Positions 1-64,000 of a stretch of 64,000 nucleotides of DNA are shown in pieces. The first letter of the stretch is position 1. Every line of letters starts with the position of its first letter. The stretch covers positions 2,670,501 through 2,734,500 of the forward strand of contig NZ_CP095049.1 in NCBI RefSeq assembly GCF_022919135.1, in the 5' to 3' direction. The notes beneath the pieces are model-generated. The model made no database searches and had not been told where the DNA came from. It saw only the letters and a program-made list of their open reading frames with translations. The position numbers and the translations under genes were made by a program. This stretch comes from Hymenobacter cellulosivorans (GTDB lineage: Bacteria > Bacteroidota > Bacteroidia > Cytophagales > Hymenobacteraceae).

Positions 1-123
1 GGATACCCCGGCCGCCAGTGCTAGGTTAGAGCCGCAGCCGAAGCAAAATCAGCAGGAAAGGGAGCCGGCCGCTAGAGCGTACGTAATAGCACGCCTCTAC
101 GGTCACTAGGCAAGGTCTTGACC

Positions 124-495
124 CTAAGGGGCGTTGGGTGAGACCGACGCGCGCAACCGGGGCCGCAGCAGCGGGCTGGCGGCCGAAGCTGGCACCTGCG
201 TAATAGGACCCGGCACGGGGAGCCGAACCCGGAAAAATCCTGGAAAATCGGCAGGGAGCAGCAGAGCCAAAGCAGGAGCATCCGGGCGGAACAGCCCCAG
301 GTGCGGTGGCGGACACGCTTCCAACTGAAGCACGTCGGTCCGTTCCGGCTGGGTTTGATGCACTGCGCCCAGGTGGCCGGGCCGAACCGTAACTAGCTGG
401 CGCGGCGTGGCCCCAACCGGCCCTGCGGCCAGCCATAGCAGCCCGAGCAGCAGGTAAGCCCGCAGGCAGAGCGCTATGGAAGTCGGGTTGGACAA
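124..495 (-). CDS. putative small secreted protein
   Basis: Weakly supported 123-codon frame 88 bases downstream of the histidine kinase gene on the same strand. The only available start is TTG; the frame is closed upstream by a TAA. Residues 8-29 form a hydrophobic stretch followed by AAGPVGA, which would suit a signal peptide. The rest is rich in Pro, Leu and Ala with no domain I recognise. GC-rich DNA keeps spurious frames open, so this could be a shadow. It may be a small exported product tied to the two-component system, but nothing beyond position suggests that. Confidence 0.35.
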   Translation of the reverse strand: MSNPTSIALCLRAYLLLGLLWLAAGPVGATPRQLVTVRPGHLGAVHQTQPERTDVLQLEACPPPHLGLFRPDAPALALLLPADFPGFFRVRLPVPGPITQVPASAASPLLRPRLRASVSPNAP

Positions 496-583
496 ATAAG
501 TCGGGTTAGCGGGCGAAAGGTACTTCCACTAGAACGAAGTCCCGGCTTTTGAGTTGGCTTACTGCTTTTCCTGCGGGGCGCTG

Positions 584-1912
584 CTAAGCGGAAAGTGGCG
601 TGGCCGGCAGCCAGATGGTAAAGGTAGTGCCCTGCTCGGAGGAAGCCACTTGCAGGCGCAGGGCGTGAAATTGGGCAATAGTGCGCACCAGGGCCAGACC
701 CAGGCCGTAGCCTTCGGCGGAGTGCGCGTTGCCCGCCCGCCGAAACCGCTCAAACAAGTGGGGCAGGTGCTCGGCCGGAATAGGCTTGCCGGTATTGAAG
801 AGCTGCACCGTATACGGCTGTCCAGCCAGTTGCTGGCCCGAAATCCGGATTTGCCCGCCGGTGTGGTTGTACTTGACGGCGTTGCTGAGCAGGTTGTAGA
901 AAAAGGTAAACAGCAGACTGCCGTTGGCCGCCCCAATGGTCGGCTCGCCTTCCAGGGCCCAGTCCACGGTCAGGTTTTCGTCGGCAATCCGGTCTTCCAG
1001 CTCGGCCACCACGTCGTGCAGCACCTGGCGCACCACTACTTGGTCGTTGCGGGCGTACTGCTCGTTTTCGATGCGCGAAATCATGAGCAACGTGCGCAGG
1101 GTAGCCGTGAGCCGGTGCAGGGTGCGCTGGGAAGTTACAATCTGCTGCTCGGCTTCCTCGGGCAGGTTTTCGGCCTGCAGCATGTTCTCGAAGCGGTTTT
1201 GCAGAATGCTGACCGGCGTGAGCAGCTCGTGCGACGCATTGGCAATAAATTCGCGCTCCTGCTCAAACACCAGCCGGATTTTCTGCAGCATCCGCCGGAT
1301 GGTGGCATCTAGGTATTTGAAATCGGAAGTGGTGGTGGGCAGAGGCGGTAGGGGCGCCGGCATGGGCCCCTGTACGGCCCGCAGCCGCTCCACAATCTGG
1401 TCCACAGGCCGCAGCAGGTAGTTGATAACGCCTAGCTCGATCAGCAAAGTAGTCAGCACGGCAAAGGCCAGGGCATAGGCCGCCAGGGACCGAAGCAGGG
1501 CGTACACGTCCTCAACCGAGGCTATGCTCTTCCCGATTTCAACCGTGTAGCGCTGCCCCTCCAGGGCAAACGTGTGCCGCAGCACCCGAAAGTCGACCAG
1601 CTCGCCGTGCTGCTGCCGCGGCAGCGTAGCCACCGTATCGGACTGGGTGCCGACGGCGTGGCGCAACTCGATGAACTCGTCCTGCAGCAGGTCGTAGTGA
1701 ACTTTCTGGTTGGGATACGGCTCGGTCAGGAAGCTCGTAATGCCGATCTGGCCGATGCGGCGCATCACCCGCTGCTGCTCACTGCGCAGCGAGGCATCGG
1801 TGTGGCGCAAGGCCAGGGTTTCCACAATCCAGGGCAGGGCCAGCAGCAGTATTACCGCCATCAGGGCCTTGGACAGGGTCGTTAGCAGAACGAGCTTTTG
1901 CTGGAGTTTCAC
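584..1912 (-). CDS. sensor histidine kinase (HAMP-HisKA-HATPase)
   Basis: Membrane histidine kinase of 442 residues that senses an unknown signal and phosphorylates the response regulator encoded just upstream. Membrane segments lie near residues 12-32 and 143-165 with a periplasmic loop of about 110 residues between them. A HAMP-like linker follows, then the H-box NASHELLTP with His228, an N-box around FYNLLSNAVKYN, and a G-box ending YGLGLALV. The first G-box reads NTGKPIP rather than DxGxGI, a variant I associate with CusS-like Bacteroidota kinases. The start is GTG and its GTGA overlaps the regulator's TGA, so the pair is translationally coupled. The signal cannot be told from sequence; heavy metals or envelope stress are common for this architecture. 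Confidence 0.95.
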   Translation of the reverse strand: MKLQQKLVLLTTLSKALMAVILLLALPWIVETLALRHTDASLRSEQQRVMRRIGQIGITSFLTEPYPNQKVHYDLLQDEFIELRHAVGTQSDTVATLPRQQHGELVDFRVLRHTFALEGQRYTVEIGKSIASVEDVYALLRSLAAYALAFAVLTTLLIELGVINYLLRPVDQIVERLRAVQGPMPAPLPPLPTTTSDFKYLDATIRRMLQKIRLVFEQEREFIANASHELLTPVSILQNRFENMLQAENLPEEAEQQIVTSQRTLHRLTATLRTLLMISRIENEQYARNDQVVVRQVLHDVVAELEDRIADENLTVDWALEGEPTIGAANGSLLFTFFYNLLSNAVKYNHTGGQIRISGQQLAGQPYTVQLFNTGKPIPAEHLPHLFERFRRAGNAHSAEGYGLGLALVRTIAQFHALRLQVASSEQGTTFTIWLPATPLSA

Positions 1913-2604
1913 ACGTCCTGGGTTGGTTTGAAGCGGTAACCGATGCCGCGCACGGTCTCAATCCAGTCGTGGGTATCAAATGCGCCAAGCTTCTTGCGAA
2001 TGTTCTTCATGTGCACATCGATGAAGTTCGAGTCGTGGTCGTCCCGGTCGCTGATCATGTTGCCCCAGATATGCTCGCTGAGCTGCATGCGCGTGAGCAC
2101 CCGGCCGCGGTGCAGCAGCAGGTAGTGCAGCAGGTCGAACTCGCGGCGGGTAAGCACCACCTCCGTGCCGCCGTGCCGCAACGACCGTTCGCTGAGGTTA
2201 ATCACGAAGCCGCCGAACGACAGGGTTTCCTGCGTCACGCCGTGCTTGCGGCGGGTGATGGCCTGCATCCGGGAGCCCAGCTCTAGCAAGGAATAAGGCT
2301 TGGGCAGGTAATCGTCGGCGCCGAGCTGTAGCCCGCTGATGCGGTCATCAACGGAGCCCCGGGCGCTGAGAATGATGATGGACGCCTGCAGATTGTGCTG
2401 TTTGCGGGCTTCGGCCAGCAGCTGCAATCCATCCTGATCGGGCAAGCCCAGGTCCAGCAACACGAAGTCGTACTCATTCACGTAAAGCTTTTCCGACGCC
2501 TCGGCCCCGGTGCGGGCAAAGTCGCAGTAATAGTGCTCGTGCTGCAGAAACAGGGCCAGCTCCTGAGCCAGGGCATTGTCATCTTCAACAATCAGAACGT
2601 TCAT
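1909..2604 (-). CDS. OmpR/PhoB-family response regulator
   Basis: 231-residue DNA-binding response regulator. The receiver domain (residues 1-115) has acidic pocket Asp8/Asp9, phosphoacceptor Asp51 in VLLDLGLPDQDG and Lys102 in the LPKP motif. A winged-helix domain (about 130-228) carries LTRREFDLLHYLL and the C-terminal WIETVRGIGYRF hairpin typical of OmpR/PhoB proteins. The next gene (histidine kinase) overlaps its stop by GTGA, so both come from one transcript. Upstream on the minus strand is a TATTTTAG sequence, one base off the Bacteroidota -7 box. Its targets are unknown; the neighbours are not obviously regulated by it. Confidence 0.96.
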   Translation of the reverse strand: MNVLIVEDDNALAQELALFLQHEHYYCDFARTGAEASEKLYVNEYDFVLLDLGLPDQDGLQLLAEARKQHNLQASIIILSARGSVDDRISGLQLGADDYLPKPYSLLELGSRMQAITRRKHGVTQETLSFGGFVINLSERSLRHGGTEVVLTRREFDLLHYLLLHRGRVLTRMQLSEHIWGNMISDRDDHDSNFIDVHMKNIRKKLGAFDTHDWIETVRGIGYRFKPTQDV

Positions 2605-2879
2605 AGGGGGCAGGGGAAAACAAGGCGGGAAAGACGCGGGCCGGCGGGCAGGCCCGCTAAAATACGGGAGAAGCAGGCATACGGGGCGACCATTCTCAAT
2701 TTTAGGCAGCGCCGCTTATGCCAAATCGACGGGCCAAACTTCCGGAGCGCGCAGTGAAGAGAATATGAAGGCCCACTGCCGGCAGCCCGCCCCTCAAAAT
2801 CCACGTAGAGGCTGGATTGGGCAACTATCCCGCGGTGAAGAGTCTTACCTTGGCCGCTTAAATCACCTAATTCCACCGC

Positions 2880-3344
2880 ATGAGCACGGTAATCATTAAC
2901 AGTCTTGAGGAGCTGGAACAGTACGAGGGTCAGGACCTCGGCATATCCGAGTACCACACCATCACCCAGGAGCAAATCAATCAATTCGCTGCTGCCACCC
3001 TGGATTTTCAGTGGATTCACACCGACCCCGAAAAGGCAAAAGCTGAGTCACCCTTCGGTGCTACCATTGCCCACGGCTACCTCACCGTGGCGCTGCTGCC
3101 CTATCTCTGGACCCAGGTTGCGCAGATCGAGAACCTGAAAATGCAGGTCAACTACGAGATTGAGGCCCTGCGCTTCAACCAGGCCGTGACGGTCAACAGC
3201 GAGGTGCGGCTGCGGGCCAAGGTGCTGACCGTGAAAAATCTGCGCGGCACGGCCAAGGCCCGAATTGAGGTAATAATGGAAGTAAAAGACGCGAAAAAGC
3301 CGGCCTTCAGTGGCATTATTACATTTCTCTACCACTTCCTATAG
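2880..3344 (+). CDS. MaoC-like (R)-specific enoyl-CoA hydratase
   Basis: Single hot-dog domain protein of 154 residues, the usual length for stand-alone MaoC-like hydratases. These add water to trans-2-enoyl-CoA to give (R)-3-hydroxyacyl-CoA, or dehydrate hydroxyacyl thioesters. The signature is seen as DFQWIHTDPEKA followed by PFGATIAHGYL, giving the Asp/His pair and the oxyanion-loop Ser/Gly region of the family. No targeting signal, so cytoplasmic. It stands alone, divergent from the two-component genes, with a TACCTTGG sequence at 2846-2853 that resembles a -7 box with one mismatch. The physiological substrate is not evident from context. Confidence 0.9.
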   Translation: MSTVIINSLEELEQYEGQDLGISEYHTITQEQINQFAAATLDFQWIHTDPEKAKAESPFGATIAHGYLTVALLPYLWTQVAQIENLKMQVNYEIEALRFNQAVTVNSEVRLRAKVLTVKNLRGTAKARIEVIMEVKDAKKPAFSGIITFLYHFL

Positions 3345-3450
3345 GGCACGCAGGGCTGCCGCGCCTGGCTTACAACTCCGGTTCAGCTTTCGCGTACATC
3401 CAACGCTTCCCACCTGGGCATCGTAGTCCCGCGCGGCAGCCTCCTATTGC

Positions 3451-4722
3451 ATGCTCAAATGGTTATTCTGCAGCGTCTGGGCCCTGTTGCTCGCGCCGCT
3501 TTCCGCCTCTGGCTATTCGGTGCTCACCCACCAGGCCAATATTGACTCGACCTGGAAACGATGCTTGGCGCCGCTCTTGCAGCAGCGCTACCCCGGCGCC
3601 ACCGAGGAGCAGCTGCTTGAAGCCAAGGCCTATGCCTACGGCGGCTCCATCATTCAGGACATGGGGTTTTACCCCTTTGGTTCAGAGCTCTTTACCAATC
3701 TGACCCATTACGTGCGCTCGGGCGACTTCGTGCGCAACCTGCTCGATGAGGCCCAGGACCGCAACGAGTATGCCTTTGCCCTGGGCGCGCTGGGCCACTA
3801 TGCGGCCGACATCAACGGCCACCCCGAGGGCACGAACAAAGCCATGCCGCTGGTGTACCCGGAGCTGGGGCAGAAGTTTGGCCGGAACATCACCTACGTG
3901 GAAGCGCCCAAGCAGCACACCCAGCTGGAATTTGCCTTCGACGTGGTGCAGGTAGCCAATGGCCGCTACCGCACCAGCGACTACCAGCGCTACGTGGGCT
4001 TTCAGGTAAGCAAGCGGGTGCTGGAAGTGGCCTTCAAGAAAACCTACGGCCTGGAGCTGGGCAAGGTCATTTTCAACGTGGACCTGAGCATCGGGTCCTT
4101 CCGCTTCGCCGTGCGCCAGCTGATTCCGGTAGCTAGCCGGGCCGCCTGGCAGTCCCAGAAAAAAGAAATCCGCAAACTCAGCCCCCTGGCCCGCCGCCGC
4201 GAGTACGTGTACCAGGAGAGTGAGCGAAAATTCCGCAAGCAGTTCGGCACGGCCTACGAGCACCCCGGCACCGGAGCCCGGATTCTGTCGTACTTCGTGC
4301 GGGTAATGCCCAAGATCGGGCCGCTCAAGCCCTTTGCGTTTCGGCCGCCCACGCCCGAGGCCCAGGAGTTGTTCAAGGCCAGCTTCCGGCAGGTAATTAT
4401 TAAGTACTGCGCCCTGGTCGAGCAGGAGCCCAAAGACACCCTGGGCACCACGCCGGCACCACGCCTGGCCAACGCCGACTTCGACACCGGCCACCAAACC
4501 AAAGCCGGCGAATACGCCCTGGCCGACGAAACCTACGGCGAATGGTTGCGGACACTAGCCAAAGAGAAGTTCGACGGCATCAGTGGCCCGCAGAAGCAAA
4601 ATATCCTGGCTTTTTACGGCACTACGCCCAAGGAACCCAAGGACGAAGATGAGAAGGAAGCCGCCAAGCGCAAGGAAACCCAGGAGGCCCTGCAGCAGCT
4701 CCGGACGCTGGAAGTGAAGTAG
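3451..4722 (+). CDS. zinc-dependent phospholipase C-like secreted protein
   Basis: 423-residue exported protein. An N-terminal signal segment (residues 1-20) is followed by GYSVLTHQANID, then a His/Asp-rich region including FTNLTHYVRSGDFV and ALGHYAADINGHPEG (residues about 85-130). These match the metal-binding pattern of the zinc-dependent phospholipase C / S1-P1 nuclease superfamily, where the mature N-terminus and scattered His and Asp residues hold zinc ions. The C-terminal half is basic, with a Lys/Glu-rich tail at about 390-423. It is transcribed alone and convergent with the STAS-like gene. Activity on phospholipid is inferred from family only; a second superfamily member lies at 24201-25394. 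Confidence 0.8.
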   Translation: MLKWLFCSVWALLLAPLSASGYSVLTHQANIDSTWKRCLAPLLQQRYPGATEEQLLEAKAYAYGGSIIQDMGFYPFGSELFTNLTHYVRSGDFVRNLLDEAQDRNEYAFALGALGHYAADINGHPEGTNKAMPLVYPELGQKFGRNITYVEAPKQHTQLEFAFDVVQVANGRYRTSDYQRYVGFQVSKRVLEVAFKKTYGLELGKVIFNVDLSIGSFRFAVRQLIPVASRAAWQSQKKEIRKLSPLARRREYVYQESERKFRKQFGTAYEHPGTGARILSYFVRVMPKIGPLKPFAFRPPTPEAQELFKASFRQVIIKYCALVEQEPKDTLGTTPAPRLANADFDTGHQTKAGEYALADETYGEWLRTLAKEKFDGISGPQKQNILAFYGTTPKEPKDEDEKEAAKRKETQEALQQLRTLEVK

Positions 4723-4792
4723 TGCAGGCAGCCAGGTGGTGTCTTGAACGTCAAACGCACCAGCTAGCGCCACTGGCAAAAACAGGTAGAGC

Positions 4793-5209
4793 TTAAGTGA
4801 ACAGCCACTGCATAGCCGCACCTTCATCCCCAAACAGTCGCAGCTGGTAAGGCCGCTCGGCCGATAAGCCGTAGGTCAGGTACTCTCGCTGCTGGGCATC
4901 CGAGTCGTAGATGGTCAGGCGGGTGGGGGAGCAAAGCACGGCAATACGCAGCGGAAGCGGGGCCAAGCGGGTGCTGGCCAGTGGGTAAAAAGTATAATTG
5001 GTCCACTGGCCCAGTTCGGGGTTGAGCTGGTCACGGCGCCGCACGTCCAGCAGCCAGCGGGCTACGCCATGTTGTTCGGCTTCCTGGAGCACGGCTTCAA
5101 AATCGGCTTGCAGCTGGGGTACGGGCGCATCGCCGGGCCAGCGGACTATCAGCAGGTGCAGGTCGGGGCGGTAGAGTATGCTGCAGGCAGTGGGCGGAGA
5201 ACCGGACAT
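4793..5209 (-). CDS. STAS/SpoIIAA-like hypothetical protein
   Basis: 138-residue cytoplasmic protein without signal or membrane segment. The arrangement YRPDLHLLIVRWPGDA, then FEAVLQEAEQHGVARWLLDVRRRD, then YFDS-like strand-helix elements suggests a STAS/SpoIIAA-like alpha/beta fold. It resembles the protein at 31432-31875 in layout: an opening strand followed by a helix, a central LLDxR or LLNDK strand, and a C-terminal aromatic helix (AMQWLFT versus ALEWLRR). Such proteins are common in Hymenobacter-like genomes as small uncharacterised proteins. No anti-sigma or kinase partner is nearby, so a partner-switching role would be speculation. Confidence 0.7.
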   Translation of the reverse strand: MSGSPPTACSILYRPDLHLLIVRWPGDAPVPQLQADFEAVLQEAEQHGVARWLLDVRRRDQLNPELGQWTNYTFYPLASTRLAPLPLRIAVLCSPTRLTIYDSDAQQREYLTYGLSAERPYQLRLFGDEGAAMQWLFT

Positions 5210-5260
5210 TCAGGAAGGCTAGCCGAAGCTTCGGGACGAAGTACGAAAGGCCCAAGATAG

Positions 5261-5301
5261 GAAAAGCGCCGGAGCTCAATGTGCTGAGTTCCGGCGCTTC
5301 T
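5261..5301 (-). terminator. terminator after the RND efflux operon
   Basis: Near-perfect hairpin with arms of about 16 bases around a GC-rich core (GCGCCGGA), followed on the minus strand by a short T run. It lies 19 bases beyond the stop of the TolC-like gene and ends the efflux operon. Confidence 0.8.
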
Positions 5302-5319
5302 TCTCGGAGTGGTTATCGG

Positions 5320-6761
5320 TTACCCGCCTTGCTGCTGCACCAGCCCGCTACTCAGGCGGCGGAGCACGATTTCGGCCTGCTTGGCCTGAAAGCGGATGTC
5401 GAGCAGGCGCACTTCGGCGTCGAGCTGGGTGCGCTGAGCTTCGCGCAAGGCCAGGGGCGTAAGCAAACCCAGGCGGTAGCGTTCCAGGGCAATGGCCACG
5501 TTTTCGCGAGCCAGCAAAATGTTGGCTTCTTCCAGCTCCAGCAGCTGCAGGCGGTTCTGGTACTGGGCATAGGCCTGCTCGGCCTCGGCTTCCAGGCTTA
5601 GCTGCGTCTGGCTGAGCTGCAATTGGCTCTGCTCTTCCCCGATGCGGGCATTTTGCTCCAGGCGGCGGCGGTTGAAGCCGTCGAAAATCGGCACGGAGGC
5701 CACCACGCCGTAGTTGAGGCCGTAGTTGCGGCTGGTGTTGGTTACGAGCTGGCTGCCGAAGAAAGCGGCACCGTTTACGTTGCGGTTCAGGCCGTAGCCC
5801 GAGGTCAGACCGATCTGGGGGAAGCGGGAGGCGCGCACCAGCTTCCGGTCGTAGGTAGCCACTTCGATATTGGTGCGGGCGTTTTGCAGGCGGGGTTGTT
5901 TTGCTGAATGGCCTGGGCCACGGCGTCACGGTCCAGGTTGCGGGCCACCACAATGGAGTCGGCGGGCTGGAAGTTGAGGCGAGCGGAGCGGCCCAGCAGG
6001 TTGTTGAGGTTGATTTTGGCCGTGGCTAAGGCTTCCTGCTGCTGAATCAGGGCCGACCGGTCGGCATTGAAATCCACGCGGGCCGTGAGCACCTCTACCT
6101 TGGCACTCACCCCCACATCCACCCGGGCCTGGGTCAGGTCGATGCGGGCCTGGCCGATTTTCAGGGCCTCCTCAATCGACTTGATTTTGCCCGATTCGCG
6201 CACCACGGCAAAGTAGGCGCTGGTAATATCGGCTACGGTTTCCTCCAGCGTGGCGCGCGTGAGCTGCTGCTGACTCTGATTCAAGGCCTTGAGCCGGTCG
6301 TAGGCAATGAACATTCCGAACCCGTCGAACACCGTCCAGGTGGCGGCCACGTTGGCATTGAGCTGGTTCGACAGGGCGTTGCTGGCCGTGCTGGGCTCCG
6401 GTCGGCTCGAGGACTCCTGCCGCACGTTGTTGCGGTTGAAGTTGCGGGTCAGGTTGCCGTTCACGGTGGGCAGCTGGCCGGCATTGCCGCGGGTCACATT
6501 GTTTTCGGCAATCTGCTCGTCGGTGCGGGCCAGGCGGATGTTGTAGTTGTTTTCCAGCCCAATGCGGATAGCTTCGGCCAGCGTAAGTGGGGCGGCCGGG
6601 GCCACCGTTTCGGGCTTTTCCGTCTGGGGCTTGGCCGTCGGCTGCAACGTCGGGCGCCCGGCCGGCGTGGTGGGCTGCTGGGCCAGCACGGGCAGCGGCA
6701 ACGCCAGCAGCAGCCAGGCACCGAGGTGTTGAAAGTAGCGGGAAGAGGAAGGAAACTGCAT
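5320..6761 (-). pseudogene. TolC-family outer membrane channel, frameshifted
   Basis: Outer membrane factor of an RND efflux system, split by one frameshift. The N-terminal part (ATG at 6761) has a signal peptide ending VLAQQ, then PLTLAEAIRIGLENNYNIR, the usual TolC repeat opening, and runs into nonsense after QAIQQNNP near 5895. The remaining C-terminal part, in another frame from about 5895 to 5320, continues with the expected RLQNARTNIEVATYDRKLV and the second TolC repeat (SLEAEAEQAYAQYQNRL). Adding one C to the C4 run at 5892-5895 rejoins a single frame of about 480 residues, normal for the family. It is last in the operon behind adaptor and pump. Either a sequencing error or a real single-base loss. 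Confidence 0.9.
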
Positions 6762-6838
6762 TCGAAACGAACTACAAACAAATAGAGGGAAAAGCCGGCG
6801 CCTGCCGCGTACGGGCAAAGCTGGCTTTGCGGAATAGG

Positions 6839-9800
6839 TTAAGCGGTTACGGCTTGCTTCTGTTCAACTTCTTCCGGCTTGGGCTTGTGGTTTTTGGCCG
6901 TGGCGAAATATGAGTACATCACCGGCACTACGTACAGCGTCAGGGCCGTGGCGAAGAACAGGCCGCCGACCACGCCGATACCCATGGCCCGCCGGCTCAG
7001 GGCGCCCGCACCGGTGGCAATGGCGATGGGCAGAATACCCAGAATGGCGCAGAGCGAGGTCATCAGGATGGGGCGGAAGCGGGCCGTCGCGCCTTCAATC
7101 AAACCGGTCATGTAGTCCTTGCCGTTCTCGACCTGCTGGTTAGCAAATTCCACGATGAGGATACCGTTCTTGGTCACCAGGCCCACCAGCATGATAATGC
7201 CGATCTGGGAGAACAGGTTGAGCGTCTGGTTGAAGTACCACAAGCTAAGCAAGGCGCCCGACAAGGCCAGCGGCACCGTCACCATGATGATGATCGGGTC
7301 ACGGAAGCTTTCAAACTGGGCGGCCAGCACCAGATAAATCAGGATAAGAGCCAAGCCGAAGGCAAAGAGCAGCGAGGAGGAGCTTTCCTCGAAGTCGCGG
7401 GAAGCACCCGACAGCTCGGAGGAGAAGGTGTCGTCCAGGTTTTTCTCCGCAATGCTGCGCATGGCCGCAATTCCGTCGCCGAGGGTCTTGCCCGGGGCCA
7501 AGGACGCTGAGAAGGTGGCCGAGTTGTAGCGGTTAAAGCGGTAAAGCTGGGGTGGGGTGCTGCTCTCCGTCAGGCTGATAACGTTGTCGAGCTGCACCAA
7601 AGAGCCGTCGGCGCTTTTCACCGAGAGCAGGCGCACGTCGAGCGGCTGGTTGCGGTTTTCGCGCGCCACCTGCCCAATAATCTGGTACTGCTTGCCTTCC
7701 CGGATAAAATAGCCAAAGCGCTGCCCGCTGAGCCCGGCCTGTAGCGTCTGGCTGATGCTTTGCACCGACACACCCAGGCTTTGGGCCTTTTCGCGGTCAA
7801 TATTTACGCGCAGCTCGGGCTTGTTAAACTTCAGGTTCACGTCCACGAACTGGAAGGTCGGGTCCTGGCGGGCGGCATCCAGAAACTTCGGTACGGCGGC
7901 CCGCAGCTTGTCGAAGTCCTGGGTCTGGATAACGAACTGCACCGGCAAGCCGCCCCCCCCACCACCGCCGCCGATGCTCTGGTCCTGCGAAACGGACGTG
8001 CGGGCCGCTGTCAGGCGCTTCACGCCCGCGCTGAGGCCGGCGGCAATCTGGTCCTGGGTGCGGGGGCGCTGGTCGGCATCAAGCAGCAGCACCCGGGCTG
8101 TGCCGGAGTTGGAGCCGCCGCCGAAACCAGGCGAAGTCACGGCAAACACGCTGCTCAGGCTTTTGTCGCCCGCCGAGTCCATGGCCATTTTGGTAACCTG
8201 GGCCATGTAGGCGTCCATGTACTCGAAGGAAGCTCCTTCCGGACCCGTGGCGTTGATATTGACGCGGCTACGGTCTTCTACCGGGGCCAGCTCCGAGGGA
8301 ATGGCGCCCATGAAAAACCAGATGCCCACGCCCGTGCCGGCCACCACCAGCCAGGCCAGCCAGCGGTTGCGCAGGAAGGTTTGCAGGCTGTCTTGGTAGC
8401 CGCCAATCATGCTTTGGAAGAAGGGCTCAGTCTTGCGGTAAAACCAGTTGTGGGTTTCCTGGCGCTTGAGCAGCAAGGAGCACATCATCGGCGTCAGGGT
8501 CAACGAAACGAAGGCCGAAATCAGCACCGAGCCGGCCACCACAATACCGAATTCGCGGAACAGACGGCCGGTAATGCCCGTCAGGAACACCACCGGCAGG
8601 AACACGGCTGCCAGTACAATGGTGGTACTGATAACGGCCATCAGAATTTCCTCGGAGCCGTGGATGGCAGCCGTTTTGGGGTCTTCGCCTTCCTCAATGC
8701 GGGAGTAAATGTTTTCCAGTACCACAATGGCGTCGTCGACCACCAGGCCAATGGCCAGCACGATGGCCAGCAGCGTCAGCACGTTGATAGAGAAGTTGAG
8801 CAGGTACATCACGAAGAAAATACCCACCAACGACACCGGAATGGCTACTACTGGAATCAGCGTGGAGCGCCAGTCGCGCAAAAACAGGAAGATGATGATA
8901 ACCACCAGCACGAAGGCCTCAATGATGGTGTGCTCCACCTCGTTGATGGACTTGCGGATGAAGACCGAGTTGTCGAAACCCGGCTTGAGTATTAGGTCCT
9001 TGGGTAAGTCCTTGCCGTAGAGCTCAATCCGCTTGTTGAATTCGTCGGCAATGTCAATCTGGTTGGAGCCGGGCTGGGGAATGACGGCCAACCCCACCAT
9101 TGGCACGCCATTTACTTTGAAGATGGTCTGGTCGTTTTCGGGGTAGAGCTCGGCGTAGCCCACGTCGGAGAAGCGCACCAACGACGACTCATCCTTGCGG
9201 ATAATCAGGTTGTTGAAGTCCTCTACCGAGGTCAGGCGGCCCATGGTGCGCAGCGTGAGCTGGGTATTTTGGCCCTGCACGGCGCCACTGGGCAGCTCCA
9301 CATTTTCCCGGGTAAGGGCGGCCTGCACGTCCACGGGGCTTACGCTCAGGGCCGAGAGCTTCACGGGGTCCATCCACAGGCGCATGGAGTATTTTCGCTC
9401 GCCGTACACCCGTACTTCCGACACGCCCGGAATGGTCTGCAGACGCTCTTTGAGCGTGTTGTTGGCGTAGTCGGTCAGCTCCAGCAACGTGCGCTGGTTG
9501 GAGCTGAGGTAGGTCATGACAATGGGCTGGGAGTCGGCATTGGCCTTGCTCACGATGGGCGGGTCAATGTCGCGCGGGAGGCGGCCCTGCGCCCCCGAAA
9601 CTTTGTCGCGCACGTCGTTGGCGGCCGTTTCCAGGTCGGCATCGAGGTCAAACTCGACCGTAATCTGGGTGCGGCCGTCCCGGGAGTTCGAGGTCAGGTT
9701 TTTGATGCCCGCAATGCCGTTGAGGGCTTCTTCGAGCGGCTCGGTTACCTGACCCTGCATTACGTCGGCCGAGGCCCCGGTGTAGCTGGCCGAAACCGTA

Positions 9801-9934
9801 ATAATAGGTGGGTCCACACTCGGGTATTCCCGGATGCTGAGGTAGCGAAACCCGATGACGCCGAATATCACGATGACGAGACTCATCACGATGGCGAGGA
9901 CCGGGCGGTTAATGCTGGTGGATGATAAGCTCAT
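6839..9934 (-). CDS. RND efflux pump permease, HAE1/AcrB family
   Basis: Inner-membrane proton-driven exporter of 1031 residues, full length for hydrophobe/amphiphile RND pumps. It opens with a first membrane helix (INRPVLAIVMSLVIVIFGVIG), contains two large periplasmic loops, and in TM4 has GLVVDDAIVVLENI with the paired Asp of the proton relay. The second half repeats this layout (GLVTKNGILIVEFANQ). A run of eight glycines sits in the second periplasmic loop (about residue 645, DNA 7950-7975) and appears intact. The gene lies between adaptor and channel genes on the same strand with gaps of about 77-90 bases, so it forms a complete tripartite efflux operon. Substrates may include drugs, detergents or fatty-acid-like compounds. 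Confidence 0.97.
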   Translation of the reverse strand: MSLSSTSINRPVLAIVMSLVIVIFGVIGFRYLSIREYPSVDPPIITVSASYTGASADVMQGQVTEPLEEALNGIAGIKNLTSNSRDGRTQITVEFDLDADLETAANDVRDKVSGAQGRLPRDIDPPIVSKANADSQPIVMTYLSSNQRTLLELTDYANNTLKERLQTIPGVSEVRVYGERKYSMRLWMDPVKLSALSVSPVDVQAALTRENVELPSGAVQGQNTQLTLRTMGRLTSVEDFNNLIIRKDESSLVRFSDVGYAELYPENDQTIFKVNGVPMVGLAVIPQPGSNQIDIADEFNKRIELYGKDLPKDLILKPGFDNSVFIRKSINEVEHTIIEAFVLVVIIIFLFLRDWRSTLIPVVAIPVSLVGIFFVMYLLNFSINVLTLLAIVLAIGLVVDDAIVVLENIYSRIEEGEDPKTAAIHGSEEILMAVISTTIVLAAVFLPVVFLTGITGRLFREFGIVVAGSVLISAFVSLTLTPMMCSLLLKRQETHNWFYRKTEPFFQSMIGGYQDSLQTFLRNRWLAWLVVAGTGVGIWFFMGAIPSELAPVEDRSRVNINATGPEGASFEYMDAYMAQVTKMAMDSAGDKSLSSVFAVTSPGFGGGSNSGTARVLLLDADQRPRTQDQIAAGLSAGVKRLTAARTSVSQDQSIGGGGGGGGLPVQFVIQTQDFDKLRAAVPKFLDAARQDPTFQFVDVNLKFNKPELRVNIDREKAQSLGVSVQSISQTLQAGLSGQRFGYFIREGKQYQIIGQVARENRNQPLDVRLLSVKSADGSLVQLDNVISLTESSTPPQLYRFNRYNSATFSASLAPGKTLGDGIAAMRSIAEKNLDDTFSSELSGASRDFEESSSSLLFAFGLALILIYLVLAAQFESFRDPIIIMVTVPLALSGALLSLWYFNQTLNLFSQIGIIMLVGLVTKNGILIVEFANQQVENGKDYMTGLIEGATARFRPILMTSLCAILGILPIAIATGAGALSRRAMGIGVVGGLFFATALTLYVVPVMYSYFATAKNHKPKPEEVEQKQAVTA

Positions 9935-10023
9935 AGGTTATTGCTGCAAGGGTAGGCGCCGGGTCTGGCAGTACACGGCCCCGCCAAATTGTGCGGCAAC
10001 CCTTGGCAGACCCGGCGGAAAAT

Positions 10024-11184
10024 CTATTTGGTCACGCGTACCGCGTCGCCAGGCTTCACTTGCAGAATGCCGGTGCGAATTACGGAGTCCCCCACGGCCA
10101 AGCCGTCGGTAATCTGGATTACTTTATCGGAGCGAATACCAATCTTTACTTTCTTCGGTACCATCTTGCCGGCTTGTACGGTGTATACGCTGTAGCCGCT
10201 GGCCTCCGGAATCACCGATTCGGTCGGCACCTGCAGCGCGTCGGTCGACTCGCCCAATTGCAGGTTTACTTTCACGAAAGCGCCGGGGCGCAGCTCGTTG
10301 CTGGCGTTGGCGTAGCGGGCCCGTACGGGTTGGGTCCGGCTTACCGGGTCAATCTGCGGGTCAATGGCGTAGACCTTGGCGTCGTACTTTTTGTTGGTGC
10401 CTTCGTCGGTTACGCTTACCACGTCGCCCACGCGCACATTGGAGGCAAAGCGGCCGGGCACAGCAAAGTCAATCTTGACTGGCCGCACGCGGGAGAGGGT
10501 CGTAATTTCAGTGCCGGGGCTTACGTAGGTGCCCACAGTAGCAGTGGTCAGGCCTAACACGCCGTCGAAAGGAGCCCGCACGTAGGCTTTGGCCAACGAC
10601 GCTTGCAGGGCTTTCAGGTCGGCCTGAGCCGTCAGGAGCTGGTTGTTGGCCTGCTCGTATTCCTGGGCGCTGATGTATTCTTTGTCCAGCAGGGTGCGCT
10701 GCCGCTTTTCCTGGTCCCGAAACAGCTGAATGTTGTACTGCTGCTTGCGAATGGCGGCCTGGGCTTCATCGGCGTTGATGCTGAACAGCAGCTGGCCCTT
10801 GCGCACGGGCTGTCCTTCGCGGATATTGAGGCTGGTAATCTTGCCCGACAGCTCGCTCTTAATCACCACCGCCTCATCCGGCATTACCGAACCCGTAGCG
10901 GCTACTTCGTCCGAGAGATTGGTGGGCTTCACCACGTACACCTGCACCGGCAGCTTTTGGCCGCCGCCCTTGGCCCCGCCTGCCCCGCCGGGGCCACCTT
11001 TGCCGGCACCGCCCCCGGCCGCGCCGCGGCCGCCACCGCCACCTTTGGCATCGGCGTTAGGAGAGGGGAAATACTTGATTTTGATAAAAGCCAGGGCGGC
11101 AATAACAGCCACCGTTAGTACAATCCACAACACTTTGCGCCCAGGGCGCGACTCAGTTTGTACCGTTTCTTGTTCGTATTGCAT
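10024..11184 (-). CDS. RND efflux periplasmic adaptor (membrane fusion protein)
   Basis: 386-residue adaptor that links the RND pump to the TolC-like channel. Residues 17-39 form an N-terminal membrane anchor, followed by an unusual glycine-rich linker (about residues 48-77, mostly Gly with Ala and Lys). Then come the lipoyl half-motif region (TSLNIREGQPVRKGQLLFSI), a coiled-coil hairpin (QYNIQLFRDQEKRQRTLL to LKALQASLAKAYVRAPFDG) and beta-barrel domains ending AVGDSVIRTGILQVKPGDAV. I chose the ATG at 11184; a TTG seven codons upstream is also in frame but less likely. First gene of the efflux operon. No dedicated regulator is adjacent. Confidence 0.94.
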   Translation of the reverse strand: MQYEQETVQTESRPGRKVLWIVLTVAVIAALAFIKIKYFPSPNADAKGGGGGRGAAGGGAGKGGPGGAGGAKGGGQKLPVQVYVVKPTNLSDEVAATGSVMPDEAVVIKSELSGKITSLNIREGQPVRKGQLLFSINADEAQAAIRKQQYNIQLFRDQEKRQRTLLDKEYISAQEYEQANNQLLTAQADLKALQASLAKAYVRAPFDGVLGLTTATVGTYVSPGTEITTLSRVRPVKIDFAVPGRFASNVRVGDVVSVTDEGTNKKYDAKVYAIDPQIDPVSRTQPVRARYANASNELRPGAFVKVNLQLGESTDALQVPTESVIPEASGYSVYTVQAGKMVPKKVKIGIRSDKVIQITDGLAVGDSVIRTGILQVKPGDAVRVTK

Positions 11185-11359
11185 GTATAAGGGGATGTTT
11201 CCCAACTCGATTCAATCCGTAGCTGCCTTCGTAGCCGGCTGACGTTCAACAACGACGGGCCGCCCGGAAGGGTTCGGCCAAATCCTGCGGTCCATTTTGG
11301 CCTAGCCAGTAAGACCTGTTTCCAGCCCGCAGGTTTAAAGTTGTTAACAGGGGGTAAGA

Positions 11360-11396
11360 CACAAAAAAAGCCTGCTGGTTGCAGGCTTTTTTTGTG
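11360..11396. terminator. bidirectional terminator
   Basis: Hairpin GCCTGC-loop-GCAGGC flanked by A7 on the left and T8 on the right, so it can end transcripts on either strand. It lies just downstream of the ferritin-like gene on the minus strand and upstream of the efflux operon. Confidence 0.85.
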
Positions 11397-11410
11397 TAGC
11401 GCGGGGCTAC

Positions 11411-11905
11411 TTACATAGCTTTGGCGTTGATGTAGTTCTTAGCCAGGTTATTGAGCAGCGTGTCGGTAGCTTGCTCTTCCTGCAGCGTCTGGCGCAGCAG
11501 CTCTGCCGACTCCGTGTGACCTAGGCGCAGGGCATAGTGGGCGGCGGTGCCGTAGCCGGCAATTTCGTAGTGCTCTACGCGCTGGGCGGCGGCAATTAGG
11601 GCGGCGTCTTTTACCTCGTCGGTAGCATCTTCGGCAATGGTTTCCTTGCCTTCCGCTACCAGGCCCTGCATGGCTTTGCAAGTATGGCCGCTCAGCTCAA
11701 GGCCCAGGCCGCGCCCGATTTGCTCAAGGCGGGCCACCTGATTTTTGGTTTCAATCAGGTGCTGGTCGAAGGCCTGCTGCAGGCGTGGGTCGCGGGCTTC
11801 CTTGGCCATATCGGGCAGGGCCTTGGTCAGCTGGGTTTCGGCGCTGTACAGGTCGCGGAGTTGTTCTTGGAACAGGTCGTCGAGGCTTTTGAGTTTGTCA
11901 GACAT
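11411..11905 (-). CDS. ferritin-like protein, DUF892 (YciE/YciF type)
   Basis: 164-residue all-helical protein matching the DUF892 family, a four-helix ferritin-like fold. It opens with SLDDLFQEQLRDLYSAETQLTKALPDMA and holds the expected Glu/His positions: Glu17 region, HLIETKNQVARLEQI in helix 2, RVEHYEIAGYGTA in helix 3 and LLRQTLQEEQATD in helix 4, which together would form a di-iron-type centre. Family members are induced by osmotic and general stress in proteobacteria; the exact reaction is not established. No signal peptide. It is a single-gene unit ended by the strong hairpin at 11360-11396. Confidence 0.93.
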   Translation of the reverse strand: MSDKLKSLDDLFQEQLRDLYSAETQLTKALPDMAKEARDPRLQQAFDQHLIETKNQVARLEQIGRGLGLELSGHTCKAMQGLVAEGKETIAEDATDEVKDAALIAAAQRVEHYEIAGYGTAAHYALRLGHTESAELLRQTLQEEQATDTLLNNLAKNYINAKAM

Positions 11906-12063
11906 AGCAAGTAGGGTAGTGGGTGAGGAAAGAAAAGATTGGGTCCTGCCGTGCAGGAGTATCCCTCTACGGGCTTAAACCCAGGAGGTTCGCCTGCCGA
12001 AACCTAGTGTTGAGCTTGCCTGAACCCGTATCCTGCGGCTCATTTCCCCGTACTTGTAGCCCT

Positions 12064-12426
12064 ATGAAAACCCCGAAAGAGCCCACTGAAGCCCACCGCA
12101 ACTTCTTCCGCGACGTGCACGACGTGGTGCGCCTGATTCCGCGCGGCCGCGTGACCACCTACGGCGCCATTGCCCACTACCTCGGTGCCCGGCACGGGGC
12201 GCGCATGGTGGGCTGGGCCATGATGGCTGCGCACCCCAGCGTAGGTCCGGAGGCTATTCCGGCCTACCGGGTCGTCAACCGGCTGGGCCTGCTCACGGGT
12301 CGGCAGCACTTTGCCACGCCCACGGCTATGCAGGATTTCCTCGAAGCTGAAGGAATTCAGATTGTCGACGACCAGGTGCAGGACTTCAAAACCCGTTTCT
12401 GGGACCCGAGCACCGAGCTGAGCTAG
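12064..12426 (+). CDS. alkyltransferase-like protein (ATL, MGMT-related)
   Basis: 120-residue protein equal to the DNA-binding domain of O6-alkylguanine-DNA alkyltransferase. IPRGRVTTYGAIAHYLG is the helix-turn-helix region with the Tyr that flips the base, and GWAMMAAHP is close to the family's VGxA(M/L)xxNP segment. The active-site motif PCHRV reads PAYRV here, so the acceptor Cys is missing. Alkyltransferase-like proteins lacking this Cys (often Trp in its place) bind alkylated bases and hand them to nucleotide excision repair. A longer in-frame upstream opening exists from 11923, but residues before this ATG do not look conserved. Its stop overlaps the convergent neighbour's stop in a shared CTAG. 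Confidence 0.88.
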   Translation: MKTPKEPTEAHRNFFRDVHDVVRLIPRGRVTTYGAIAHYLGARHGARMVGWAMMAAHPSVGPEAIPAYRVVNRLGLLTGRQHFATPTAMQDFLEAEGIQIVDDQVQDFKTRFWDPSTELS

Positions 12427-13826
12427 CGGCGGCCCAGGCGGTTGCGGAATTTCTTGACGTAGAAAATTCCCTCCTTGGGTATCACCTTCTTAAAAGCCGG
12501 CGCCGCATCGACGGCCGTTGGAATCGTGCATTCCAGGTAAGTGGCGACGGAAAAGTCGGGCACAAAGCTGTGACAGGCTTGCTGGGTGCCCTGTGCACAG
12601 AGCTCAATCTGGCGGCGCCGGTCGTTCCAACTCAGGGCCAGGTAGCTGTTGGGCAGCAAGGTGCCGGCCTCTTTGCCATTGACCAATACCGTCAGGGCCT
12701 GCGTGGGCGCGGCATCGGGGCGGCGGTACAGGTAAATAGCCGCGGTATCGGCCCGGGCAAAGCCGTCCTTATCGACTGTAACAGAAGCCGCCGTGGCCAG
12801 TACCCGCCCCGTAGCCAGGTGCAGTTCGTAGGGGCGGGGTTGCCCCCCGGATATGGCCCCGGCCAGCGCCCCACCAACTAAGCCGCCTACCACTGCTGCC
12901 GTAGCTACATCCGACGAATTGGCGGGCGTAACCCCGGTGAAGGTATAGGACTGGCCCTGGGGCCGAAGCTCAAAAAAGTTGCCGCGGTGCCAGATGTAGA
13001 GCTTTTCGCCGTCGCACATGCCCCAGACGTTACGCACCGGCCGCTCGGGCTTGTCGGGGCTCATGTAGAGGTAGTGGGCGTCCACGTCGTCGGCGCCGGC
13101 CCATTGCTTGCCGGTGCGGGTCCGATGCGTGAGCACGAATGGCTCCTGGTTGATACCCGGCTGATTGGCCTGAAACTCGGCAAAGGTCTGGTAAATGCCC
13201 CGGCGCGGGGGCTCGGTTTGGATGGGGTAACGCAAAGCCATAAGGCCGCCTTGCCCATTCAGTACTTCGGCTTCGGTCAGCAGGGCTCCTACGGCTGAAG
13301 CATTAGCAGGCACCGTTGCTAGCGTAAGCAGACTGTGTTGCAGACCCTGGGAAAGCAGCCCCGCGTGCTTGCTGGTAACGTCCAGGCCACTACTTTCCAG
13401 GGTTTCGGCGTGAGTGGCCAGCACAGCATACGTATCGCCGCGCTTTTCCAGAAAATCAACCATGAGCTCGACTGTGCCAGTTTCGGCTGTCGAGCGGATA
13501 TCCTCACCGATGCTCAGCACGTGAAACCGCATGCTTACGGGTCGCGCATTGCCGTTGGGCTGGGTCCGCTGCACCGGAGGCAACAAAGCTGCTTCCAGGG
13601 GTGCCGCAAAATCAGCTGACGTGAGGGTGTTATCTAGGCCCTGATATACCGTTCCCAGGCGCGTACGGTCTGGGCGGGCATCAATAATTCGTGTTACCCG
13701 GTATTGTCCCGAGGCCTCTAAGGCAATGGGCTGCTTGTTAAGGTCAACGATATAGGTTTGGGCTGCTACCGAATAAGCACTGGCGCTGAAGAGTAATAGC
13801 AGTACGCTGCTAACAAAATTAGGCAT
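12423..13826 (-). CDS. hypothetical secreted/envelope protein
   Basis: 467-residue protein of unknown function. From the ATG at 13826 there is a clear signal peptide (PNFVSSVLLLLFSASAYSVAAQ). An earlier in-frame start would add 36 residues that are not signal-like in order. The central region has an alternating beta pattern (TYIVDLNKQPIALEASG, MRFHVLSIGEDIRS), and residues about 320-335 form a small glycine zipper (AAVVGGLVGGALAGAISGG) that may insert in or touch a membrane. No catalytic motif recognised. It follows the receiver-only regulator by about 150 bases on the same strand, but the hairpin at 13924-13949 separates them. Confidence 0.75.
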   Translation of the reverse strand: MPNFVSSVLLLLFSASAYSVAAQTYIVDLNKQPIALEASGQYRVTRIIDARPDRTRLGTVYQGLDNTLTSADFAAPLEAALLPPVQRTQPNGNARPVSMRFHVLSIGEDIRSTAETGTVELMVDFLEKRGDTYAVLATHAETLESSGLDVTSKHAGLLSQGLQHSLLTLATVPANASAVGALLTEAEVLNGQGGLMALRYPIQTEPPRRGIYQTFAEFQANQPGINQEPFVLTHRTRTGKQWAGADDVDAHYLYMSPDKPERPVRNVWGMCDGEKLYIWHRGNFFELRPQGQSYTFTGVTPANSSDVATAAVVGGLVGGALAGAISGGQPRPYELHLATGRVLATAASVTVDKDGFARADTAAIYLYRRPDAAPTQALTVLVNGKEAGTLLPNSYLALSWNDRRRQIELCAQGTQQACHSFVPDFSVATYLECTIPTAVDAAPAFKKVIPKEGIFYVKKFRNRLGRR

Positions 13827-13923
13827 GTATAAGCAGATAGAACAAAAAACAAGCGGCGCGCTAACAAAGCAAGCCACGTAAAAACCAGGGTAGAAAAGGA
13901 CTGTAGTAAGTCGTCGGCACAAC

Positions 13924-13949
13924 AAAAACGCCATCGGGGCCGATGGCGT
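13924..13949 (-). terminator. terminator after the response regulator
   Basis: Hairpin ACGCCATCG-loop-CGATGGCGT followed on the minus strand by T5, 29 bases past the regulator stop. It closes the transcript of the 7TM/kinase/regulator cluster. Confidence 0.8.
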
Positions 13950-13978
13950 CAGAAGGAAAGGAAGGGCACGCCCAGTGG

Positions 13979-14386
13979 TTACAGGATAGCCATACTCGGG
14001 CGGGGTGCATAGCCGGCCGCGGCCAGAATGGCACCGCGCACTTCTTCCGGATTGGCATTCTTGAGCAAGTAGCCGTGGGCCCCTTCACTGTGCAGACTGT
14101 CGATGAGTTCGGGCTCGTCGTGCATGGAAATGATAACAACCCGCACACGGGGGTACTGGGCGCGCATCAGGCGTACAGTTTGCAGGCCATCCAGCGTGGG
14201 CATCTGCAAATCCATCAGTACTACATCGGGCACAATGCCTTGGTCAAGGTGTTCAAGAAGCTCCTGACCGTCACCGGCTTCGAAGAGCACTTCCATATCG
14301 GGAAAGCCACTAATGAGGGCCCGTAGTCCTTTACGAAATAGAATATGGTCATCAACGACGGCTAAGCGGATGATAGGTGCGCTCAT
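13979..14386 (-). CDS. NarL-type response regulator lacking the DNA-binding domain
   Basis: 135-residue receiver domain closest to NarL/FixJ regulators: LAVVDDHILFRKGL opening, phosphoacceptor Asp in VVLMDLQMPTLDG, Ser in VIISMHDE and Lys in YLLKNA, all intact. NarL proteins normally continue with a LuxR-type helix-turn-helix to about 210 residues. Here the frame stops shortly after the last receiver helix and the terminator follows within 30 bases. I see no helix-turn-helix in any minus-strand frame downstream, so the output domain is absent rather than frameshifted. Its ATG overlaps the kinase stop (ATGA). It may act by protein-protein contact, as a phosphate sink, or be a deletion remnant. 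Confidence 0.88.
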   Translation of the reverse strand: MSAPIIRLAVVDDHILFRKGLRALISGFPDMEVLFEAGDGQELLEHLDQGIVPDVVLMDLQMPTLDGLQTVRLMRAQYPRVRVVIISMHDEPELIDSLHSEGAHGYLLKNANPEEVRGAILAAAGYAPRPSMAIL

Positions 14387-15198
14387 ATAGAGGTAGTTAG
14401 GGCGGGCTTTTGATCGACGGGAAGATACGGAATAGGGAAGGAAATCCAAACTTTGCTGCCCGCACCTGGCGCCGATTCGTGGCGCAGTGTGCCGTGGAGT
14501 ACTGCCACCCGACTGCGTAAGTTGGTGAGCCCTAGTCCTGTACGAGCGCCTGCCGTAGGAGGAAGGTCACCGGCGGCCGGGTCAAAGCCCACGCCATTGT
14601 CACGGTACTGGAGCGAGAGATAGTCGGGGCCAAAATCGATGCTCACCTCAATAGTGTCGGCGTGGGCGTGGCGCAGCCCGTTGCCCAGTAGCTCCTGCAC
14701 CACCCGAAATACAATCAGTTCCCGCTTGGGGTCGAGGCGGCGGGGCTGACCACGCTGTTCAATGATGACGTGCGTGGGCCCATCGGCTGGTACGGTACGG
14801 GCCAGGGCGTCGAGGGCGAAGGGTAGACCGAATTTTTGCAGGGCCGCCGGCAGTAGGTTGCGGGAGATGCGGCGTACTTCCCCAATGGCCTGGTCGAGCA
14901 GGGCGGTGGCTTCCTCGGTAAGACTAGGCTGGCCAAGCGTGCTCAGGTGAAGCTTGGCAATGGCCAGGGTAGTGCCCACACCGTCGTGCAGGTCGGCGGC
15001 AATGCGGCGGCGCTCCTCTTCCTGGGCTAGTAGGGCTGCTTCCAGAGCCTGCTGCTGGGAGGCGTCGCGCACCTGCCGGAGCTGTTCTTGCTGACGCAGC
15101 AACCGCCGCTGATACCGCAGCACGAAACCCACAATGCCCAAGGCCAAAAGCAGCAGTACCGGCGTAGCCAGCATCACGGGAAGCAGCCAGCTGTTCAT
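14383..15198 (-). CDS. NarX/DesK-type sensor histidine kinase (HisKA_3)
   Basis: 271-residue histidine kinase with almost no sensor of its own. One N-terminal membrane helix (residues 5-27) leads into a Gln-rich coiled coil (RRLLRQQEQLRQVRDASQQQ), then the HisKA_3 box RRIAADLHDGVGTTLAIAKL with the phosphorylated His, and an HATPase domain with LGNGLRHAHADTIEVS, DNGVGFDP and GLGLTNLRSR. Starts by ATGA overlap with the upstream membrane-protein gene and ends by ATGA overlap with the receiver gene, so all three are coupled. Because it lacks a sensory domain, input through the co-encoded multi-spanning proteins is a reasonable inference. Confidence 0.93.
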   Translation of the reverse strand: MNSWLLPVMLATPVLLLLALGIVGFVLRYQRRLLRQQEQLRQVRDASQQQALEAALLAQEEERRRIAADLHDGVGTTLAIAKLHLSTLGQPSLTEEATALLDQAIGEVRRISRNLLPAALQKFGLPFALDALARTVPADGPTHVIIEQRGQPRRLDPKRELIVFRVVQELLGNGLRHAHADTIEVSIDFGPDYLSLQYRDNGVGFDPAAGDLPPTAGARTGLGLTNLRSRVAVLHGTLRHESAPGAGSKVWISFPIPYLPVDQKPALTTSI

Positions 15199-15884
15199 GA
15201 GCGGGAGTGGTATGATAACGACTGGCCCGCGTACCAAAACGCCAGCGCAAACAACACGTACTGAATAAGATTAACCATAGAATTGAGGGTATAAATCACC
15301 TGATGGCTCGCATAATCAGCGGGTGCAGAAAGCTTGTTGACGAACACATACAGCAGTACGGTACCCGAAAAATACAAAACTACCGCGGTACTTACCAAAA
15401 AAAGTGGGTCCTGCTCCAAGCGGATAACGCGGAGCTCGTTGAGCAGCTGCTCGAAATAAAGCAGGGCCAGCCCAATGAGCAGGGCACTTTGCAGCACATG
15501 GGTGTAGGAATTCATCTGGTGCAGGCCTTCCAGGTACAAAGAGTCCAGAAGAGCAAACGCAGTGAAAGCCACGACTACGGCGGGAAGCAGGCGCCGTAGC
15601 GCGGGTGAAGTCAGGGTGAGGTAATAAATGCGCAGAAACAGCAGGGTCTGCACCAGTGTAAACAAGTGCCAGAGGCTAATGCTCCACACCGGCCAGTACA
15701 ATTCCACCAGGCTCGAAGTCAGCAGCACGATTTCCGTAAATGCCAGGTAGCCCGTCAGCAGCCGCAGGGTAGTGGGTAGTCGGGGCCAGCGCCACACCCC
15801 CAGCCCCAGCGGCAGCAGTACTACCAGCCCGGCTATCTGCTCCAGATATTCACAAACCGTAAGAAGCCACGAAGGAATCTGCAT
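15195..15884 (-). CDS. multi-spanning membrane protein, tandem paralogue 1
   Basis: 229-residue integral membrane protein with about seven predicted hydrophobic helices. It is related to the next two genes upstream by a shared block near residues 145-185: ALLYFEQLLNELRVIRLEQ then DPLFLVSTAVVLYFSGT. This is the most divergent of the three. The start is the ATG at 15884; a longer opening adds a basic, unhydrophobic N-terminus. It overlaps the histidine kinase start by ATGA, the closest coupling in the cluster, so it is the best candidate for a direct sensory partner. I do not recognise a named family; the layout recalls detached 7TM sensor modules of Bacteroidota kinases. Confidence 0.8.
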   Translation of the reverse strand: MQIPSWLLTVCEYLEQIAGLVVLLPLGLGVWRWPRLPTTLRLLTGYLAFTEIVLLTSSLVELYWPVWSISLWHLFTLVQTLLFLRIYYLTLTSPALRRLLPAVVVAFTAFALLDSLYLEGLHQMNSYTHVLQSALLIGLALLYFEQLLNELRVIRLEQDPLFLVSTAVVLYFSGTVLLYVFVNKLSAPADYASHQVIYTLNSMVNLIQYVLFALAFWYAGQSLSYHSRS

Positions 15885-16011
15885 GCAAGGCGTGGCAAAG
15901 GAGGGTGGTAGAACGAAAGAGGCGAGAGAAAAATACGAATTCCTCAATAGGATGTATAATTCCGGGAATAAAAAGTACAGAGCCCAGCCCCAATACGTGA
16001 AATGCCGCCTT

Positions 16012-16725
16012 TTAAGCGTGCGGACCGGGCCACTCCGGGGCGGCGGGCACCTGCTCGGCCGACTGGTCGCCGTTCCAGAGCGCCAGGGCCAAAAAGGTGT
16101 TAAAAACAATCAGCAGAATAAATTGGATGATGTACATAATCCAGATCAGGTCGGGCTGGTTTTGCATCTGCATCTCAAATACAAAGACCATCACCGTGCC
16201 TGCATAGTACAGGATAGAACCCACGCTGACTAGGAACATGGGGTCCCGGCCCAGGTCGATGTTGCGCAGCTCCCGCAGCGTCTGTTCAAAATACGCTACG
16301 GCGGCTCCTACGAGGAGAATGCTCTGAATCAGGTGAATAAACGTGTTGTAGCTAATAAAGAAAGCCTGAGTAAAGCTCAACGGCTCAAGGATAGCCAAGC
16401 CCAGAAAAAGCCCTACTGCTGTCAGTAAAATATAGCGGCTGCGGCCAGAGTGAAAGGCGTAGTAGTAGGCCCACCCGAGCAGTAGACTTTCCCCAATCGT
16501 GGCCAGACGCAAAAACAGGATATTATTGTGGAGCACGTGCCGGCCATATTCCGCCAGTGCCCCATTCAGCAGGGCCCCGGGCAGTAGCACAAACCAAAAC
16601 AGGGGCCGGTAAGCAGGAAGCAGCCGTTTCCAGCGACGGATGCCAATTCCCAACGGAATCAGATAAGTAAGCAGCGCCACATTATTAAACTGCTTGGCAA
16701 ACTCTACTAACCACGCGCTATCCAC
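16012..16725 (-). CDS. multi-spanning membrane protein, tandem paralogue 2
   Basis: 237-residue integral membrane protein with about seven hydrophobic helices and a short hydrophilic C-terminus. The start codon is GTG. It shares with paralogue 3 the block YFEQTLRELRNIDLGRDP followed by MFLVSVGSILYYAGTVMVFV, and also EYGRHVLHNNILF versus EVGRQVWHNNIFS near residue 60. The amphipathic LRELRNI segment between two helices is probably cytoplasmic and would be a natural contact for a kinase. Gap to the next gene is 127 bases. Function unknown; co-location with the kinase and receiver suggests signal input. Confidence 0.8.
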   Translation of the reverse strand: MDSAWLVEFAKQFNNVALLTYLIPLGIGIRRWKRLLPAYRPLFWFVLLPGALLNGALAEYGRHVLHNNILFLRLATIGESLLLGWAYYYAFHSGRSRYILLTAVGLFLGLAILEPLSFTQAFFISYNTFIHLIQSILLVGAAVAYFEQTLRELRNIDLGRDPMFLVSVGSILYYAGTVMVFVFEMQMQNQPDLIWIMYIIQFILLIVFNTFLALALWNGDQSAEQVPAAPEWPGPHA

Positions 16726-16882
16726 GGGTGGGACGATAAGGAATAGACATGGGCAAAAGGTGTGGTACTGGAGCGGAGGGTAAGCAAAACAAGCCGGGCC
16801 CGGAATTGGACCTGCCCAGTAACCCTGGCTGGGGCCTTGGCTACTTTGTAAAGTTTTATAAACTGGTCGCAGCTATGCGTAG

Positions 16883-17587
16883 TTAAACGTTGGTAGAGCC
16901 GGGTAGCAGTACCGTGCCTGAATTCTTGCTGCTGTTGTATAAGGCTAAGGCCAACAGGCAGTTGAAGGCAATCAGTAGAACTGACTGAATGCTGTACATC
17001 AACCAGATTTGATTGATCTGGTAGTTTTTCTGCATGGAATCTTCCAGCACGAATACCATTAACGTGCCCGAATAGTACAGGGTAACGCCGACGCTCACCA
17101 GAAACATGGGGTCGCGCTCCAGACGGATATTGCGTAACTCCCGCAGGATCTTTTCGAAATACATTAGCGCCGCCCCGATTAGCAGCAGGCTTTGAGCCAT
17201 ACGGGTGTAGGTCTTGGTGCCGTACAGCCCGGCCCAGAATACATACTCGACAATGGCAGTAACCAGGAAAACTGCTACGGTCATTACCAGCAGCTGCTGA
17301 TTTAGCCGGGTATTGAAGGTCTTGTAATATGCGTAGCTCAAAAACAGCGTCTCCGACCAGAGAATGAGGTAGGTGGAGAAAATATTGTTGTGCCACACCT
17401 GCCGCCCTACTTCTGCCCAGACATTCAGTACCAGAATGAGTAGCAGGGCAGCCCCGATGCGCAGCCGATGCGGCAACACCGGCCAACGCCAGACACACAC
17501 GGCTACTGGGAGCAAGTAACAACAAACCGAGAGCAGGTTCAATTGCTTGGCTATAGTCACCAGCAGAGTGTGGTCTGGCATTGGCAT
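16883..17587 (-). CDS. multi-spanning membrane protein, tandem paralogue 3
   Basis: 234-residue integral membrane protein, about seven hydrophobic helices, first of the three tandem copies in transcription order. The conserved block is YFEKILRELRNIRLERDP then MFLVSVGVTLYYSGTLMVFV; a second match to paralogue 2 is EVGRQVWHNNIFS. The start is only nine bases after the stop of the CPNCC protein gene, so those two are probably co-translated. Tandem duplication followed by divergence is the simplest origin for the three genes. No enzyme motif is visible. Confidence 0.8.
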   Translation of the reverse strand: MPMPDHTLLVTIAKQLNLLSVCCYLLPVAVCVWRWPVLPHRLRIGAALLLILVLNVWAEVGRQVWHNNIFSTYLILWSETLFLSYAYYKTFNTRLNQQLLVMTVAVFLVTAIVEYVFWAGLYGTKTYTRMAQSLLLIGAALMYFEKILRELRNIRLERDPMFLVSVGVTLYYSGTLMVFVLEDSMQKNYQINQIWLMYSIQSVLLIAFNCLLALALYNSSKNSGTVLLPGSTNV

Positions 17588-17596
17588 GGAATAGCA

Positions 17597-17926
17597 CTAA
17601 TTCGTAAGCGGACTGTCTGCCGCGCAGCAGTTAGGACAAGTTGGGCCGGTGGCCAGCATTACGCGGTTGTACATGTCATCCATATCTGCCTTCACGCCGA
17701 CCAGTACGAAGCCACCCTGCCCGTTATCGTCGATGGCGTTGTAGATGCGGATGCCCACAAACTCGGACCCGCAATCATCGATTAATTCCTTGAGCTTGTT
17801 TTTACCAAAAAACTGACCTTTAAATACGGGCTTAGAATCATCCGGGCACTCATTGTAGTTGTGGGTCATGCCCGCTGCTACCGTCTCATCTACGATGGTG
17901 CCTTCGTTGCCGTCAAAAGTATTCAT
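17597..17926 (-). CDS. small hypothetical protein with C-terminal CPNCC
   Basis: 109-residue hydrophilic, acidic protein, start ATG at 17926, no signal peptide from this start. It is mostly strand-helix in character (GQFFGKNKLKELIDDCGSEFVGIRIYNAID) and ends with GPTCPNCCAADSPLTN. The Cys-x-x-Cys-Cys cluster plus two earlier cysteines could bind a metal or serve in thiol exchange; neither is shown. It is the first gene behind the promoter at 17990-18019 and is followed after nine bases by a 7TM gene, so it belongs to that cluster. I cannot name the family with confidence. Confidence 0.75.
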   Translation of the reverse strand: MNTFDGNEGTIVDETVAAGMTHNYNECPDDSKPVFKGQFFGKNKLKELIDDCGSEFVGIRIYNAIDDNGQGGFVLVGVKADMDDMYNRVMLATGPTCPNCCAADSPLTN

Positions 17927-17989
17927 GCAAGAGTGTGTTAGGAAGTAAGTAAGAAATTGTAGAACAAAAATGCTCAACCGCTGAACAGT

Positions 17990-18019
17990 CAAATATAGGG
18001 CAAACCGTATTGGATGCAA
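17990..18019 (-). promoter_or_regulatory. promoter of the 7TM/kinase cluster
   Basis: On the minus strand TTG at 18019-18017 is followed after 19 bases by a perfect TATATTTG (17997-17990). This matches the Bacteroidota sigma-A pattern (TTTG, about 19 bases, TAnnTTTG). Transcription would begin near 17983, leaving a leader of about 55 bases before the 109-residue protein. Confidence 0.7.
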
Positions 18020-18045
18020 GCAGTCTTACTTCGTTTTCACTCAGC

Positions 18046-18330
18046 CTAAAAGGGTAGCCGGCCATTGGGATGAGGGCGCACCGGACCCGGTGGCGTGTCA
18101 TGCTCGTCAGGATCAGGACCTTGGTCGTCGTCTTCCTCTTCCAGGTTTTCAAACACGCGCTCAATGGCCGATTCGGCATTGCGCAGCTTCTGCTTGCACA
18201 AGCGAATCAGCTCGGCGGAGCGCTGCACCCGGGCCGTGAGGTCGTCTACGTCGACGGTATCGGTTTCCAGCGCCCGCAGGATGGTTTCGAGCTCTTCAAT
18301 GGCTTGGCGGTAAGTGGTATCGTTGGTCAT
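18046..18330 (-). CDS. xseB: exodeoxyribonuclease VII small subunit
   Basis: 94-residue XseB, the small regulatory subunit of exonuclease VII, which degrades single-stranded DNA in repair. The family core is residues 5-60: TYRQAIEELETILRALETDTVDVDDLTARVQRS, then ELIRLCKQKL. The C-terminus is longer than usual and acidic, then proline-rich (EEEDDDQGPDPDEHD), which is often seen in Bacteroidota. Its ATG overlaps the TGA of xseA in the corrected reading frame (ATGA at 18327-18330), the normal arrangement for stoichiometric subunits. Confidence 0.95.
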   Translation of the reverse strand: MTNDTTYRQAIEELETILRALETDTVDVDDLTARVQRSAELIRLCKQKLRNAESAIERVFENLEEEDDDQGPDPDEHDTPPGPVRPHPNGRLPF

Positions 18331-19864
18331 TCGGGAGAAGCGGAGCTTGCAGTAGGGAGTGAAGTGGGGGCCAGATGTGGCGTGCGGTCCGTAATCTGGG
18401 CGGCCAGGGTAAGGTGGGGTAGCAGCAGCCGTACCTCGTCGCCGGGCTGCAAGGTGTGTTCGGGCTGCTGGTGGTCGGTAATGAGCTGCACGTAGCCGTG
18501 GCGGGCCAGGGCCGTTGCTTCGGGCAGCGGGGGGGGCTAAGCTGACTGAGGCGCAGCGTAGCGCGGTGCAGCAGACGCTCGGCGGCTAGCTGCAACTGGT
18601 AGTGGTGGCGCAGCAGCTGTTCGCGACGCCGCCGGTGTAGCCGCCGAAACCGCTGGGCCAGCTGCCGGCCAAATGTGCGCAGACCCTGCTGCTGCTGCGC
18701 CAAAGCACGCCGGGCCGCGCGGCGCAGCCCCTGCCGGTGCCGACCGAGCTGCCGGTGCTGCTGGCGCAGCTGCTCTCTTGGGGCAGTAGCGGCCTTGCGA
18801 ATACGATGATACAGCTCAGCCCGGTGCTCATCGAGCTGCTCCTGGGCGGCGCGGTGCACGAAGCGCCCGGCCTGCTGGAGCAAATCAGCGGCGTCGGAGA
18901 GCTGCTGCCGGGCCAGTTCGTGAATCCGTTCGGCGTAGCCGTTGAATACGGCGTCGAGGCGGGCCAGGCGCTCGGCCAGAAAGGCCGCTACCGCCGTAGG
19001 CGTTTTCAGGGCCAGATGAGCAGCCAGGTCCAAGACGGCTTCGTCCCGCTCGTGCCCGATGCCGGTCAGTACGGGTAGGGGAAAGGCTCCAACGGCTGCT
19101 GCTAAGCCATAATCATCGAAAGCCAGCAGGTCGGTCTTGGCCCCGCCGCCGCGGATAATCACTACGGCATCAAAGGTGGCGCGCCGGGGCCGGATGGCGT
19201 CGAGGGCGCCCAGAATGCTGGCAGGAGCCTCGGTGCCCTGCATGGTGGCCGGAAACAGGCTCACGGCAAAGTCGTAGGGCGACTCGCTGAGCTGCTGCAC
19301 GAAATCCTGGAAGCCCGCGGCGGTGGGCGATGAAATAACAGCCAGCCGCTGCGGCCCCAAAGCCAGAGGAAGCCGCTTCTGCCGTTCCAGCAGGCCTTTA
19401 GCTTCTAGCTTGCGCACAGTTTCGAGGCGCTGCCGGGCCAAATCACCCACGGTGTAGCTGGGGTCAATGGTGAGCACGTCGAGGCTCAGACCGTACTGCT
19501 CGTGGAATTTAATCTGCACCCGCAGCATCACCTTCAGGCCCGTTTGCAGCTCCTGCCCGGTCTGGTCGACAAAGGCCGGGGCCAGTTGCTGGTAGCGCTG
19601 GCTCCAGATGGTGGCCCGGGCCTGGGCCTTGAGTTGGGCCCCGCGGCCGGTTACGTGCTGGTCGGTGAGCACGAGGTAGCAGTGGCCGCCGTCGTGGCGG
19701 GGTGGAGTCAGGTCGGCAATTTCGGCTACCACCCAGTACGACTCGGCGAAGCGCGTTTCCACGGCCTGCCGCACACGCACCAGCAGCTCGGCCAGCGGCA
19801 GCGGGGCAGGGGGCAGCGGACCAGACAGGCCCGGGTCCGGACGACGATTATACAGGGGCGGCAT
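18327..19864 (-). pseudogene. xseA: exodeoxyribonuclease VII large subunit, frameshifted near the 3' end
   Basis: XseA, catalytic subunit of exonuclease VII. From ATG at 19864 there is an OB-fold domain (PLPLAELLVRVRQAVETRF, YWVVAEIADL), the nuclease core with PTAAGFQDFVQQL, VVIIRGGGAKTDLLAFDD and TGIGHERDEAVLD, then a long Gln/Arg-rich coiled coil. After LSQLSPP near 18535 the frame turns to nonsense and runs on to 18296 inside xseB. Adding one C to the C8 run at 18529-18536 restores LPEATALARHGYVQLI and a frame that ends at a TGA overlapping the xseB start. That fit strongly argues that the ancestral frame is the corrected one. Error or real lesion cannot be told here. Confidence 0.93.
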
Positions 19865-20090
19865 ACGAGGGGCAAGGTACGAATTCGGGCAGCGGCAACG
19901 TACCTCGGCCAGACAATTCCGGCCGCCAAAGGGCTGGAAGTAGGCTATGTAACTCCCCGGTCCGGCCAATGTTGGATGTGGGGCAAGAAAAAGTGCGGCT
20001 GCCCGGCTCATTATTACCAACTGCTGGGGCTACGGCTTTTTTTTTACCTTTCTAACCGAAATCCGCCTTTCTCTTACTCATCCTCCCCAC

Positions 20091-22202
20091 ATGAAAAACA
20101 AAAACAGCCTGACGCTGGCCTCCGTGGCTACCGCCGGCCTGATTCTGGCCGGGTGCGCTGCCAGCAACACGCCCGCCAGTACTACCGCTACCGCGGCTGC
20201 CACGCCTGCTACGGCGACTGCTACCCCCGCCGAAGAGCCCGTCGTAAAAGGCGTGGGCCTCGACGTGACGACCATCGACAAGTCGGTGCAGCCCTGCGAC
20301 GACTTCTTCCAGTACGCTTCCGGCAATTGGCTCAAGAGCAACCCGATTCCAGCTTCCGAAACCAGCTGGGGCAGCTTCAACGAGCTTTATAATAAGAACC
20401 AGGCCGTGCAGCGCCAGATCTTGGAGGAAGCTGCCGCCAACCGCAGTGCCGCCAAAGGCACCAACGCCCAGAAGGTAGGCGACTTCTACGCCTCGGCCAT
20501 GGACTCGATGGCCATTGAAAAAGCCGGCATTACGCCCCTCAAGCCCGAACTGGCCCGCATCGACGCCATCAAGGACCTGAAAGGCTTGCAGGCCGAGCTG
20601 GCCCACCAGCAGCAGATTGGTACCGGCTCGGTGTTCAGCATGGGCGTGGGGCAGGACGAGAAAAATAGCACCCAGTACGCCGTCCAGATCTACCAGGGCG
20701 GCCTGCGTTTGCCCAACCGCGACTACTACCTCAAAAACGACCCTCGCACTAAAGCCGTGCAGGCCGCTTACCTCACGTACATCACGAACGTGTTTAAGCT
20801 AATGGGCGAAACGCCGGCCGCCGCGGCCAAAAACGCGGCGACCATCATGCGTATCGAAACCCGCATGGCCAAGGCTTCCAAAAGCCCGGTAGACCTGCGC
20901 GACCCGAACGCCAACTACAACAAAATGACCGTGGCGGAGCTGCAGAAGCAGTATCCCAACCTTGGTTTACCCGTGATTCTGGCTAAAACCAATCTGGGCG
21001 CGGCCAAAGAGGTTATTGTAGGCCAGCCCGCTTTCCTCAAGGAAGCCAACGCAGCCCTTAAGGCCGAGCCTCTGGCTGACTGGAAAACCTACCTGCGCTG
21101 GCACCTGGTGTCGTCGGTGGCTAGTGCCCTGCCCAAGGCTTACGTAGATGAAAGCTTCAAGTACAGCCAGGTGCTGACCGGCGCCAAGCAGATGCAGCCC
21201 CGCTGGAAGCGTATGCTGCGCTCGACCGATGCTGCCCTGGGCGAAGCCTTCGGCCAGGTGTACGTCGACAAAGCCTTTACGCCCGAAGCCAAGCAGAAGG
21301 CTATGGAGCTGGTGAACAACATCCGGGCTTCGATGGCCGAGCACATTCAGCAGAACACCTGGATGAGCGCCGCCACCAAGGCTGAGGCGCTGAAAAAGCT
21401 CAACGCCTTTACCGTCAAAATCGGCTACCCCGACAAGTGGAAGGACTATTCGGCCCTGACCATCTCGCGCGAATCGTACCTGCAGAACGTGCTGGCCGCC
21501 CGCCAGTGGGCTGCCAAGGACGAGGAAAGCAAGCTGGGCAAGCCGATTGACCGCGGCGAGTGGGGCATGACCCCACCCACGGTGAATGCCTACTACAACC
21601 CGCCGATGAACGAAATCGTGTTCCCGGCCGGCATTCTGCAGCCCCCGTTCTACGACCCCAAAGCTGATGATGCCGTCAACTACGGGGCTATCGGTGCCGT
21701 TATCGGCCACGAAATCACCCACGGCTTCGACGACCAGGGCCGGCAGTACGACTCCGAAGGCAACCTGCGCGACTGGTGGACCAAGGAGGACGCCGACAAC
21801 TTCACCAAGCGCGCCGACGTGGTGGGCCAGCAGTTCGACGCCTTCACGCCCTTCGACTCGGTACACGTAAACGGCAAGCTCACGATGGGCGAAAATCTGG
21901 CCGACCTCGGCGGACTCAACATTGCCTACACGGCCCTGCAAAAGGCCATGGCCGGCAAGCCCAAAACCAAGATTGACGGTTTCACGCCCGAGCAGCGCTT
22001 CTTTCTCTCGTACGCTCAGGTGTGGCGCACCAACGCCCGCCCCGAGGCCGTGCGCCAGCAAATCCTGACCGACCCGCACTCCCCGGCCCAGTACCGCACC
22101 AACGGTCCCCTGCAGAACATGCCCCAGTTCTACGAGGCCTTCGGCTGTAAGGAAGACGCCAAAATGGTGCGCGTCCAAGCCCAGCGCGCCAAGATATGGT
22201 AG
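20091..22202 (+). CDS. M13-family metallopeptidase, lipoprotein (PepO/neprilysin-like)
   Basis: 703-residue zinc endopeptidase of family M13. A lipoprotein signal ends in ILAGC (Cys about residue 22), followed by an Ala/Thr-rich linker. The body has QPCDDFFQYASGNWLKSNPIP, typical of the M13 N-terminal domain, and the catalytic segment VIGHEITHGFDDQGRQYD with HExxH. The third zinc ligand lies in GENLADLGGLNIAY, and the C-terminus ends with a family-like basic tail. Length matches bacterial PepO. Likely anchored in the envelope and degrades peptides. A TACCTTTC sequence at 20045-20052 is a near-consensus -7 box. An element of the dispersed terminator repeat follows the gene. Confidence 0.96.
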   Translation: MKNKNSLTLASVATAGLILAGCAASNTPASTTATAAATPATATATPAEEPVVKGVGLDVTTIDKSVQPCDDFFQYASGNWLKSNPIPASETSWGSFNELYNKNQAVQRQILEEAAANRSAAKGTNAQKVGDFYASAMDSMAIEKAGITPLKPELARIDAIKDLKGLQAELAHQQQIGTGSVFSMGVGQDEKNSTQYAVQIYQGGLRLPNRDYYLKNDPRTKAVQAAYLTYITNVFKLMGETPAAAAKNAATIMRIETRMAKASKSPVDLRDPNANYNKMTVAELQKQYPNLGLPVILAKTNLGAAKEVIVGQPAFLKEANAALKAEPLADWKTYLRWHLVSSVASALPKAYVDESFKYSQVLTGAKQMQPRWKRMLRSTDAALGEAFGQVYVDKAFTPEAKQKAMELVNNIRASMAEHIQQNTWMSAATKAEALKKLNAFTVKIGYPDKWKDYSALTISRESYLQNVLAARQWAAKDEESKLGKPIDRGEWGMTPPTVNAYYNPPMNEIVFPAGILQPPFYDPKADDAVNYGAIGAVIGHEITHGFDDQGRQYDSEGNLRDWWTKEDADNFTKRADVVGQQFDAFTPFDSVHVNGKLTMGENLADLGGLNIAYTALQKAMAGKPKTKIDGFTPEQRFFLSYAQVWRTNARPEAVRQQILTDPHSPAQYRTNGPLQNMPQFYEAFGCKEDAKMVRVQAQRAKIW

Positions 22203-22212
22203 CGGTAAGATA

Positions 22213-22401
22213 GTGCGTTACCAACTGTCATTGCGAGGCTGAGGGCCGAAGCCGTCCGTTATCTGCTCGTGACAAACATCCTTTTACCAAAAAGCCCTGA
22301 CGTTAGCGTAACGTCAGGGCTTTTTGGTTTAGAAGACTCAGCGCATTTCAAAGGACGTATTGCTTCGTCCTTCGTCCTCGCAATGACAGTTGGTAACGCA
22401 C
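22213..22401. repeat. dispersed inverted-end element, copy A
   Basis: A 189-base element immediately 3' of the M13 gene. Its ends are a perfect 26-base inverted repeat (22213-22238 and 22376-22401) containing the word CATTGCGAGG. Inside lie GAAGCCGTCCG and a perfect 19-base hairpin at 22287-22327 that can act as a terminator on both strands. Shares end and sub-terminal words with the elements at 29094, 36879 and 42459. Confidence 0.75.
22287..22327. terminator. bidirectional terminator inside repeat copy A
   Basis: Perfect 19-base stem with core AAAGCCCTGACGTTA, a 3-base loop, and A/T runs on both flanks. Serves the M13 peptidase gene. Confidence 0.85.
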
Positions 22402-22421
22402 CAGCTCACCCGTCTACATCT

Positions 22422-22526
22422 TGGCACGACTGAAGCCGTATCAACAGCACCCGGAGCCCTATCTGTAGCAACCAAAGCTCCATCTATATCGACTGATGCT
22501 TCATCCGTAACGACCGAAGAGGCATC
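22422..22526. repeat. degenerate 21-bp tandem repeat, five units
   Basis: Five consecutive 21-base units. Read on the minus strand each begins GAT and usually has GCx as the third codon, so the units would encode D-x-A-x-x-x-x heptads. Unit boundaries fall at 22526, 22505, 22484, 22463 and 22442. No clear gene contains it; the minus-strand frame is closed just upstream by TAG. It sits between repeat copy A and the lipoprotein gene. The remaining sequence to 22725 shows nothing I recognise. Confidence 0.65.
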
Positions 22527-22725
22527 CGGCAGCTATTTTCACTGCTTCAAGGGCGGCATCCGGCTTTTCGGGACTGGTGGCGGCTTTGGCCGGTGCGCCG
22601 AGGGCAGGCCAGGTCGTGGGCAGTATATGGGAGCCGGGGTGCGGTGCATAGTAGCCGATAGGAGAGGGGTGAGGGGCCGCGGGGAAGAATCCGTGCCTTT
22701 TCCCGAGCTGCCCGTATCTTGCGGC

Positions 22726-23160
22726 ATGCAAAAAACGCTGCTCTCCGCCTTCCTGCTGCCGCTCGTGCTGTGCGGCGCCTGCCAGTCGTCCGATTCGAAA
22801 ACCGCCGCCCAGCAGCCGGCCGCGGCCGCCACGGAAGTGCCGCCTCCGCCGCCCACCGAGGTGAAGCTTCGGGTAGACAACCCGCAGGTGGGCGACGTGT
22901 ACGTGGTCCGGTTTCAGCCCCAGGGCACTCAGGAGCAGCGGTATTTCTTTTATCACCTCTACCGCGTCACGCCCGACAGCGCCTACCTGCACCCGGCCCG
23001 CAAGGAAGCCACCGACCCCGCCGCCGACCTAACCCAGCCCGATTTTCAGGCTTCCAGCAACACTATCGGCTACTCCCGCGACGAACTGGAGGGCCTGCTC
23101 CAGATTGAGGCCGGCGACGTGCTCCAAACCCAGCTGGTGGAGGTGCGTCGCCCCGAGTAG
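22726..23160 (+). CDS. hypothetical lipoprotein
   Basis: 144-residue putative lipoprotein. The N-terminus (KTLLSAFLLPLVLCGAC) looks like a type II signal with the lipidated Cys about residue 17. An Ala/Pro-rich linker follows, then a compact domain opening KLRVDNPQVGDVYVVRFQP and containing RYFFYHLYRVTPDSAYLHP. A longer in-frame opening from 22390 is spanned by repeats and is unlikely to be coding. TATCTTGC at 22715-22722 ends three bases before the ATG, which would give a leaderless transcript if it is the promoter. Convergent with the cyclophilin gene (6-base gap). Function unknown. Confidence 0.75.
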   Translation: MQKTLLSAFLLPLVLCGACQSSDSKTAAQQPAAAATEVPPPPPTEVKLRVDNPQVGDVYVVRFQPQGTQEQRYFFYHLYRVTPDSAYLHPARKEATDPAADLTQPDFQASSNTIGYSRDELEGLLQIEAGDVLQTQLVEVRRPE

Positions 23161-23165
23161 GACGC

Positions 23166-23939
23166 CTATTTCACGATGTCAATCTTAATGCCGACGTCCT
23201 TTTTGGGCCACTTATAGGGGTCGACGGGCTCGGCCGCAATCTTGTCGATGACCTCCAGGCCCTCCACTACTTCGCCAAACACGGTGTACTGGCCATCCAG
23301 GGAGGGCACGCCGCCCAGGTTGGCGTAGGTTTTGAGCTGCTCGGCCGTGAGCTTGCGCCCGGCCATAGCTTGAGCCTGATACGGTGTGAGCTTTTCGCCC
23401 TGCACGAAGTAAAAATCCTTGTTGGAGGACAGTTTGCCCGGGTTCTGCTCGTCGTCGTAGCGAGCCATGCCCAGAGCGCCGCGCTTGTGAAAGTGGGCCG
23501 GCCGAACCTCGGGCGGCAAATGGTAGCTGGCCATGCGAATGGAGCGGTGCTCGGACCGGCCCCCCTGAATGGCAAATCCCTTGACCACCCGGTTGAACAC
23601 CGTCTCGTCGAATACGCCTTTGCGGGCCAGTAGCAGAAAATTAGCCTTGTGAATCGGCGTGTCGTCGTAGAGCTTCACGCGCAGGTCGCCGAGGCGGGTG
23701 TGCACAATGACTTCCGAGCCGGGATACGCTTTGCCGTATTCCGTGAGCAAGGCCACTGCGTTGCTGTCGCGCAGGCTGGTCAGTTCGGGGCCCGGCACGG
23801 GTGGGCGCGTGGGAGTTGCCGGAGCGGCGGTTTCGGCTGGGGGCGGGGTCTGGTTGCAACTGCCCAGGGCCAGGGTTGCCGTCAGCAGTATACCGTAGGA
23901 TAGAGTAGGCCAGCAGGCTGGGCGGAAAAGAGAAAACAT
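23166..23939 (-). CDS. cyclophilin-type peptidyl-prolyl isomerase, lipoprotein
   Basis: 257-residue exported cyclophilin that speeds proline isomerisation in envelope proteins. Lipoprotein signal ends LALGSC (about residue 27), then a proline-rich linker. The cyclophilin domain has VIVHTRLGDLRVKLYDDTP, ANFLLLARKGVFDETVFNRVVKGFAIQGG (the Arg and the FxxQGG core) and a C-terminal QYTVFGEVVEGLEVIDKIA. A longer opening upstream (to 24131) passes through the promoter repeats and is not signal-like, so the ATG at 23939 is preferred. Two tandem promoter-like repeats lie 90-140 bases upstream. Confidence 0.93.
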   Translation of the reverse strand: MFSLFRPACWPTLSYGILLTATLALGSCNQTPPPAETAAPATPTRPPVPGPELTSLRDSNAVALLTEYGKAYPGSEVIVHTRLGDLRVKLYDDTPIHKANFLLLARKGVFDETVFNRVVKGFAIQGGRSEHRSIRMASYHLPPEVRPAHFHKRGALGMARYDDEQNPGKLSSNKDFYFVQGEKLTPYQAQAMAGRKLTAEQLKTYANLGGVPSLDGQYTVFGEVVEGLEVIDKIAAEPVDPYKWPKKDVGIKIDIVK

Positions 23940-24028
23940 GGGCAGAAAGGTCAGAGCGGAGGAATAATGCCGGTAGGCTAGGGGCCTGAAACCCCGGAAA
24001 AGTCGGGCTCCCGTATACGGTGCCCGGC

Positions 24029-24083
24029 GCCCAAATGTAAAGCGTTGGCTGCTTACTCGGCCCCCAGCCCAAATGTAAAGCGT
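24029..24083 (-). promoter_or_regulatory. duplicated promoter-like repeat upstream of the cyclophilin gene
   Basis: A 17-base word occurs twice as a direct repeat at 24029-24045 and 24067-24083, 38 bases apart. On the minus strand each copy contains TACATTTG, a perfect Bacteroidota -7 box (24039-24032 and 24077-24070). Predicted starts lie near 24025 and 24063. No clear -33 element was found for either copy. Confidence 0.55.
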
Positions 24084-24100
24084 CTGCAGGATGAGAAGTG

Positions 24101-24155
24101 AATAAAAAAGCGGGACCAGTAGGCCAGGCATTACGCCCTTGCTACTGGTCCCGCT
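24101..24155 (-). terminator. terminator after the S1/P1-like gene
   Basis: Perfect 14-base stem (24109-24122 with 24142-24155, core GCGGGACCAGTAG) followed on the minus strand by T6. It insulates the S1/P1-like gene from the promoters of the cyclophilin gene just beyond. Confidence 0.85.
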
Positions 24156-24200
24156 ACTGTTCGGTAGCCAGATTTTCGGCTTGTTTATCCTGCTGAGAAG

Positions 24201-25394
24201 CTAGTTCCAGCCGTCGTTTTCTTTCTTGTCCTCCTTCTTTTTCTTCTCCTTGCGCTTGGTGCTGCCCTCGTCCGACTTGGTCTTGACCTTTACTTTTTCG
24301 GGCTCGGCAGCGGGCACTGCCGGAGCTGCCACCGGAGCTGGAGTCGGCGTTTCGACCGGGGCCGGGGCCATATCCTGGGCCGAGTTGATCTGGTCGGGAC
24401 GCTCCACGGTTTTCTCCTTGTGGGTTGCCAGCAGCAGATCCTGGGCGGCCAGTTCGTTTTTGTCCCAGGCTTTGAGCTCCAGGGCCAGCTTTTCTTTTTC
24501 TTCTTTGCTGGGCTTCTTCCCCAGCAGCTGGTCCAGGTCGGGCTTGCCTGCGTCTTGCCAGGCCGTCAGCCACATGGAGGCCACCATCGTCGGGGCCTGC
24601 TTGAGCCGGTAAGCCACTTGGCCGCCTACTTCCTTGTAATAGGCATCGGCAAAGGCGTCGGAATAGGCCCGGCGGGTTTTGCCAAATTTGTGGGAGAAGG
24701 TGTATTTGGTTTCGTTGGTGAAGGTGCGGGTCACTTTTTCCTCCTTGTCGAAGGTGTCGCCCAAGAAACCGTACGACTCCTGTACGGCCGTCCAGATGGA
24801 GCGCAGCGGGTCCTTCAGATACTCGGCCTTCTCGCTGTCCAGCTTCCACTCCGCCAGGTGGCGCTCCGGAATTTTCGACTCCCACAGGCTGTGCATGCCG
24901 TGCTGGTTGGTCAGCTGCCCGTCGTAGTTCTCGGTGGTGTGCAGGGGCACGTAGGCATCGGCCACGTAGTGTCCCAGCTCGGCCGAGAGCCGGATAATGG
25001 CCACCGAATCACGCTGCCGGAAGGCTTCGGTCAGGGCTGTCTTGGTTTCGAGCACAATCCACGGCACGGTGCCGTACTTGCGCAGCGTATCGGCCGAATA
25101 CTTGGCCACGGCTTTTTCCCAGAGCTTGGGCATGGAGCCGAACGGGTCGTCGCCGAAATGGTCCATGTCGATGTAGTGCTTGGGGGCCTCTTTAGGGTCG
25201 TCCTCGCGCCGCTCATCCGGGGCCGTCGACAGCCGCACGATTTCGGGCAAGTGGCGGTAATAAAACCCTTGCATGGATTTAGGCAAGGTGTAGACTGCCA
25301 CCTGGTTGATGGTGCGGTGCGCTAAAAAGCCCCAGCCCGACGAGAAAAACGGGCATAATAGCACGAAGGCCAGCGTTAGTACATGCTTTTTCAT
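24201..25394 (-). CDS. S1/P1 nuclease-like zinc-dependent secreted protein
   Basis: 397-residue exported protein of the S1/P1 nuclease / zinc phospholipase C superfamily. After the signal peptide the mature chain starts at SSGWGFLAHRTINQ, where the N-terminal Trp and the His are zinc ligands in family members. Further ligand-like segments are YIDMDHFGDDP, LSAELGHYVADAYVPLHTTENYDGQLTNQHGMHSLWES, giving the His-Asp-His-His-Glu-type pattern. Residues from about 330 form a Pro/Ala linker and a Lys/Glu-rich tail. Whether it cuts nucleic acid or phospholipid cannot be decided from sequence. Single gene with its own terminator. Confidence 0.85.
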   Translation of the reverse strand: MKKHVLTLAFVLLCPFFSSGWGFLAHRTINQVAVYTLPKSMQGFYYRHLPEIVRLSTAPDERREDDPKEAPKHYIDMDHFGDDPFGSMPKLWEKAVAKYSADTLRKYGTVPWIVLETKTALTEAFRQRDSVAIIRLSAELGHYVADAYVPLHTTENYDGQLTNQHGMHSLWESKIPERHLAEWKLDSEKAEYLKDPLRSIWTAVQESYGFLGDTFDKEEKVTRTFTNETKYTFSHKFGKTRRAYSDAFADAYYKEVGGQVAYRLKQAPTMVASMWLTAWQDAGKPDLDQLLGKKPSKEEKEKLALELKAWDKNELAAQDLLLATHKEKTVERPDQINSAQDMAPAPVETPTPAPVAAPAVPAAEPEKVKVKTKSDEGSTKRKEKKKKEDKKENDGWN

Positions 25395-25457
25395 AAGAAG
25401 AAGTAAAGCCCAAAATGCAGGCTCCGCAAGTTCGGAATTTTGGATTAATAGATTGTT

Positions 25458-25658
25458 AGTTGTTCGTTGCTAGTTGTCAGTTGTTCGTTGTTGGGGGCGT
25501 TAGTCAGGGGGCTTGCGCGCCGTCGCTAGCCTGCCAGGGCCAATTTGGCGTTCAGCCGAACAAGGGTTTCCGAAAAAGCGGCAACTTGAGACCCGCCTGG
25601 GAGTCAGCCAGTGGATAAAAAACCGAGCCTACCAACTGACAACTAGCAACGAACAACT
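25458..25658. repeat. 26-bp inverted repeat pair around the leader of the next gene
   Basis: A 26-base word at 25458-25483 recurs as a perfect inverted copy at 25633-25658, separated by 149 bases. The second copy ends four bases before the ATG at 25663. The word is built from TTGTTCG and TTGTCAG steps; a further partial copy follows the left arm. It could fold the leader or be the ends of a small dispersed element. Confidence 0.7.
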
Positions 25659-25662
25659 GCCT

Positions 25663-26700
25663 ATGACCCTTATTTCCAGGAAGAAGCTCACCTACAGCAT
25701 CAGCCCCGGGCTGCGCGAATACCTGCACGAGTACGACCGGGAAAGCAAGCTGCCCGTCACCTACCGCGACCTGCTGCGCTACAGCGGCTCCTTCCCGTTG
25801 ATGGACCGCAACGGCCGCGACACGCTCTGGCAAACCGTTTTTTACGAGCCCAGCACCCTGGTCGAGCTGTCGGCGGGGCTGGCCGAGGTGTATGCTCTGC
25901 TGCGCACCGACGGCGACCTGTCGTTTACCGACCACCTCCTGGCCGACCGTATCGACTACTGCCAGTTCGGCAACAGCAACCCGTTCCGGGTGCGCATCGT
26001 CAATCAGCTCAACGACAACTACGACTATTTCTACGTGAAGCGGGCCGACGCCTCCCGGGTGTACGGCCTGGAGCTGGAGCACCTGTTGTCGCCGAACCGC
26101 ATCAACTACCTCGTCTGCGGCGATTCGCTCATCGAGGAACACATTGCCGGCATTCCCGGCGACGATTTTATCCGCGACCATCTGCAGCGGCCCCACCTCA
26201 ACCAGGTGCGCATTGCCAAGGAGTTCGTCAAGTTCAATGAGCGCTGCTTTGCCCGCCTGCTCGGCGACATGCGGGCCTACAACTACGTCATCATTGCCAC
26301 CCCCGACTTCGAGGACGAGCAGTACCGCGTGCGTGCCATCGACTTCGACCAGCAAAGCTACGAGGGTAAGAAAAACATGTATCTGCCCCAGTTTTTCAAG
26401 GACAACCGCAAGGTAGTGCAGATGTGCAGCAAGCTGCTTACCACCGAAACCATCCGGCAGTATCAGGCCGAGGAACGAACCCTGATTGCCCGGCGCGTGC
26501 GCCTGGAACGCTACCGCCTCAAGAACCTAATGGATATCATGCGGCGCGACGAAACTTCTACCGACGAGAAAACTGCCCAGCTCAAAGCTCAGCTCAACGC
26601 GCACTACGGCTCCAACGCCTTCGACCGGTGCCGCAGCATGGGCGACGTGGTGCACCAGAACCTAAAAATAATGCTGCTGGCCCGCCCGCGGCCTGACTAG
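25663..26700 (+). CDS. hypothetical protein, possible kinase-fold protein
   Basis: 345-residue cytoplasmic protein I cannot assign to a named family. Some features recall a protein-kinase-like or HipA-like fold: FYVKRADASRVYGLELEHLLSP (candidate Lys and Glu pair), INYLVCGDSLIEEHIAGIPG (hinge-like), FARLLGDMRAYNYVII (catalytic-loop-like Asp and Asn) and VRAIDFDQQSYEG (DFG-like DFD). A charged helical tail follows (IARRVRLERYRLKNLMDIMRRDE). The order and spacing fit a kinase fold but this is inference from motif shape only. The start is set by the inverted repeat ending just upstream. Convergent with the PncC gene, their stops sharing CTAG. Confidence 0.75.
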   Translation: MTLISRKKLTYSISPGLREYLHEYDRESKLPVTYRDLLRYSGSFPLMDRNGRDTLWQTVFYEPSTLVELSAGLAEVYALLRTDGDLSFTDHLLADRIDYCQFGNSNPFRVRIVNQLNDNYDYFYVKRADASRVYGLELEHLLSPNRINYLVCGDSLIEEHIAGIPGDDFIRDHLQRPHLNQVRIAKEFVKFNERCFARLLGDMRAYNYVIIATPDFEDEQYRVRAIDFDQQSYEGKKNMYLPQFFKDNRKVVQMCSKLLTTETIRQYQAEERTLIARRVRLERYRLKNLMDIMRRDETSTDEKTAQLKAQLNAHYGSNAFDRCRSMGDVVHQNLKIMLLARPRPD

Positions 26701-27206
26701 GCCGTGAGCTTTTCCTGGTCGGGCGGGAAGCGGTCCAGGAGTTCGTTGAGCTTGTGGTATACAAAATCGACGGCCTGCTGGCGCACGCTCAGGCAGTCGC
26801 CGAGAAATACCTCGCGGTGTTCCTCGGCGCGGTTCTGATAGAGAAAGGTGAAAAAGAGCGTGCCAGCTGGCTTCTCGTCGGTTTCGGAGCCGCCGGCCGC
26901 GCACAAGCCCGTTACGGCCACGCACACGTCGGCCCCGATTTTCTTGTGCAAACCCATCACCATTTCGTTGGTCACCTGCTGCGACTCGGCCGTGTAGATT
27001 TCCAGGGTTTGCTTGCTTACACCCAACAGCTTGTGCTTAGCCTCGGGGTGGTAGGTTACGATGGAGCCCAGCAGCACACTGCTCACGCCCTGGGCTTCCA
27101 CCAGGCCCGAGGGCAGCATCCCGGCCGTGCAGCTTTCGGCAAAAGCCAGGGTGAGCTTGTATTGAATAAAGCGCTTTACGAGGGCAGATATTTCAGCTTG
27201 TTTCAT
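26697..27206 (-). CDS. pncC: CinA C-terminal domain protein, nicotinamide-nucleotide amidohydrolase
   Basis: 169-residue stand-alone PncC/CinA-C domain. It deamidates nicotinamide mononucleotide to nicotinate mononucleotide, recycling the by-product of NAD-dependent DNA ligase. The catalytic Ser motif is clear in LTLAFAESCTAG (residues 18-29), and VTYHPEAKHKLLGVS and EMVMGLHKKIGADVCVAVTG follow in the expected order. The glycine loop reads GLCAAGGSETDEKPAGT, with Cys-Ala where many members have AGP-like residues. No CinA N-terminal MoeA-like domain is present. Cytoplasmic, single gene. Confidence 0.92.
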   Translation of the reverse strand: MKQAEISALVKRFIQYKLTLAFAESCTAGMLPSGLVEAQGVSSVLLGSIVTYHPEAKHKLLGVSKQTLEIYTAESQQVTNEMVMGLHKKIGADVCVAVTGLCAAGGSETDEKPAGTLFFTFLYQNRAEEHREVFLGDCLSVRQQAVDFVYHKLNELLDRFPPDQEKLTA

Positions 27207-27362
27207 AGGTCAGAAAGGGGCGGCTGAAACCCTATACTGCATTTTGGCCATTAGGTTAGGCGCGGCAAGGCTAAGCTCAACGATGAGTATAGTACAATAT
27301 GCTCGACGGTAGTAGCTTAACTCCAGACCAGCGCGGAGCTTACTTTAGCCCGCTTCTTGGGC

Positions 27363-28664
27363 TTACTCCTGCCGGTACACCACGCCTTGCTTCATCACAA
27401 AGCGCACCTGCTGCATCACCTTAATATCCTGGGTTGGGTCGCCGTCTACGGCTACTACGTCGGCCAGCTTGCCGGCTTCCAGGGTGCCCAGGTTTTCGGT
27501 TTGGTTGAGCAGCTCGGCCGCCGAAACTGTGGCCGCGCGCAGCGCCTCGTAGGCCGGCATCCCAGCTTCTACCATGTACTGAAACTCCAGGGCATTCACC
27601 CCATGGCGGTACACGGAAGCGTCGGTGCCAAACGCAATTTTCACCCCGGCCTTATAGGCTTTGCCGAAGGTTGTTTGGAGCTTGGGACCAATAGCCAACG
27701 CCTTGGGCGTCACCAGGGGCGGGTAGTAGTTCGGAATCTTGGCCGAATCGGCCACCGACTTGCCCGCCGTGATGGTCGGCACGTACCAGGTTCCGAACTT
27801 CTTCATCAGCTTCATCGTCTCGTCGTCCATCAGGGTGCCGTGCTCAATACTGGTCACGCCGGCCCGAATGGCCCGCTTCATGCCCTCGGCCCCGTGGGCG
27901 TGGCAGGCTACTTTCAAACCCAAATCCCGCGCCGTTTCTACCACGGCCTTTATTTCTTCCTCGGTCATTTGGGCGCTGCTGCCATCTTTGGCCACGCTGA
28001 GCACCCCGCCGGTAGAGGCAATCTTAATCAAATCGGCGCCGCGCTTGTACTGCTCGCGCACGGCCTGCCGGCACTGCTCCGGGCCGTTAGCTACGCCGTC
28101 GGCCGGGCCGGGTACGCCCATTAGGTCCTGGCGGTAACCATTGGTGGGGTCCATGTGGCCGCCGGTACCCGATATGGCTTTGCCGACGGTAAACACGCGT
28201 GGGCCCACTACTTGGCCGCGGTTCACGGCGTTGCGCAGGGCCACATTCACGCCCGAGCCGCCCAGGTCGCGCACGGTGGTAAAGCCGGCCAGCAGGGTTT
28301 TGCGAGCGTGGTCGAGGGAGCCGAAAGCCACGTCGGCCGGGTTTTCGGTCAGCTCCTTCAGAAAGCCGTCCTTGCTGGTCTCACCTTCCAGATGCACGTG
28401 GCAGTCAATGAGGCCGGGCAGCACGGTCTTGTTTTTCAGGTCGATGACCTTGTCGGTGCCGCTGCCGGTGGTGTAGCCGCGCTCCACGGCCACCACCCGG
28501 CCCTTTTCCACCACAATGGTCATTTCGGTCTGGGGCTGGGCCTTGGCGGCGCGCATGTCCAGCAGGCGGCCGCAGTGCAGGTAGGTTTTCTGGGCCCAGG
28601 CCGGAGCCACAGGCAAAGCGCAAAGAAGGAAAGCAGTGAGCGTAACGCGGGTAGAAAGCAGCAT
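27363..28664 (-). CDS. exported amidohydrolase (imidazolonepropionase-like)
   Basis: 433-residue metal-dependent hydrolase of the amidohydrolase superfamily with a signal peptide (AFLLCALPVAPAWAQ). The family motifs are in order: GLIDCHVHLEG (HxH near residue 90), GADLIKIASTGG (Lys region), GLKVACHAHGAEGM, IEHGTLMDDE and AFGTDASVYRHGVN (terminal Asp). The C-terminal TLEAGKLADVVAVDGDP is the usual rejoining of the small beta domain. Export suggests hydrolysis of small cyclic amides or prolidase-like substrates in the periplasm; members of this subgroup are often annotated Xaa-Pro dipeptidase without proof. Transcribed alone. Confidence 0.93.
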   Translation of the reverse strand: MLLSTRVTLTAFLLCALPVAPAWAQKTYLHCGRLLDMRAAKAQPQTEMTIVVEKGRVVAVERGYTTGSGTDKVIDLKNKTVLPGLIDCHVHLEGETSKDGFLKELTENPADVAFGSLDHARKTLLAGFTTVRDLGGSGVNVALRNAVNRGQVVGPRVFTVGKAISGTGGHMDPTNGYRQDLMGVPGPADGVANGPEQCRQAVREQYKRGADLIKIASTGGVLSVAKDGSSAQMTEEEIKAVVETARDLGLKVACHAHGAEGMKRAIRAGVTSIEHGTLMDDETMKLMKKFGTWYVPTITAGKSVADSAKIPNYYPPLVTPKALAIGPKLQTTFGKAYKAGVKIAFGTDASVYRHGVNALEFQYMVEAGMPAYEALRAATVSAAELLNQTENLGTLEAGKLADVVAVDGDPTQDIKVMQQVRFVMKQGVVYRQE

Positions 28665-28810
28665 GGTTGAGGAAATGGGCGTGAATCGGGGCAGTAAGGT
28701 ACAACATAGAAAAACGCTGCATGCCGCCTAAATCCGCCGGAATCCGTACCTTGACAGCGGCCTTATTTAGGAGGCCAGTTATTCACGTACTCTACTCTTT
28801 CTCCATCCTC

Positions 28811-29071
28811 ATGGCCACTCACGAAGAATTCGAAGCCGCCGCCGCCCGCGCCCAGCAACTGCCCTCTAAGCCCAACAACATGGTGCTGCTCCAGCTCTAT
28901 GCCCTCTACAAACAAGCATCCGAAGGCGACGTATCCGGCGACCGGCCCGGTGGCTTCGACTTCAAAGGCATAGCCAAATACGATGCCTGGGCCAGCCTCA
29001 GCGGCAAAAGCAAAGACGCTGCCCGCCAGGAATACGTGGAGCTGGTAAACTCCCTATTCCAGGGCGCCTAA
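28811..29071 (+). CDS. acyl-CoA-binding protein (ACBP)
   Basis: 86-residue four-helix acyl-CoA-binding protein, the standard length. FEAAAARAQQLPSKPNNMVLLQLYALYKQASEGD is the classic first half with the YALYKQA helix, and FKGIAKYDAWASLSGKSKDAARQEYVELV is the second with the Lys and Tyr that touch the CoA phosphate. It buffers acyl-CoA esters in the cytoplasm. A longer opening from 28721 is not conserved in character. TACCTTGA at 28747-28754 is a near-consensus -7 box. Repeat copy B follows the stop. Confidence 0.95.
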   Translation: MATHEEFEAAAARAQQLPSKPNNMVLLQLYALYKQASEGDVSGDRPGGFDFKGIAKYDAWASLSGKSKDAARQEYVELVNSLFQGA

Positions 29072-29093
29072 GTTTCATGTCAGAAGGAAACGA

Positions 29094-29222
29094 GTCATTA
29101 CGAGCGAAGCACTCCGTTCTCTGAGATGTAGAAAGCCCTCAATCGTTGTTACGGTTGAGGGCTTTTCGGTAAAAGGGCATTTGTCACCAGCAGAAGACGG
29201 GTTGCTTCGCTTCCGCAATGAC
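29094..29222. repeat. dispersed inverted-end element, copy B
   Basis: About 129 bases directly 3' of the ACBP gene. Ends are an imperfect inverted repeat (GTCATTACGAGCGAAGCA against CGCTTCCGCAATGAC) with a central hairpin at 29131-29167. Same plan as the elements at 22213, 36879 and 42459, with end words close to copy A. Confidence 0.7.
29131..29167. terminator. terminator inside repeat copy B
   Basis: Stem GAAAGCCCTCAA pairing with TTGAGGGCTTTTC around a loop of about 12 bases, ending in T4. Serves the ACBP gene. Confidence 0.7.
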
Positions 29223-29236
29223 ACGTCTTTGGTGTA

Positions 29237-29461
29237 TTAGCTCACTTTGGGAGCGGGCAGGTCGAAGGCTTCGGCGTTGTGTTCGAAGTGGCCTTTGTGT
29301 GAACCGTCGCAGAAGGGCTTGTTCTTCGACAGGCCGCAGCGGCAGATGCTGATTCGTTCCCGGCCGGCCAGGCCGTAGGGCTGCCCCTGGGCGTCTACGA
29401 GTTCGAAATCACCCTCCACGCGCAGGGAGCCGTTGCTGAGTACAGTTAGTTTGGTAGCCAT
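29237..29461 (-). CDS. CDGSH iron-sulfur domain protein
   Basis: 74-residue protein with one CDGSH zinc-finger-type motif that binds a 2Fe-2S cluster through three Cys and one His: CRCGLSKNKPFCDGSH at residues about 40-55. The N-terminal part (KLTVLSNGSLRVEGDFEL) is a beta region seen in bacterial stand-alone CDGSH proteins. Roles proposed for the family are redox sensing and electron transfer. Cytoplasmic. Convergent with the ACBP gene across repeat copy B. Confidence 0.95.
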   Translation of the reverse strand: MATKLTVLSNGSLRVEGDFELVDAQGQPYGLAGRERISICRCGLSKNKPFCDGSHKGHFEHNAEAFDLPAPKVS

Positions 29462-29509
29462 GTGGTTAAAGTCAAGAAGTGAGGCGAAATTGAGGAGCGG
29501 GGCAGGCGC

Positions 29510-30013
29510 TTAGTCGAGGCAGGAGCGGCCGGCGCACGACAGCGGCGTGTACGTGGCCGAGAGAATCGTCCAAGCGTTATTCTCGAACTTCCACATCAGC
29601 CAGTACTTACCAATAATGCGGTTTTTGGTTTTATCCTGAGTGTCAGTCCAGGCTTGGGCCCATTCGCCGGTTTCGTAGGCCAGCTGCCCTTGGTCGCTAA
29701 GCTCCACGTTCATCGTGCGGTTCATCCAGGTTACGTCGGGGCGTTGGCGGAAGCGGCTGCGGAACCACTGGCGGGCCGCAGCCTCGCTGCTACGGCTGCC
29801 GCTGGCGGTGCTTACCACGATGCCCGGGTTAAACAAACCGTAGAAAGCCGTGGTGTCGCGGCTGTTGAAGGCGCGGTTCCAGGTTTCGCTCCGGGTTTTG
29901 ATCAGCTCCAGGTGTTTCTGCTTAAGAATCTGACCGAAGCTGAGCTGGCTGACGAGCAGCAGGGACGCTACGCCCAGCAAACGGCGCAGCGGCAAAAAAG
30001 TAGAAAGGCCCAT
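29510..30013 (-). CDS. exported NTF2-like/DUF4440-type protein
   Basis: 167-residue secreted protein. Signal peptide at residues 8-28 (LLGVASLLLVSQLSFGQ), then a SnoaL/NTF2-like cone fold suggested by LIKTRSETWNRAFNSRDTTAFYGLF, YETGEWAQAW and YWLMWKFENNAWTILSATYTP. Two Cys near the C-terminus (CAGRSC) could form a disulfide. Proteins of this kind bind or hydrolyse small molecules, but no active site can be named. The start at 30013 is chosen because upstream in-frame residues are not signal-like. The GNAT gene stop lies 39 bases upstream on the same strand. Confidence 0.8.
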   Translation of the reverse strand: MGLSTFLPLRRLLGVASLLLVSQLSFGQILKQKHLELIKTRSETWNRAFNSRDTTAFYGLFNPGIVVSTASGSRSSEAAARQWFRSRFRQRPDVTWMNRTMNVELSDQGQLAYETGEWAQAWTDTQDKTKNRIIGKYWLMWKFENNAWTILSATYTPLSCAGRSCLD

Positions 30014-30051
30014 GCGGGTACGGAGTTGGATGAAGGCAAAAGACAGCGCAA

Positions 30052-30570
30052 TTACGCCAGTTCTTTGCGCATTACGTAGTCGTTCATCCAATAAGGCCCG
30101 ATGGCAATGTCCTCCTCACGGTGGCGCTGGAAGCCCAGGCGCTCGTAGAACGAAATGGCCGGGTTGTGGCGGTTCACATTCAGCTCCAGGGTTTTGCCCC
30201 CAATCTGGCGGGTGGCTTCCTCGACGGCCTCAATCAGCTTTTGGCCCAGACGCTGCCCCTGGTGGGAGGGCAGAATATAAATCTTGTGCAGCTTGAACAC
30301 CTCGTCGCCGGCGGGCAAGCGGGAGAAGGACGCATAGCCGGCCGGGTGGCCTTCGGCGTAGAGCAGCAGAAAGGTATGCCCATCCTCGCTCATCTGACGC
30401 TGCAGAGAGGTCGGCGTGTAAATCACGCGGTACATATACTCAATCTGGTCCTTCGAGATAATGAAGCGGTAGGTCGGCTCCCAGGTGGCTTCGGCCAGCT
30501 GAATAATCGTCGGAATATCGGCCAGCGTGGCGGGCTGAATGGTAATAGCTGATGGAATGGAAGCGGACAT
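30052..30570 (-). CDS. GNAT-family N-acetyltransferase
   Basis: 172-residue acetyltransferase of the GCN5-related family, transferring acetyl from acetyl-CoA to an amine. Motif A is IYILPSHQGQRLGQKLIEAVE with the Q/R-x-x-G-x-G/A pyrophosphate loop; ELNVNRHNPAISFYERLGFQRHRE is motif B with the typical Asn and Tyr. The substrate is unknown. ATG at 30570 is chosen over the upstream start six codons earlier. Probably in one transcript with the downstream NTF2-like gene. Confidence 0.93.
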   Translation of the reverse strand: MSASIPSAITIQPATLADIPTIIQLAEATWEPTYRFIISKDQIEYMYRVIYTPTSLQRQMSEDGHTFLLLYAEGHPAGYASFSRLPAGDEVFKLHKIYILPSHQGQRLGQKLIEAVEEATRQIGGKTLELNVNRHNPAISFYERLGFQRHREEDIAIGPYWMNDYVMRKELA

Positions 30571-30708
30571 AAGGTGCAAAAACGGCATTTTTTAGCGAAA
30601 AAACGAACCCCGACAGCTCCGAACCACGTTTTGGGCCAGAAATTGCCAGTGAACACACGACGGCCACCCGGCCCGACGTTTGTATTTTTTCGCCCTGTAC
30701 CCTGCCTT

Positions 30709-31371
30709 ATGAAACGATTCGTGCTTCCGCTCAGCTTCGTGGTAGCTGCCTTTAGTGCTACCACACTGGATGCCTCGGCCCAGCAAAAATCTACTCCGGC
30801 CAAGAAGCCCGCCGCTTCCACGCCCTCGGCCATCGAGCGGGATTTGGACGTGTTCAGCGACTGGGTAAACGACAAGCTGGACCGCGCCGAAGTAGGCGTC
30901 CGCCGCGAATTACCCCGCATAAAAGAAGATTTTGACCGCCAGAGCAAGCGCCTCGACCGGGCCGTCGACAGCCTGTCGAACCAGTCGAAGCGGGAATACA
31001 ACACCCAGAAGAAGCGCTACCAAAACTGGGAATCCAAGCAGGATAGCCTGGATGCGGCTGCTCGGGAGCCTGAAACGGCCAGCACTGCCCAGCGCCGCCT
31101 GCTCAACGAAACCGTAACCATCAGTCGGGCCCGGGCCAACGAGCTGCCCGAGCTGTACTTGCACCTGCTGGAAAACACCCGGGCCCAGCGCCAGGGCTGG
31201 ACCCAGGCCGACTGGAGCGCCGCCAGCGCCGTCATGGACCGGCTGAATGCCCGCTATGAGCAGGTGCGCGAACAGCTACCCCTGGAGGAGCGGGTCCGCA
31301 TCCGCTCGATGCAGGGCGAGTTTCGCACCCTGGAGAAGGCCCGCAACGTGAAGGATATCATGCGCGAGTAA
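30709..31371 (+). CDS. hypothetical exported coiled-coil protein
   Basis: 220-residue protein with a signal peptide (FVLPLSFVVAAFSATTLDASAQQ) and a Lys/Pro-rich linker. The rest is highly charged and helical: DFDRQSKRLDRAVDSLSNQSKREYNTQ and KKRYQNWESKQDSLDAA look like coiled coil, followed by another helical stretch ending MQGEFRTLEKARNVKDIM. No enzymatic motif. Perhaps a periplasmic structural or stress protein. TATTTTTT at 30683-30690 next to TTTG is an imperfect promoter candidate. Followed by the hairpin at 31396-31426. Confidence 0.8.
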   Translation: MKRFVLPLSFVVAAFSATTLDASAQQKSTPAKKPAASTPSAIERDLDVFSDWVNDKLDRAEVGVRRELPRIKEDFDRQSKRLDRAVDSLSNQSKREYNTQKKRYQNWESKQDSLDAAAREPETASTAQRRLLNETVTISRARANELPELYLHLLENTRAQRQGWTQADWSAASAVMDRLNARYEQVREQLPLEERVRIRSMQGEFRTLEKARNVKDIMRE

Positions 31372-31395
31372 TTTCCGGTGAATATATTTTGAGCT

Positions 31396-31426
31396 AAAAC
31401 GGCACCCGTTACCTGGGTGCCGTTTT
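31396..31426. terminator. bidirectional terminator between convergent genes
   Basis: Perfect 12-base stem (AAAACGGCACCC with GGGTGCCGTTTT) and a 7-base loop, A and T runs at both sides; serves the coiled-coil gene and the STAS-like gene. Confidence 0.9.
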
Positions 31427-31431
31427 GCTTT

Positions 31432-31875
31432 TCAGGCCGCTACGCGCTGCCGACGCAGCCATTCCAGGGCGGTATCTACGTCGTAGAAAAGCTGAATTGG
31501 GAGCTGTTTGCCCACACGCTCGGCAAATTCGAGGCTGATAATCTGGTTCTGCATGTCGGGCGAAAAGACGTAGGCGAAGGCACGCAGGCCGTCGTGCAGG
31601 GCCGCCGGCAGCCATTCGTACTCCAGCCAGGCCAGCGCTTCCGACCATTCGCCGGTGGAGTCGGTTTTGTCGTTGAGCAGCAGCGGACAGCGGTACTGTG
31701 CCTGGATGGGGCCGGCGGCCTTGGCTACCTGAATGACTTCGGGGCCGGTGATATTCCCCGTCCAGCTAATGTAGAGTAGTTGTTGCTCAGGATATACCCG
31801 AAAAGAGGCAATGGGCCGGCCGTACGCATCAGTAACGGTTCCCAGATCAGTGCAGAGAGTAGAGAGGGGAGGCAT
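31432..31875 (-). CDS. STAS/SpoIIAA-like hypothetical protein
   Basis: 147-residue cytoplasmic protein, similar in layout to the one at 4793-5209. SFRVYPEQQLLYISWTGNI is the opening strand pair, VAKAAGPIQAQYRCPLLLNDK the central helix and strand with an Asp-Lys, and FYDVDTALEWLRRQ the terminal helix. The pattern suggests a SpoIIAA/STAS-like fold that may read a partner's state, but no kinase or phosphatase is nearby. Convergent with the coiled-coil gene. Confidence 0.7.
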   Translation of the reverse strand: MPPLSTLCTDLGTVTDAYGRPIASFRVYPEQQLLYISWTGNITGPEVIQVAKAAGPIQAQYRCPLLLNDKTDSTGEWSEALAWLEYEWLPAALHDGLRAFAYVFSPDMQNQIISLEFAERVGKQLPIQLFYDVDTALEWLRRQRVAA

Positions 31876-32079
31876 CGGCAGTCAGAACGGATGGGCAGAA
31901 GGTAAAAACGGCAAGCACAACAGCGGGCCGGACAACCTACGTACAAAGCGCGCAACTGGCTTTCGGTGGGGTAAAGCGTTGCCGAAAAAGCACGCAGCTA
32001 GGAAGATACATTATTTTGCTCAGGAAAACTAGCGTATTGTTGAGCCCGATTTGGGTGCGGTCAGTTGGCAGGTTTCCGC

Positions 32080-32087
32080 TACTTTTG
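32080..32087 (+). promoter_or_regulatory. -7 promoter box of the deoxynucleoside kinase gene
   Basis: Perfect TACTTTTG matching TAnnTTTG, 37 bases before the ATG. No convincing -33 box at the usual distance. Confidence 0.55.
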
Positions 32088-32124
32088 TAGCCACTTTTTT
32101 CGTTTCGCTACCTGCACCCCGCTC

Positions 32125-32748
32125 ATGCATATTGCAATCGTCGGCAACATTGGCGCCGGCAAGACCACGCTGGCTAATAAACTGGCGCATCACTTCAACT
32201 GGGAGGTTTTCCTGGAGGATGTCGACCACAATCCCTACCTGAAGGACTTCTACGACGACATGCCGCGCTGGGCGTTTCACCTGCAGGTGTACTTCCTCAA
32301 CAGCCGTTTTCGCCAGACCCAGCACATCAAAAAGCTGCAGAGCGCCAGCAAAGGCGTGATTCAGGACCGTACCATCTACGAGGATGCCCACATCTTCGCG
32401 GCCAACCTGCACGAGTCGGGCCTGATGAGCGAGCGGGACTACCAGAACTACCTGGCCCTGTTCGAGTCGATGATCAGCATGGTGGACCCACCCGACCTGC
32501 TGCTCTACCTCAAAGCCGATTTGCCCAAGCTCATTCAGCAGATCGACAAGCGCAACCGCGACTACGAGAACAACATCAAGATTGAGTATCTCAAAAACCT
32601 GAACGAGCACTACGAGAAGTGGATCAGCAACTACAAGGCTGGCAAGCTGCTGATTGTGGACGTCAATAACCTCGACTACGTCAATAATCCGGAGGATTTG
32701 GGCGTTATTATCGAAAAGATTAACAGCACCTTGTTCGGTCTGTTCTAA
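32125..32748 (+). CDS. deoxynucleoside kinase (dGK/dAK type)
   Basis: 207-residue kinase that phosphorylates deoxynucleosides in the salvage pathway. The P-loop is AIVGNIGAGKTTLANKLA (residues 4-21), then a substrate Glu in VFLEDVDHNPYL, the DRTIYEDAHIF motif equivalent to the family's DRS loop, and LLLYLKADLPKLIQQIDKRNRDYE containing the Arg-rich lid. Length and order match bacterial dGK/dAK-like enzymes. ATG at 32125 places the P-loop seven residues in; the longer upstream opening is unlikely. Preceded by a perfect -7 box and followed by a strong terminator. Confidence 0.95.
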   Translation: MHIAIVGNIGAGKTTLANKLAHHFNWEVFLEDVDHNPYLKDFYDDMPRWAFHLQVYFLNSRFRQTQHIKKLQSASKGVIQDRTIYEDAHIFAANLHESGLMSERDYQNYLALFESMISMVDPPDLLLYLKADLPKLIQQIDKRNRDYENNIKIEYLKNLNEHYEKWISNYKAGKLLIVDVNNLDYVNNPEDLGVIIEKINSTLFGLF

Positions 32749-32762
32749 GGTCTGCTTAGTAC

Positions 32763-32799
32763 GAAAAAGCCCCGTTGATGACCTCAACGGGGCTTTTTC
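32763..32799. terminator. bidirectional terminator
   Basis: Perfect 16-base stem with core GCCCCGTTGA, loop of 5 bases, A and T runs on both sides. Shared by the kinase gene and the convergent DUF2461 gene. Confidence 0.9.
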
Positions 32800-32820
32800 A
32801 TATCGTATTAGTCTGGCTTT

Positions 32821-33492
32821 CTACCCTTCGGCCATGACTTCGTTCAGGAACTGCACCCAGGGCTGGGCAGCCTGCCAGGCCTGGACGACGCGGTCCGCGA
32901 AGTCGGGGCGTAGCACTTCCTCGTCGGAAAAGGAGCGCCACACGAAGAAGCTTTTGAGCCGTAGCCACTCGATGTCGGGGTCGGTGCGGTCGTAGCCTTT
33001 CGGGGCCGTGCGCAGGCTCTGGCTCATGTCGAGGCCCGCGGGGAATTCGCGCAGCAGAGCCGGATTCTGGCGCAGATCATGGAAGGCATCGGGAGAGTAG
33101 TGGATTTCCTGGCGAATCCGGGCCAACTGGGAGGGTTCGGGCATCCAGCGTCCGGCGCCTACGTAGGTTTCACCGCCGGGCTCCACGGCTACGAAGTATC
33201 CGGCCCACGGACTGTGCCGTCCGCCGGGCTTCAGGCCCGAGCCCATGTGGCGCTTATAGGGCTCGTCGCTCTGTTGAAACCGGTCGTTTTTGTTGATGCG
33301 GAACATCACGTCGCCGGGGGTGAGGCCGGTCAGGCCCGGCTCGAAGCGCTGGCTGCGCTGGAGCAAATCGGCGGTGAGCTCCGTGAAAATGGCCCGGGCT
33401 TTATGATAGTCGCCACGGTGGGCATCCATCCAGGTTTTGTGGTTGTTGGCGGCTAAGTCGCGCAGAAAAGACAGCAGGAATTCTCGATTCAT
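32821..33492 (-). CDS. DUF2461 family protein
   Basis: 223-residue protein matching the conserved DUF2461 family (about 220 residues). Typical segments are FLRDLAANNHKTWMDAHRGDY at the start, GDVMFRINKNDRFQQSDEPYKRHMG and YFVAVEPGGETYVGAGRWMPEP, followed by LRTAPKGYDRTDPDIEWLRLKSF. The biochemical role of the family is unknown. No signal peptide. The ATG at 33492 fits the family N-terminus; nine further codons are possible upstream. Confidence 0.92.
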   Translation of the reverse strand: MNREFLLSFLRDLAANNHKTWMDAHRGDYHKARAIFTELTADLLQRSQRFEPGLTGLTPGDVMFRINKNDRFQQSDEPYKRHMGSGLKPGGRHSPWAGYFVAVEPGGETYVGAGRWMPEPSQLARIRQEIHYSPDAFHDLRQNPALLREFPAGLDMSQSLRTAPKGYDRTDPDIEWLRLKSFFVWRSFSDEEVLRPDFADRVVQAWQAAQPWVQFLNEVMAEG

Positions 33493-33593
33493 AGGTAAGC
33501 GTAACACCATAAAGCGCAAAAAGCCGCCCGGCGAGGCCGAAAAACCCTAAAAAAGCTGTTGAGGGGGCAAGGACTCCGAATTATAGATTTCTC

Positions 33594-33601
33594 TACCTTT
33601 G
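33594..33601 (+). promoter_or_regulatory. -7 promoter box of the RtcB-like gene
   Basis: Perfect TACCTTTG, 38 bases before the first ATG. No clear -33 element at 19 bases. Confidence 0.55.
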
Positions 33602-33638
33602 TAGCGGCCTATGCTGAGGCCCTCACCTTGCGCGCATT

Positions 33639-34739
33639 ATGCGGCTGCTTCCCGGCGCGCGTCCTTACAGCACAGTAGTATATCCTAAAGCAGACCCTGT
33701 GAAAACAGCCTACTTTACGGATCGTAGCGCCGTGGAGCAGAACGCGCTACAGTCCCTTCTCGCCTTCGAGGAAAACCAAAATATCGGGCCGATTGCCGTA
33801 TTCCCCGATATTCATTATTGCTCCGAACGTTCTATTCCGGTTGGGGTAGCCTTCCAAACAACCAAGGTTTTTTATCCGCTGGTAACTGGCAAGGATATGG
33901 GCTGCGGAGTGGCTTACCTGCGAATTCCCCGGCGGGAAATGTTGCGCCCCTTTGATAAAGCCAAGCACTACCGCGCTCTGGAGCGGGAAGTGCACCGCAT
34001 GACGGAAGAAGGGCTGGGCGGTGGAAACCACTTTCTGGCATTGGAAAAGTCGGCCGATTACCTCTACCTCATCGTGCATACCGGCAGCCGCAACCTGGGC
34101 ATTTATATGTACCAGCAGAATTGCCGCCTGTTGGAGCACTACAACCCCGGCCGGGAGTGGCTGCCCATTGAGCTGGCGACGCCGGATTATCGGCGGGAAT
34201 ACGAGCGGGTGCTGCGCTACGCGGCGAGCCGGCGGCAGGAATTTGTGTACAAAACCTACGATTTCCTGCAGCGCAACCAGTATGTGGAGGCTGGTAGCCC
34301 GGTTTTTGCCGACAGCTGCCACAATCTGCTGGAGTTCAGAGCCGACGGCGTAACCCACCGCAAGGGCAGCACGCAGCTGCTGCCGGAGGGCGAGGTCGTC
34401 ATCCCGCTTTCTATGAGTCGGGGCTCCCTGATTGTGAAGCCCAACCGCTGGAATCCGCTGGTAGAGCAGGCCCTGTGGAGCTGTGCGCACGGGGCGGGCC
34501 GCCACTACAGCCGTACCGACACCCTCAAGTTCTGGCACTCGCTCAAGAAAGCCGAGAAGGATGCCTACCGCCAACGCTTTCCGGAGCTGCTAAACCGGCA
34601 GGGCGACTTTGATAGCAGCATTCTGCAGGAATTCGACTTTGCTTACAAAGACTCCGCCGCGTTGCTGGCTACCCAGCCCCACCTGATCCGGTGCGACGAG
34701 ACGCAGCCCATTGCGACGGTGAAATTTACCGGCGTGTAG
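33639..34739 (+). CDS. rtcB: RtcB-like RNA ligase
   Basis: 366-residue protein of the RtcB family, which joins RNA 2',3'-cyclic phosphate or 3'-phosphate ends to 5'-hydroxyl ends using GTP and manganese. Visible motifs: FPDIHY, GKDMGCGVAYLR (metal Asp and Cys), LGGGNHF (His), VHTGSRNLG (His), SCHNLLE (His), HRKGST, SMSRGSLIV and SCAHGAGRHYSR with the guanylylated His. All key residues appear present. It is shorter than the common 400-480 residues. A GTG at 33699 is an alternative start that would remove 20 poorly conserved residues. No archease or RtcA gene is adjacent. Likely RNA repair. Confidence 0.93.
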   Translation: MRLLPGARPYSTVVYPKADPVKTAYFTDRSAVEQNALQSLLAFEENQNIGPIAVFPDIHYCSERSIPVGVAFQTTKVFYPLVTGKDMGCGVAYLRIPRREMLRPFDKAKHYRALEREVHRMTEEGLGGGNHFLALEKSADYLYLIVHTGSRNLGIYMYQQNCRLLEHYNPGREWLPIELATPDYRREYERVLRYAASRRQEFVYKTYDFLQRNQYVEAGSPVFADSCHNLLEFRADGVTHRKGSTQLLPEGEVVIPLSMSRGSLIVKPNRWNPLVEQALWSCAHGAGRHYSRTDTLKFWHSLKKAEKDAYRQRFPELLNRQGDFDSSILQEFDFAYKDSAALLATQPHLIRCDETQPIATVKFTGV

Positions 34740-34833
34740 GCGGTGGCCCTGCTGGTGAGCAAGACGCTGTTAGGTTAGCCAATTCTTTACCAAGCTTGAC
34801 CTACTACCAAGGCTGGCTTTTTTAAGGTTTCGC

Positions 34834-34869
34834 AAAAAGCCCCTGCAAACACTGTTTGCAGGGGCTTTT
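34834..34869. terminator. bidirectional terminator
   Basis: Stem AAAGCCCCTGCAAACA with TTTGCAGGGGCTTT and a 3-base loop, A and T runs at both sides, between the RtcB-like gene and the convergent DUF547 gene. Confidence 0.88.
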
Positions 34870-34898
34870 CAGACTGTGGGTAAGCGGAGCGTGCTGCT

Positions 34899-35708
34899 TT
34901 AACGCTGCCGCAGTGCCTGGGTGTCGGTGCCGCGGGGACGGTTGTTGAGCGACCAGTCGAAGGGCAGAAACTCCACGGCAGCAGTGGGCTCGATTTTCAC
35001 GGCGGCGTAACGGTTCAGGAAGGCAATCAGCTTTTCACCTTCGCCAAACTCGGCGGCGTACCAGTCGAACAGGCTGGAGAGTTTCACGGTGTTGGGGCTA
35101 ACCTGGTTGAGGGCCGAGCGGACCAGAAACAGGCGGCCCTGAGCATCGAGTTGCTGCTGGAGCCGGGGCCCATCGTAGGCCTCGTTGAGCAGGGGCGGGC
35201 TGGAAGTAGCGGCCGATACTAGGGCAAAATGTACCCGGGGGTCTTTGAACTCGGCCCGCAGCACCTCTTTTTCAATGGCGTTGAGCGAGTATACTTTGCC
35301 GCCCACGTTGACTGAGCCTGCCTCCCAAACCGATTTGTAGCCCTTGAGCTCCTTGACGCGGATATCGTTTATGCTGGCTACGGGAAAGTACTGGAGCACG
35401 GTGTAAATCGTGGCTGCATTGTACACGTTAATCCAATAAGCCTCCTTATCGGCAGCCGACCAGGTAGCAGCGGGGGGAGTTTTGCGAATCGTCTGCAAAT
35501 AAGCGTCGAGCTGGTCTTCCTCCTCCAGGAAACCTTCGTAATCAACGAAGCCTTCCGGGGTCACGTGCCGGCGCAACAGGTCGGTCCAGGCCGCATGCAG
35601 TGCCGGCACCGACTTTGGGTCCTGCGCGTGGATACTGGCTACTGGTAGCAAGCAGGCCAGCCACAGGAGAAACACCAAAAGCCGGGGGAAGGCAAAAGAC
35701 TTAATCAT
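34899..35708 (-). CDS. DUF547 family secreted protein
   Basis: 269-residue exported protein of the DUF547 family. Signal peptide ends LPVASIHAQ. The domain shows FVDYEGFLEEEDQLDAYL, DKEAYWINVYNAATIYTVLQYFP, GKVYSLNAIEKEVLRAEFKDPRVHFALV and SSLFDWYAAEFGE, all in family order. The segment usually seen as VNCAS-S-CPPL reads LVSAATSSPPL here, so a Cys often found in the family is Ser. The family resembles transglutaminase-type folds but has no proved activity. The following 280 bases (35715-35995) are AT-rich and hold no gene I can support. Confidence 0.9.
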   Translation of the reverse strand: MIKSFAFPRLLVFLLWLACLLPVASIHAQDPKSVPALHAAWTDLLRRHVTPEGFVDYEGFLEEEDQLDAYLQTIRKTPPAATWSAADKEAYWINVYNAATIYTVLQYFPVASINDIRVKELKGYKSVWEAGSVNVGGKVYSLNAIEKEVLRAEFKDPRVHFALVSAATSSPPLLNEAYDGPRLQQQLDAQGRLFLVRSALNQVSPNTVKLSSLFDWYAAEFGEGEKLIAFLNRYAAVKIEPTAAVEFLPFDWSLNNRPRGTDTQALRQR

Positions 35709-35995
35709 GCACAATAGGAGTCGGGGGAAGGACAGGGCGGAGCAAGCAGATCAAAGAGCCAGTAAAAATGCAACTCAACCGTAACAAGCTAGTTCATGGA
35801 TAAATGAACCAGAGCGAGGGTATTTGAATTATTTACGGTTTTAATTGATTTTTCAAAGCTAATAGCTTTTTCAGCAATCAACAAAGCTAGTAGGTAACTT
35901 TTTGACAGCGCCAGTTTTAGGACCGAAAACCCCGTTTGAGCGCTGAGTGAGCCCAAATACGGGTTAAACCTTCCCAAAGTCTCCCAAATCCCGTT

Positions 35996-36814
35996 TTAAG
36001 CCAGCGTGCTCTGCACCACCAGCGTGTCGCCGAGGCGAAGCGTGCCACTGCCGGGTCCCGTCACGTTCTGTCCAAACATGACCTTGCCACCCTGGGTACG
36101 GTAGGGGGCCATGGTCCGCAGGGGCTCGGCGCTTTTCTGCGCCGTTTGCTGGTCGATGGTCGTTACGGCGCAGCGCCCACAGGGCCGGATTCCCTCGAAG
36201 AGCAGTTCGCCGATGCGGAAATTGCGCCAGCTTTCTTCCTCGTAGGGCTGGCCGCCGCCAAACACCAAATTGGGCCGGAACCGGTTCATGGGCAGGGCTT
36301 CCGGCAGGCGGCTGTTGAGCTCATCCAGAGAGGCCTGGCCGACCAGCAGAAACGGATAGGCATCGGCGAAACTCACGTTGCCGGGCACTTCGCCGTCGTC
36401 GGTGGGGCGCATCACCATATCCGACATGTACACCAGCTTGCAGGAGCGGCCTAGGGCTTCACTTACCCAGGCGTCGGCTTCGGGCGTGCCGCGCCAGGCA
36501 AAAACCATGTCGTCCCAAATAGTCACGAACAACGTGCGCTCGGGCGTGGCCTCGAAGGGCACGTAGAGCGGCAGCATCTCTGGGCGCGCCGAATGAGTAA
36601 TCAGAAAGCCATTATAGGCGGGCAGTACCTTCAGCAAGGCCATTTCGGAGGTCTGCCGCTGAGTCATGAATTGGTTCCGCTCGTCCACAATCAGCCAGCG
36701 CCGGTCGTGGCGCAGGCCGCGGGGCTCCACCGTAGCCTCGGTCACGCGGATGCCACCCAAGGATTTGACAGGATAGATGTAGATATCAGAGAGGACAAGA
36801 GAAGCAGCAGTCAT
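35996..36814 (-). CDS. MOSC domain protein (YcbX-like)
   Basis: 272-residue MOSC protein with the N-terminal beta-barrel domain (DIYIYPVKSLGGIRV, GLRHDRRWLIVDERNQFMTQRQ) and a MOSC domain with RFRPNLVFGGG and GIRPCGRCAVTTIDQQT holding the conserved Cys. YcbX-type members are molybdenum-cofactor dependent reductases of N-hydroxylated compounds; they pair with a redox partner not seen here and lack a C-terminal ferredoxin domain. A perfect TACCTTTG box ends only four bases before its ATG (36819-36826), which suggests a leaderless transcript if functional. Confidence 0.93.
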   Translation of the reverse strand: MTAASLVLSDIYIYPVKSLGGIRVTEATVEPRGLRHDRRWLIVDERNQFMTQRQTSEMALLKVLPAYNGFLITHSARPEMLPLYVPFEATPERTLFVTIWDDMVFAWRGTPEADAWVSEALGRSCKLVYMSDMVMRPTDDGEVPGNVSFADAYPFLLVGQASLDELNSRLPEALPMNRFRPNLVFGGGQPYEEESWRNFRIGELLFEGIRPCGRCAVTTIDQQTAQKSAEPLRTMAPYRTQGGKVMFGQNVTGPGSGTLRLGDTLVVQSTLA

Positions 36815-36818
36815 GCCG

Positions 36819-36826
36819 CAAAGGTA
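36819..36826 (-). promoter_or_regulatory. -7 box abutting the MOSC start codon
   Basis: TACCTTTG on the minus strand ends four bases before ATG. Predicted transcription would begin at or within the start codon. Confidence 0.45.
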
Positions 36827-36878
36827 ATTTTTTAATGTGCGAATGTGGCTGAATGTGCAGAGGTGCTAATGTTCCTCG

Positions 36879-37035
36879 TGTCCTTGCTAGGCCGAAGCCG
36901 TCCGTCCCTTGAGCTATGCGGAGCCTTCTAAAGAGAAAAGCCCCTTACTCCGGCTGGAATAAAGGGCTTTCTGGGTAAAGGTCAGGTCGTACTAAGCGGA
37001 GGACGGATGGCTTCAGCTACAGCCTCGCAAGGACA
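36879..37035. repeat. dispersed inverted-end element, copy C
   Basis: About 157 bases lying 3' of the S8 peptidase gene. Outer ends TGTCCTTGC and GCAAGGACA are perfect inverted repeats; sub-terminal GAAGCCGTCCGTCC pairs with GGACGGATGGCTTC, and a central hairpin (36934-36973) has core AAAGCCCCTTACTCC. Its central part matches copy D in the opposite orientation. Confidence 0.75.
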
Positions 37036-37075
37036 GGCGGTAATCAGCACGTTTCCCGCATTCGCATCAACAACT

Positions 37076-38746
37076 CTACTGACCGGAGCTGCTGCCTTTC
37101 TGGGTTTGCTGGGTGGCTAGCTGCACGGCTTTGTAGAGGTTCACCACGCCGCCGGTGCTGGAAAGCTGGGTGAAGTCGACGGTTTTCTTGTCGCCGGGCA
37201 CGGGTACTTTGGTATGCACCGGCTGGGCTGACTGCATGATGATGCGCTTCAAATCGGCGGCGGTGAGCTGGGGGAAGTACGACTTGAGCACGGCCGCAAC
37301 CCCGGCTACCGTGGGTGCGGCCATACTGGTGCCGCTTTCGTTGCCGTACTTGCTGCCAGGCATAGTGGAATAAATACCTACACCGGGAGCAAAAACATCG
37401 ACTTTCTTGCCGTAGTTGGAGAAGTTGGCGGTGAGCTGGGCATCATTGGTGCTGCCTGAGGCTCCTACGGTTAAGAAGTTGGGGTAGGCCGTGCCTGTGA
37501 GCGGCACTGGAGCCGGGTAGTGCGTCACCACGTCCACGTTCTTTGACTCGTTGCCGGCCGCGTGCACCAGCAACACCCCCTTGGAGGAGGCGTAGCGAAT
37601 GGCATCCTCCACGGCGTCGCGGTGGGGCGAGTAGTACTTGCCGAAGCTCATGTTGATAATCTGAGCCCCATTGTCGACGGCGTAGCGAATGGCGTTGGCC
37701 ACGTCCTTGTCGTGCTCGTCGCCGTTGGGCACAGCCCGCACCCCCATGATGCGCACCGAGGAGCCCGCTACGCCCTGTATGCCGAGGTTATTGTCGCGGT
37801 CGGCGGCAATGATGCCGGCCACGTGGGTGCCGTGCAGCGCGTCGGGACCGGTAATATCGGGGTTGCCGTAATTACGGTCCTTTACGTTGTCCTCGTCGTC
37901 GCCGACGATGGCGCGGGGCTTATAATCGAGGTTGAGCGAGTAGTCGAGGTGCTTCTTGGTTTCGACGGTGCCTTCCTGCACTTGCTTTACTACCGCGTCG
38001 AGGTCGGGCAGGCCCGAGGACTTGAGGCTTTCGTAAAGCTGGGCTGTAAGCTGCTCGATTTTGGGCCGCAGGCGGGCGTCGAGACTTTGTACCGGCGGAC
38101 GGCGCAGCACGGCCGTGTCGATGCGCTGCACGCCCAGCACGGTCTTGAGCTGCTCGTTGATGCCGGCCAGGTTTTCGGCCAGGGGCTGGTACTCCTGGTA
38201 TTGCTCGGTTTCTTCCTTCAGCTTGTCGGCGTAATCCTTTTTCACCTTCTGGTAGAGGTCATACTCGGCGCGCTTGGCGGCGGGCACTGCCGTGCGCACC
38301 TTGCCTTCGTAGAGCGGCTTGAGCTTGGCAACCAGGCGGGTTTCCTCGTAGAGGTCAATGTCCACGTTGCGGCCGTCTTTGTTGCCCAGGAAGTTCCAGC
38401 CGTGAATGTCATCGATGTAGCCGTTCTTGTCGTCGTCGATGCCGTTGCCAACGATTTCCTTAGGGTTTTTCCACAGCACCCGCTTCAAATCCTCGTGGGT
38501 CGTGTCGATGCCGGCATCAATAACGGCCACGATGACGGGCGAGGCCGAACGGGTTTTGAGCAGCTCGTCGTACGTGCGCTGGGTGCTGATACCCATTACC
38601 TTGTCCTTCTGCGGGTCGAGGTGGGTCCACTGCTGCACCACGGCCGGGGGCGTGGTGGCCGGGGCCGCGCTTTGCGCAAAAGAAGCGGCCGGCACGAGCA
38701 GCGCCAGACCCAGAGAAGTCAGAAAAGATTGGGGAAATGCACTCAT
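37076..38746 (-). CDS. S8-family subtilisin-like serine peptidase
   Basis: 556-residue secreted serine peptidase. Signal peptide ends AASFAQ (residue 25). The catalytic triad is in order: Asp77 in VAVIDAGIDTTHED, His305 in HGTHVAGIIAA, Asn398 oxyanion in AAGNE and Ser473 in SGTSMAAPTVAGV. Between Asp and His there is an insertion of about 140 residues, rich in Lys, Glu and Gln, likely helical, not found in simple subtilisins. No C-terminal T9SS domain is present; the tail ends in Gln/Ser. TATCTTTC at 38778-38785 is a near-consensus -7 box upstream. Function is probably extracellular or periplasmic proteolysis. Confidence 0.95.
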   Translation of the reverse strand: MSAFPQSFLTSLGLALLVPAASFAQSAAPATTPPAVVQQWTHLDPQKDKVMGISTQRTYDELLKTRSASPVIVAVIDAGIDTTHEDLKRVLWKNPKEIVGNGIDDDKNGYIDDIHGWNFLGNKDGRNVDIDLYEETRLVAKLKPLYEGKVRTAVPAAKRAEYDLYQKVKKDYADKLKEETEQYQEYQPLAENLAGINEQLKTVLGVQRIDTAVLRRPPVQSLDARLRPKIEQLTAQLYESLKSSGLPDLDAVVKQVQEGTVETKKHLDYSLNLDYKPRAIVGDDEDNVKDRNYGNPDITGPDALHGTHVAGIIAADRDNNLGIQGVAGSSVRIMGVRAVPNGDEHDKDVANAIRYAVDNGAQIINMSFGKYYSPHRDAVEDAIRYASSKGVLLVHAAGNESKNVDVVTHYPAPVPLTGTAYPNFLTVGASGSTNDAQLTANFSNYGKKVDVFAPGVGIYSTMPGSKYGNESGTSMAAPTVAGVAAVLKSYFPQLTAADLKRIIMQSAQPVHTKVPVPGDKKTVDFTQLSSTGGVVNLYKAVQLATQQTQKGSSSGQ

Positions 38747-39042
38747 GCGGCAATAAGTCGAGGGGAGAAGTTGCGGGGAAAGATAGGCTACTGACGCTAA
38801 TTCGCTGGAATCGTTGCCGCGTCAGCCGGTTTTCAGCTCCCCAAACCATAATCGTACCGCTATATGTTCCCGGGGAACGACAGCAACTTTGGGTTCGTCG
38901 GCTTCTCAAGAGTCAGCAGGGCGGAGATTGGCTGAAGCAGAATAGTCCGCTTACTTGGCCCTAACGGCCCGGGGTGGATTACTTCGTTCGGCGCAAGGTT
39001 TATCTTACCGGCCTTTCCAGCCTGTAGAAAGCGTATTCCGCC

Positions 39043-39750
39043 ATGAGAATTCTGTTATATGCCTTGGGTGCCGCTACTCTGCTTGGCGCCTGTTCGGGCC
39101 CCGAACCGCCTGTAAGCCAGTCCGCCAAGCAGCCCGCCCCGGCCCGCCAGCCCGCCCTGACCACGCCCGACCCAGCTGCCTGCCACGCCTTTTTGCGCGC
39201 TACCATCAGCCTCTCTATCCAGGACCATTACGACGTGCGCAGCGACGGGGGGGCATTTTTCAGCCGCCAGCCCTACAGCCTCGATCAGCGCATTGCCGAT
39301 AAGCTGGCTCCCGGCCTTGATTCCACCACTGCATCGGCTTATTTTCTGGATACGCCCCCGGCCGTAATCCGCGAGTTTCGGCGGCAGGTGTTGCAGTTTG
39401 ATACTGCCGCCCAGCGCCGCTTTGTCTGGCGGCCGGAGCTGCTCGGCCAGTTCGTGTTTGTAGGCAGCACCGCCGATACGCTTAGCCCCAACCTAGCCCG
39501 GCAGGTGCGCTTTGTGACCCCGGCGCGACAGGAGCAGATTCGGCAGGAAATAGAGGAGTGGAACCACGGTCCGCAGCAGGACCGCTTTGTGAGCTACGCC
39601 AGCCTGCCGCTGTTTTCGGCCGATGGCCGCTACGTGCTCATCGTGCGCGGGCAGGCACAGCAAAGCCTGGGCTGGGACTCCATCTTCATCTACGAGCGCC
39701 AGGCCCAGGGCTGGAAAATCATTGACAGCGCCCGGCTCAGCACGTTGTAG
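39043..39750 (+). CDS. hypothetical lipoprotein
   Basis: 235-residue lipoprotein: signal ALGAATLLGAC with lipidated Cys at about residue 17, a Pro/Gln linker, then a domain containing HAFLRATISLSIQDHYDVRSDGG, RPELLGQFVFVG and GRYVLIVRGQAQQSLGWDSIFIYER. The end resembles a beta-rich region as in NTF2-like or uncharacterised Hymenobacter lipoproteins. No known motif. TATCTTAC just upstream (about 39001) is an imperfect -7 box. The PIG-L gene follows after 73 bases on the same strand. Confidence 0.8.
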   Translation: MRILLYALGAATLLGACSGPEPPVSQSAKQPAPARQPALTTPDPAACHAFLRATISLSIQDHYDVRSDGGAFFSRQPYSLDQRIADKLAPGLDSTTASAYFLDTPPAVIREFRRQVLQFDTAAQRRFVWRPELLGQFVFVGSTADTLSPNLARQVRFVTPARQEQIRQEIEEWNHGPQQDRFVSYASLPLFSADGRYVLIVRGQAQQSLGWDSIFIYERQAQGWKIIDSARLSTL

Positions 39751-39823
39751 GAGAACGAACCCAAAAACACCACGGTGCCCAGCCGTCTGCTAACTTCACG
39801 GCCCTAATTCGGTTTGTTCGCTT

Positions 39824-42448
39824 ATGCGCTTCTTTTCCTCTTCCGTGGCCCGCTGCGCTACGGCTTTGCTTCTGCTGACCTGCGGCTCCTGGCTGCCCAC
39901 TGCCCAGGCCCAGGCACCCAAAACCTACACTTCCTCGGAGATCCTGCTGGGCCTCAAAAAGCTCAACGTGCTGGGCTCGGTGATGTACATGGCGGCCCAC
40001 CCCGACGACGAAAACACCCGCCTGATTGCCTATATGGCCAACGGCCGCCTGCTCGAAACCGGCTACCTGAGCTGCACCCGCGGCGACGGGGGCCAGAACC
40101 TCATCGGCCCCGAGCTGCGCGAGCAGCTCGGCGTGATTCGCACCCAGGAGCTGCTGGCGGCCCGCCGCATCGACGGGGGCCGGCAGTTCTTCACCCGCGC
40201 CAACGACTTCGGCTTCAGCAAAACCGCCGAGGAAACCTTCACTATCTGGGACAAGGAGCAGGTGCTGGCCGACATGGTCTGGGTGATTCGGCAGCGCCGG
40301 CCCGACGTACTCATCACCCGCTTCCCGCCCGACGCTCGCGCCGGCCACGGCCACCACACCGCCTCCGCCATCCTGGCCGCCGAAGCCTTCGACGCCGCCG
40401 GGGACCCCAAGCGCTTCCCCGAGCAGCTGAAATACGTGCAGGTGTGGCAGCCCAAGCGTTTGTTCTGGAACACCGGCTCCTTCTTCGTGAAGCCCGGCGA
40501 AAACATGGACGGCTACCTTAAGCTCGACGCCGGCGGCTACAACCCGCTGCTGGGTCAGAGCTACGGCGAGATTGCCGCCCGCAGCCGCTCCCAGCACAAA
40601 AGCCAGGGCTTCGGCTCGGCTGCCACCCGCGGCGAGGCCCTGGAATACTTGCAGCAGGTAAAAGGCAACAAAGCCAGTAAAGACCCCTTCGAAGGCATTG
40701 ACCAGAGCTGGAACCGGGTGCCCGGTGGCGCGGCTATTGGGAAAATGATTGACGAGGTGATTCGCAAGTATGACGCGAGTAACCCAAGTGCTAGTGTAGC
40801 TGGGCTTTTGAAGGTGCGGTCGGCATTAGCTGTCAAATCAGTTGCCTGGAATGGAAATGCTCCTGATTTATCATTTTGGCAACATGAGAAGAGGGAACAG
40901 GTAGATAATCTGATAAAAGCCTGCCTCGGTTTATATATAGAAGCAACAGCTTCCGAAGCCGCCATTGCCGCCTCGCAACATTTGCAGCTGAATATAGAGG
41001 CATTAAATCGTTCGGCTCTTCCTGTGAAAATGACGGGTATCTATGGAGATTTTATTCGCCTTGATACTAGTATAAGCCTGCCACCTGGAAAGCCGATGAT
41101 TCTAAAGAGAAAGGTGAAACTAAATCCTTTCGAAGAAGTAGCTCAGCCTTATTGGCTGCGGAAACCCGGTACAGTTGGGATGTATAGTGTTCCGGAAACT
41201 TTAAGCTTGCCCTCTGGGAGTGATGCTGCAATGTCCACCGCTGCTCGCCGTAGAGGATTAAGCACATTGCCGGATGAATATCATTCGCTAACGCAATACC
41301 AGTTTATCGGCTCGCCTGAAACTCCTAATGCTGTTGGTTTAGCAGTTGTAGTTTCCGTAGCGGGAGCAGACATCTTCTACGAAATCCCCGTTCAATACAA
41401 AAGCACCGACCCGGTAGAAGGGGAGAAGTACCGCCCCCTCACCGTCGTGCCTCCTGTAGCTGTCAACATCGGCGGCCGGGCCTACGTCTTCGCCGACAAC
41501 GCGCCCAAAACCATTCCTGTGACCCTACGCGCCGGCCGCGCTGGTGTGAAAGGCTCTCTGACCCTAGCCCTGCCCGCTGGCTGGAAAGCCGAGCCGACCA
41601 CCGCCGCCTTCGACCTGGCTAATAAGGATGGCGAGCAAACCGTCTTCTTCCAGGTGCAGCCCGGCCCCGGTGCCGCCGAAGGCAAGTCCGAAGTACGCGC
41701 CGTGGCCACCGTCGACGGCCAGGCATACTCCCGCGGCTACCAGGTTATCCAGTACAACCACATTCCGACCCAGACGCTGTTTCCCGAAGCCGTGGCCCCG
41801 CTCGTGAAGCTGGACCTCAAGCGCAAGGGCCAGGAAATCGGCTACCTCATGGGAGCCGGCGACGAAGTGCCCGACGCCCTGCGCCAAATCGGCTACAACG
41901 TGACCCTGCTCAAGCCCGAGGACCTCAGCGCCGACTACCTCCGCCGCTTCGACGCCGTCGTGCTGGGCGTGCGGGCCTACAACACCGTTGATAGGCTCAA
42001 AACCCTGCAGCCCAATCTGCTCAAGTACGTCGAAAACGGGGGCAACGTGGTGGTGCAGTATGTGGTGAACCGCGGCACCGTGCTGCCCGAAATTGGACCC
42101 TACCCGCTCAAGCTCAGCAGTGACCGGGTGACGGTTGAAAACGCCGCCGTGACCTTCCTCAACCCCAAACAGCCGTTGCTGAACACACCCAATAAAATCA
42201 CCGCCAAGGACTTCGAGGGCTGGGTGCAGGAGCAGGGCCTCTACTATCCCAGCTCCTGGGACCCCAAATACCAGACCGTCATCAGCAGCCACGACCCCGG
42301 CGAAGCGGCCAAGGAAAGCGCCATCCTCGTCGCCGACTACGGCCGTGGCCACTACATCTACACCGGGCTCAGCCTCTTCCGCGAACTACCCGCCGGCGTT
42401 CCCGGCGCCTACCGGCTGCTCACCAACATGGTGTCACTCGGGAAGTAG
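39824..42448 (+). CDS. large PIG-L family deacetylase-like protein with mosaic centre
   Basis: 874-residue exported protein (signal CGSWLPTAQAQA). Residues 35-250 form a LmbE/PIG-L N-acetylglucosaminyl deacetylase-type domain: AAHPDDENTRLIAY carries the zinc His-Asp-Asp, and FPPDARAGHGHHTASA carries the other His ligands. The middle (about 313-520) has no recognised domain and is encoded by DNA markedly poorer in GC than either flank. The C-terminal part contains a glutamine-amidotransferase-like Rossmann region (VPDALRQIGYNVTLLKPEDL, FDAVVLGVRAYNT, GNVVVQYVVN) ending HYIYTGLSLFRELPAG. Family precedent is sugar deacetylation; the whole chain is common in Bacteroidota. Repeat copy D follows. 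Confidence 0.9.
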   Translation: MRFFSSSVARCATALLLLTCGSWLPTAQAQAPKTYTSSEILLGLKKLNVLGSVMYMAAHPDDENTRLIAYMANGRLLETGYLSCTRGDGGQNLIGPELREQLGVIRTQELLAARRIDGGRQFFTRANDFGFSKTAEETFTIWDKEQVLADMVWVIRQRRPDVLITRFPPDARAGHGHHTASAILAAEAFDAAGDPKRFPEQLKYVQVWQPKRLFWNTGSFFVKPGENMDGYLKLDAGGYNPLLGQSYGEIAARSRSQHKSQGFGSAATRGEALEYLQQVKGNKASKDPFEGIDQSWNRVPGGAAIGKMIDEVIRKYDASNPSASVAGLLKVRSALAVKSVAWNGNAPDLSFWQHEKREQVDNLIKACLGLYIEATASEAAIAASQHLQLNIEALNRSALPVKMTGIYGDFIRLDTSISLPPGKPMILKRKVKLNPFEEVAQPYWLRKPGTVGMYSVPETLSLPSGSDAAMSTAARRRGLSTLPDEYHSLTQYQFIGSPETPNAVGLAVVVSVAGADIFYEIPVQYKSTDPVEGEKYRPLTVVPPVAVNIGGRAYVFADNAPKTIPVTLRAGRAGVKGSLTLALPAGWKAEPTTAAFDLANKDGEQTVFFQVQPGPGAAEGKSEVRAVATVDGQAYSRGYQVIQYNHIPTQTLFPEAVAPLVKLDLKRKGQEIGYLMGAGDEVPDALRQIGYNVTLLKPEDLSADYLRRFDAVVLGVRAYNTVDRLKTLQPNLLKYVENGGNVVVQYVVNRGTVLPEIGPYPLKLSSDRVTVENAAVTFLNPKQPLLNTPNKITAKDFEGWVQEQGLYYPSSWDPKYQTVISSHDPGEAAKESAILVADYGRGHYIYTGLSLFRELPAGVPGAYRLLTNMVSLGK

Positions 42449-42458
42449 AAAAAACTCG

Positions 42459-42619
42459 TGTCTGGTGAGGCAAAGCCGAAGCCGTCCGTCCTCTGCGTAG
42501 TAAGGCCTGACCTTTACCCAGAAAGCCCTTTATTCCAGCTGGAGTAAGGGGCTTTTTACATTAGAAGGCTGGGTACATTGCAGAGGACGGACGGCTTCAC
42601 GTTGTGCCTTCCAAGGACA
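42459..42619. repeat. dispersed inverted-end element, copy D
   Basis: About 161 bases 3' of the PIG-L gene. Perfect 19-base sub-terminal inverted repeat (42478-42496 and 42580-42598, GAAGCCGTCCGTCCTCTGC) and weaker outer ends. The centre (42500-42557) matches copy C inverted, including CTTTACCCAGAAAGCCCTTT. Contains a terminator hairpin. Confidence 0.8.
42522..42556. terminator. terminator inside repeat copy D
   Basis: Stem AAAGCCCTTTATTCCAGC pairing with GCTGGAGTAAGGGGCTTT, ending T5. Serves the PIG-L gene. Confidence 0.75.
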
Positions 42620-42707
42620 TGGGGAGAAGGGGCAAATGAACGAAACAGCAGCTAGGTATGGTTGCAGGGCTCAACTGGGTAGCTCCACCAACCCGCTTAT
42701 TCAGCCT

Positions 42708-43400
42708 ATGCCCGCACCCGCGTTGCTTACCCCGCGCCAGTTCCTGCGCCTGAGTATCGGGCTTCTCGCCCCCTGCCTGCTGCTGATTCCCTTTTTCGAC
42801 CAGCCCTTGGCCCTGTTCCTGCACGAGCACTGCGCCCCGGCCCGGCCATTCTTTGAGGCCCTAACCAGCCGCGCCGACCGGCTCCACGACCTGAGCAAGA
42901 CTCATTTGCTGGGCATTCCCCTGATTTTCCTGGCCCTTGGCCTTGGGTTCATCCTCTGCCGCTGGGTGCTGCGCAGTCCCGCCGCCGGCTTATTTCTGGT
43001 GCTTTTGCTCACTCATGAGCTGAGTATGGTTGCGGCCCGGGTCCTCAAGGGTGTGCTGCTCCGCCTGCGCCCCGCCGCCCTATTCACCGGCTCCTACCAC
43101 GATTTGGGCTTCTGGCACGATGCCCCCCACACCGGCTCCTTCCCTTCCACCCACACGGCCGTGTATTGCAGCTTATTCGTGCCTTTGGCCGTCGCCTACC
43201 CACGCCACCGCCTGCCGCTGCTCCTCTTCCCGGCCCTCATAGCCCTTGGCCGCCTCATTCTCGACATGCACTACTTATCCGACGTGCTTTTCTCGGTTTG
43301 GCTGGTAGTGCTTTTTACCTTTCTTTCCGGGCAGCTCGCCCAATTGCCCGCCCTGGCCGGCTCCCAGCCTGCCCTGGTTCCCGCCACAGTCGAAGACTAA
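42708..43400 (+). CDS. PAP2-superfamily membrane phosphatase
   Basis: 230-residue integral membrane protein with about six hydrophobic helices. It has the three PAP2 motifs: KGVLLRLRP (K-x6-RP), SFPSTHTA (PSGH-like) and GRLILDMHYLSDV (SR-x5-H-x3-D-like), giving the phosphatase centre at the periplasmic face. Substrates for the family are undecaprenyl pyrophosphate, phosphatidate or phosphatidylglycerol phosphate. The start at 42708 gives a short hydrophilic N-terminus; a frame opening at 42636 overlaps the end region of repeat copy D and is less likely. Confidence 0.92.
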   Translation: MPAPALLTPRQFLRLSIGLLAPCLLLIPFFDQPLALFLHEHCAPARPFFEALTSRADRLHDLSKTHLLGIPLIFLALGLGFILCRWVLRSPAAGLFLVLLLTHELSMVAARVLKGVLLRLRPAALFTGSYHDLGFWHDAPHTGSFPSTHTAVYCSLFVPLAVAYPRHRLPLLLFPALIALGRLILDMHYLSDVLFSVWLVVLFTFLSGQLAQLPALAGSQPALVPATVED

Positions 43401-43430
43401 AAAACGGTAAGGAGTATAAAGAGGCCTAAG

Positions 43431-43477
43431 AACGTCATGTCGAGCCCTGGCGAGACATCTTCTCGCGTGCTGACGTT
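43431..43477. repeat. small palindrome-ended sequence
   Basis: Ends AACGTCA and TGACGTT enclose a sequence with ATGTCGAG and CGAGACATC. It lies in the intergenic stretch after the PAP2 gene and looks like one of the short intergenic repeat types found in these genomes. Confidence 0.4.
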
Positions 43478-43553
43478 GCCAACCTCGCCTTAGTACGTAA
43501 AGTATTCCGCCTACCAAGCGGCTGGGTCTCCCTGGACTCAGGGCCAAAGTTCA

Positions 43554-43609
43554 ACCAACGGGCAAAAGCCCTGTACTACTGTGGCAGTACAGGGCTTTTG
43601 CCCGTTGGT
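43554..43609. terminator. strong 24-bp palindrome, likely terminator
   Basis: Perfect 24-base stem (43554-43577 with 43586-43609, core GGGCAAAAGCCCTGTACT) and 8-base loop. There is a T4 inside the stem rather than a long T tail. It may end the PAP2 transcript. From here to 43842 I see only one further feature, the small ORF below. Confidence 0.6.
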
Positions 43610-43842
43610 ACAATCTGCAAGGGGAGGAGAGGAGCCGACCCGGTGCCTCCTGCCGCCTGCCAGCTAGCAGCTACCCTCAGTCAGACAACTCCGGCCGTGG
43701 GCCAGGTGCTTTCTACCGGCAGACAGCTAGCTCCTGCCATGTGCCACCCGTCATCCGCAGTCCGCCAGCCAACCTTCCCACATTTCCGCTGTCCTTCACC
43801 CGTTGCCCTGTTATCTTGCTCCCTGATTCCGCTCTCTAACCC

Positions 43843-43983
43843 TTGCCGCCCTTGCCCCCCGCCGCCCCCGATTCTGAGAAACCGCCGCTGCTGCCCTCTT
43901 GGCGGGCTTGGTACGTCCTGGTCCTGACCGCCCTTGGTCTAGAGCTGGCCCTGTTCCTCTACCTCACCCGCCTCTTCGCATGA
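43843..43983 (+). CDS. small single-span membrane protein coupled to the symporter
   Basis: 46-codon frame that starts with TTG and ends with TGA overlapping the symporter ATG (ATGA at 43980-43983). It encodes a Pro-rich N-terminus then WRAWYVLVLTALGLELALFL as one membrane helix followed by YLTRLFA. No ATG is available, so gene callers would miss it. Small one-helix companion proteins are known for some sodium:solute symporters (DUF4212-like and others), and the overlap suggests matched synthesis. The helix has clear hydrophobic periodicity, which argues against a chance frame. Confidence 0.6.
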   Translation: MPPLPPAAPDSEKPPLLPSWRAWYVLVLTALGLELALFLYLTRLFA

Positions 43984-45692
43984 GCCTGCTCGATTGGCTG
44001 GTGCTCGGCGGCACCCTGTTGTTTATCGTCGGCTACGGCACCTGGCGCACCCGTAGCGCCGGTCAAACCCTGGACGCCTACCTGCTCGGCAGCCGGCAGG
44101 CCAATTGGTGGGGCATCGGCCTGAGCATCGTGGCCACCCAGGCTTCGGCCATCACCTTTCTGAGCACTCCCGGCCAGGCCTACGACGATGGGATGCGCTT
44201 CATACAGTTCTACTTCGGTTTGCCGTTGGCCATGGTGCTCATTGCCGCCGTGGCCGTGCCCATCTACCAGCGTCTGCAAGTTTTCACGGCCTACGAATAC
44301 CTCGAAACCCGCTTCGACCGGCGCACCCGCACCCTGGCTGCCATCCTGTTTCTGGTGCAGCGCGGCCTCTCCAATGGCCTCTCGCTTTACGCCCCGGCCT
44401 TAGTCTTGTCGGCTATTCTAGGCTGGAACGTGAGCCTTACCGTCTGGCTTATTGGGGGGCTTATGATCAGCTACACCGTGGCCGGCGGCACCCGCGCCGT
44501 GGCCGTTACCCAGCAGTGGCAGGTGGGCGTTATCTTCACTGGCATGGTCGTGGCGGGCTACCTACTGGTGCACTACCTGCCCGCGGGAGTTGGTTTCCGC
44601 GAAGCGGTGCAGGTGGCTGGCTTCCACGGCAAGATGAACCTCATCGACTTCCACTTCGACCCCAAGGACCGCTACAACTTCTGGACCGGCATGACCGGCG
44701 GCCTCTTCCTGGCCCTGTCTTACTTCGGTACCGACCAAAGTCAGGTGCAGCGTTACCTCTCGGGCCAAAGTATCACCGAAAGCCGCCTGGGCCTGCTCTT
44801 CAATGGCCTCGTCAAAGTGCCCATGCAGTTCGGCATCCTGCTCATTGGGGTGCTGCTGTTCGTGTTCTACCAGTTTAACCAACCCCCGCTTACTTTCAAC
44901 ATTCCGGTACGGGAGCAGATAATTCAAAGCCCGCAGTTTGCCCCGCAGCTGCAGGTACTGGAGCAGCGCCACACCCTGTTGTTTGCCGCCCAGCGCGCTG
45001 CTACCCAAGACCTGGTAGCCGCCCTGCAAACCCAGGACGAAGGCCAGATTGCCGCTGCTCAGGCCCATTTGCAAACCACCCAGGCCGCTACCCAGGGCTT
45101 GCGCACCGAAACCAAGGATTTCCTCAAACAAGCTGCTCCCACCGCCGAAGCCAAGGACACCGACTACGTCTTCCTGACCTTCGTGCTACAGTATCTGCCC
45201 CGCGGCTTGGTGGGTTTGCTTATCGCCGTGGTGCTGAGCGCCGCTATGAGTTCGGCAGCCGCCGGCCTCAACGCCCTGGCCAGCACCACCATCATCGACC
45301 TCTACCGCCCCACCCGGCCCCACCTCGACGAGCTCCACTGCGTGCGTGCCTCGCGCTGGGCCACCATCGGCTGGGGTGTGCTCGGTATCGGCTTCGCCCT
45401 GTTTGCCGCCCGCCTCGAAAATCTGATTCAGGCCGTCAACATCCTGGGCTCTATCTTCTACGGTACCATTCTGGGCATCTTCGTCGTGGCCTTTTTCCTG
45501 CAACGCATTGGCAGCCGCGCCGTCTTCCGGGCCGCCATCATCACCCAGCTGCTCATTTTCCTGCTCTTCTTCACCACCGATATTGCCTACCTCTGGTACA
45601 ACATCATTGGCTGTGCCCTGGTCATGCTGCTAGGGCTGCTTCTGCAGCAGCTAAGCCCTGAACCCAGTAAAGCCCGGGTCCACCCAGCATAA
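43980..45692 (+). CDS. sodium:solute symporter (SSS family)
   Basis: 570-residue transporter with about 13-14 membrane helices, moving an organic solute with sodium. It opens LLDWLVLGGTLLFIVGYGTWRTRS, has the SSS-type AYLLGSRQANWWGIGLSIVATQASAITFLSTPG, a conserved YFGTDQSQVQRYLSGQS, and the late GLVGLLIAVVLSAAMSSAAAGLNALAS helix. An added hydrophilic loop of about 90 residues (QAPQLQVLEQRHTL region, about 320-410) lies before helix 9-10. Solute unknown; sugar and nucleoside transporters of Bacteroidota look similar. Begins by ATGA overlap with the 46-codon ORF. Confidence 0.95.
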   Translation: MSLLDWLVLGGTLLFIVGYGTWRTRSAGQTLDAYLLGSRQANWWGIGLSIVATQASAITFLSTPGQAYDDGMRFIQFYFGLPLAMVLIAAVAVPIYQRLQVFTAYEYLETRFDRRTRTLAAILFLVQRGLSNGLSLYAPALVLSAILGWNVSLTVWLIGGLMISYTVAGGTRAVAVTQQWQVGVIFTGMVVAGYLLVHYLPAGVGFREAVQVAGFHGKMNLIDFHFDPKDRYNFWTGMTGGLFLALSYFGTDQSQVQRYLSGQSITESRLGLLFNGLVKVPMQFGILLIGVLLFVFYQFNQPPLTFNIPVREQIIQSPQFAPQLQVLEQRHTLLFAAQRAATQDLVAALQTQDEGQIAAAQAHLQTTQAATQGLRTETKDFLKQAAPTAEAKDTDYVFLTFVLQYLPRGLVGLLIAVVLSAAMSSAAAGLNALASTTIIDLYRPTRPHLDELHCVRASRWATIGWGVLGIGFALFAARLENLIQAVNILGSIFYGTILGIFVVAFFLQRIGSRAVFRAAIITQLLIFLLFFTTDIAYLWYNIIGCALVMLLGLLLQQLSPEPSKARVHPA

Positions 45693-45726
45693 CCCCGCCT
45701 GTCATGTTTCCTCGCAAGGACGCATA

Positions 45727-45763
45727 AAAAAGCCCTGGCCAACTACATTGACCAGGGCTTTTT
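45727..45763. terminator. terminator between convergent genes
   Basis: Stem AAAAGCCCTGG with CCAGGGCTTTTT and a loop of about 13 bases; the A and T flanks allow action on both strands (symporter and DUF2911 gene). Confidence 0.8.
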
Positions 45764-45784
45764 GCTACTATTTTGAGCCGTTGA

Positions 45785-46672
45785 CTATTTGCCTTTCTTG
45801 GCTTCGGCAATCAGGTCTTCGTTCATTTTCACGTAGTCGGCATTCTTGGCGTCGAGGGCCAGCTTGCGCGACTGTTCGGCCGAGGCGGTAGCGCCCTTGT
45901 AATCCTTGAGCTTCATTTTGATTTTAGCCTCCGTGTGGACGTTCCAGAACTTGGGGTCCTTCTCATTGGCTTTCTGAATCCAGGCCAGGGCCTGCTTCAT
46001 GTCCTTGTTGTTGTCGAGGTAGTACACGGCGGCCGCGGCCATGTCGTTGGCGGAAGCATTGGCGTTTTTCACCACTTTCTCATCAATCTGGGCCATTACC
46101 TTGGGGTCCACGTCGGTGCCGAGCTTGAACTTGGCGCCGGTCAGCTCCCACTGCATGTCCACGTTGGCCGTGGCGGGCGTGATGTCGGAGAAACCGATGG
46201 TGAAGGTTTCCACCTTGGTGCCCAGCTTGTAGGTTTTGGCCGAGAAGCGCACCACGTCCTGGTCGTCCTTGAAGCCGTCTACGTCGGCCCCTTGCTTGGT
46301 GCTTTTGTTGAGCACTACCAGCCATTCGGCCTTGTTCGGGATGGAGTAGAGACCGTACTCCCCGGCGGGTACTTTCTTGCCTTCCAGAGTCACGTCGTCC
46401 GAGAACTTGATGGTCGTGGTCTGGTTGGCGCCGGTGCGCCAGCGTTTGCCAAACGGCACCAGGGAACCGAATACAGTGCGGCCCTTGGCGCTGGGGCGGG
46501 AATAGGTAATGGTAACGTCGGTGAGGCCCACGCGCTGGGTTACGGTGCTTTTGGGGCTGGCCGCGGGAGTAGAAATCTGGGCCTGGGCCGCGCCGCCCAG
46601 CAGCAAGCCGCCCACGAGCAGGGTAGCGCCCAGGGTGCGGGAAGAAGACTTCAGCAGAGAAGTAGAGAGCAT
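45785..46672 (-). CDS. DUF2911 domain protein
   Basis: 295-residue exported protein. Signal peptide ends GGAAQAQ. Residues 35-190 are DUF2911: TVTQRVGLTDVTITYSRPSAKGR, PFGKRWRTGANQTTTIKFSDDV, PAGEYGLYSIPNKAEWLVVLNK. The C-terminal 100 residues are helical, TPR-like (AAAAVYYLDNNKDMKQALAWIQKANEK, then KDYKGATASAEQSRKLAL). DUF2911 proteins are very common in Bacteroidota; role unknown. TAAAAATA at 46701-46708 gives a minus-strand near-consensus TATTTTTA box. Confidence 0.93.
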   Translation of the reverse strand: MLSTSLLKSSSRTLGATLLVGGLLLGGAAQAQISTPAASPKSTVTQRVGLTDVTITYSRPSAKGRTVFGSLVPFGKRWRTGANQTTTIKFSDDVTLEGKKVPAGEYGLYSIPNKAEWLVVLNKSTKQGADVDGFKDDQDVVRFSAKTYKLGTKVETFTIGFSDITPATANVDMQWELTGAKFKLGTDVDPKVMAQIDEKVVKNANASANDMAAAAVYYLDNNKDMKQALAWIQKANEKDPKFWNVHTEAKIKMKLKDYKGATASAEQSRKLALDAKNADYVKMNEDLIAEAKKGK

Positions 46673-46734
46673 ACAGAGAGGATTGTGGAGTTTAGACGGG
46701 TAAAAATACGTATTTAGAGCTCAACCCTGCGCGC

Positions 46735-47247
46735 TTACTTTACCTTCACCCCGTGGGTGCGCAGCAGGGCCAGCACGTCGGTGGCCTGTGCAGGCCCGGC
46801 CAGCTCCCGCAGGTTCAGAAAGTAGCCCACGTTCTGGGACGTCAGCAGAATCAGCCAGGAGCCGATGTGCCAGGCCTGGGTTACGGCGGACCAGGTGTAG
46901 TCCTCGTGCCCCAGGGCGTGCAGCACCGCCATTCCTTCATCCGAAAGCGTGTACCGGGCCCCTGAGCGCAGGGCCGGGGAAGCGTCATATTGCTTGCGCA
47001 GGCTGCGCCAGAGCAGCACGGGCCAGCCCAGCACAAAGAGCAGCATGAGCAGGCTCATCTTGTTGGCGTCCCAGAGTTCGGGCAGCGTGCGTTGGCCGGT
47101 CAGCAGCACATACAGCGCAAACAAGCCGTTGAAGACGGGCAGCAGAATAACCCACAGCAGCGGATTGCTCTTAAAGGTGAAAACCAAGCTGGTGCGGGCG
47201 TATTCCGGGAAGGAAGTCCGCACGTTGGGGAAGACGAAAGGAGCCAT
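46735..47247 (-). CDS. YcxB-like membrane protein, tandem paralogue 1
   Basis: 170-residue protein with two close membrane helices (residues 30-52 and 65-83) and a C-terminal YcxB-like domain: YTLSDEGMAVLHALGHEDYTWSAVTQAW, WLILLTSQNVGYFLNLREL, ALLRTHGVKVK. YcxB-type proteins are small and uncharacterised, with a PH-like beta domain. It is the third in transcription order of three adjacent relatives; the gap to the next gene is nine bases, so they form one unit. Confidence 0.85.
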   Translation of the reverse strand: MAPFVFPNVRTSFPEYARTSLVFTFKSNPLLWVILLPVFNGLFALYVLLTGQRTLPELWDANKMSLLMLLFVLGWPVLLWRSLRKQYDASPALRSGARYTLSDEGMAVLHALGHEDYTWSAVTQAWHIGSWLILLTSQNVGYFLNLRELAGPAQATDVLALLRTHGVKVK

Positions 47248-47256
47248 GCAAGAAAG

Positions 47257-47766
47257 TTAGAGAGGACGCAACCCGTGGCGTTGCAGCAGGGTCAGCACGT
47301 CGGTCTCGGTGGCCGGAGCCAGCAGGCAGGCCGGATTCAGCAGGTAGCCCCCGGCCGAGCTGCTGACCAGGTAGATCCAGCCGTTCAGGTGGCGGAAGCC
47401 CCGCAAGGCGCCCCAGGCAGTAGTGCCGCGCCAGATAGGACTTTCCACGCGCACTCCGGCTTCGGTGAGGGTGTATGTGGCCGTAGCTTGGAGCAGCGGA
47501 CTGGCCGCGTACTGCTTTTTCAGGGTGCGGTTGAAGTTGAATACCGCGTAACCCATGGAGGCCAGCATCACCAGCAGCGTCGCGCCCACCCGCACACCGG
47601 TAGCCGTAGCGCCTTCCGCCTCGGTGGGCGTGTTCCAGAGCACGAAGCCGACCAGAGCGGGCAGCAGCAAAAATCGGAACCACCGGGTTTTGAGGGCAAA
47701 CTGCTGATTAATCTTCTGAAACTCGGGGTAAGAAATCCGAACGTCGGCAAAAACAAGGGGCTGCAT
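47257..47766 (-). CDS. YcxB-like membrane protein, tandem paralogue 2
   Basis: 169-residue relative of the neighbouring genes, with two membrane helices (about 30-48 and 60-76) and the C-terminal block YTLTEAGVRVESPIWRGTTAWGALRGF, WIYLVSSSAGGYLLNPACL, LLQRHGLRPL. The opening PLVFADVRISYPEFQKINQQF parallels PFVFPNVRTSFPEYARTSL in paralogue 1, showing recent duplication. Function unknown. Confidence 0.85.
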   Translation of the reverse strand: MQPLVFADVRISYPEFQKINQQFALKTRWFRFLLLPALVGFVLWNTPTEAEGATATGVRVGATLLVMLASMGYAVFNFNRTLKKQYAASPLLQATATYTLTEAGVRVESPIWRGTTAWGALRGFRHLNGWIYLVSSSAGGYLLNPACLLAPATETDVLTLLQRHGLRPL

Positions 47767-47783
47767 AGAAGCCGAAAGTACGC

Positions 47784-48341
47784 TTATTTCGCCGCCAACA
47801 CGGGTTCAGGAAGCAGCCCCAGTACCTGCGCGGCTGTGGCCGGTGGCTGCACCAGCTCCAGGTTCAGGTAGTAGCAGTGCTCCACCGAGGTGTAGAGCAG
47901 CACCCAGCTACCTACTATCTGCACGCTGTACAACTCCGCCCAGGAAAAGAAACGCTGCGTGCCATCCTGCGTGACGTGTACGCCGGGCGGTTCTACCAAG
48001 AAGCTGGTGGGCCGCTGCCGGACGGGGCCTTGCCGATAGGCCCGGCGGTAATCCCACCACTGATGCGCCAAGCCCAGCACCGTGAAGAGAGTCACTAGTA
48101 CCAGCCAGGTTACCCAGTGCCCCGGCCCGAACCAGAGTCCACCGGCTAAGCCGCTTACTACCACGGCCGCCCAGCGCTGCACTTTCACTTTCCAGGAGTC
48201 GGACGTTTCGGGCTTGGGAGTGGGCTGCTCGGGGTAGCGCAACCGCTGCTGCTGCTGGTGAATGGCCTGAAACTCGGCAAAGGAAACGGCGCAGGGTGCG
48301 ACTTCAAGTAGCTGGCTTGTATCAAGAGGGATGTTACCCAA
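47784..48341 (-). CDS. YcxB-like membrane protein, tandem paralogue 3
   Basis: 185-residue more divergent member. The start must be TTG (48341), since no ATG occurs before the first helix. The hydrophobic segment is WAAVVVSGLAGGLWFGPGHWVTWLVLVTLF, and the C-terminal block SFLVEPPGVHVTQDGTQRFFSWAEL, WVLLYTSVEHCYYLNLELV resembles the other two. First gene of the three-gene unit and next to the AT-rich stretch that holds the 98-residue orphan. Confidence 0.8.
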   Translation of the reverse strand: MGNIPLDTSQLLEVAPCAVSFAEFQAIHQQQQRLRYPEQPTPKPETSDSWKVKVQRWAAVVVSGLAGGLWFGPGHWVTWLVLVTLFTVLGLAHQWWDYRRAYRQGPVRQRPTSFLVEPPGVHVTQDGTQRFFSWAELYSVQIVGSWVLLYTSVEHCYYLNLELVQPPATAAQVLGLLPEPVLAAK

Positions 48342-48426
48342 GATGAAATCAGTTTACGCTGTATCCTAGTAATTGCTTTTAAGTGGTTAGATAGTAAAAG
48401 CTAAGCATAAAATATATGCTGACTTA

Positions 48427-48723
48427 CTAATAAATAGAAGGCGAATAAGGTCGTCCATTAATATACAGCTCCGCCAATGGGTCACGATCTGTAATAAGTT
48501 TGTGCAATCGTAATATGTCAACCTGTAGAGGCGCTTTAAAGGCTACAAACGAAACTGTTCTATAAGCCTGAGTTTCGAGCAACTCATAAGGAATATTATC
48601 AGCCATAACTCTAGAAAAAATGTTTGAAATCTGGTCGACACCTAGATATTGGCCGGTGTGGATAACTGTTAATTTGGTTGGCATTCCTATCACAGTATTT
48701 AGAATGGTATTGTATTGTATCAT
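48427..48723 (-). CDS. AT-rich orphan hypothetical protein
   Basis: 98-residue protein in an AT-rich stretch (48342-48900; by hand, 23 of 60 bases are G or C at 48481-48540) that differs sharply from the GC-rich neighbours. The sequence (IGMPTKLTVIHTGQYLGVDQISNIFSRVMAD, LHKLITDRDPLAELYINGRPY) has good alpha/beta periodicity but no motif I know. Composition suggests recent transfer. The 205 bases between it and the ABC gene terminator hold no other gene. Confidence 0.65.
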   Translation of the reverse strand: MIQYNTILNTVIGMPTKLTVIHTGQYLGVDQISNIFSRVMADNIPYELLETQAYRTVSFVAFKAPLQVDILRLHKLITDRDPLAELYINGRPYSPSIY

Positions 48724-48870
48724 AAAGCTAATTAAGTATTAGCTCGACTCCAATCGCCGTTTAAATTATAGTATAGATAGTTCTTATTTATGATGCCGAA
48801 AGCAAATTATCTACGAAATGGAAGTTTACAGGCAAGTTGTTGCTGAAATGTATTCTTCAATTAGGTATTA

Positions 48871-48902
48871 AAAAAAGGGCGAAGCTGAAGCCTCGCCCTT
48901 TT
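48871..48902 (-). terminator. terminator after the ABC transporter
   Basis: Stem AAAAGGGCGA with TCGCCCTTTT and a 10-base loop, A7 on the other flank. It ends the ABC exporter transcript (minus strand). Confidence 0.75.
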
Positions 48903-48928
48903 ATGAGTTGACGATATTCGGTCCGCGA

Positions 48929-50764
48929 CTAGCTTACCTCTAGCTGCAGCTTGAGCAAATTGGCGTACAGCCCGTTTTCACTGTGGCTGAGCTCGTCGTG
49001 GGTGCCTTGCTCCACGATGCGGCCCGCGTCGATAACCAGAATCTTGTCGGCCTTGCGGATGGTGCTCAGGCGGTGGGCAATAATGATGCTGGTGCGGTTC
49101 TGCATGAGCTCGTCCATGGCGCTTTGCACCAGCTTTTCACTTTCCGAGTCGAGGGCCGAGGTGGCTTCGTCCAGAATTAGAATGGCGGGGTTTTTCAGGA
49201 TGGCCCGGGCAATGGCAATGCGCTGCCGCTGCCCGCCCGAAAGCTTCACGCCCCGCTCACCGACCAGCGTATCAAGGCCTTCGGGAAACGACTCGATGAA
49301 CTGCCAGGCGTTGGCCTTGCGGGCCGCCAGCGTGATTTCGGCGTCGGTAGCGTCAATTTTGCCGTAGGCAATATTCTCCCGAATGGAGCCGCCGAAGAGC
49401 AACGTTTCCTGGGGCACGATGCCAATGTGGCGGCGCAACTCGGTCAGGTCATACTGTTGCAGGTCGCGGCCGTCGATGAGGATTTTGCCGCCGCTGAGCT
49501 CGTAGAACTGCATCAGCAGCTGCACGATGGTGCTTTTGCCCGCGCCACTGGGGCCTACCAGCGCAATTTTCTCGCCGGCCTGAATGTCGAAGTCGATGTT
49601 CTTGAGCACCGGCAAATCGGGGCGGGTGGGGTAGCTGAAGGCCACGTTGCGGTACTCGATGTCGCCGCGCACCTGCAGGGGTACCGTGCCGGCCACGCGG
49701 GGGCGGTGAGTGGGCTCGGAAGGCTCGTCGAGGATTTCCAGAATCCGCTCCGAAGCGCCCAGCGTGCTTTGCACCTTGCCATAGAGTTCCCCGAGGCCAC
49801 CTACCGAAGCGCCGATAAAGATGGTGTAGAGAGCAAAGGAGGTTAGGTCGCCAATGGTCATCTGGCCGGCGGCTACCAATGAAGCAGCGCGCCACAGCAC
49901 CATGATAATGCCGCCAAACAAACCGATAATCACGAACGACACGAAGCCGCCCCGGTAGAGGTTGCTACGCAGCGCGGCCTGCAACGTCCGGTTCAGGGAG
50001 GTGCCGTAGCGGTTGGTTTCGAACAGCTCGTTGGTAAAGGCCTTTACCGTGTTGATGCCCTGCAGCGTTTCCTCCACAATGACGTTCGTCTTGGCCAGTT
50101 CTTCCTGCGTGGCTTTGGCCAGCACCCGGATTTTGCGGCCGAACAGCATGGCTACTATCACGATGGGCGGGAAGGTGAGCAGCATAAACAAGGACAGCTT
50201 CACCGACACGAGCATGATGAACGTGACGCCCACAATGAGGGTAGTGACCTGCCGGAACAGCTCAGCCAGGGTCAGGGAAAACGAGTCCTGAATCTGGCCC
50301 ACGTCGGAAGTGATGCGCGAGGTGATGGCGCCTACGCGGTGCTTCTCAAAGTAGGGAATGGGCAGGGTAACAAACTTGCGGTAGAGCGCCTGGCGAATGT
50401 CGCGCACGGTAAACTCGCTGACCTGGGTGAAAAACCAGATGCGGCCAAATGAGAACGTGCCCTGGAGCAGAATAACGGCAAACAGGCCCAGCGCAATCTG
50501 GGTGATGCTGAGCGTGACGCCGTTGGGCAGCACGAAGGGCTTGCCGTTGGCCGCGTCGGTGAGCTTGCCGATTACCCAGGGAAAGCCCATGGTCGTAGCG
50601 CTGGACAAGGTCAGCAGCACCAAACCCACGATAAACTTAAGACGATAGGGCAGCACGTACCGGAAAATCCGCAGGCCGTGCCGGAAGCTTTCTTTCGTTA
50701 TTTTCTTTTTGGGCCCGTCCGGATCAAGGGTCGTGCCGCTGGTATTCATTCCACTTCTGGCCAT
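48929..50764 (-). CDS. ABC exporter, fused permease and ATPase (MsbA/ABCB type)
   Basis: 611-residue half-transporter that works as a homodimer. Six membrane helices (residues about 40-320) precede the nucleotide-binding domain: Walker A VGPSGAGKSTIVQ, Q-loop IVPQETLLFGG, signature LSGGQRQRIAIARAI, Walker B AILILDEATSALD and H-loop IIAHRLST. The substrate may be lipid, peptide or drug; MsbA-like lipid flipping cannot be claimed from sequence. The start may be the ATG at 50749 instead. Transcribed as a single gene with its own terminator. Confidence 0.96.
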   Translation of the reverse strand: MARSGMNTSGTTLDPDGPKKKITKESFRHGLRIFRYVLPYRLKFIVGLVLLTLSSATTMGFPWVIGKLTDAANGKPFVLPNGVTLSITQIALGLFAVILLQGTFSFGRIWFFTQVSEFTVRDIRQALYRKFVTLPIPYFEKHRVGAITSRITSDVGQIQDSFSLTLAELFRQVTTLIVGVTFIMLVSVKLSLFMLLTFPPIVIVAMLFGRKIRVLAKATQEELAKTNVIVEETLQGINTVKAFTNELFETNRYGTSLNRTLQAALRSNLYRGGFVSFVIIGLFGGIIMVLWRAASLVAAGQMTIGDLTSFALYTIFIGASVGGLGELYGKVQSTLGASERILEILDEPSEPTHRPRVAGTVPLQVRGDIEYRNVAFSYPTRPDLPVLKNIDFDIQAGEKIALVGPSGAGKSTIVQLLMQFYELSGGKILIDGRDLQQYDLTELRRHIGIVPQETLLFGGSIRENIAYGKIDATDAEITLAARKANAWQFIESFPEGLDTLVGERGVKLSGGQRQRIAIARAILKNPAILILDEATSALDSESEKLVQSAMDELMQNRTSIIIAHRLSTIRKADKILVIDAGRIVEQGTHDELSHSENGLYANLLKLQLEVS

Positions 50765-50796
50765 GTATTCTATCTAGCAGAACTTAGAAGAAAGAG

Positions 50797-50835
50797 CGCA
50801 GAGCTTAGACTTTTCAGCAGCAGTCTAAGTTCTAG
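50797..50835. terminator. possible terminator after the TonB-like gene
   Basis: Imperfect stem GAGCTTAGAC with GTCTAAGTTC around a loop of about 12 bases, without a long T run. Weak candidate. Confidence 0.4.
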
Positions 50836-50862
50836 GCTCTCATTTCTGAGTTCTTCCTTTAA

Positions 50863-51345
50863 CTACTCAAATTTGGTTTTGCCTTTCTCCACTTTCAGCG
50901 TGCTGGTGTCGCCGAAGGGCACGGGCAGCTGCACCTGAATGGCGACGGGCTGGCCCTTGCGGGTGGCGGGCTTCCAGGCCGGCATCAGCGTGAGCACGCG
51001 CAGGGCTTCGGCATCGCACTCGGGGCTGAGGCTTTTCACTACCGTTGGATTAGCCACGCGGCCGTCGGGCTCGATGGTGAAGCTGGTGAGTACCGTGCCC
51101 GTAACCTTATTGACGCGGGCCGCCTCCGGATACTTTACATTCTCCTGAAAAAAGCTGCTCAGGGCCTGGGCTCCACCCACGTACTGCGGGGGCACGTCGG
51201 GGCGGTTGGCCGCGGGGCGGGCCTGGGCCTGCATCCGGCCCGGCTTGAGCACAATGGGCTGCTTGGCCGGCGCCGTCTGCTGGGCCTGAGCGGCCAAATC
51301 CAGCGTCAAACCTAGGGCCAGGAAGATGAAGAAAAGATGTTTCAT
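50863..51345 (-). CDS. energy transducer TonB-like protein
   Basis: 160-residue exported protein with a single TonB C-terminal domain. Signal peptide (LFFIFLALGLTLDLAAQAQ), a linker with Ala/Pro/Gln, then PPQYVGGAQALSSFFQENVKYPEAARVNKVTGTVLTSFTIEPDGRV, the typical YPxxAR and GxVxxxFxIxxdGxV signature. It lacks the membrane anchor and Pro-rich arm of true TonB, so it may be a periplasmic or cleaved form with unknown partner. TACCTTTG at 51409-51416 is a perfect -7 box 60 bases upstream. Confidence 0.9.
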   Translation of the reverse strand: MKHLFFIFLALGLTLDLAAQAQQTAPAKQPIVLKPGRMQAQARPAANRPDVPPQYVGGAQALSSFFQENVKYPEAARVNKVTGTVLTSFTIEPDGRVANPTVVKSLSPECDAEALRVLTLMPAWKPATRKGQPVAIQVQLPVPFGDTSTLKVEKGKTKFE

Positions 51346-51408
51346 GGAAGCAAAGCGCCGAAAAACCACCGTTGGGAAAAGGAAAAGCCGCACGGGGTTC
51401 CGGGCGCA

Positions 51409-51416
51409 CAAAGGTA
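51409..51416 (-). promoter_or_regulatory. -7 box of the TonB-like gene
   Basis: Perfect TACCTTTG on the minus strand, about 60 bases before the ATG at 51345. Fits the Bacteroidota sigma-A consensus. Confidence 0.5.
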
Positions 51417-51461
51417 CGCACGGAAAGCCCAAGCCAACGGCTTCTGCCTAAACAACCTAGG

Positions 51462-52940
51462 TTAGGCAGGGTTCAATTCGGCGGCGGGCTGGCGCGAAAT
51501 TGCCAGCAGCCCCAGGAAAGTCAGCAGACCATTGACGAGCAGAATCTCGAAGCCGAACTCGTAGCCGCCCAGCCAGGCCTTGGAGTTGGCGTTGAGAATG
51601 TAGCAGAACACCGGCGGCCAGGCGCACATCCAGGGCACAAACCGGTCGTGGAGCTGGCGCTTAGTGAAGATGCCGAAGCTGAAGAGGCCCAGCAGCGGCC
51701 CGTAGGTGTAGCCGGCGGCCTTGAACACGGCCGAAATCAGGCTCTGGTCGTTGAGCATCCGGAAGATGAGGATGATGACAACCAGCACCACGGTAAACAT
51801 CAGGTGGGTGCGCTGGCGCAGCACGCTCTGCCGCTCCTCGGGGTACTTGCTGATAGTCAGGAAGTCGACGCAGAAGGAGGTTGTGAGGGCCGTCAGGGCC
51901 GAGTCGGCGGAGGAGTAGGTAACGGCAATAATGCCCAGGATGAAGACGATGCCGGCAAACAAGGAGAAGTGCTCGGTGGCCAGCAGCGGAAACACGTCGT
52001 CGCCGATGACTTTGCCGGCGGCATTCACGGGCAGGGTAATGCCCTTGGCGGCGGCGTACTGGTAGAGCAGCACGCCCAGGGACAGAAACAGCACGTTGAC
52101 CGGCACCAGGATGAGGGCAAACCAAAACATGTTCTTTTGAGCGTCGCCCAGGGAGCGGCAGCTCAGGTTTTTCTGCATCAGGTCCTGGTCGAGGCCAGTC
52201 ATGACGATGGTGATGAACATACCGGAAATGAACTGGGTCCAGAACTTGCGCGAGTCGGTCCACTCCCAGAAGAATACCTGCGACATCTCCGACTCCCGCA
52301 CCGTGGTAATGACCTGCTGAAAGCCCAGGTTGAGTTCATCCGAAATCAGGTAGACTGAGATGCCCACCGACGTGAGCATGGCCAGGGTCTGAAAGGTGTC
52401 GGTCCAGAGGATGGTTTTGAGGCCGCCGCGGAAGGTATAGAGGTAAATCAGCAGAATGCTCACGGCCACCGTGACGGCGAAGGGCACGCCCAAATCGTCG
52501 AAGACGGCTACTTGCAGCACGCCCGCCACCACGTAGAGGCGCAGGGCCGCCCCAATAGCCCTCGAAATCAGGAACAAGGCCGCCCCAGTCTTGTAGCTCC
52601 AGAAGCCGAAGCGCTGCTCCAGATAGGTGTAGATGGATACCAGATTGAGCTTGTAGTACAGCGGCAGCAAGACCGTGCCGATAACCAGATAACCCACCAG
52701 ATAGCCCATGACGACGGCCATGTAGCTCCAGGCCTGGGCTTTGACCATACCGGGCACCGAAATAAAAGACACGCCCGAGAGCGAAGTGCCAATCATAGCG
52801 AAGGCTACCATGTACCAGGGCACGTTGCGGTTGGCCACGAAAAAGCTGGCGCTGGTGGCCTTGCGCGAGGTGAGCAGGGCAATGACGATGAGGATGGTGA
52901 AGTAGCCGGCAATCAGGCTCAGAACCAGGGTAGGGGACAT
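51462..52940 (-). CDS. sodium:solute symporter (SSS family)
   Basis: 492-residue transporter with about 13 membrane helices. The SSS pattern is clear: SFFVANRNVPWYMVAFAMIGTSLSGVSFISVPG near the start, GLDQDLMQKNLSC in the middle and GIIAVTYSSADSALTALTTSFCVDFL later. Unlike the symporter at 43980 it has no extra loop or small companion that I can see. Solute unknown. TATCTTTA on the minus strand about 30 bases upstream is a near-consensus -7 box. Confidence 0.95.
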   Translation of the reverse strand: MSPTLVLSLIAGYFTILIVIALLTSRKATSASFFVANRNVPWYMVAFAMIGTSLSGVSFISVPGMVKAQAWSYMAVVMGYLVGYLVIGTVLLPLYYKLNLVSIYTYLEQRFGFWSYKTGAALFLISRAIGAALRLYVVAGVLQVAVFDDLGVPFAVTVAVSILLIYLYTFRGGLKTILWTDTFQTLAMLTSVGISVYLISDELNLGFQQVITTVRESEMSQVFFWEWTDSRKFWTQFISGMFITIVMTGLDQDLMQKNLSCRSLGDAQKNMFWFALILVPVNVLFLSLGVLLYQYAAAKGITLPVNAAGKVIGDDVFPLLATEHFSLFAGIVFILGIIAVTYSSADSALTALTTSFCVDFLTISKYPEERQSVLRQRTHLMFTVVLVVIILIFRMLNDQSLISAVFKAAGYTYGPLLGLFSFGIFTKRQLHDRFVPWMCAWPPVFCYILNANSKAWLGGYEFGFEILLVNGLLTFLGLLAISRQPAAELNPA

Positions 52941-53063
52941 ACGACGCGGGAAATGAACTGGTAAAGATACAGTGCGCCGCCAGACTGCCGCGAAAATCTG
53001 CGGTAGCGGAGGAGGTTAACTTGGATTTATCCGGGGTGAGGCCGAGAGCCAAGCTATGCTGCT

Positions 53064-53094
53064 GGGGAGGGGGAGATGGCGGGGAGGTCCAGGG
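53064..53094 (+). other. G-quadruplex-compatible sequence
   Basis: Four runs of three or more G with loops of 1, 7 and 7 bases fit the canonical quadruplex pattern. It is in the 320-base gap between the second symporter and the T9SS genes; the rest of the gap is GC-rich with no gene I can support. Confidence 0.4.
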
Positions 53095-53261
53095 TAGACG
53101 GCGGGCAGGTGGCGGGTAGGTGGCCGGGAGATTTTTGTACTCTGGCGGGAAGCCGGGGCCGGCCGGCGTTGAGAGAGCCTGGGCCGGCTGCCTCAGATTT
53201 CCGGCTGCTGGGGATATTCAGTAGCTTTACAGATCATCCGGCTTGATTACCCGTTGACTTT

Positions 53262-54686
53262 ATGCAAAAACAGCTACTTATTCTGGCCCTCGGCCTGCTT
53301 AGCTACCACCCCACGCTGGCCCAGACGGCCCCACCAGTTCGCCAGCCCCGGCTGTTCCCCAGCGAGCTGCAGCGCCAACCAGTAACGACGCCTGCCGCCG
53401 GCCCCAGCGCCACAGCCCGCAAGCCGGGCAAGGTGACCACCTACCAGTGGCACTACCCATCCAGCACCTGGTCGACCACGGGCACCGTGGAGCGCAACAC
53501 CTACGACAACCAGGCCCGGCGCACGCAGCTGGTGGAGTCGGACTCGGCCACGCAGCGGCCCACGGAGCGGATCAGCTTTACCTACAACGCGGCCGGGCTG
53601 CAAACCAGCGGTCTGCAGGAAGTCTGGGACGGGCTGGGCTGGCAGAACAACAGCCGCACCCTGGAAACCTTCAACAGCGCCAACCTTCTGACTGAGCTGC
53701 TGGACCAGGGGTGGCGCAACGGGGCCTGGCAAAACCGGAACCGCACGACGATTGGGTACGACTCGCACAACCACGAAACCTCTTACACAAGCCAGGAATG
53801 GCGCAACAATGCCTGGGCGACCACCCACGCGCACCGGAATACGATAACATATACCGCGGCCGGGGCTGTGCTGGAGGAAACCCAGGAGTATCTGGACCCC
53901 TGGACCAACACCTACGAGCATGGTCCGCGCCGGCAGTACACCTACCCCAGCCCAACGGCGCTGGCCTACAGTGCCCGCATCGACCAGCAGTGGGTAAACG
54001 GGGCCTATGAAAACCAGCGGCGCGTCAGTGGCCTTGTCTACGACAGCCAGGGCAACGAAACATCGTCGGTAACGGAGCAATGGGAGAATGGAGTCTGGCA
54101 GCTTCGCTCCCGCAAAACGACCGTTTACGAGCCCAACGGCAGCAGCCGGGGCCAGAGTGAGGAGCGCATCAACAATGCCTGGGTGCTTTTAGGCCGCTAT
54201 AGCCACCTCTACGACGACTTCGGCACAGAACTGCTCTACGAGAGCGAAATGCGGAGCAACGGCGCGTGGTCCATTACCGAAGGCTACCGCTACCTGGTGC
54301 GCTACAACGCCAACAACGACCTGATTGCCCGGGTTCGCCAGAACTACAACACCACCACCAAAGCGTATGACAACGGGCTGAAGCGTATCTACGGCGACTA
54401 TCAGAGCATCACCCTGGGTGCGAAGCCTAACGCCGCGCTGGCCGCCCAGACCCAACTGTATCCGAACCCCACCACCGGCAGTGTGACGCTGGAGCTGGCC
54501 GGCCTGGGCGAGTCGCAGGTAGGGGCCGAGGTGGTAAACAGCCTGGGCCAGGTGGTGCAGCGCCTCACGCTGCCAGTGCGCCAGGGGCAGAGCCGGCTGG
54601 AGCTCGGCAGCCTCCAAGCGGGCGTGTACACCGTGCAGCTGCACACCAGCGCCGGGCTGGTCGTGAAGAAGGTGGTGCGCCAGTAG
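53262..54686 (+). CDS. T9SS-exported repeat protein 1
   Basis: 474-residue secreted protein. Signal peptide ends HPTLAQ, then a linker and about seven loose repeats of roughly 40 residues with a W-x-NG-x-W motif followed by a Y-D or Y-x-x-x-G step (RNGAWQNRNRTTIGYD, WVNGAYENQRRVSGLVYD, WENGVWQLRSRKTTVYE). The pattern recalls RHS/YD-type repeats. The C-terminus is a T9SS type A sorting domain (LYPNPTTGSVTLELAGL to AGVYTVQLHTSAGLVVKKVVRQ). Probably attached to the surface or released. Paired with a tandem relative. TAGCTTTA at 53222-53229 is a near-consensus -7 box. Confidence 0.92.
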   Translation: MQKQLLILALGLLSYHPTLAQTAPPVRQPRLFPSELQRQPVTTPAAGPSATARKPGKVTTYQWHYPSSTWSTTGTVERNTYDNQARRTQLVESDSATQRPTERISFTYNAAGLQTSGLQEVWDGLGWQNNSRTLETFNSANLLTELLDQGWRNGAWQNRNRTTIGYDSHNHETSYTSQEWRNNAWATTHAHRNTITYTAAGAVLEETQEYLDPWTNTYEHGPRRQYTYPSPTALAYSARIDQQWVNGAYENQRRVSGLVYDSQGNETSSVTEQWENGVWQLRSRKTTVYEPNGSSRGQSEERINNAWVLLGRYSHLYDDFGTELLYESEMRSNGAWSITEGYRYLVRYNANNDLIARVRQNYNTTTKAYDNGLKRIYGDYQSITLGAKPNAALAAQTQLYPNPTTGSVTLELAGLGESQVGAEVVNSLGQVVQRLTLPVRQGQSRLELGSLQAGVYTVQLHTSAGLVVKKVVRQ

Positions 54687-54715
54687 GGGCCAGGTGCGTT
54701 TTGGACCATGGTAAT

Positions 54716-54747
54716 GAAAGCCAGGCTACCCAAGCGGCCTGGCTTTC
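54716..54747. terminator. terminator after T9SS protein 1
   Basis: Perfect 10-base stem GAAAGCCAGG with CCTGGCTTTC and a loop of 12 bases. Separates the two T9SS genes. Confidence 0.75.
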
Positions 54748-54871
54748 GCGCGTAGTCAGGGAGCTGGTAGGCTCAATAAAAAAGCCGGCTCCGACTCCCA
54801 GGCAGCCGCCGGACTGGCCTGGAAAAGCAGTACTTTTAAGGCTGCTTTTTTACGACAACCTGCTTTATAGC

Positions 54872-56305
54872 ATGAAACACTATCTACTCGGCCTGGCCTG
54901 TGCCCTGACTACCACGGCGGCGCTGGCCCAAACTACTCCTGATACCCGGTTGCAAGAGTTGCTGGGGCGGCCCCGTACTCCGCAACCTGAATTGGCCGGA
55001 CCAGGGCTAGCCCCGGCCCGGCGCGGCCCGGCGCTGCGCCTGCCCGCCAAGCGGATTACCTACGACTGGAACTCTGCCACCCAGCAGTGGCAGGCTCCTA
55101 TGCACCATACCACCAGCTACACGGCCGATGGCCAGCCCAGCTTAGTCGTAATAGCCGACTCGGCCACCCAGCAGCTTCAGGCGCGGCTTACGTATGCTTA
55201 CAATGCGACCGGGAGACAAACCCTGTCTCTTGGTGAAAAATGGACCGGCAGCGCCTGGCAAAACGACAAACGCACTACCTGGACCTACGACGCGCAGGGC
55301 AACTTTACCAGCACGCTGGACCAGCAGTGGGTGGCCGGAGCCTGGCAGAATGTTAGCCAGCTGCTGAACACCTACGACAGCCGCAACAACCGGACAAGCT
55401 ACCTAGGGCAGAACTGGGTAAACGGGGCCTGGGTCAACAGCTTCGGCGCCCGCTCGGCCTACACCTACAACGCTACCGGCCAGATCGTGCAAACGGTGGA
55501 GGAAACCCTTGATACATTCCTCAACACCTACTCGTCCCGGGGCCGCAGCATTTACACCTACCCCACGCCAACCAGCAGCCTGTATTCGCAGGTGGAGTAT
55601 CAGGAGTTGGAAGCTGGAGCCTACGTCAGCAACTACCGCCTGCAGCGTACCCACGATGCCCAACAGCGCATCACCTACTACGAAACCCAGACCTGGAACG
55701 GGACGGCCTGGGGACCCTCCACGCGCGGCAACTACGTGTATGGACCCCAGCCAGGCGACGTTCAGGAAACGGCCGAGTACTACTCTTTCGGCAGCTGGGT
55801 CAACAGCTCCCGTTACACTTTCCTCAACGATGCTTATGGCAACCTGAGCAAGTACGAAAGTGAAACGTGGCAAAACGGGGCCTGGATTATCTCCTACGGG
55901 TACCGGTACCTGCGCAAGTACAACCCCAACGGCGACATTGACCGGCAAGTAGAGCAGATGGTTACCTCACTCGGCAAAGCCTACGAAAATAACCGCAAGG
56001 ACAGCTTCAGCGACTTTCAGAGTATCACGCTGGGTGTGCAAGCCAATGCCGCCCTTGCGGCCCAAACTCAGCTCTACCCCAATCCCACGACGGGCACCGT
56101 CACGCTGAAGCTGGGGGAACTTAAGGAGCAGGCACCGGTGCGGGTCGAGGTAGTCAACAGCCTGGGCCAGGTGGTGCAGCGCCTGGTGCTGCAGCCCCGG
56201 CAGGGCCACACTGTGCTGGACCTGAGCGCCCAGCCTAGCGGCCTCTACACTGTGCAGCTGCACACCGCCGCCGGACTGGTGGTGAAGAAAGTGGTGCGCC
56301 AATAG
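54872..56305 (+). CDS. T9SS-exported repeat protein 2
   Basis: 477-residue secreted relative of the preceding gene. Signal peptide ends TAALAQ; repeats include WTGSAWQNDKRTTWTYD, WVAGAWQNVSQLLNTYD, WVNGAWVNSFGARSAYTYN, WNGTAWGPSTRGNYVYG and WQNGAWIISYGYRYLRKYN. The C-terminal T9SS domain (LYPNPTTGTVTLKLGEL to VKKVVRQ) is nearly identical in layout to protein 1, so the pair arose by tandem duplication with faster change in the repeats. TACTTTTA at 54831-54838 is a near-consensus -7 box, so it has its own promoter. Confidence 0.92.
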   Translation: MKHYLLGLACALTTTAALAQTTPDTRLQELLGRPRTPQPELAGPGLAPARRGPALRLPAKRITYDWNSATQQWQAPMHHTTSYTADGQPSLVVIADSATQQLQARLTYAYNATGRQTLSLGEKWTGSAWQNDKRTTWTYDAQGNFTSTLDQQWVAGAWQNVSQLLNTYDSRNNRTSYLGQNWVNGAWVNSFGARSAYTYNATGQIVQTVEETLDTFLNTYSSRGRSIYTYPTPTSSLYSQVEYQELEAGAYVSNYRLQRTHDAQQRITYYETQTWNGTAWGPSTRGNYVYGPQPGDVQETAEYYSFGSWVNSSRYTFLNDAYGNLSKYESETWQNGAWIISYGYRYLRKYNPNGDIDRQVEQMVTSLGKAYENNRKDSFSDFQSITLGVQANAALAAQTQLYPNPTTGTVTLKLGELKEQAPVRVEVVNSLGQVVQRLVLQPRQGHTVLDLSAQPSGLYTVQLHTAAGLVVKKVVRQ

Positions 56306-56322
56306 TCGTCTTGTGAAACTAG

Positions 56323-56357
56323 AAAAGGCCGGCTCACTTTGCGTGGGCCGGCCTTTT
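56323..56357. terminator. bidirectional terminator
   Basis: Stem of 15 bases with core AAAAGGCCGGC and GCCGGCCTTTT and a 5-base loop, T6 tail on the plus strand. Shared by T9SS gene 2 and the convergent hydrolase gene. Confidence 0.88.
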
Positions 56358-56376
56358 TTAGTGGGGTGGGGTTGCT

Positions 56377-57396
56377 TTATTCCCACTCCGTCCAACGCAG
56401 CACTTCGCCCACTTTGGGCACGTGCAGGTCGGGGCGGAGCATGCCGCCTTGGGCCACATCCTGCAGGGTGCGGATGGGTTCGGAGGCTGGTTCGTCGCTC
56501 AGATCGAAGGTGCCGTAGTGCATAGGTACCAAGTGGCCGGCCCGCAGCACGTTGGCCGCCTTGGCCGCCTCGTGGGGGTTGGTGTGGCTGAGCTGCATCA
56601 TAAAAGCCGGCTTGTAGGCCCCAATGCCCAGCAGGCAGATATCCAGGGGGCCAAACTGCCGCTCGATATCCTCGAAGTGGCCGGCGTAGGCCGAGTCGCC
56701 ACCGAAGTAGAGGAGCTTGCCCTGGGTCCGGATCAGAAAGCTGCCCCAGAGCACTTTGTTCAGGTCGGTAAGGCCGCGGCGGTGCCAGTGGGCGGCGGGC
56801 AAATAATAGATTTCCAGCCCGGGCGTGGCAGGTCCCAAATCGTACTGCTGCCACCAGCCGGCTTCCTGCACCTGCAGCCCGGAGGCCATGCTGCGTAGCA
56901 GCGGCGCCATGCGCAGCGAAGTTAGCACCCGCAGCCCCGGGTTCTGGCGGGCCACCAGCTTGATAGATGCCTCGTCGAGATGGTCGCGGTGGCCGTGGCT
57001 GAGCAGCAGCAGGTCAATATTGGTCAACGCCTCGGGCTGGCAGGGCAGGTGGTGGCGCCGCTTCAGAAACGCCGAATCGAACAGCAGCGGGTCGAAGAGC
57101 AGGGTAGTGCCCTCGGTGCGCAGCACGAAGGTGGCGTGGCCCAGCCATACTAGGCCATCTTCGCGGCCCTTGAGGAACTCGGTGCAGTCGACCACCCCCG
57201 GGGCCCAGGTATCGGCTTTTTTTTCTTCCTTCTGCGGGTTTTCAGTCAGAAACTTCCACCGGAACACGTTGCTGAACTCGGGCGTGTACAGCTCCTCGCC
57301 GTTGGCAAACTGGCTGCCAAATAGCTTGTTGCCGGCGTAGCCGGATTTCACGGTGCGGAGCGCTTCGTTGCGCAGGTAAGTAGGTTGGGCAGCCAT
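56377..57396 (-). CDS. metallo-beta-lactamase-fold hydrolase (UlaG/NAPE-PLD type)
   Basis: 339-residue cytoplasmic metal hydrolase. The HxHxDH motif is LLLLSHGHRDHLDEAS, preceded by VWLGHATFVLRTEGTTLLFDPLL and followed by AHWHRRG and FGGDSAYAGHFEDI (Asp ligand) and LVPMHYGTFDLSDEP (His ligand). The order matches the NAPE-PLD/UlaG subgroup, which hydrolyses phosphodiesters or lactones. The N-terminal 80 residues are extra and charged. The start at 57396 is chosen because the upstream in-frame codons are not conserved in character. Confidence 0.93.
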   Translation of the reverse strand: MAAQPTYLRNEALRTVKSGYAGNKLFGSQFANGEELYTPEFSNVFRWKFLTENPQKEEKKADTWAPGVVDCTEFLKGREDGLVWLGHATFVLRTEGTTLLFDPLLFDSAFLKRRHHLPCQPEALTNIDLLLLSHGHRDHLDEASIKLVARQNPGLRVLTSLRMAPLLRSMASGLQVQEAGWWQQYDLGPATPGLEIYYLPAAHWHRRGLTDLNKVLWGSFLIRTQGKLLYFGGDSAYAGHFEDIERQFGPLDICLLGIGAYKPAFMMQLSHTNPHEAAKAANVLRAGHLVPMHYGTFDLSDEPASEPIRTLQDVAQGGMLRPDLHVPKVGEVLRWTEWE

Positions 57397-57439
57397 GCGG
57401 GCAGTGGTCAGACGAAGATGCGGGAGCCAAAGAAACAGC

Positions 57440-57464
57440 AAAGCCCCGGAAACTTCCCGGGGCT
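57440..57464 (-). terminator. terminator after the beta-barrel-like gene
   Basis: Stem AGCCCCGG with CCGGGGCT and a loop of about 7 bases, T3 tail on the minus strand. Confidence 0.75.
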
Positions 57465-57494
57465 GCTAGGTATACTGCCGACTGTGCAAGGAGG

Positions 57495-58085
57495 TTAGTA
57501 GCCGTAGGGACCGATGGAAAACGGCGAATAGCCCGGGGCCACGCCGTTGGAGACCCGCACCCCGCCCGAAATGGTCATGTGCTCGGTGATTTTGAAGTCG
57601 GCCCGCATGTTCACGCCCGAACCCTGGTTGGTGAAGCCCGCGTAAGGATTCACGCCGTTGCCGAAGGTGTTCGGGGTCAGGTCTTTCCAGGCCGACCCGA
57701 CCAGCGTCACGCGCGGCGACAGGGCGTAAGCGCCGCCTCCCTGAATGACGTAGCGGTTCAGCCCGCTGAGGCCGACGGTGCGGGCCCCTTCCGGCGTAGT
57801 AGCCCCGATACCGGGCACGATGTGCATATAAGTGAGGCCCGCAAACACCGAAAAACGCTTGGTGAGCTGGTACGAGGCCAGCGGCGTGAGGTAGGAAGCC
57901 GACCCAAACCGCCCAGCCGTCATAAAGCCGGCATTCAGACTATACGACGCCCGCGGACCGATAAGCCCCAACTTGGGTGCTGCGTCGGCGGGTACGGGGG
58001 CCGTGGGCAGCGTGGCCGTTTGGGCCCGGGCCGCGCCGGCCGAAAGGCCCAGCAATACCGCTACAGTGAGGATAGAACGATGCAT
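57495..58085 (-). CDS. small outer membrane beta-barrel-like protein
   Basis: 196-residue exported protein with signal peptide ending GAARAQ. After a proline-rich linker the sequence alternates hydrophobic and polar residues with many aromatic and Gly residues (GPRASYSLNAGFMTAGRFGSASYLTPLASYQLTKRFSVFAGLTYM, YVIQGGGAYALSPRVTLVGSAWKDL), and ends SIGPYGY, aromatic at the C-terminus. It fits a small outer membrane barrel; I cannot name the family. Start at 58085; upstream codons are not signal-like. Confidence 0.75.
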   Translation of the reverse strand: MHRSILTVAVLLGLSAGAARAQTATLPTAPVPADAAPKLGLIGPRASYSLNAGFMTAGRFGSASYLTPLASYQLTKRFSVFAGLTYMHIVPGIGATTPEGARTVGLSGLNRYVIQGGGAYALSPRVTLVGSAWKDLTPNTFGNGVNPYAGFTNQGSGVNMRADFKITEHMTISGGVRVSNGVAPGYSPFSIGPYGY

Positions 58086-58228
58086 AGCCAAGGAAAATGG
58101 GTGGTAAGAGCGCAAAGAAAGTTAATCAGTGTAACAAGATACGAAACGATGGCGCTGGAAAAAGAATGCCCTCGACCGACTCAACGGTAAAATTTCTCTA
58201 TTTAGTGGCCCCTTTTCCAGTACCCGCT

Positions 58229-58882
58229 ATGGCCGACTTCGTTTTCTACCAACAGTTTCCAAACCCGGAAGTTGCCGCCCCACTGCTGCAACTGCTGCGG
58301 CAGCACGAGGTGCCGTTCGAAATCAGCTTCGACAAGCCTAGCTTCGACCCCAGCTTTGCCCACAACGAGACGAGTACCCATTTCGTGGTAAAGTTGCAAC
58401 CGGCCGACTTCGAAACGGCCCGCCGTCTGGAAGAAGCCGAAAACCAGCAGCTTATTAGCCAGGTCGACCCGGAGCACTACCTGTTCACCTTCACCGATGC
58501 CGAGCTGGCCGACGTGCTACTCAAGCCCGACGAGTGGAACAGCTTCGACGTGACCCTGGCCCGGCAGATTCTGCAGGACCGTGGCACGGTTATCAGCCCC
58601 GAAGCCGCCCGCCTGCTGCGGCAGCAGCGCACCGCCGACCTGGCCCGCCCCGAACCTTCGCAGAAAGCCTGGATTCTGTGGGGCTACGCCTCGGCGTTGC
58701 TGGGTGGCCTGTTCGCCTTTTTCATTGGCTGGCACCTCTACACGCACCGCAAACTTCTGCCCGACGGCCGCAAGGTCCACGCCTTCACCGCCCCCGACCG
58801 GCTCCACGGCCTGCGCATCATGGTGCTGGGCGCGGTGATGCTGCTCGTAGTGGTGTGCGTCCGGATTTACTGGGAAGGCTGA
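58229..58882 (+). CDS. hypothetical membrane protein with N-terminal DUF2007-like domain
   Basis: 217-residue protein. The first 75 residues (FVFYQQFPNPEVAAPLLQLLRQHEVPFEIS and FVVKLQPADFETARRLEEAE) have the shape of the small DUF2007-type signal-transducing-like ferredoxin-fold domain, followed by a helical segment and two membrane helices (about 155-178 and 195-213). The reading is tentative. The 3' end overlaps the convergent MFS gene by 16 bases. Confidence 0.75.
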   Translation: MADFVFYQQFPNPEVAAPLLQLLRQHEVPFEISFDKPSFDPSFAHNETSTHFVVKLQPADFETARRLEEAENQQLISQVDPEHYLFTFTDAELADVLLKPDEWNSFDVTLARQILQDRGTVISPEAARLLRQQRTADLARPEPSQKAWILWGYASALLGGLFAFFIGWHLYTHRKLLPDGRKVHAFTAPDRLHGLRIMVLGAVMLLVVVCVRIYWEG

Positions 58883-60102
58883 TTGTAGCTGCTGGGGGTA
58901 GCGCGCAACATGCGCCCCGCCTGCCAGGCCACGGCCCCCACGCACAGCGCAAACCAGGCAAAGGGCAGCTCCAGCCGCGCCACCGACAACACCCCACCCA
59001 CCAGAATGGTCATGAAGCTGGCCAGGCCCTGTACTGCCTGGTTCAGGCCGAATATTTCACCCCGGTCGGCCTCGGTGGTGCGCTGGGCCAGCAGGCCTTC
59101 CAGTAGCCCCTGAATCAGAGAAATAGTTAGGCAGTCGAGCGTAACTACCACGTACAGCGCCGGGCGGGAAGCGCCAATCAGGCCGTAAGCGCCCAGAATC
59201 GGCACGCTGGCCAGAGCCAGCCAGAATATGGCCCGGGGCTTGTTGAGCCGGTCGGCCAGAAAGGTGTAGAAGCCGTAATTGATGGCAATGCTCAACGCCC
59301 CGAAATACATGAAAAAGTAGGACAGCGCCCGGGCATCCATCTGCTGAGCACCCAGGCTGGCGAAGGGCACGAAGTAGAAATAATAGCCGGTGCTCATCGT
59401 CAGGGCTACCTGCATCAGCACAATGGTGCGCAGCCGGCCGTCGGGGTCTTTGGCTTGCAACCGGCTCCAGATGGTCAGCACGTTAACGGCCCGGCTCAGC
59501 TCGCCCCGCAGCTCACTGCCCCGCACGCCGTTGGGCTGGGTGTGGGTTTCGCGCAGCAGTAGGCTGAGCCCGATGTTCACGGCGGCCAGCCCGACGGCCA
59601 GCCCTACCACGTAGCGGGCCTGCTCGGCGGGCTCCACGGCGTCCACTGTGAGTAAGGCTCCGGACACCATGGGCCCCAGCACGAAGCCCAGGGATATAAT
59701 GGCGCCTTCGAGGCCCAGGTTTTTGAACAGGTTTTCGGGCGGCGAAATATCGGTAATGGCTGAGCGCACCGTGGCGTACATGCCGTTGGTAAACCCGTCA
59801 CTGAGCCGGTTTGCGAAGTACAGGCCGGCCCGCACCGGTAGCAGTAGGCAGTTGGCCAGCAAAGTACCCACGGCCGACAGAAGCAGAATCGGGCGGCGGC
59901 CGAAGCCGTCGGAGAGCTTGCCCAGCACCGGGGCGGCAAACAGCTGCACGCCCAGAAACAGCGCCGTGCCTACCGACAGCCAGAGCTGGGGTTTGGGCAG
60001 ACCACGCACAAACCCGGGCATAATGGGCCCGATGGCCGCGCCCACCACCACATCGAGCAGAATAATGGCGTAGAGCAATACGAGCCGGAAATCTTTGGGC
60101 AT
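58867..60102 (-). CDS. MFS transporter, TetA/multidrug-like
   Basis: 411-residue transporter with 12 predicted helices. The cytoplasmic loop GKLSDGFGRRPILLLSA is the standard motif A (G-x-x-x-D-x-x-G-R-R/K), and FGLNQAVQGLASFMTILVGG resembles the second-half motifs of the TetA-like drug:proton antiporters. Substrate cannot be told. TACATTTG on the minus strand (60128-60135) is a perfect -7 box 25 bases upstream of the ATG. Convergent with the DUF2007-like gene. Confidence 0.94.
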   Translation of the reverse strand: MPKDFRLVLLYAIILLDVVVGAAIGPIMPGFVRGLPKPQLWLSVGTALFLGVQLFAAPVLGKLSDGFGRRPILLLSAVGTLLANCLLLPVRAGLYFANRLSDGFTNGMYATVRSAITDISPPENLFKNLGLEGAIISLGFVLGPMVSGALLTVDAVEPAEQARYVVGLAVGLAAVNIGLSLLLRETHTQPNGVRGSELRGELSRAVNVLTIWSRLQAKDPDGRLRTIVLMQVALTMSTGYYFYFVPFASLGAQQMDARALSYFFMYFGALSIAINYGFYTFLADRLNKPRAIFWLALASVPILGAYGLIGASRPALYVVVTLDCLTISLIQGLLEGLLAQRTTEADRGEIFGLNQAVQGLASFMTILVGGVLSVARLELPFAWFALCVGAVAWQAGRMLRATPSSYNQPSQ

Positions 60103-60127
60103 TACAATAGGCTAGGCGGGTGGACGG

Positions 60128-60135
60128 CAAATGTA
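60128..60135 (-). promoter_or_regulatory. -7 box of the MFS gene
   Basis: Perfect TACATTTG, start-proximal by 25 bases. No convincing -33 element. Confidence 0.5.
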
Positions 60136-60216
60136 GACTGCTGGAGTTGAGCTTATTCTCTTAGGGCTGTACTTTAGCCAGACACTATTGTTTACTTCTT
60201 ACCCCAATTCCCTTTT

Positions 60217-60945
60217 ATAGAAGAGTTTGTACCCGAAAATCAATCCGAACAGCCCGAGCTGATTATCCCGGCTGAAGAAGCTGCCCAGATCCAGGTGCGG
60301 TTTATGACCCAGGTCTACGGTTGGATGGCCGGCGCCCTGGCCCTGACTGGTGGTGTAGCCATGTTGGTAGGCGCTTCGCCCGAAATCCAGGAAGTGGTAT
60401 TTGGCAACCGGCTGGTGTTCTTCGGCCTGATTATCCTGGAGCCGTTCGTGGTGGGCTAGCTGGGCCGCAACCTGTTTGAGATGTCGCCCAACCAGGCCGT
60501 CGGCGCTTTTGCTGGTTACGCCTTGCTCAATGGCGTTACGCTGGGCATTATTTTCATGGTTTACACGGCTGAGTCTATTGCCTCTACCTTCTTTATTACG
60601 GCCGGCACGTTCGGGGTGATGAGCCTCTACGGCTTCGTCACGGGCACTGACCTGAGCCGCTGGGGCAACCTGCTGTTCATGGCCCTGATTGGCCTCCTCA
60701 TTGCCTCAGTAGTGAATATATTCCTGGCCAGCTCGATGCTGTACTGGATTACCAGCTTCATCGGCGTTGCCCTGTTTGTGGCCCTCACGGCCTACGACAC
60801 CCAGAAAGTAAAAAACCTGGCTTTCATCGGCTACGGCGACGAAGGTGCCGACCGCAAAGCTGCCGTGTGGGGTGCCCTAACGCTCTACCTCGATTTCGTG
60901 AACCTGTTTCTCTACCTGCTGCGCTTCTTTGGCCGTCGCAAGTAA
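60217..60945 (+). pseudogene. Bax inhibitor-1 family membrane protein, disrupted
   Basis: The frame from 60217 encodes a complete BI-1/YccA-type protein of about 242 residues with seven hydrophobic helices: opening FVPENQSEQPELIIPAEEAA, then RFMTQVYGWMAGALALTG, FFGLIILEPFVVG, MVYTAESIASTFFITAGTFGVMSLYG and the C-terminal GALTLYLDFVNLFLYLLRFFG. Two defects occur. No ATG precedes the frame (ATA sits where a start would be expected, and the upstream frame closes at a TAG at 60175), and codon 81 is TAG (60457-60459) in the VVG-x-LGRN segment. An ATG at 60481 permits only the C-terminal 154 residues. Such proteins modulate membrane stress and calcium leak. Confidence 0.85.
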
Positions 60946-60965
60946 GATTAAGCAATATTTGAAAT

Positions 60966-61002
60966 GCAAAACGGGCCGCCCACAGTGGGCGGCCCGTTTT
61001 GC
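60966..61002. terminator. bidirectional terminator
   Basis: Perfect 17-base stem with core ACGGGCCGCCCA, 3-base loop, and AAAA/TTTT flanks, 3' of the BI-1 gene. Confidence 0.9.
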
Positions 61003-61046
61003 TTGTACTTGGCGTAGTTAAATTCTTTGCAAACCCGTCATACGAA

Positions 61047-61466
61047 ATGACCCTAGAAGAACTTGTGGCGGCCTCCGGCGACGCCAAACTGTTGTCCTAC
61101 CACTACGCAGAAGGCATTCTGTTTCTGCTGTTGCTCTTGGATGAGCCGGATACAGTCGTAGAAGTAAAGATTCGCACCCAACTGCTCCAAACCGGTAGTG
61201 AGCTGCCGGCAACAAGTCCCTGGTGCTGCCACCTCGGGCGAATCGAGTTAGAGCCTATCAAATTAGAGGTCGTCAATGGTCATTATATGCCTCCACCTAG
61301 TTTTGTAGAGCTGATGAAAGATACTCGCTCCGGCCAAGGCTTAGCCTACGGCAGCAAAGCCTCGGCAGTGGGTTACCTATTCTCCCTGGTGGGTTCTAGC
61401 CGGGTCCTGTCTTGCCTGATCAGCACTCCAAATCATATTTCTATCAACGCAGCGGCTGATAACTAG
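61047..61466 (+). CDS. orphan hypothetical protein
   Basis: 139-residue cytoplasmic protein without a family I recognise. Sequence elements: TLEELVAASGDAKLLSYHYAEGILFLLLLLDEPDTVVEVKI, CCHLGRIELEPIKLEVVNGHYM, and GYLFSLVGSSRVLSCLIST. The pattern is alpha/beta and reminiscent of immunity or small adaptor proteins, but no toxin gene is adjacent. The start at 61047 leaves 44 bases after the terminator. Composition is a little lower in GC than neighbours. Confidence 0.65.
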   Translation: MTLEELVAASGDAKLLSYHYAEGILFLLLLLDEPDTVVEVKIRTQLLQTGSELPATSPWCCHLGRIELEPIKLEVVNGHYMPPPSFVELMKDTRSGQGLAYGSKASAVGYLFSLVGSSRVLSCLISTPNHISINAAADN

Positions 61467-61470
61467 TCTG

Positions 61471-63306
61471 TTACTTAGCCTTGCCGTTTAGCCAGTCGGC
61501 CCGGAATTTCTTCATGGCCTTGGTCACGGGCTTTTTAGCGGTTTCGTTAGTCACCACTTCCAGCGTGGGGTCTTCAGCCAAGGTTACCTGGACAGTGCGG
61601 ATGCCGCCGCGGGTGCGGTATTCCACCGGCACCACGTCGCCGGGCTTGTGGGCCGCCAGCAGGTCCTGCACGGCCTTGGCGTTGCTCAGGCGCTGCCCGT
61701 CAATCTTGCGCAGCACGTCTTCCCGGTCGAGGCCGGCCTGGTAAAGTGGGCTGCCTACCAAGGTGCTGCCTAGGCTGGCCGTACTGTCGGCCGCGTTGAA
61801 GCTCAGGCGGCTCATCAGGCTGGCCTGCCCGGCCCGGGCGCGGCGCACCGTCAGGCCGGCCGGGGCTAGCAGCTCATTGAACTTCGGCAACTCGTGACCC
61901 AGAATATGCTGGCGGAAAAACTGCCCGGCAAAGGCCGTGTCCCGGCTCACTTCGCCCAGAATACGCTGCAAATCGGTCAGGGTGTAAGGCTTGGCGGGGG
62001 CGTAGTTCTGTTGCTCCTTACCATGCTGCTGCCACACGGCCCGCATATAGGCGTCGAGCGTGGTCTTATGGTTTTGACGCAGCATCATATCCAGCGCCAG
62101 GGCATTGGCCCCACCGATGTAGTAGTACGACAGGTAAGTATTGCCCCGGTTGTTGGGGTCAATGGCGGCGGCGGCATCCACGAAAGGAGCCTGCTGGCTC
62201 ATCTGCACCGGCGAGAAACGGGCCGCCCCCGGCGAGTTAAGCATGGCACCCACCAAAGGCCCCACGGATTCCTGGCAATACTGGTCGTCGCTGAATACCC
62301 CGGCCCGGCGCAGCAGCAGGTCGCCGTAATACTGGGTGAAGCCTTCGGCAAACCAGAGCGAGTTGCTCATATTGGCCCGGTCGAAGTCGAAGGGCTCCAG
62401 GTCGCGGGGGCGGATGCGCTCCACGTTCCAGGCGTGGAAAAACTCGTGCGACACCGTCCCCAGATTATCAATGGCGCCGGGGCCGCGCAATGGGCGGTTG
62501 CTGGTCAGCGAGGTAGAGTTGCGGTGTTCCATACCATCGCCGCTGGTCTGGGGTAGGTAGTTGGCCACGAAGGTGTAGCGGCCGAAATCGTAGGCGGGCA
62601 GTTCTCCGAAAATGGCGGCGGCCTCCTGCACGATTTTCTTGGTCTGGTCCACGTAAGCGTCCAGCTCGGCGTCGGTGCCTTCGTGCAGTACGCTCATCTC
62701 AATGGTGCGCCCCTGATGCTGCCAGGAGCGCACTTTCTGCGCGCCCAGGGAGGTGGGGCTGTCCATCAGATATTGCAGGTGCGGGGCGTAATAGGTGCCG
62801 GTAGCAGCTTCGGGGCGTAGCTGCGTGGCTACCTGCCAGCCGGTAGGCAGCTCAAACTTGACCTGGGCCGGCCGCTGTTCCTGACCTTTGCCGTAGGCCA
62901 GCGTGGCGGGCATGTTTAGGTGGGCGTGAACAGCGTCGATGCCGGCATAAGTGCCGTCGGTTCGGTCGCCAAATAGGGTATAGGTAAAGCGCACTGTGCC
63001 GTCGTGCCCGCTCACGTCCCAGCCGTAGGGGTCGGGGCGGCTAACGTTCAAGGCTTTGCCTTTCGAGTCGGTGGCTTTCACGTCGTAGACGTTCTTGGCG
63101 AATTCGTGCAGGGCATAGCGGCCCGGCGAGCTACGGGCCATGCGTACCTGCAGGGGCCCGGCGGGCAGCTCCGAAAAGACGACGGTAACCTGGGCTTCGT
63201 GGTGCACCGCGTTGGGAAAGGCAACGGTATACTGCACGGGGGCCTGGGCCAGTGCTCCGAAGGGGAGGGCCAGGGCGAGAAGAAGAGTGGCGGCGGATTT
63301 CCGCAT
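61471..63306 (-). CDS. M61-family metallopeptidase with PDZ domain
   Basis: 611-residue exported zinc peptidase of family M61 (glycyl aminopeptidase type). Signal peptide ends FGALAQA. The N-terminal part is beta-rich; the catalytic motif is TVSHEFFHAWNVERIRPRDLEPFDF with HExxH, and the third ligand Glu lies in SLWFAEGFTQYYGDLLLRRAG. A PDZ domain occupies about residues 500-590 (LGSTLVGSPLYQAGLDREDVLRKIDGQ). The order is standard for the family. TATTTTTA on the minus strand (63334-63341) is a near-consensus -7 box. Confidence 0.96.
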   Translation of the reverse strand: MRKSAATLLLALALPFGALAQAPVQYTVAFPNAVHHEAQVTVVFSELPAGPLQVRMARSSPGRYALHEFAKNVYDVKATDSKGKALNVSRPDPYGWDVSGHDGTVRFTYTLFGDRTDGTYAGIDAVHAHLNMPATLAYGKGQEQRPAQVKFELPTGWQVATQLRPEAATGTYYAPHLQYLMDSPTSLGAQKVRSWQHQGRTIEMSVLHEGTDAELDAYVDQTKKIVQEAAAIFGELPAYDFGRYTFVANYLPQTSGDGMEHRNSTSLTSNRPLRGPGAIDNLGTVSHEFFHAWNVERIRPRDLEPFDFDRANMSNSLWFAEGFTQYYGDLLLRRAGVFSDDQYCQESVGPLVGAMLNSPGAARFSPVQMSQQAPFVDAAAAIDPNNRGNTYLSYYYIGGANALALDMMLRQNHKTTLDAYMRAVWQQHGKEQQNYAPAKPYTLTDLQRILGEVSRDTAFAGQFFRQHILGHELPKFNELLAPAGLTVRRARAGQASLMSRLSFNAADSTASLGSTLVGSPLYQAGLDREDVLRKIDGQRLSNAKAVQDLLAAHKPGDVVPVEYRTRGGIRTVQVTLAEDPTLEVVTNETAKKPVTKAMKKFRADWLNGKAK

Positions 63307-63397
63307 AGGACAGAAGAAACAGGGATGGATGCCTAAAAATAGGGCGCGGCGGCGCTACTTCGGTGGCCCTGCTTGTTTTTCCTCTGTAGGATGAGCC

Positions 63398-64000
63398 TTA
63401 ATTGAAGACGCTGGCCTCTACCATACCCCGAAAAAACAATTGTTGCTGTTGCAGCTGCAAGCCTAAATTGCGCAGCTCCGGGTGCAAGTCCGGCATGTCG
63501 CGGCCACTGATGCCGGTTGTGAGCCGGAAAAAGCGGTACATAGCTCGCAGCAGCAGACGCTGCCAGAGCGTTTGGGCCGGCCGAAAATCAGCCAGCAGCC
63601 AAGGAGCGCCCGGCCGCCGGACTCGGTTCAGGGCGCCGAGAATAGCTTGCAGGCGGCTGGGCTCAAACAAGTCCAGAAAGAAAAAGGTGAGGATGACGTC
63701 GAACGACTCGTCAGGGCGCAGGTCACGCTCGGTGCCCAGCCGGAATTCTACCTGTCCGGCATGCTGGGGCGCGGTTTGCAGCAGCGTCGCGCGCGACTTG
63801 GCCAGCATCATGGCCGAAGCTTCCAGGTAGAGCACCCGGGCATCAGGACGGCGCTGCAGCACTTCGCCCAGCACCCAGCCCGAGCCCCCGCCGATAATCA
63901 GGACCCGGGGCCGACCCGGTGGCAGGCCGGCCAAGGCTGCCTGTTGGGCGCGCTGCAGCGCGTCGCCAAATACGAGGCGGGCCAAAGGGTCGTAGAAGGG
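63398..64000 (-). CDS. class I SAM-dependent methyltransferase, 5' end outside window
   Basis: Partial gene of at least 200 codons: the minus-strand frame stays open to the window edge with PFYDPLARLVFGDALQRA preceding the annotated TTG at 63985, so the true start lies beyond 64000. The Rossmann SAM-binding loop is VLIIGGGSGWVLGEVL, followed by the ribose-binding acidic residue in VLYLEASAMML and by FDVILTFFFLDLFEPSRL (post-I motif region). The substrate is unknown; the lipid/quinone methylases of Bacteroidota share this arrangement. Confidence 0.88.
   Translation of the reverse strand, partial: PFYDPLARLVFGDALQRAQQAALAGLPPGRPRVLIIGGGSGWVLGEVLQRRPDARVLYLEASAMMLAKSRATLLQTAPQHAGQVEFRLGTERDLRPDESFDVILTFFFLDLFEPSRLQAILGALNRVRRPGAPWLLADFRPAQTLWQRLLLRAMYRFFRLTTGISGRDMPDLHPELRNLGLQLQQQQLFFRGMVEASVFN

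Follow-up and report, generated by a model that had tools for sequence, protein, structure and literature searches.

Many histidine kinases lack a sensor domain, and the input that they sense is usually unknown. In the UhpC-UhpB-UhpA system, a separate polytopic receptor is paired with a HisKA_3-type kinase and a NarL-type regulator. UhpC is a transporter homologue with 12 helices, and UhpB contains a multi-helix region itself. The kinases CovS and WalK likewise have their own sensor regions. Agr and ComQXPA are cell-cell signalling systems, and sensory rhodopsin works with a transducer partner. LiaF inhibits its kinase (PMC3543457), as does Abx1, which directly contacts CovS (PMC3578759). VraT is required for full activity (PMC9380581), and SpdC is reported to be a multi-spanning regulator of WalK (PMC5854430). 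BtsS has a ligand site on the periplasmic side (PMC10653868).

Gene content of the locus

The window is the whole 64,000-nucleotide stretch of Hymenobacter cellulosivorans DNA that was analysed. The minus strand of positions 13979-17926 encodes a small protein with a CPNCC tail (CP protein), three paralogous seven-helix membrane proteins (7TM), a HisKA_3 kinase with a single membrane helix and a regulator that consists of a receiver alone. Reading of the ORFs recovered every gene named on this strand in an initial annotation. The features are as follows.

17990..18019, minus strand: promoter-like conserved element TTG-N19-TATATTTG, between xseB and the CP gene
17597..17926, minus strand: CP protein with a CPNCC tail, ATG start, 109 aa, AlphaFold pLDDT 85.7
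16883..17587, minus strand: 7TM-A, seven-helix membrane protein, 234 aa
16012..16725, minus strand: 7TM-B, paralogue of 7TM-A, GTG start, 237 aa
15195..15884, minus strand: 7TM-C, kinase-adjoining paralogue, 229 aa (15195-15881 taken as the query sequence)
14383..15198, minus strand: HisKA_3/HATPase_c histidine kinase, 271 aa
13979..14386, minus strand: receiver-only response regulator, 135 aa

The CP frame is present as annotated, but its ATG start is at 17926; the previously given 18019 is an upstream TTG. The ATGA overlap described between the stop of 7TM-C and the start of the kinase is real, and a second one joins the kinase stop to the receiver start. A good promoter ahead of the gene set is also credible, since the promoter-like element is kept 5' of the CP gene in seven of the nine Hymenobacter loci tested, the window included. 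A longer form of this element (17990-18021) occurs once in its own genome when up to 3 mismatches are allowed.

The kinase had been described as having a single membrane helix and no sensory domain, and this was borne out. HisKA_3 and HATPase_c were above the Pfam cut-off, no further domain was, and one hydrophobic segment was judged by eye. The H, N and G box columns (His71, Asn173, Gly202/204) were invariant in 45 aligned kinases. Of 73 HisKA_3-type kinases adjoining 7TM genes, 71 are 210-293 aa long and 68 have one membrane segment. The regulator, annotated as receiver-only, indeed contained a receiver domain alone in Pfam. In most relatives, the regulator has sufficient length for a DNA-binding domain (of LuxR type in both that were checked), whereas that of the window is a bare receiver.

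The 7TM family

7TM-B and 7TM-C are 45 and 33% identical to 7TM-A. The segment LRELRNI...RDPMFLVS, which all three were said to share as a possible docking face, is exact in 7TM-A and 7TM-B. It has diverged in 7TM-C (LNELRVI...QDPLFLVS), so the statement was slightly too strong. Within this segment, at least half of 44 family members keep one residue only at L148 (61%), P160 (50%) and F162 (75%), and position 163 is mostly W. The 44-row alignment has no invariant position, and N68 is its only near-invariant polar one. Conserved polar positions lie on both faces, so that an outer pocket is not singled out.

The AlphaFold model of 7TM-A (pLDDT 88.7, pTM 0.84) lists eight helix elements, which become seven when 6-23 and 25-33 are read as one kinked helix. 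Loop charge (positive-inside) predicts an N-out/C-in topology. No Pfam or NCBIfam model was above cut-off in the three window proteins, and no Pfam model matched more than two of the 44 family members. Across 73 loci, the 7TM gene is a separate ORF of 202-291 aa.

Linkage to histidine kinases

The window's own genome contains four 7TM genes in two places, both adjoining short HisKA_3 kinases. In 39 related genomes, a kinase lies just downstream of 48 of the 53 7TM clusters. At least 34 of these 53 have a HisKA_3 domain within 4 kb downstream among the matches listed; of the 19 others, a kinase is present in 14 and a regulator without a kinase in one. Phylum-wide, HMM searches detected a kinase within 1.3 kb downstream in 54 of the 60 loci read. 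The gap between 7TM and HisKA_3-type kinase genes is below 40 bases as called in 67/73 cases. Linkage was confined to short kinases among the 149 HisKA_3 matches listed in the 39 genomes: 34 of 49 frames of ≤450 aa were linked and none of 100 longer ones (p 3.6e-22). Homologues spread without linkage to kinases, which the initial annotation had named as evidence against its reading, were looked for, and the outcome did not speak against that reading. Loci hold one to three putative 7TM receptors per kinase.

The 7TM genes are not linked to HisKA_3 kinases alone: HisKA and PAS-containing kinases are partners too. A few longer partners with PAS domains were found outside the 39 genomes, at loci L085 (667 aa), L158 (684 aa), L090 and L101. 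With several kinase types as partners, the 7TM protein has the appearance of an input that is portable between kinases. No kinase or regulator was found just downstream of three 7TM genes that follow mpl (L037, L042, L047), of CP-7TM pairs after rho-like genes (L105, L120), at L140 or at L133, where both lie upstream; in Hymenobacter busanensis (L152), they were found only on the opposite strand, >3 kb away. The 7TM family was present in 44 of 247 sampled genomes of the phylum (about one-sixth), one Ignavibacteriales genome among them.

The CP protein

As a fourth component, the CP protein co-occurs with the others and is conserved as a partner to 7TM, which goes beyond the initial annotation. 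The family is divergent, usually encoded just 5' of a 7TM gene, with a tail containing CPxxC or PP, and has no Pfam match above cut-off. With a profile built from 7TM-adjoining proteins, which biases the search towards such places, we detected CP proteins in 26 of the 39 genomes, all 26 of which also have a 7TM match. At 45 of the 54 CP places, a 7TM gene follows within 2.5 kb. The phylum sample comprised 33 genomes with both families, 11 with 7TM only, five with CP only and 198 with neither. A profile from 12 divergent upstream proteins could be aligned with the CP family by hhalign (95.8%, E 6.7e-9). In Hymenobacter metallilatus and Hymenobacter rigui, the order alternates as CP-7TM-CP-7TM.

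The CP protein of the window has a small alpha/beta core followed by the CPNCC tail, and no leader was seen. By a crude test, 80 of 103 CP proteins lack a leader and 23 are lipoproteins or anchored, so no single model of CP location fits. The tails are conserved and often contain cysteines, which are absent in 18/103.

Rates and co-variation

Between the window and Hymenobacter lucidus, Hymenobacter metallicola and Hymenobacter nitidus, identity is 96-97% for the kinase and 93-94% for the receiver, against 76-80% for 7TM-C (the best conserved 7TM), 61-67% for 7TM-B, 49-62% for 7TM-A and 57-79% for CP. In these comparisons, dN/dS is <0.3 wherever dS is unsaturated. A near-invariant kinase and receiver beside diverging 7TM and CP proteins would fit a pattern of variable inputs and a constant transmitter. 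The 7TM and CP genes are not alone in evolving fast, as the neighbouring ORF 12423-13934 is 29-69% identical.

Evolutionary distances correlate between 7TM and kinase (0.85, 73 loci) and between CP and 7TM (0.73, 60 loci), values that vertical inheritance alone raises. True pairings beat swapped ones in 29/36 same-genome pairs for 7TM and kinase and in 13/17 for CP and 7TM, counts in which orthologous loci of one genus are repeated and which are not independent.

A proposed four-part module and its alternatives

Gene content, order and co-occurrence, together with the predicted shape and the contrast in rates, point to what is probably a four-part signalling module. In it, the 7TM protein would be a detached kinase receptor and CP its dedicated soluble or anchored partner. 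As far as sequence evidence goes, the detached, duplicated sensor suggested initially is well supported by the linkage to kinases, although the products of co-regulated adjoining genes need not be in physical contact. The 7TM protein would lie N-out/C-in within the inner membrane and would change conformation upon ligand or envelope state, either by itself or together with CP that is bound through its tail. Helix-helix contact may pass this change to the kinase, at its single membrane helix and coil, and the kinase would phosphorylate or dephosphorylate the last-encoded regulator. Three 7TM paralogues would feed one kinase in the window, which probably means convergence of several inputs on a single output. 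In the literature, we found no description of this module and no name for its 7TM or CP part.

Alternatively, the 7TM protein could be a LiaF-like membrane inhibitor or stabiliser, not a ligand-binding receptor, with the kinase helix itself sensing stress or lipid state. LiaF, VraT and Abx1 are membrane partners of kinases, and the window kinase is of HisKA_3 type, with a match to the LiaS model (E 1.6e-21) that is far under the model cut-off. We regard this as possible though unlikely, because variable and multiplied inputs on a fixed kinase fit several inputs better than one inhibitor, and the partners span several kinase types.

The four-part module might also follow a peptide-GPCR-like logic, in which a GPCR-like 7TM protein that has no enzymatic domain reads its cognate CP through the C-terminal CPxxC/PP tail and couples to the shared one-helix kinase, duplicated pairs standing for several signals. 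We consider this rather unlikely.

It is very unlikely that 7TM matures or exports the CP tail as a signal peptide for which the kinase is the receptor, in an Agr- or ComQXPA-like manner. The order CP, membrane protein, kinase, regulator would suit such a system, as would a diverging, mostly leaderless CP protein whose conserved tail end often carries cysteines. Nevertheless, kinases that are nearly all single-helix leave little space for a receptor region, the 7TM alignment offers only N68 as a near-invariant polar position, some tails lack cysteines, and lipoproteins already occur among the CP proteins. Finally, a loose neighbourhood, with 7TM and CP serving another membrane function and riding with kinase genes, is highly improbable given the tight linkage, the short gaps and the linkage of short but not long kinases among the matches listed in the 39 genomes, even though 7TM or CP-7TM loci without a kinase exist.

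Under the four-part module, the missing sensor of sensorless kinases appears to be two families without a Pfam match above cut-off. Both would become annotatable, and the input of many orphan kinases would become testable. The loci would also provide a natural set, in which each kinase is accompanied by one to three receptors, for the study of helix-to-helix signalling between membrane proteins.

Comparison with known systems

The AlphaFold bundle of 7TM-A is GPCR/rhodopsin-like, but such a resemblance can arise among helical bundles by coincidence, and no significant sequence match to GPCRs was obtained. The last helix of 7TM-A has no lysine except K221, at its cytoplasmic end, and thus no retinal site. 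In contrast to GPCRs and the sensory rhodopsin-transducer pair, the partner here is a histidine kinase.

Seven helices and a periplasmic N-terminus are shared with 7TMR-DISM and BtsS/LytS proteins; theirs are fused to the kinase, whereas the 7TM protein here is a separate ORF in all 73 loci. PF07695 (7TMR-DISM) was absent from the window proteins and gave weak matches in two of the 44 members (best E 0.0082), and hhalign gave no sequence relation (1.8%). The window's own genome does contain one frame with both 7TMR-DISM_7TM and HisKA_3 (G000:C1:112255-113193). UniRef names two relatives HisKA_7TM. That domain (PF16927) had no match in the window proteins or in 25 same-genus genomes, and hhalign to one member gave 0.4%.

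Abx1-CovS and SpdC-WalK also combine a kinase with a multi-spanning protein that controls it (PMC3578759, PMC5854430), but their partners have an Abi domain, and Pfam reported none in the window proteins. UhpC-UhpB-UhpA shares the separate polytopic receptor and a HisKA_3-type kinase, the window kinase matching the UhpB model with an E of 1.6e-23, far under its cut-off. The window 7TM proteins are not UhpC-type receptors, having seven helices in the model and no transporter domain in Pfam.

Pfam includes a LiaF model, and no LiaF-type domain was found in the window 7TM proteins with Pfam or NCBIfam, which gives no sign of a relation to the LiaF/VraT partner proteins. LiaFSR and VraTSR share with the locus a separate membrane protein, a kinase without a large sensor domain and a regulator (PMC3543457, PMC9380581). 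Here, the partner differs in having seven helices, no recognised domain, tandem copies and a fourth component, CP, and in belonging to Bacteroidota. By analogy, the proposed way of working resembles that of LiaF, VraT or UhpC.

Organization of the locus

The window corresponds to G000:C1:2670501-2734500 in a closed genome of 6.1 Mb, whose closest named relatives point to a Hymenobacter. The locus is laid out as follows.

Minus strand, in order: xseA and xseB (by eye), promoter-like element, CP gene, 7TM-A, 7TM-B, 7TM-C, kinase, receiver
Window 17990-18021: promoter-like element, GCTTGCATCC-N8-TTGCNCTATATTTG, conserved among seven species

ATGA overlaps occur at 7TM-C/kinase and kinase/receiver, the former being the overlap of the nearest 7TM gene with the kinase start described in the initial annotation. 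In searches with Pfam and NCBIfam, matches over a cut-off were limited to the kinase, with HisKA_3 and HATPase_c, and to the receiver; no model of either database was over cut-off for the CP protein (a small protein with a CPNCC tail) or the three paralogous seven-helix (7TM) proteins. Even at E 0.1, each Pfam model matched at most one of 42 CP and at most two of 44 7TM family members. Conservation of the promoter-like element among seven species exceeds what a core promoter should require. This element has one sole match in its own genome, and its sequence may additionally serve as a regulator binding site.

Linkage of 7TM genes to kinases

Apart from the window locus, the genome has exactly one 7TM place. 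It too adjoins a HisKA_3 kinase of short length; a CP match precedes it, and the regulator frame that follows is longer than that of the window. The 7TM family is present in 27 of 39 related genomes (70 matches, 53 clusters). The linkage of homologues to kinases, suggested as a check in the initial annotation, was largely borne out: among the 149 HisKA_3 matches listed, at least 34 of the 53 clusters have a same-strand HisKA_3 domain at most 4 kb downstream, and in 14 of the other 19, HMM searches of the fetched sequence found a kinase no more than 1.3 kb downstream. Among those 19, locus L043 has a regulator alone by HMM and L035 lies at the end of a contig. In L037, L042 and L047, from same-genus genomes, a 7TM gene directly follows mpl (by eye), with no kinase or regulator detected nearby by HMM. 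Among the 149 HisKA_3 matches listed for the 39 genomes, 34 of 49 frames of up to 450 aa were linked to a 7TM gene, as were none of the 100 longer frames. The module was complete at seven of ten loci of named genomes. That of H. elongatus is divided between two contigs (L147, L150), and at the 7TM gene of H. busanensis (L152) the sole kinase and regulator lie on the opposite strand, more than 3 kb away.

Across the phylum, the 28-row profile matched 44 of 247 genomes and 27 of 121 genera, and one matched protein carries the name Ignavibacteriales. Sixty regions outside the genus, covering 64 of 65 listed places, were read. HMMs detected a kinase within 1.3 kb downstream of the 7TM gene in 54 of the 60, and a kinase or regulator in 56. 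L088 was scored as lacking a kinase, yet a kinase frame overlaps its 7TM frame. By the same search, neither partner was detected downstream in L105, L120 and L140, nor in L133, where both lie upstream. A rho-like gene (by eye) precedes a CP-type lipoprotein and 7TM gene(s) in L105 and L120; no kinase was found there, and CP and 7TM are therefore able to persist as a pair. In L142, 7TM genes flank the kinase on either side (by reading).

The partner kinases are of more than one kind. Seven were tested against Pfam: HisKA was over cut-off in L038, L045, L090, L095 and L158 and under it in L085, L101 has HisKA_3, PAS domains occur in L085, L090, L101 and L158, and the L158 kinase has its own receiver. 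In L041, L045, L049 and L051, the 7TM gene is followed by a regulator (OmpR type in L045, by Pfam) and a HisKA-like kinase, without CP, an alternative mode of attachment to a two-component system. A HisKA_3-type kinase is adjacent by our cut-off in 73 of 88 loci considered, and a regulator is also present in 67 of these. Regulators are short at the seven Hymenobacter xse-type loci (132-158 aa as called) and longer at other loci (196-239 aa, one 286 aa). Both longer regulators checked (L053, L111) contain a LuxR-type domain (Pfam).

The CP family

The gene preceding the 7TM gene belongs to a divergent family, with a core of about 80 residues containing a GIRxY motif, plus a tail. Among 103 distinct proteins, tails are CPxxC (70), CP without the second cysteine (12), PP without cysteine (18) or other (3). 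A crude rule, which overlooks some lipoproteins, found no leader in 80 of them and a signal for lipoprotein attachment or anchoring in 23. HMMs retrieved CP upstream of 7TM at 36 of the 60 loci read across the phylum, as well as in 11 of the 19 clusters without a listed HisKA_3. Many loci without a match have an upstream protein of similar look (by eye); a profile of 12 proteins of this look, two already matched by the CP HMM, aligns to the CP family (95.8%, E 6.7e-9).

CP occurs in 26 of the 39 related genomes, all 26 with a 7TM match (7TM, 27 of 39), and the phylum sample comprises 33 genomes with both, 11 with 7TM only, 5 with CP only and 198 with neither; the CP profile was built from proteins adjoining 7TM genes and is therefore biased towards such places. 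We examined 19 stretches around CP matches lacking a listed 7TM neighbour, leaving out one in G057. Setting L154 and L155 aside, a wider profile found a 7TM gene in 12 of 17. In L157 and L159, reading showed that an ORF for a multi-spanning protein separates CP from the kinase; neither profile nor reading found a 7TM gene or such an ORF around the CP match in L168, L169 and L172. L154, from the window's own genome, contains:

L154:4618-5361 (G000:C1:4686117-4686860): orphan lipoprotein, two CP domains, CPYTC tail

The 11 kb read around it contained no gene for a 7TM protein or a kinase. It adjoins a RecQ-like gene (by eye). The orphan lipoprotein of L155, from a congener, likewise has two CP domains.

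In L014, L016, L151 and L153, the order upstream of the kinase is CP-7TM-CP-7TM, and CP and 7TM there seem to have been duplicated together as a pair. The window, by contrast, has one CP gene and three 7TM genes. Two CP-like genes precede a single 7TM gene in L167 (by reading).

Divergence and pairing

The order A, B, C is conserved in several species, and the best matches of 7TM-B and 7TM-C are their positional counterparts where both were called. Compared with H. lucidus, H. metallicola and H. nitidus, the window genes show identities of 96-97% for the kinase, 93-94% for the receiver, 76-80% for 7TM-C, 61-67% for 7TM-B, 49-62% for 7TM-A and 57-79% for CP. The respective values for H. persicinus are 90, 90, 63, 49, 54 and 45%. 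Neighbouring frames show about 79-82% (xseA), 83-88% (peptidase) and 29-69% (frame at 12423) across the species compared. This gradient of sequence conservation towards the kinase fits variable inputs on a constant transmitter. Where synonymous sites are unsaturated dN/dS is at most 0.31, many sites being near saturation.

Distances of 7TM proteins and kinases have a correlation of 0.85 across 73 loci, against a maximum of 0.13 in 2000 permutations; for CP and 7TM the correlation is 0.73 over 60 loci. True pairing was better than swapped in 29 of 36 same-genome 7TM-kinase pairs and 13 of 17 CP-7TM pairs, although many same-genome pairs are further copies of just two orthologous loci and thus represent fewer independent events.

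Comparison with known systems

UhpC and UhpB form a receptor-kinase pair. The window's own genome also encodes a fused analogue, with about 100 bases between its 7TMR-DISM_7TM and HisKA_3 matches, which fall in frames of equal length. Kinases that work with a separate membrane protein are already known, the partners being for example LiaF (PMC3543457), VraT (PMC9380581, PMC8534201) and Abx1 (PMC3578759). We found no description of the 7TM/CP module in listings of open-licence papers. On a bolder reading, the 7TM protein would be a GPCR-like receptor whose ligand is a protein. The window system most likely works like the LiaF, VraT and Abx1 partners or like the UhpC-UhpB pair, but it differs from all of these in failing the sequence tests made.
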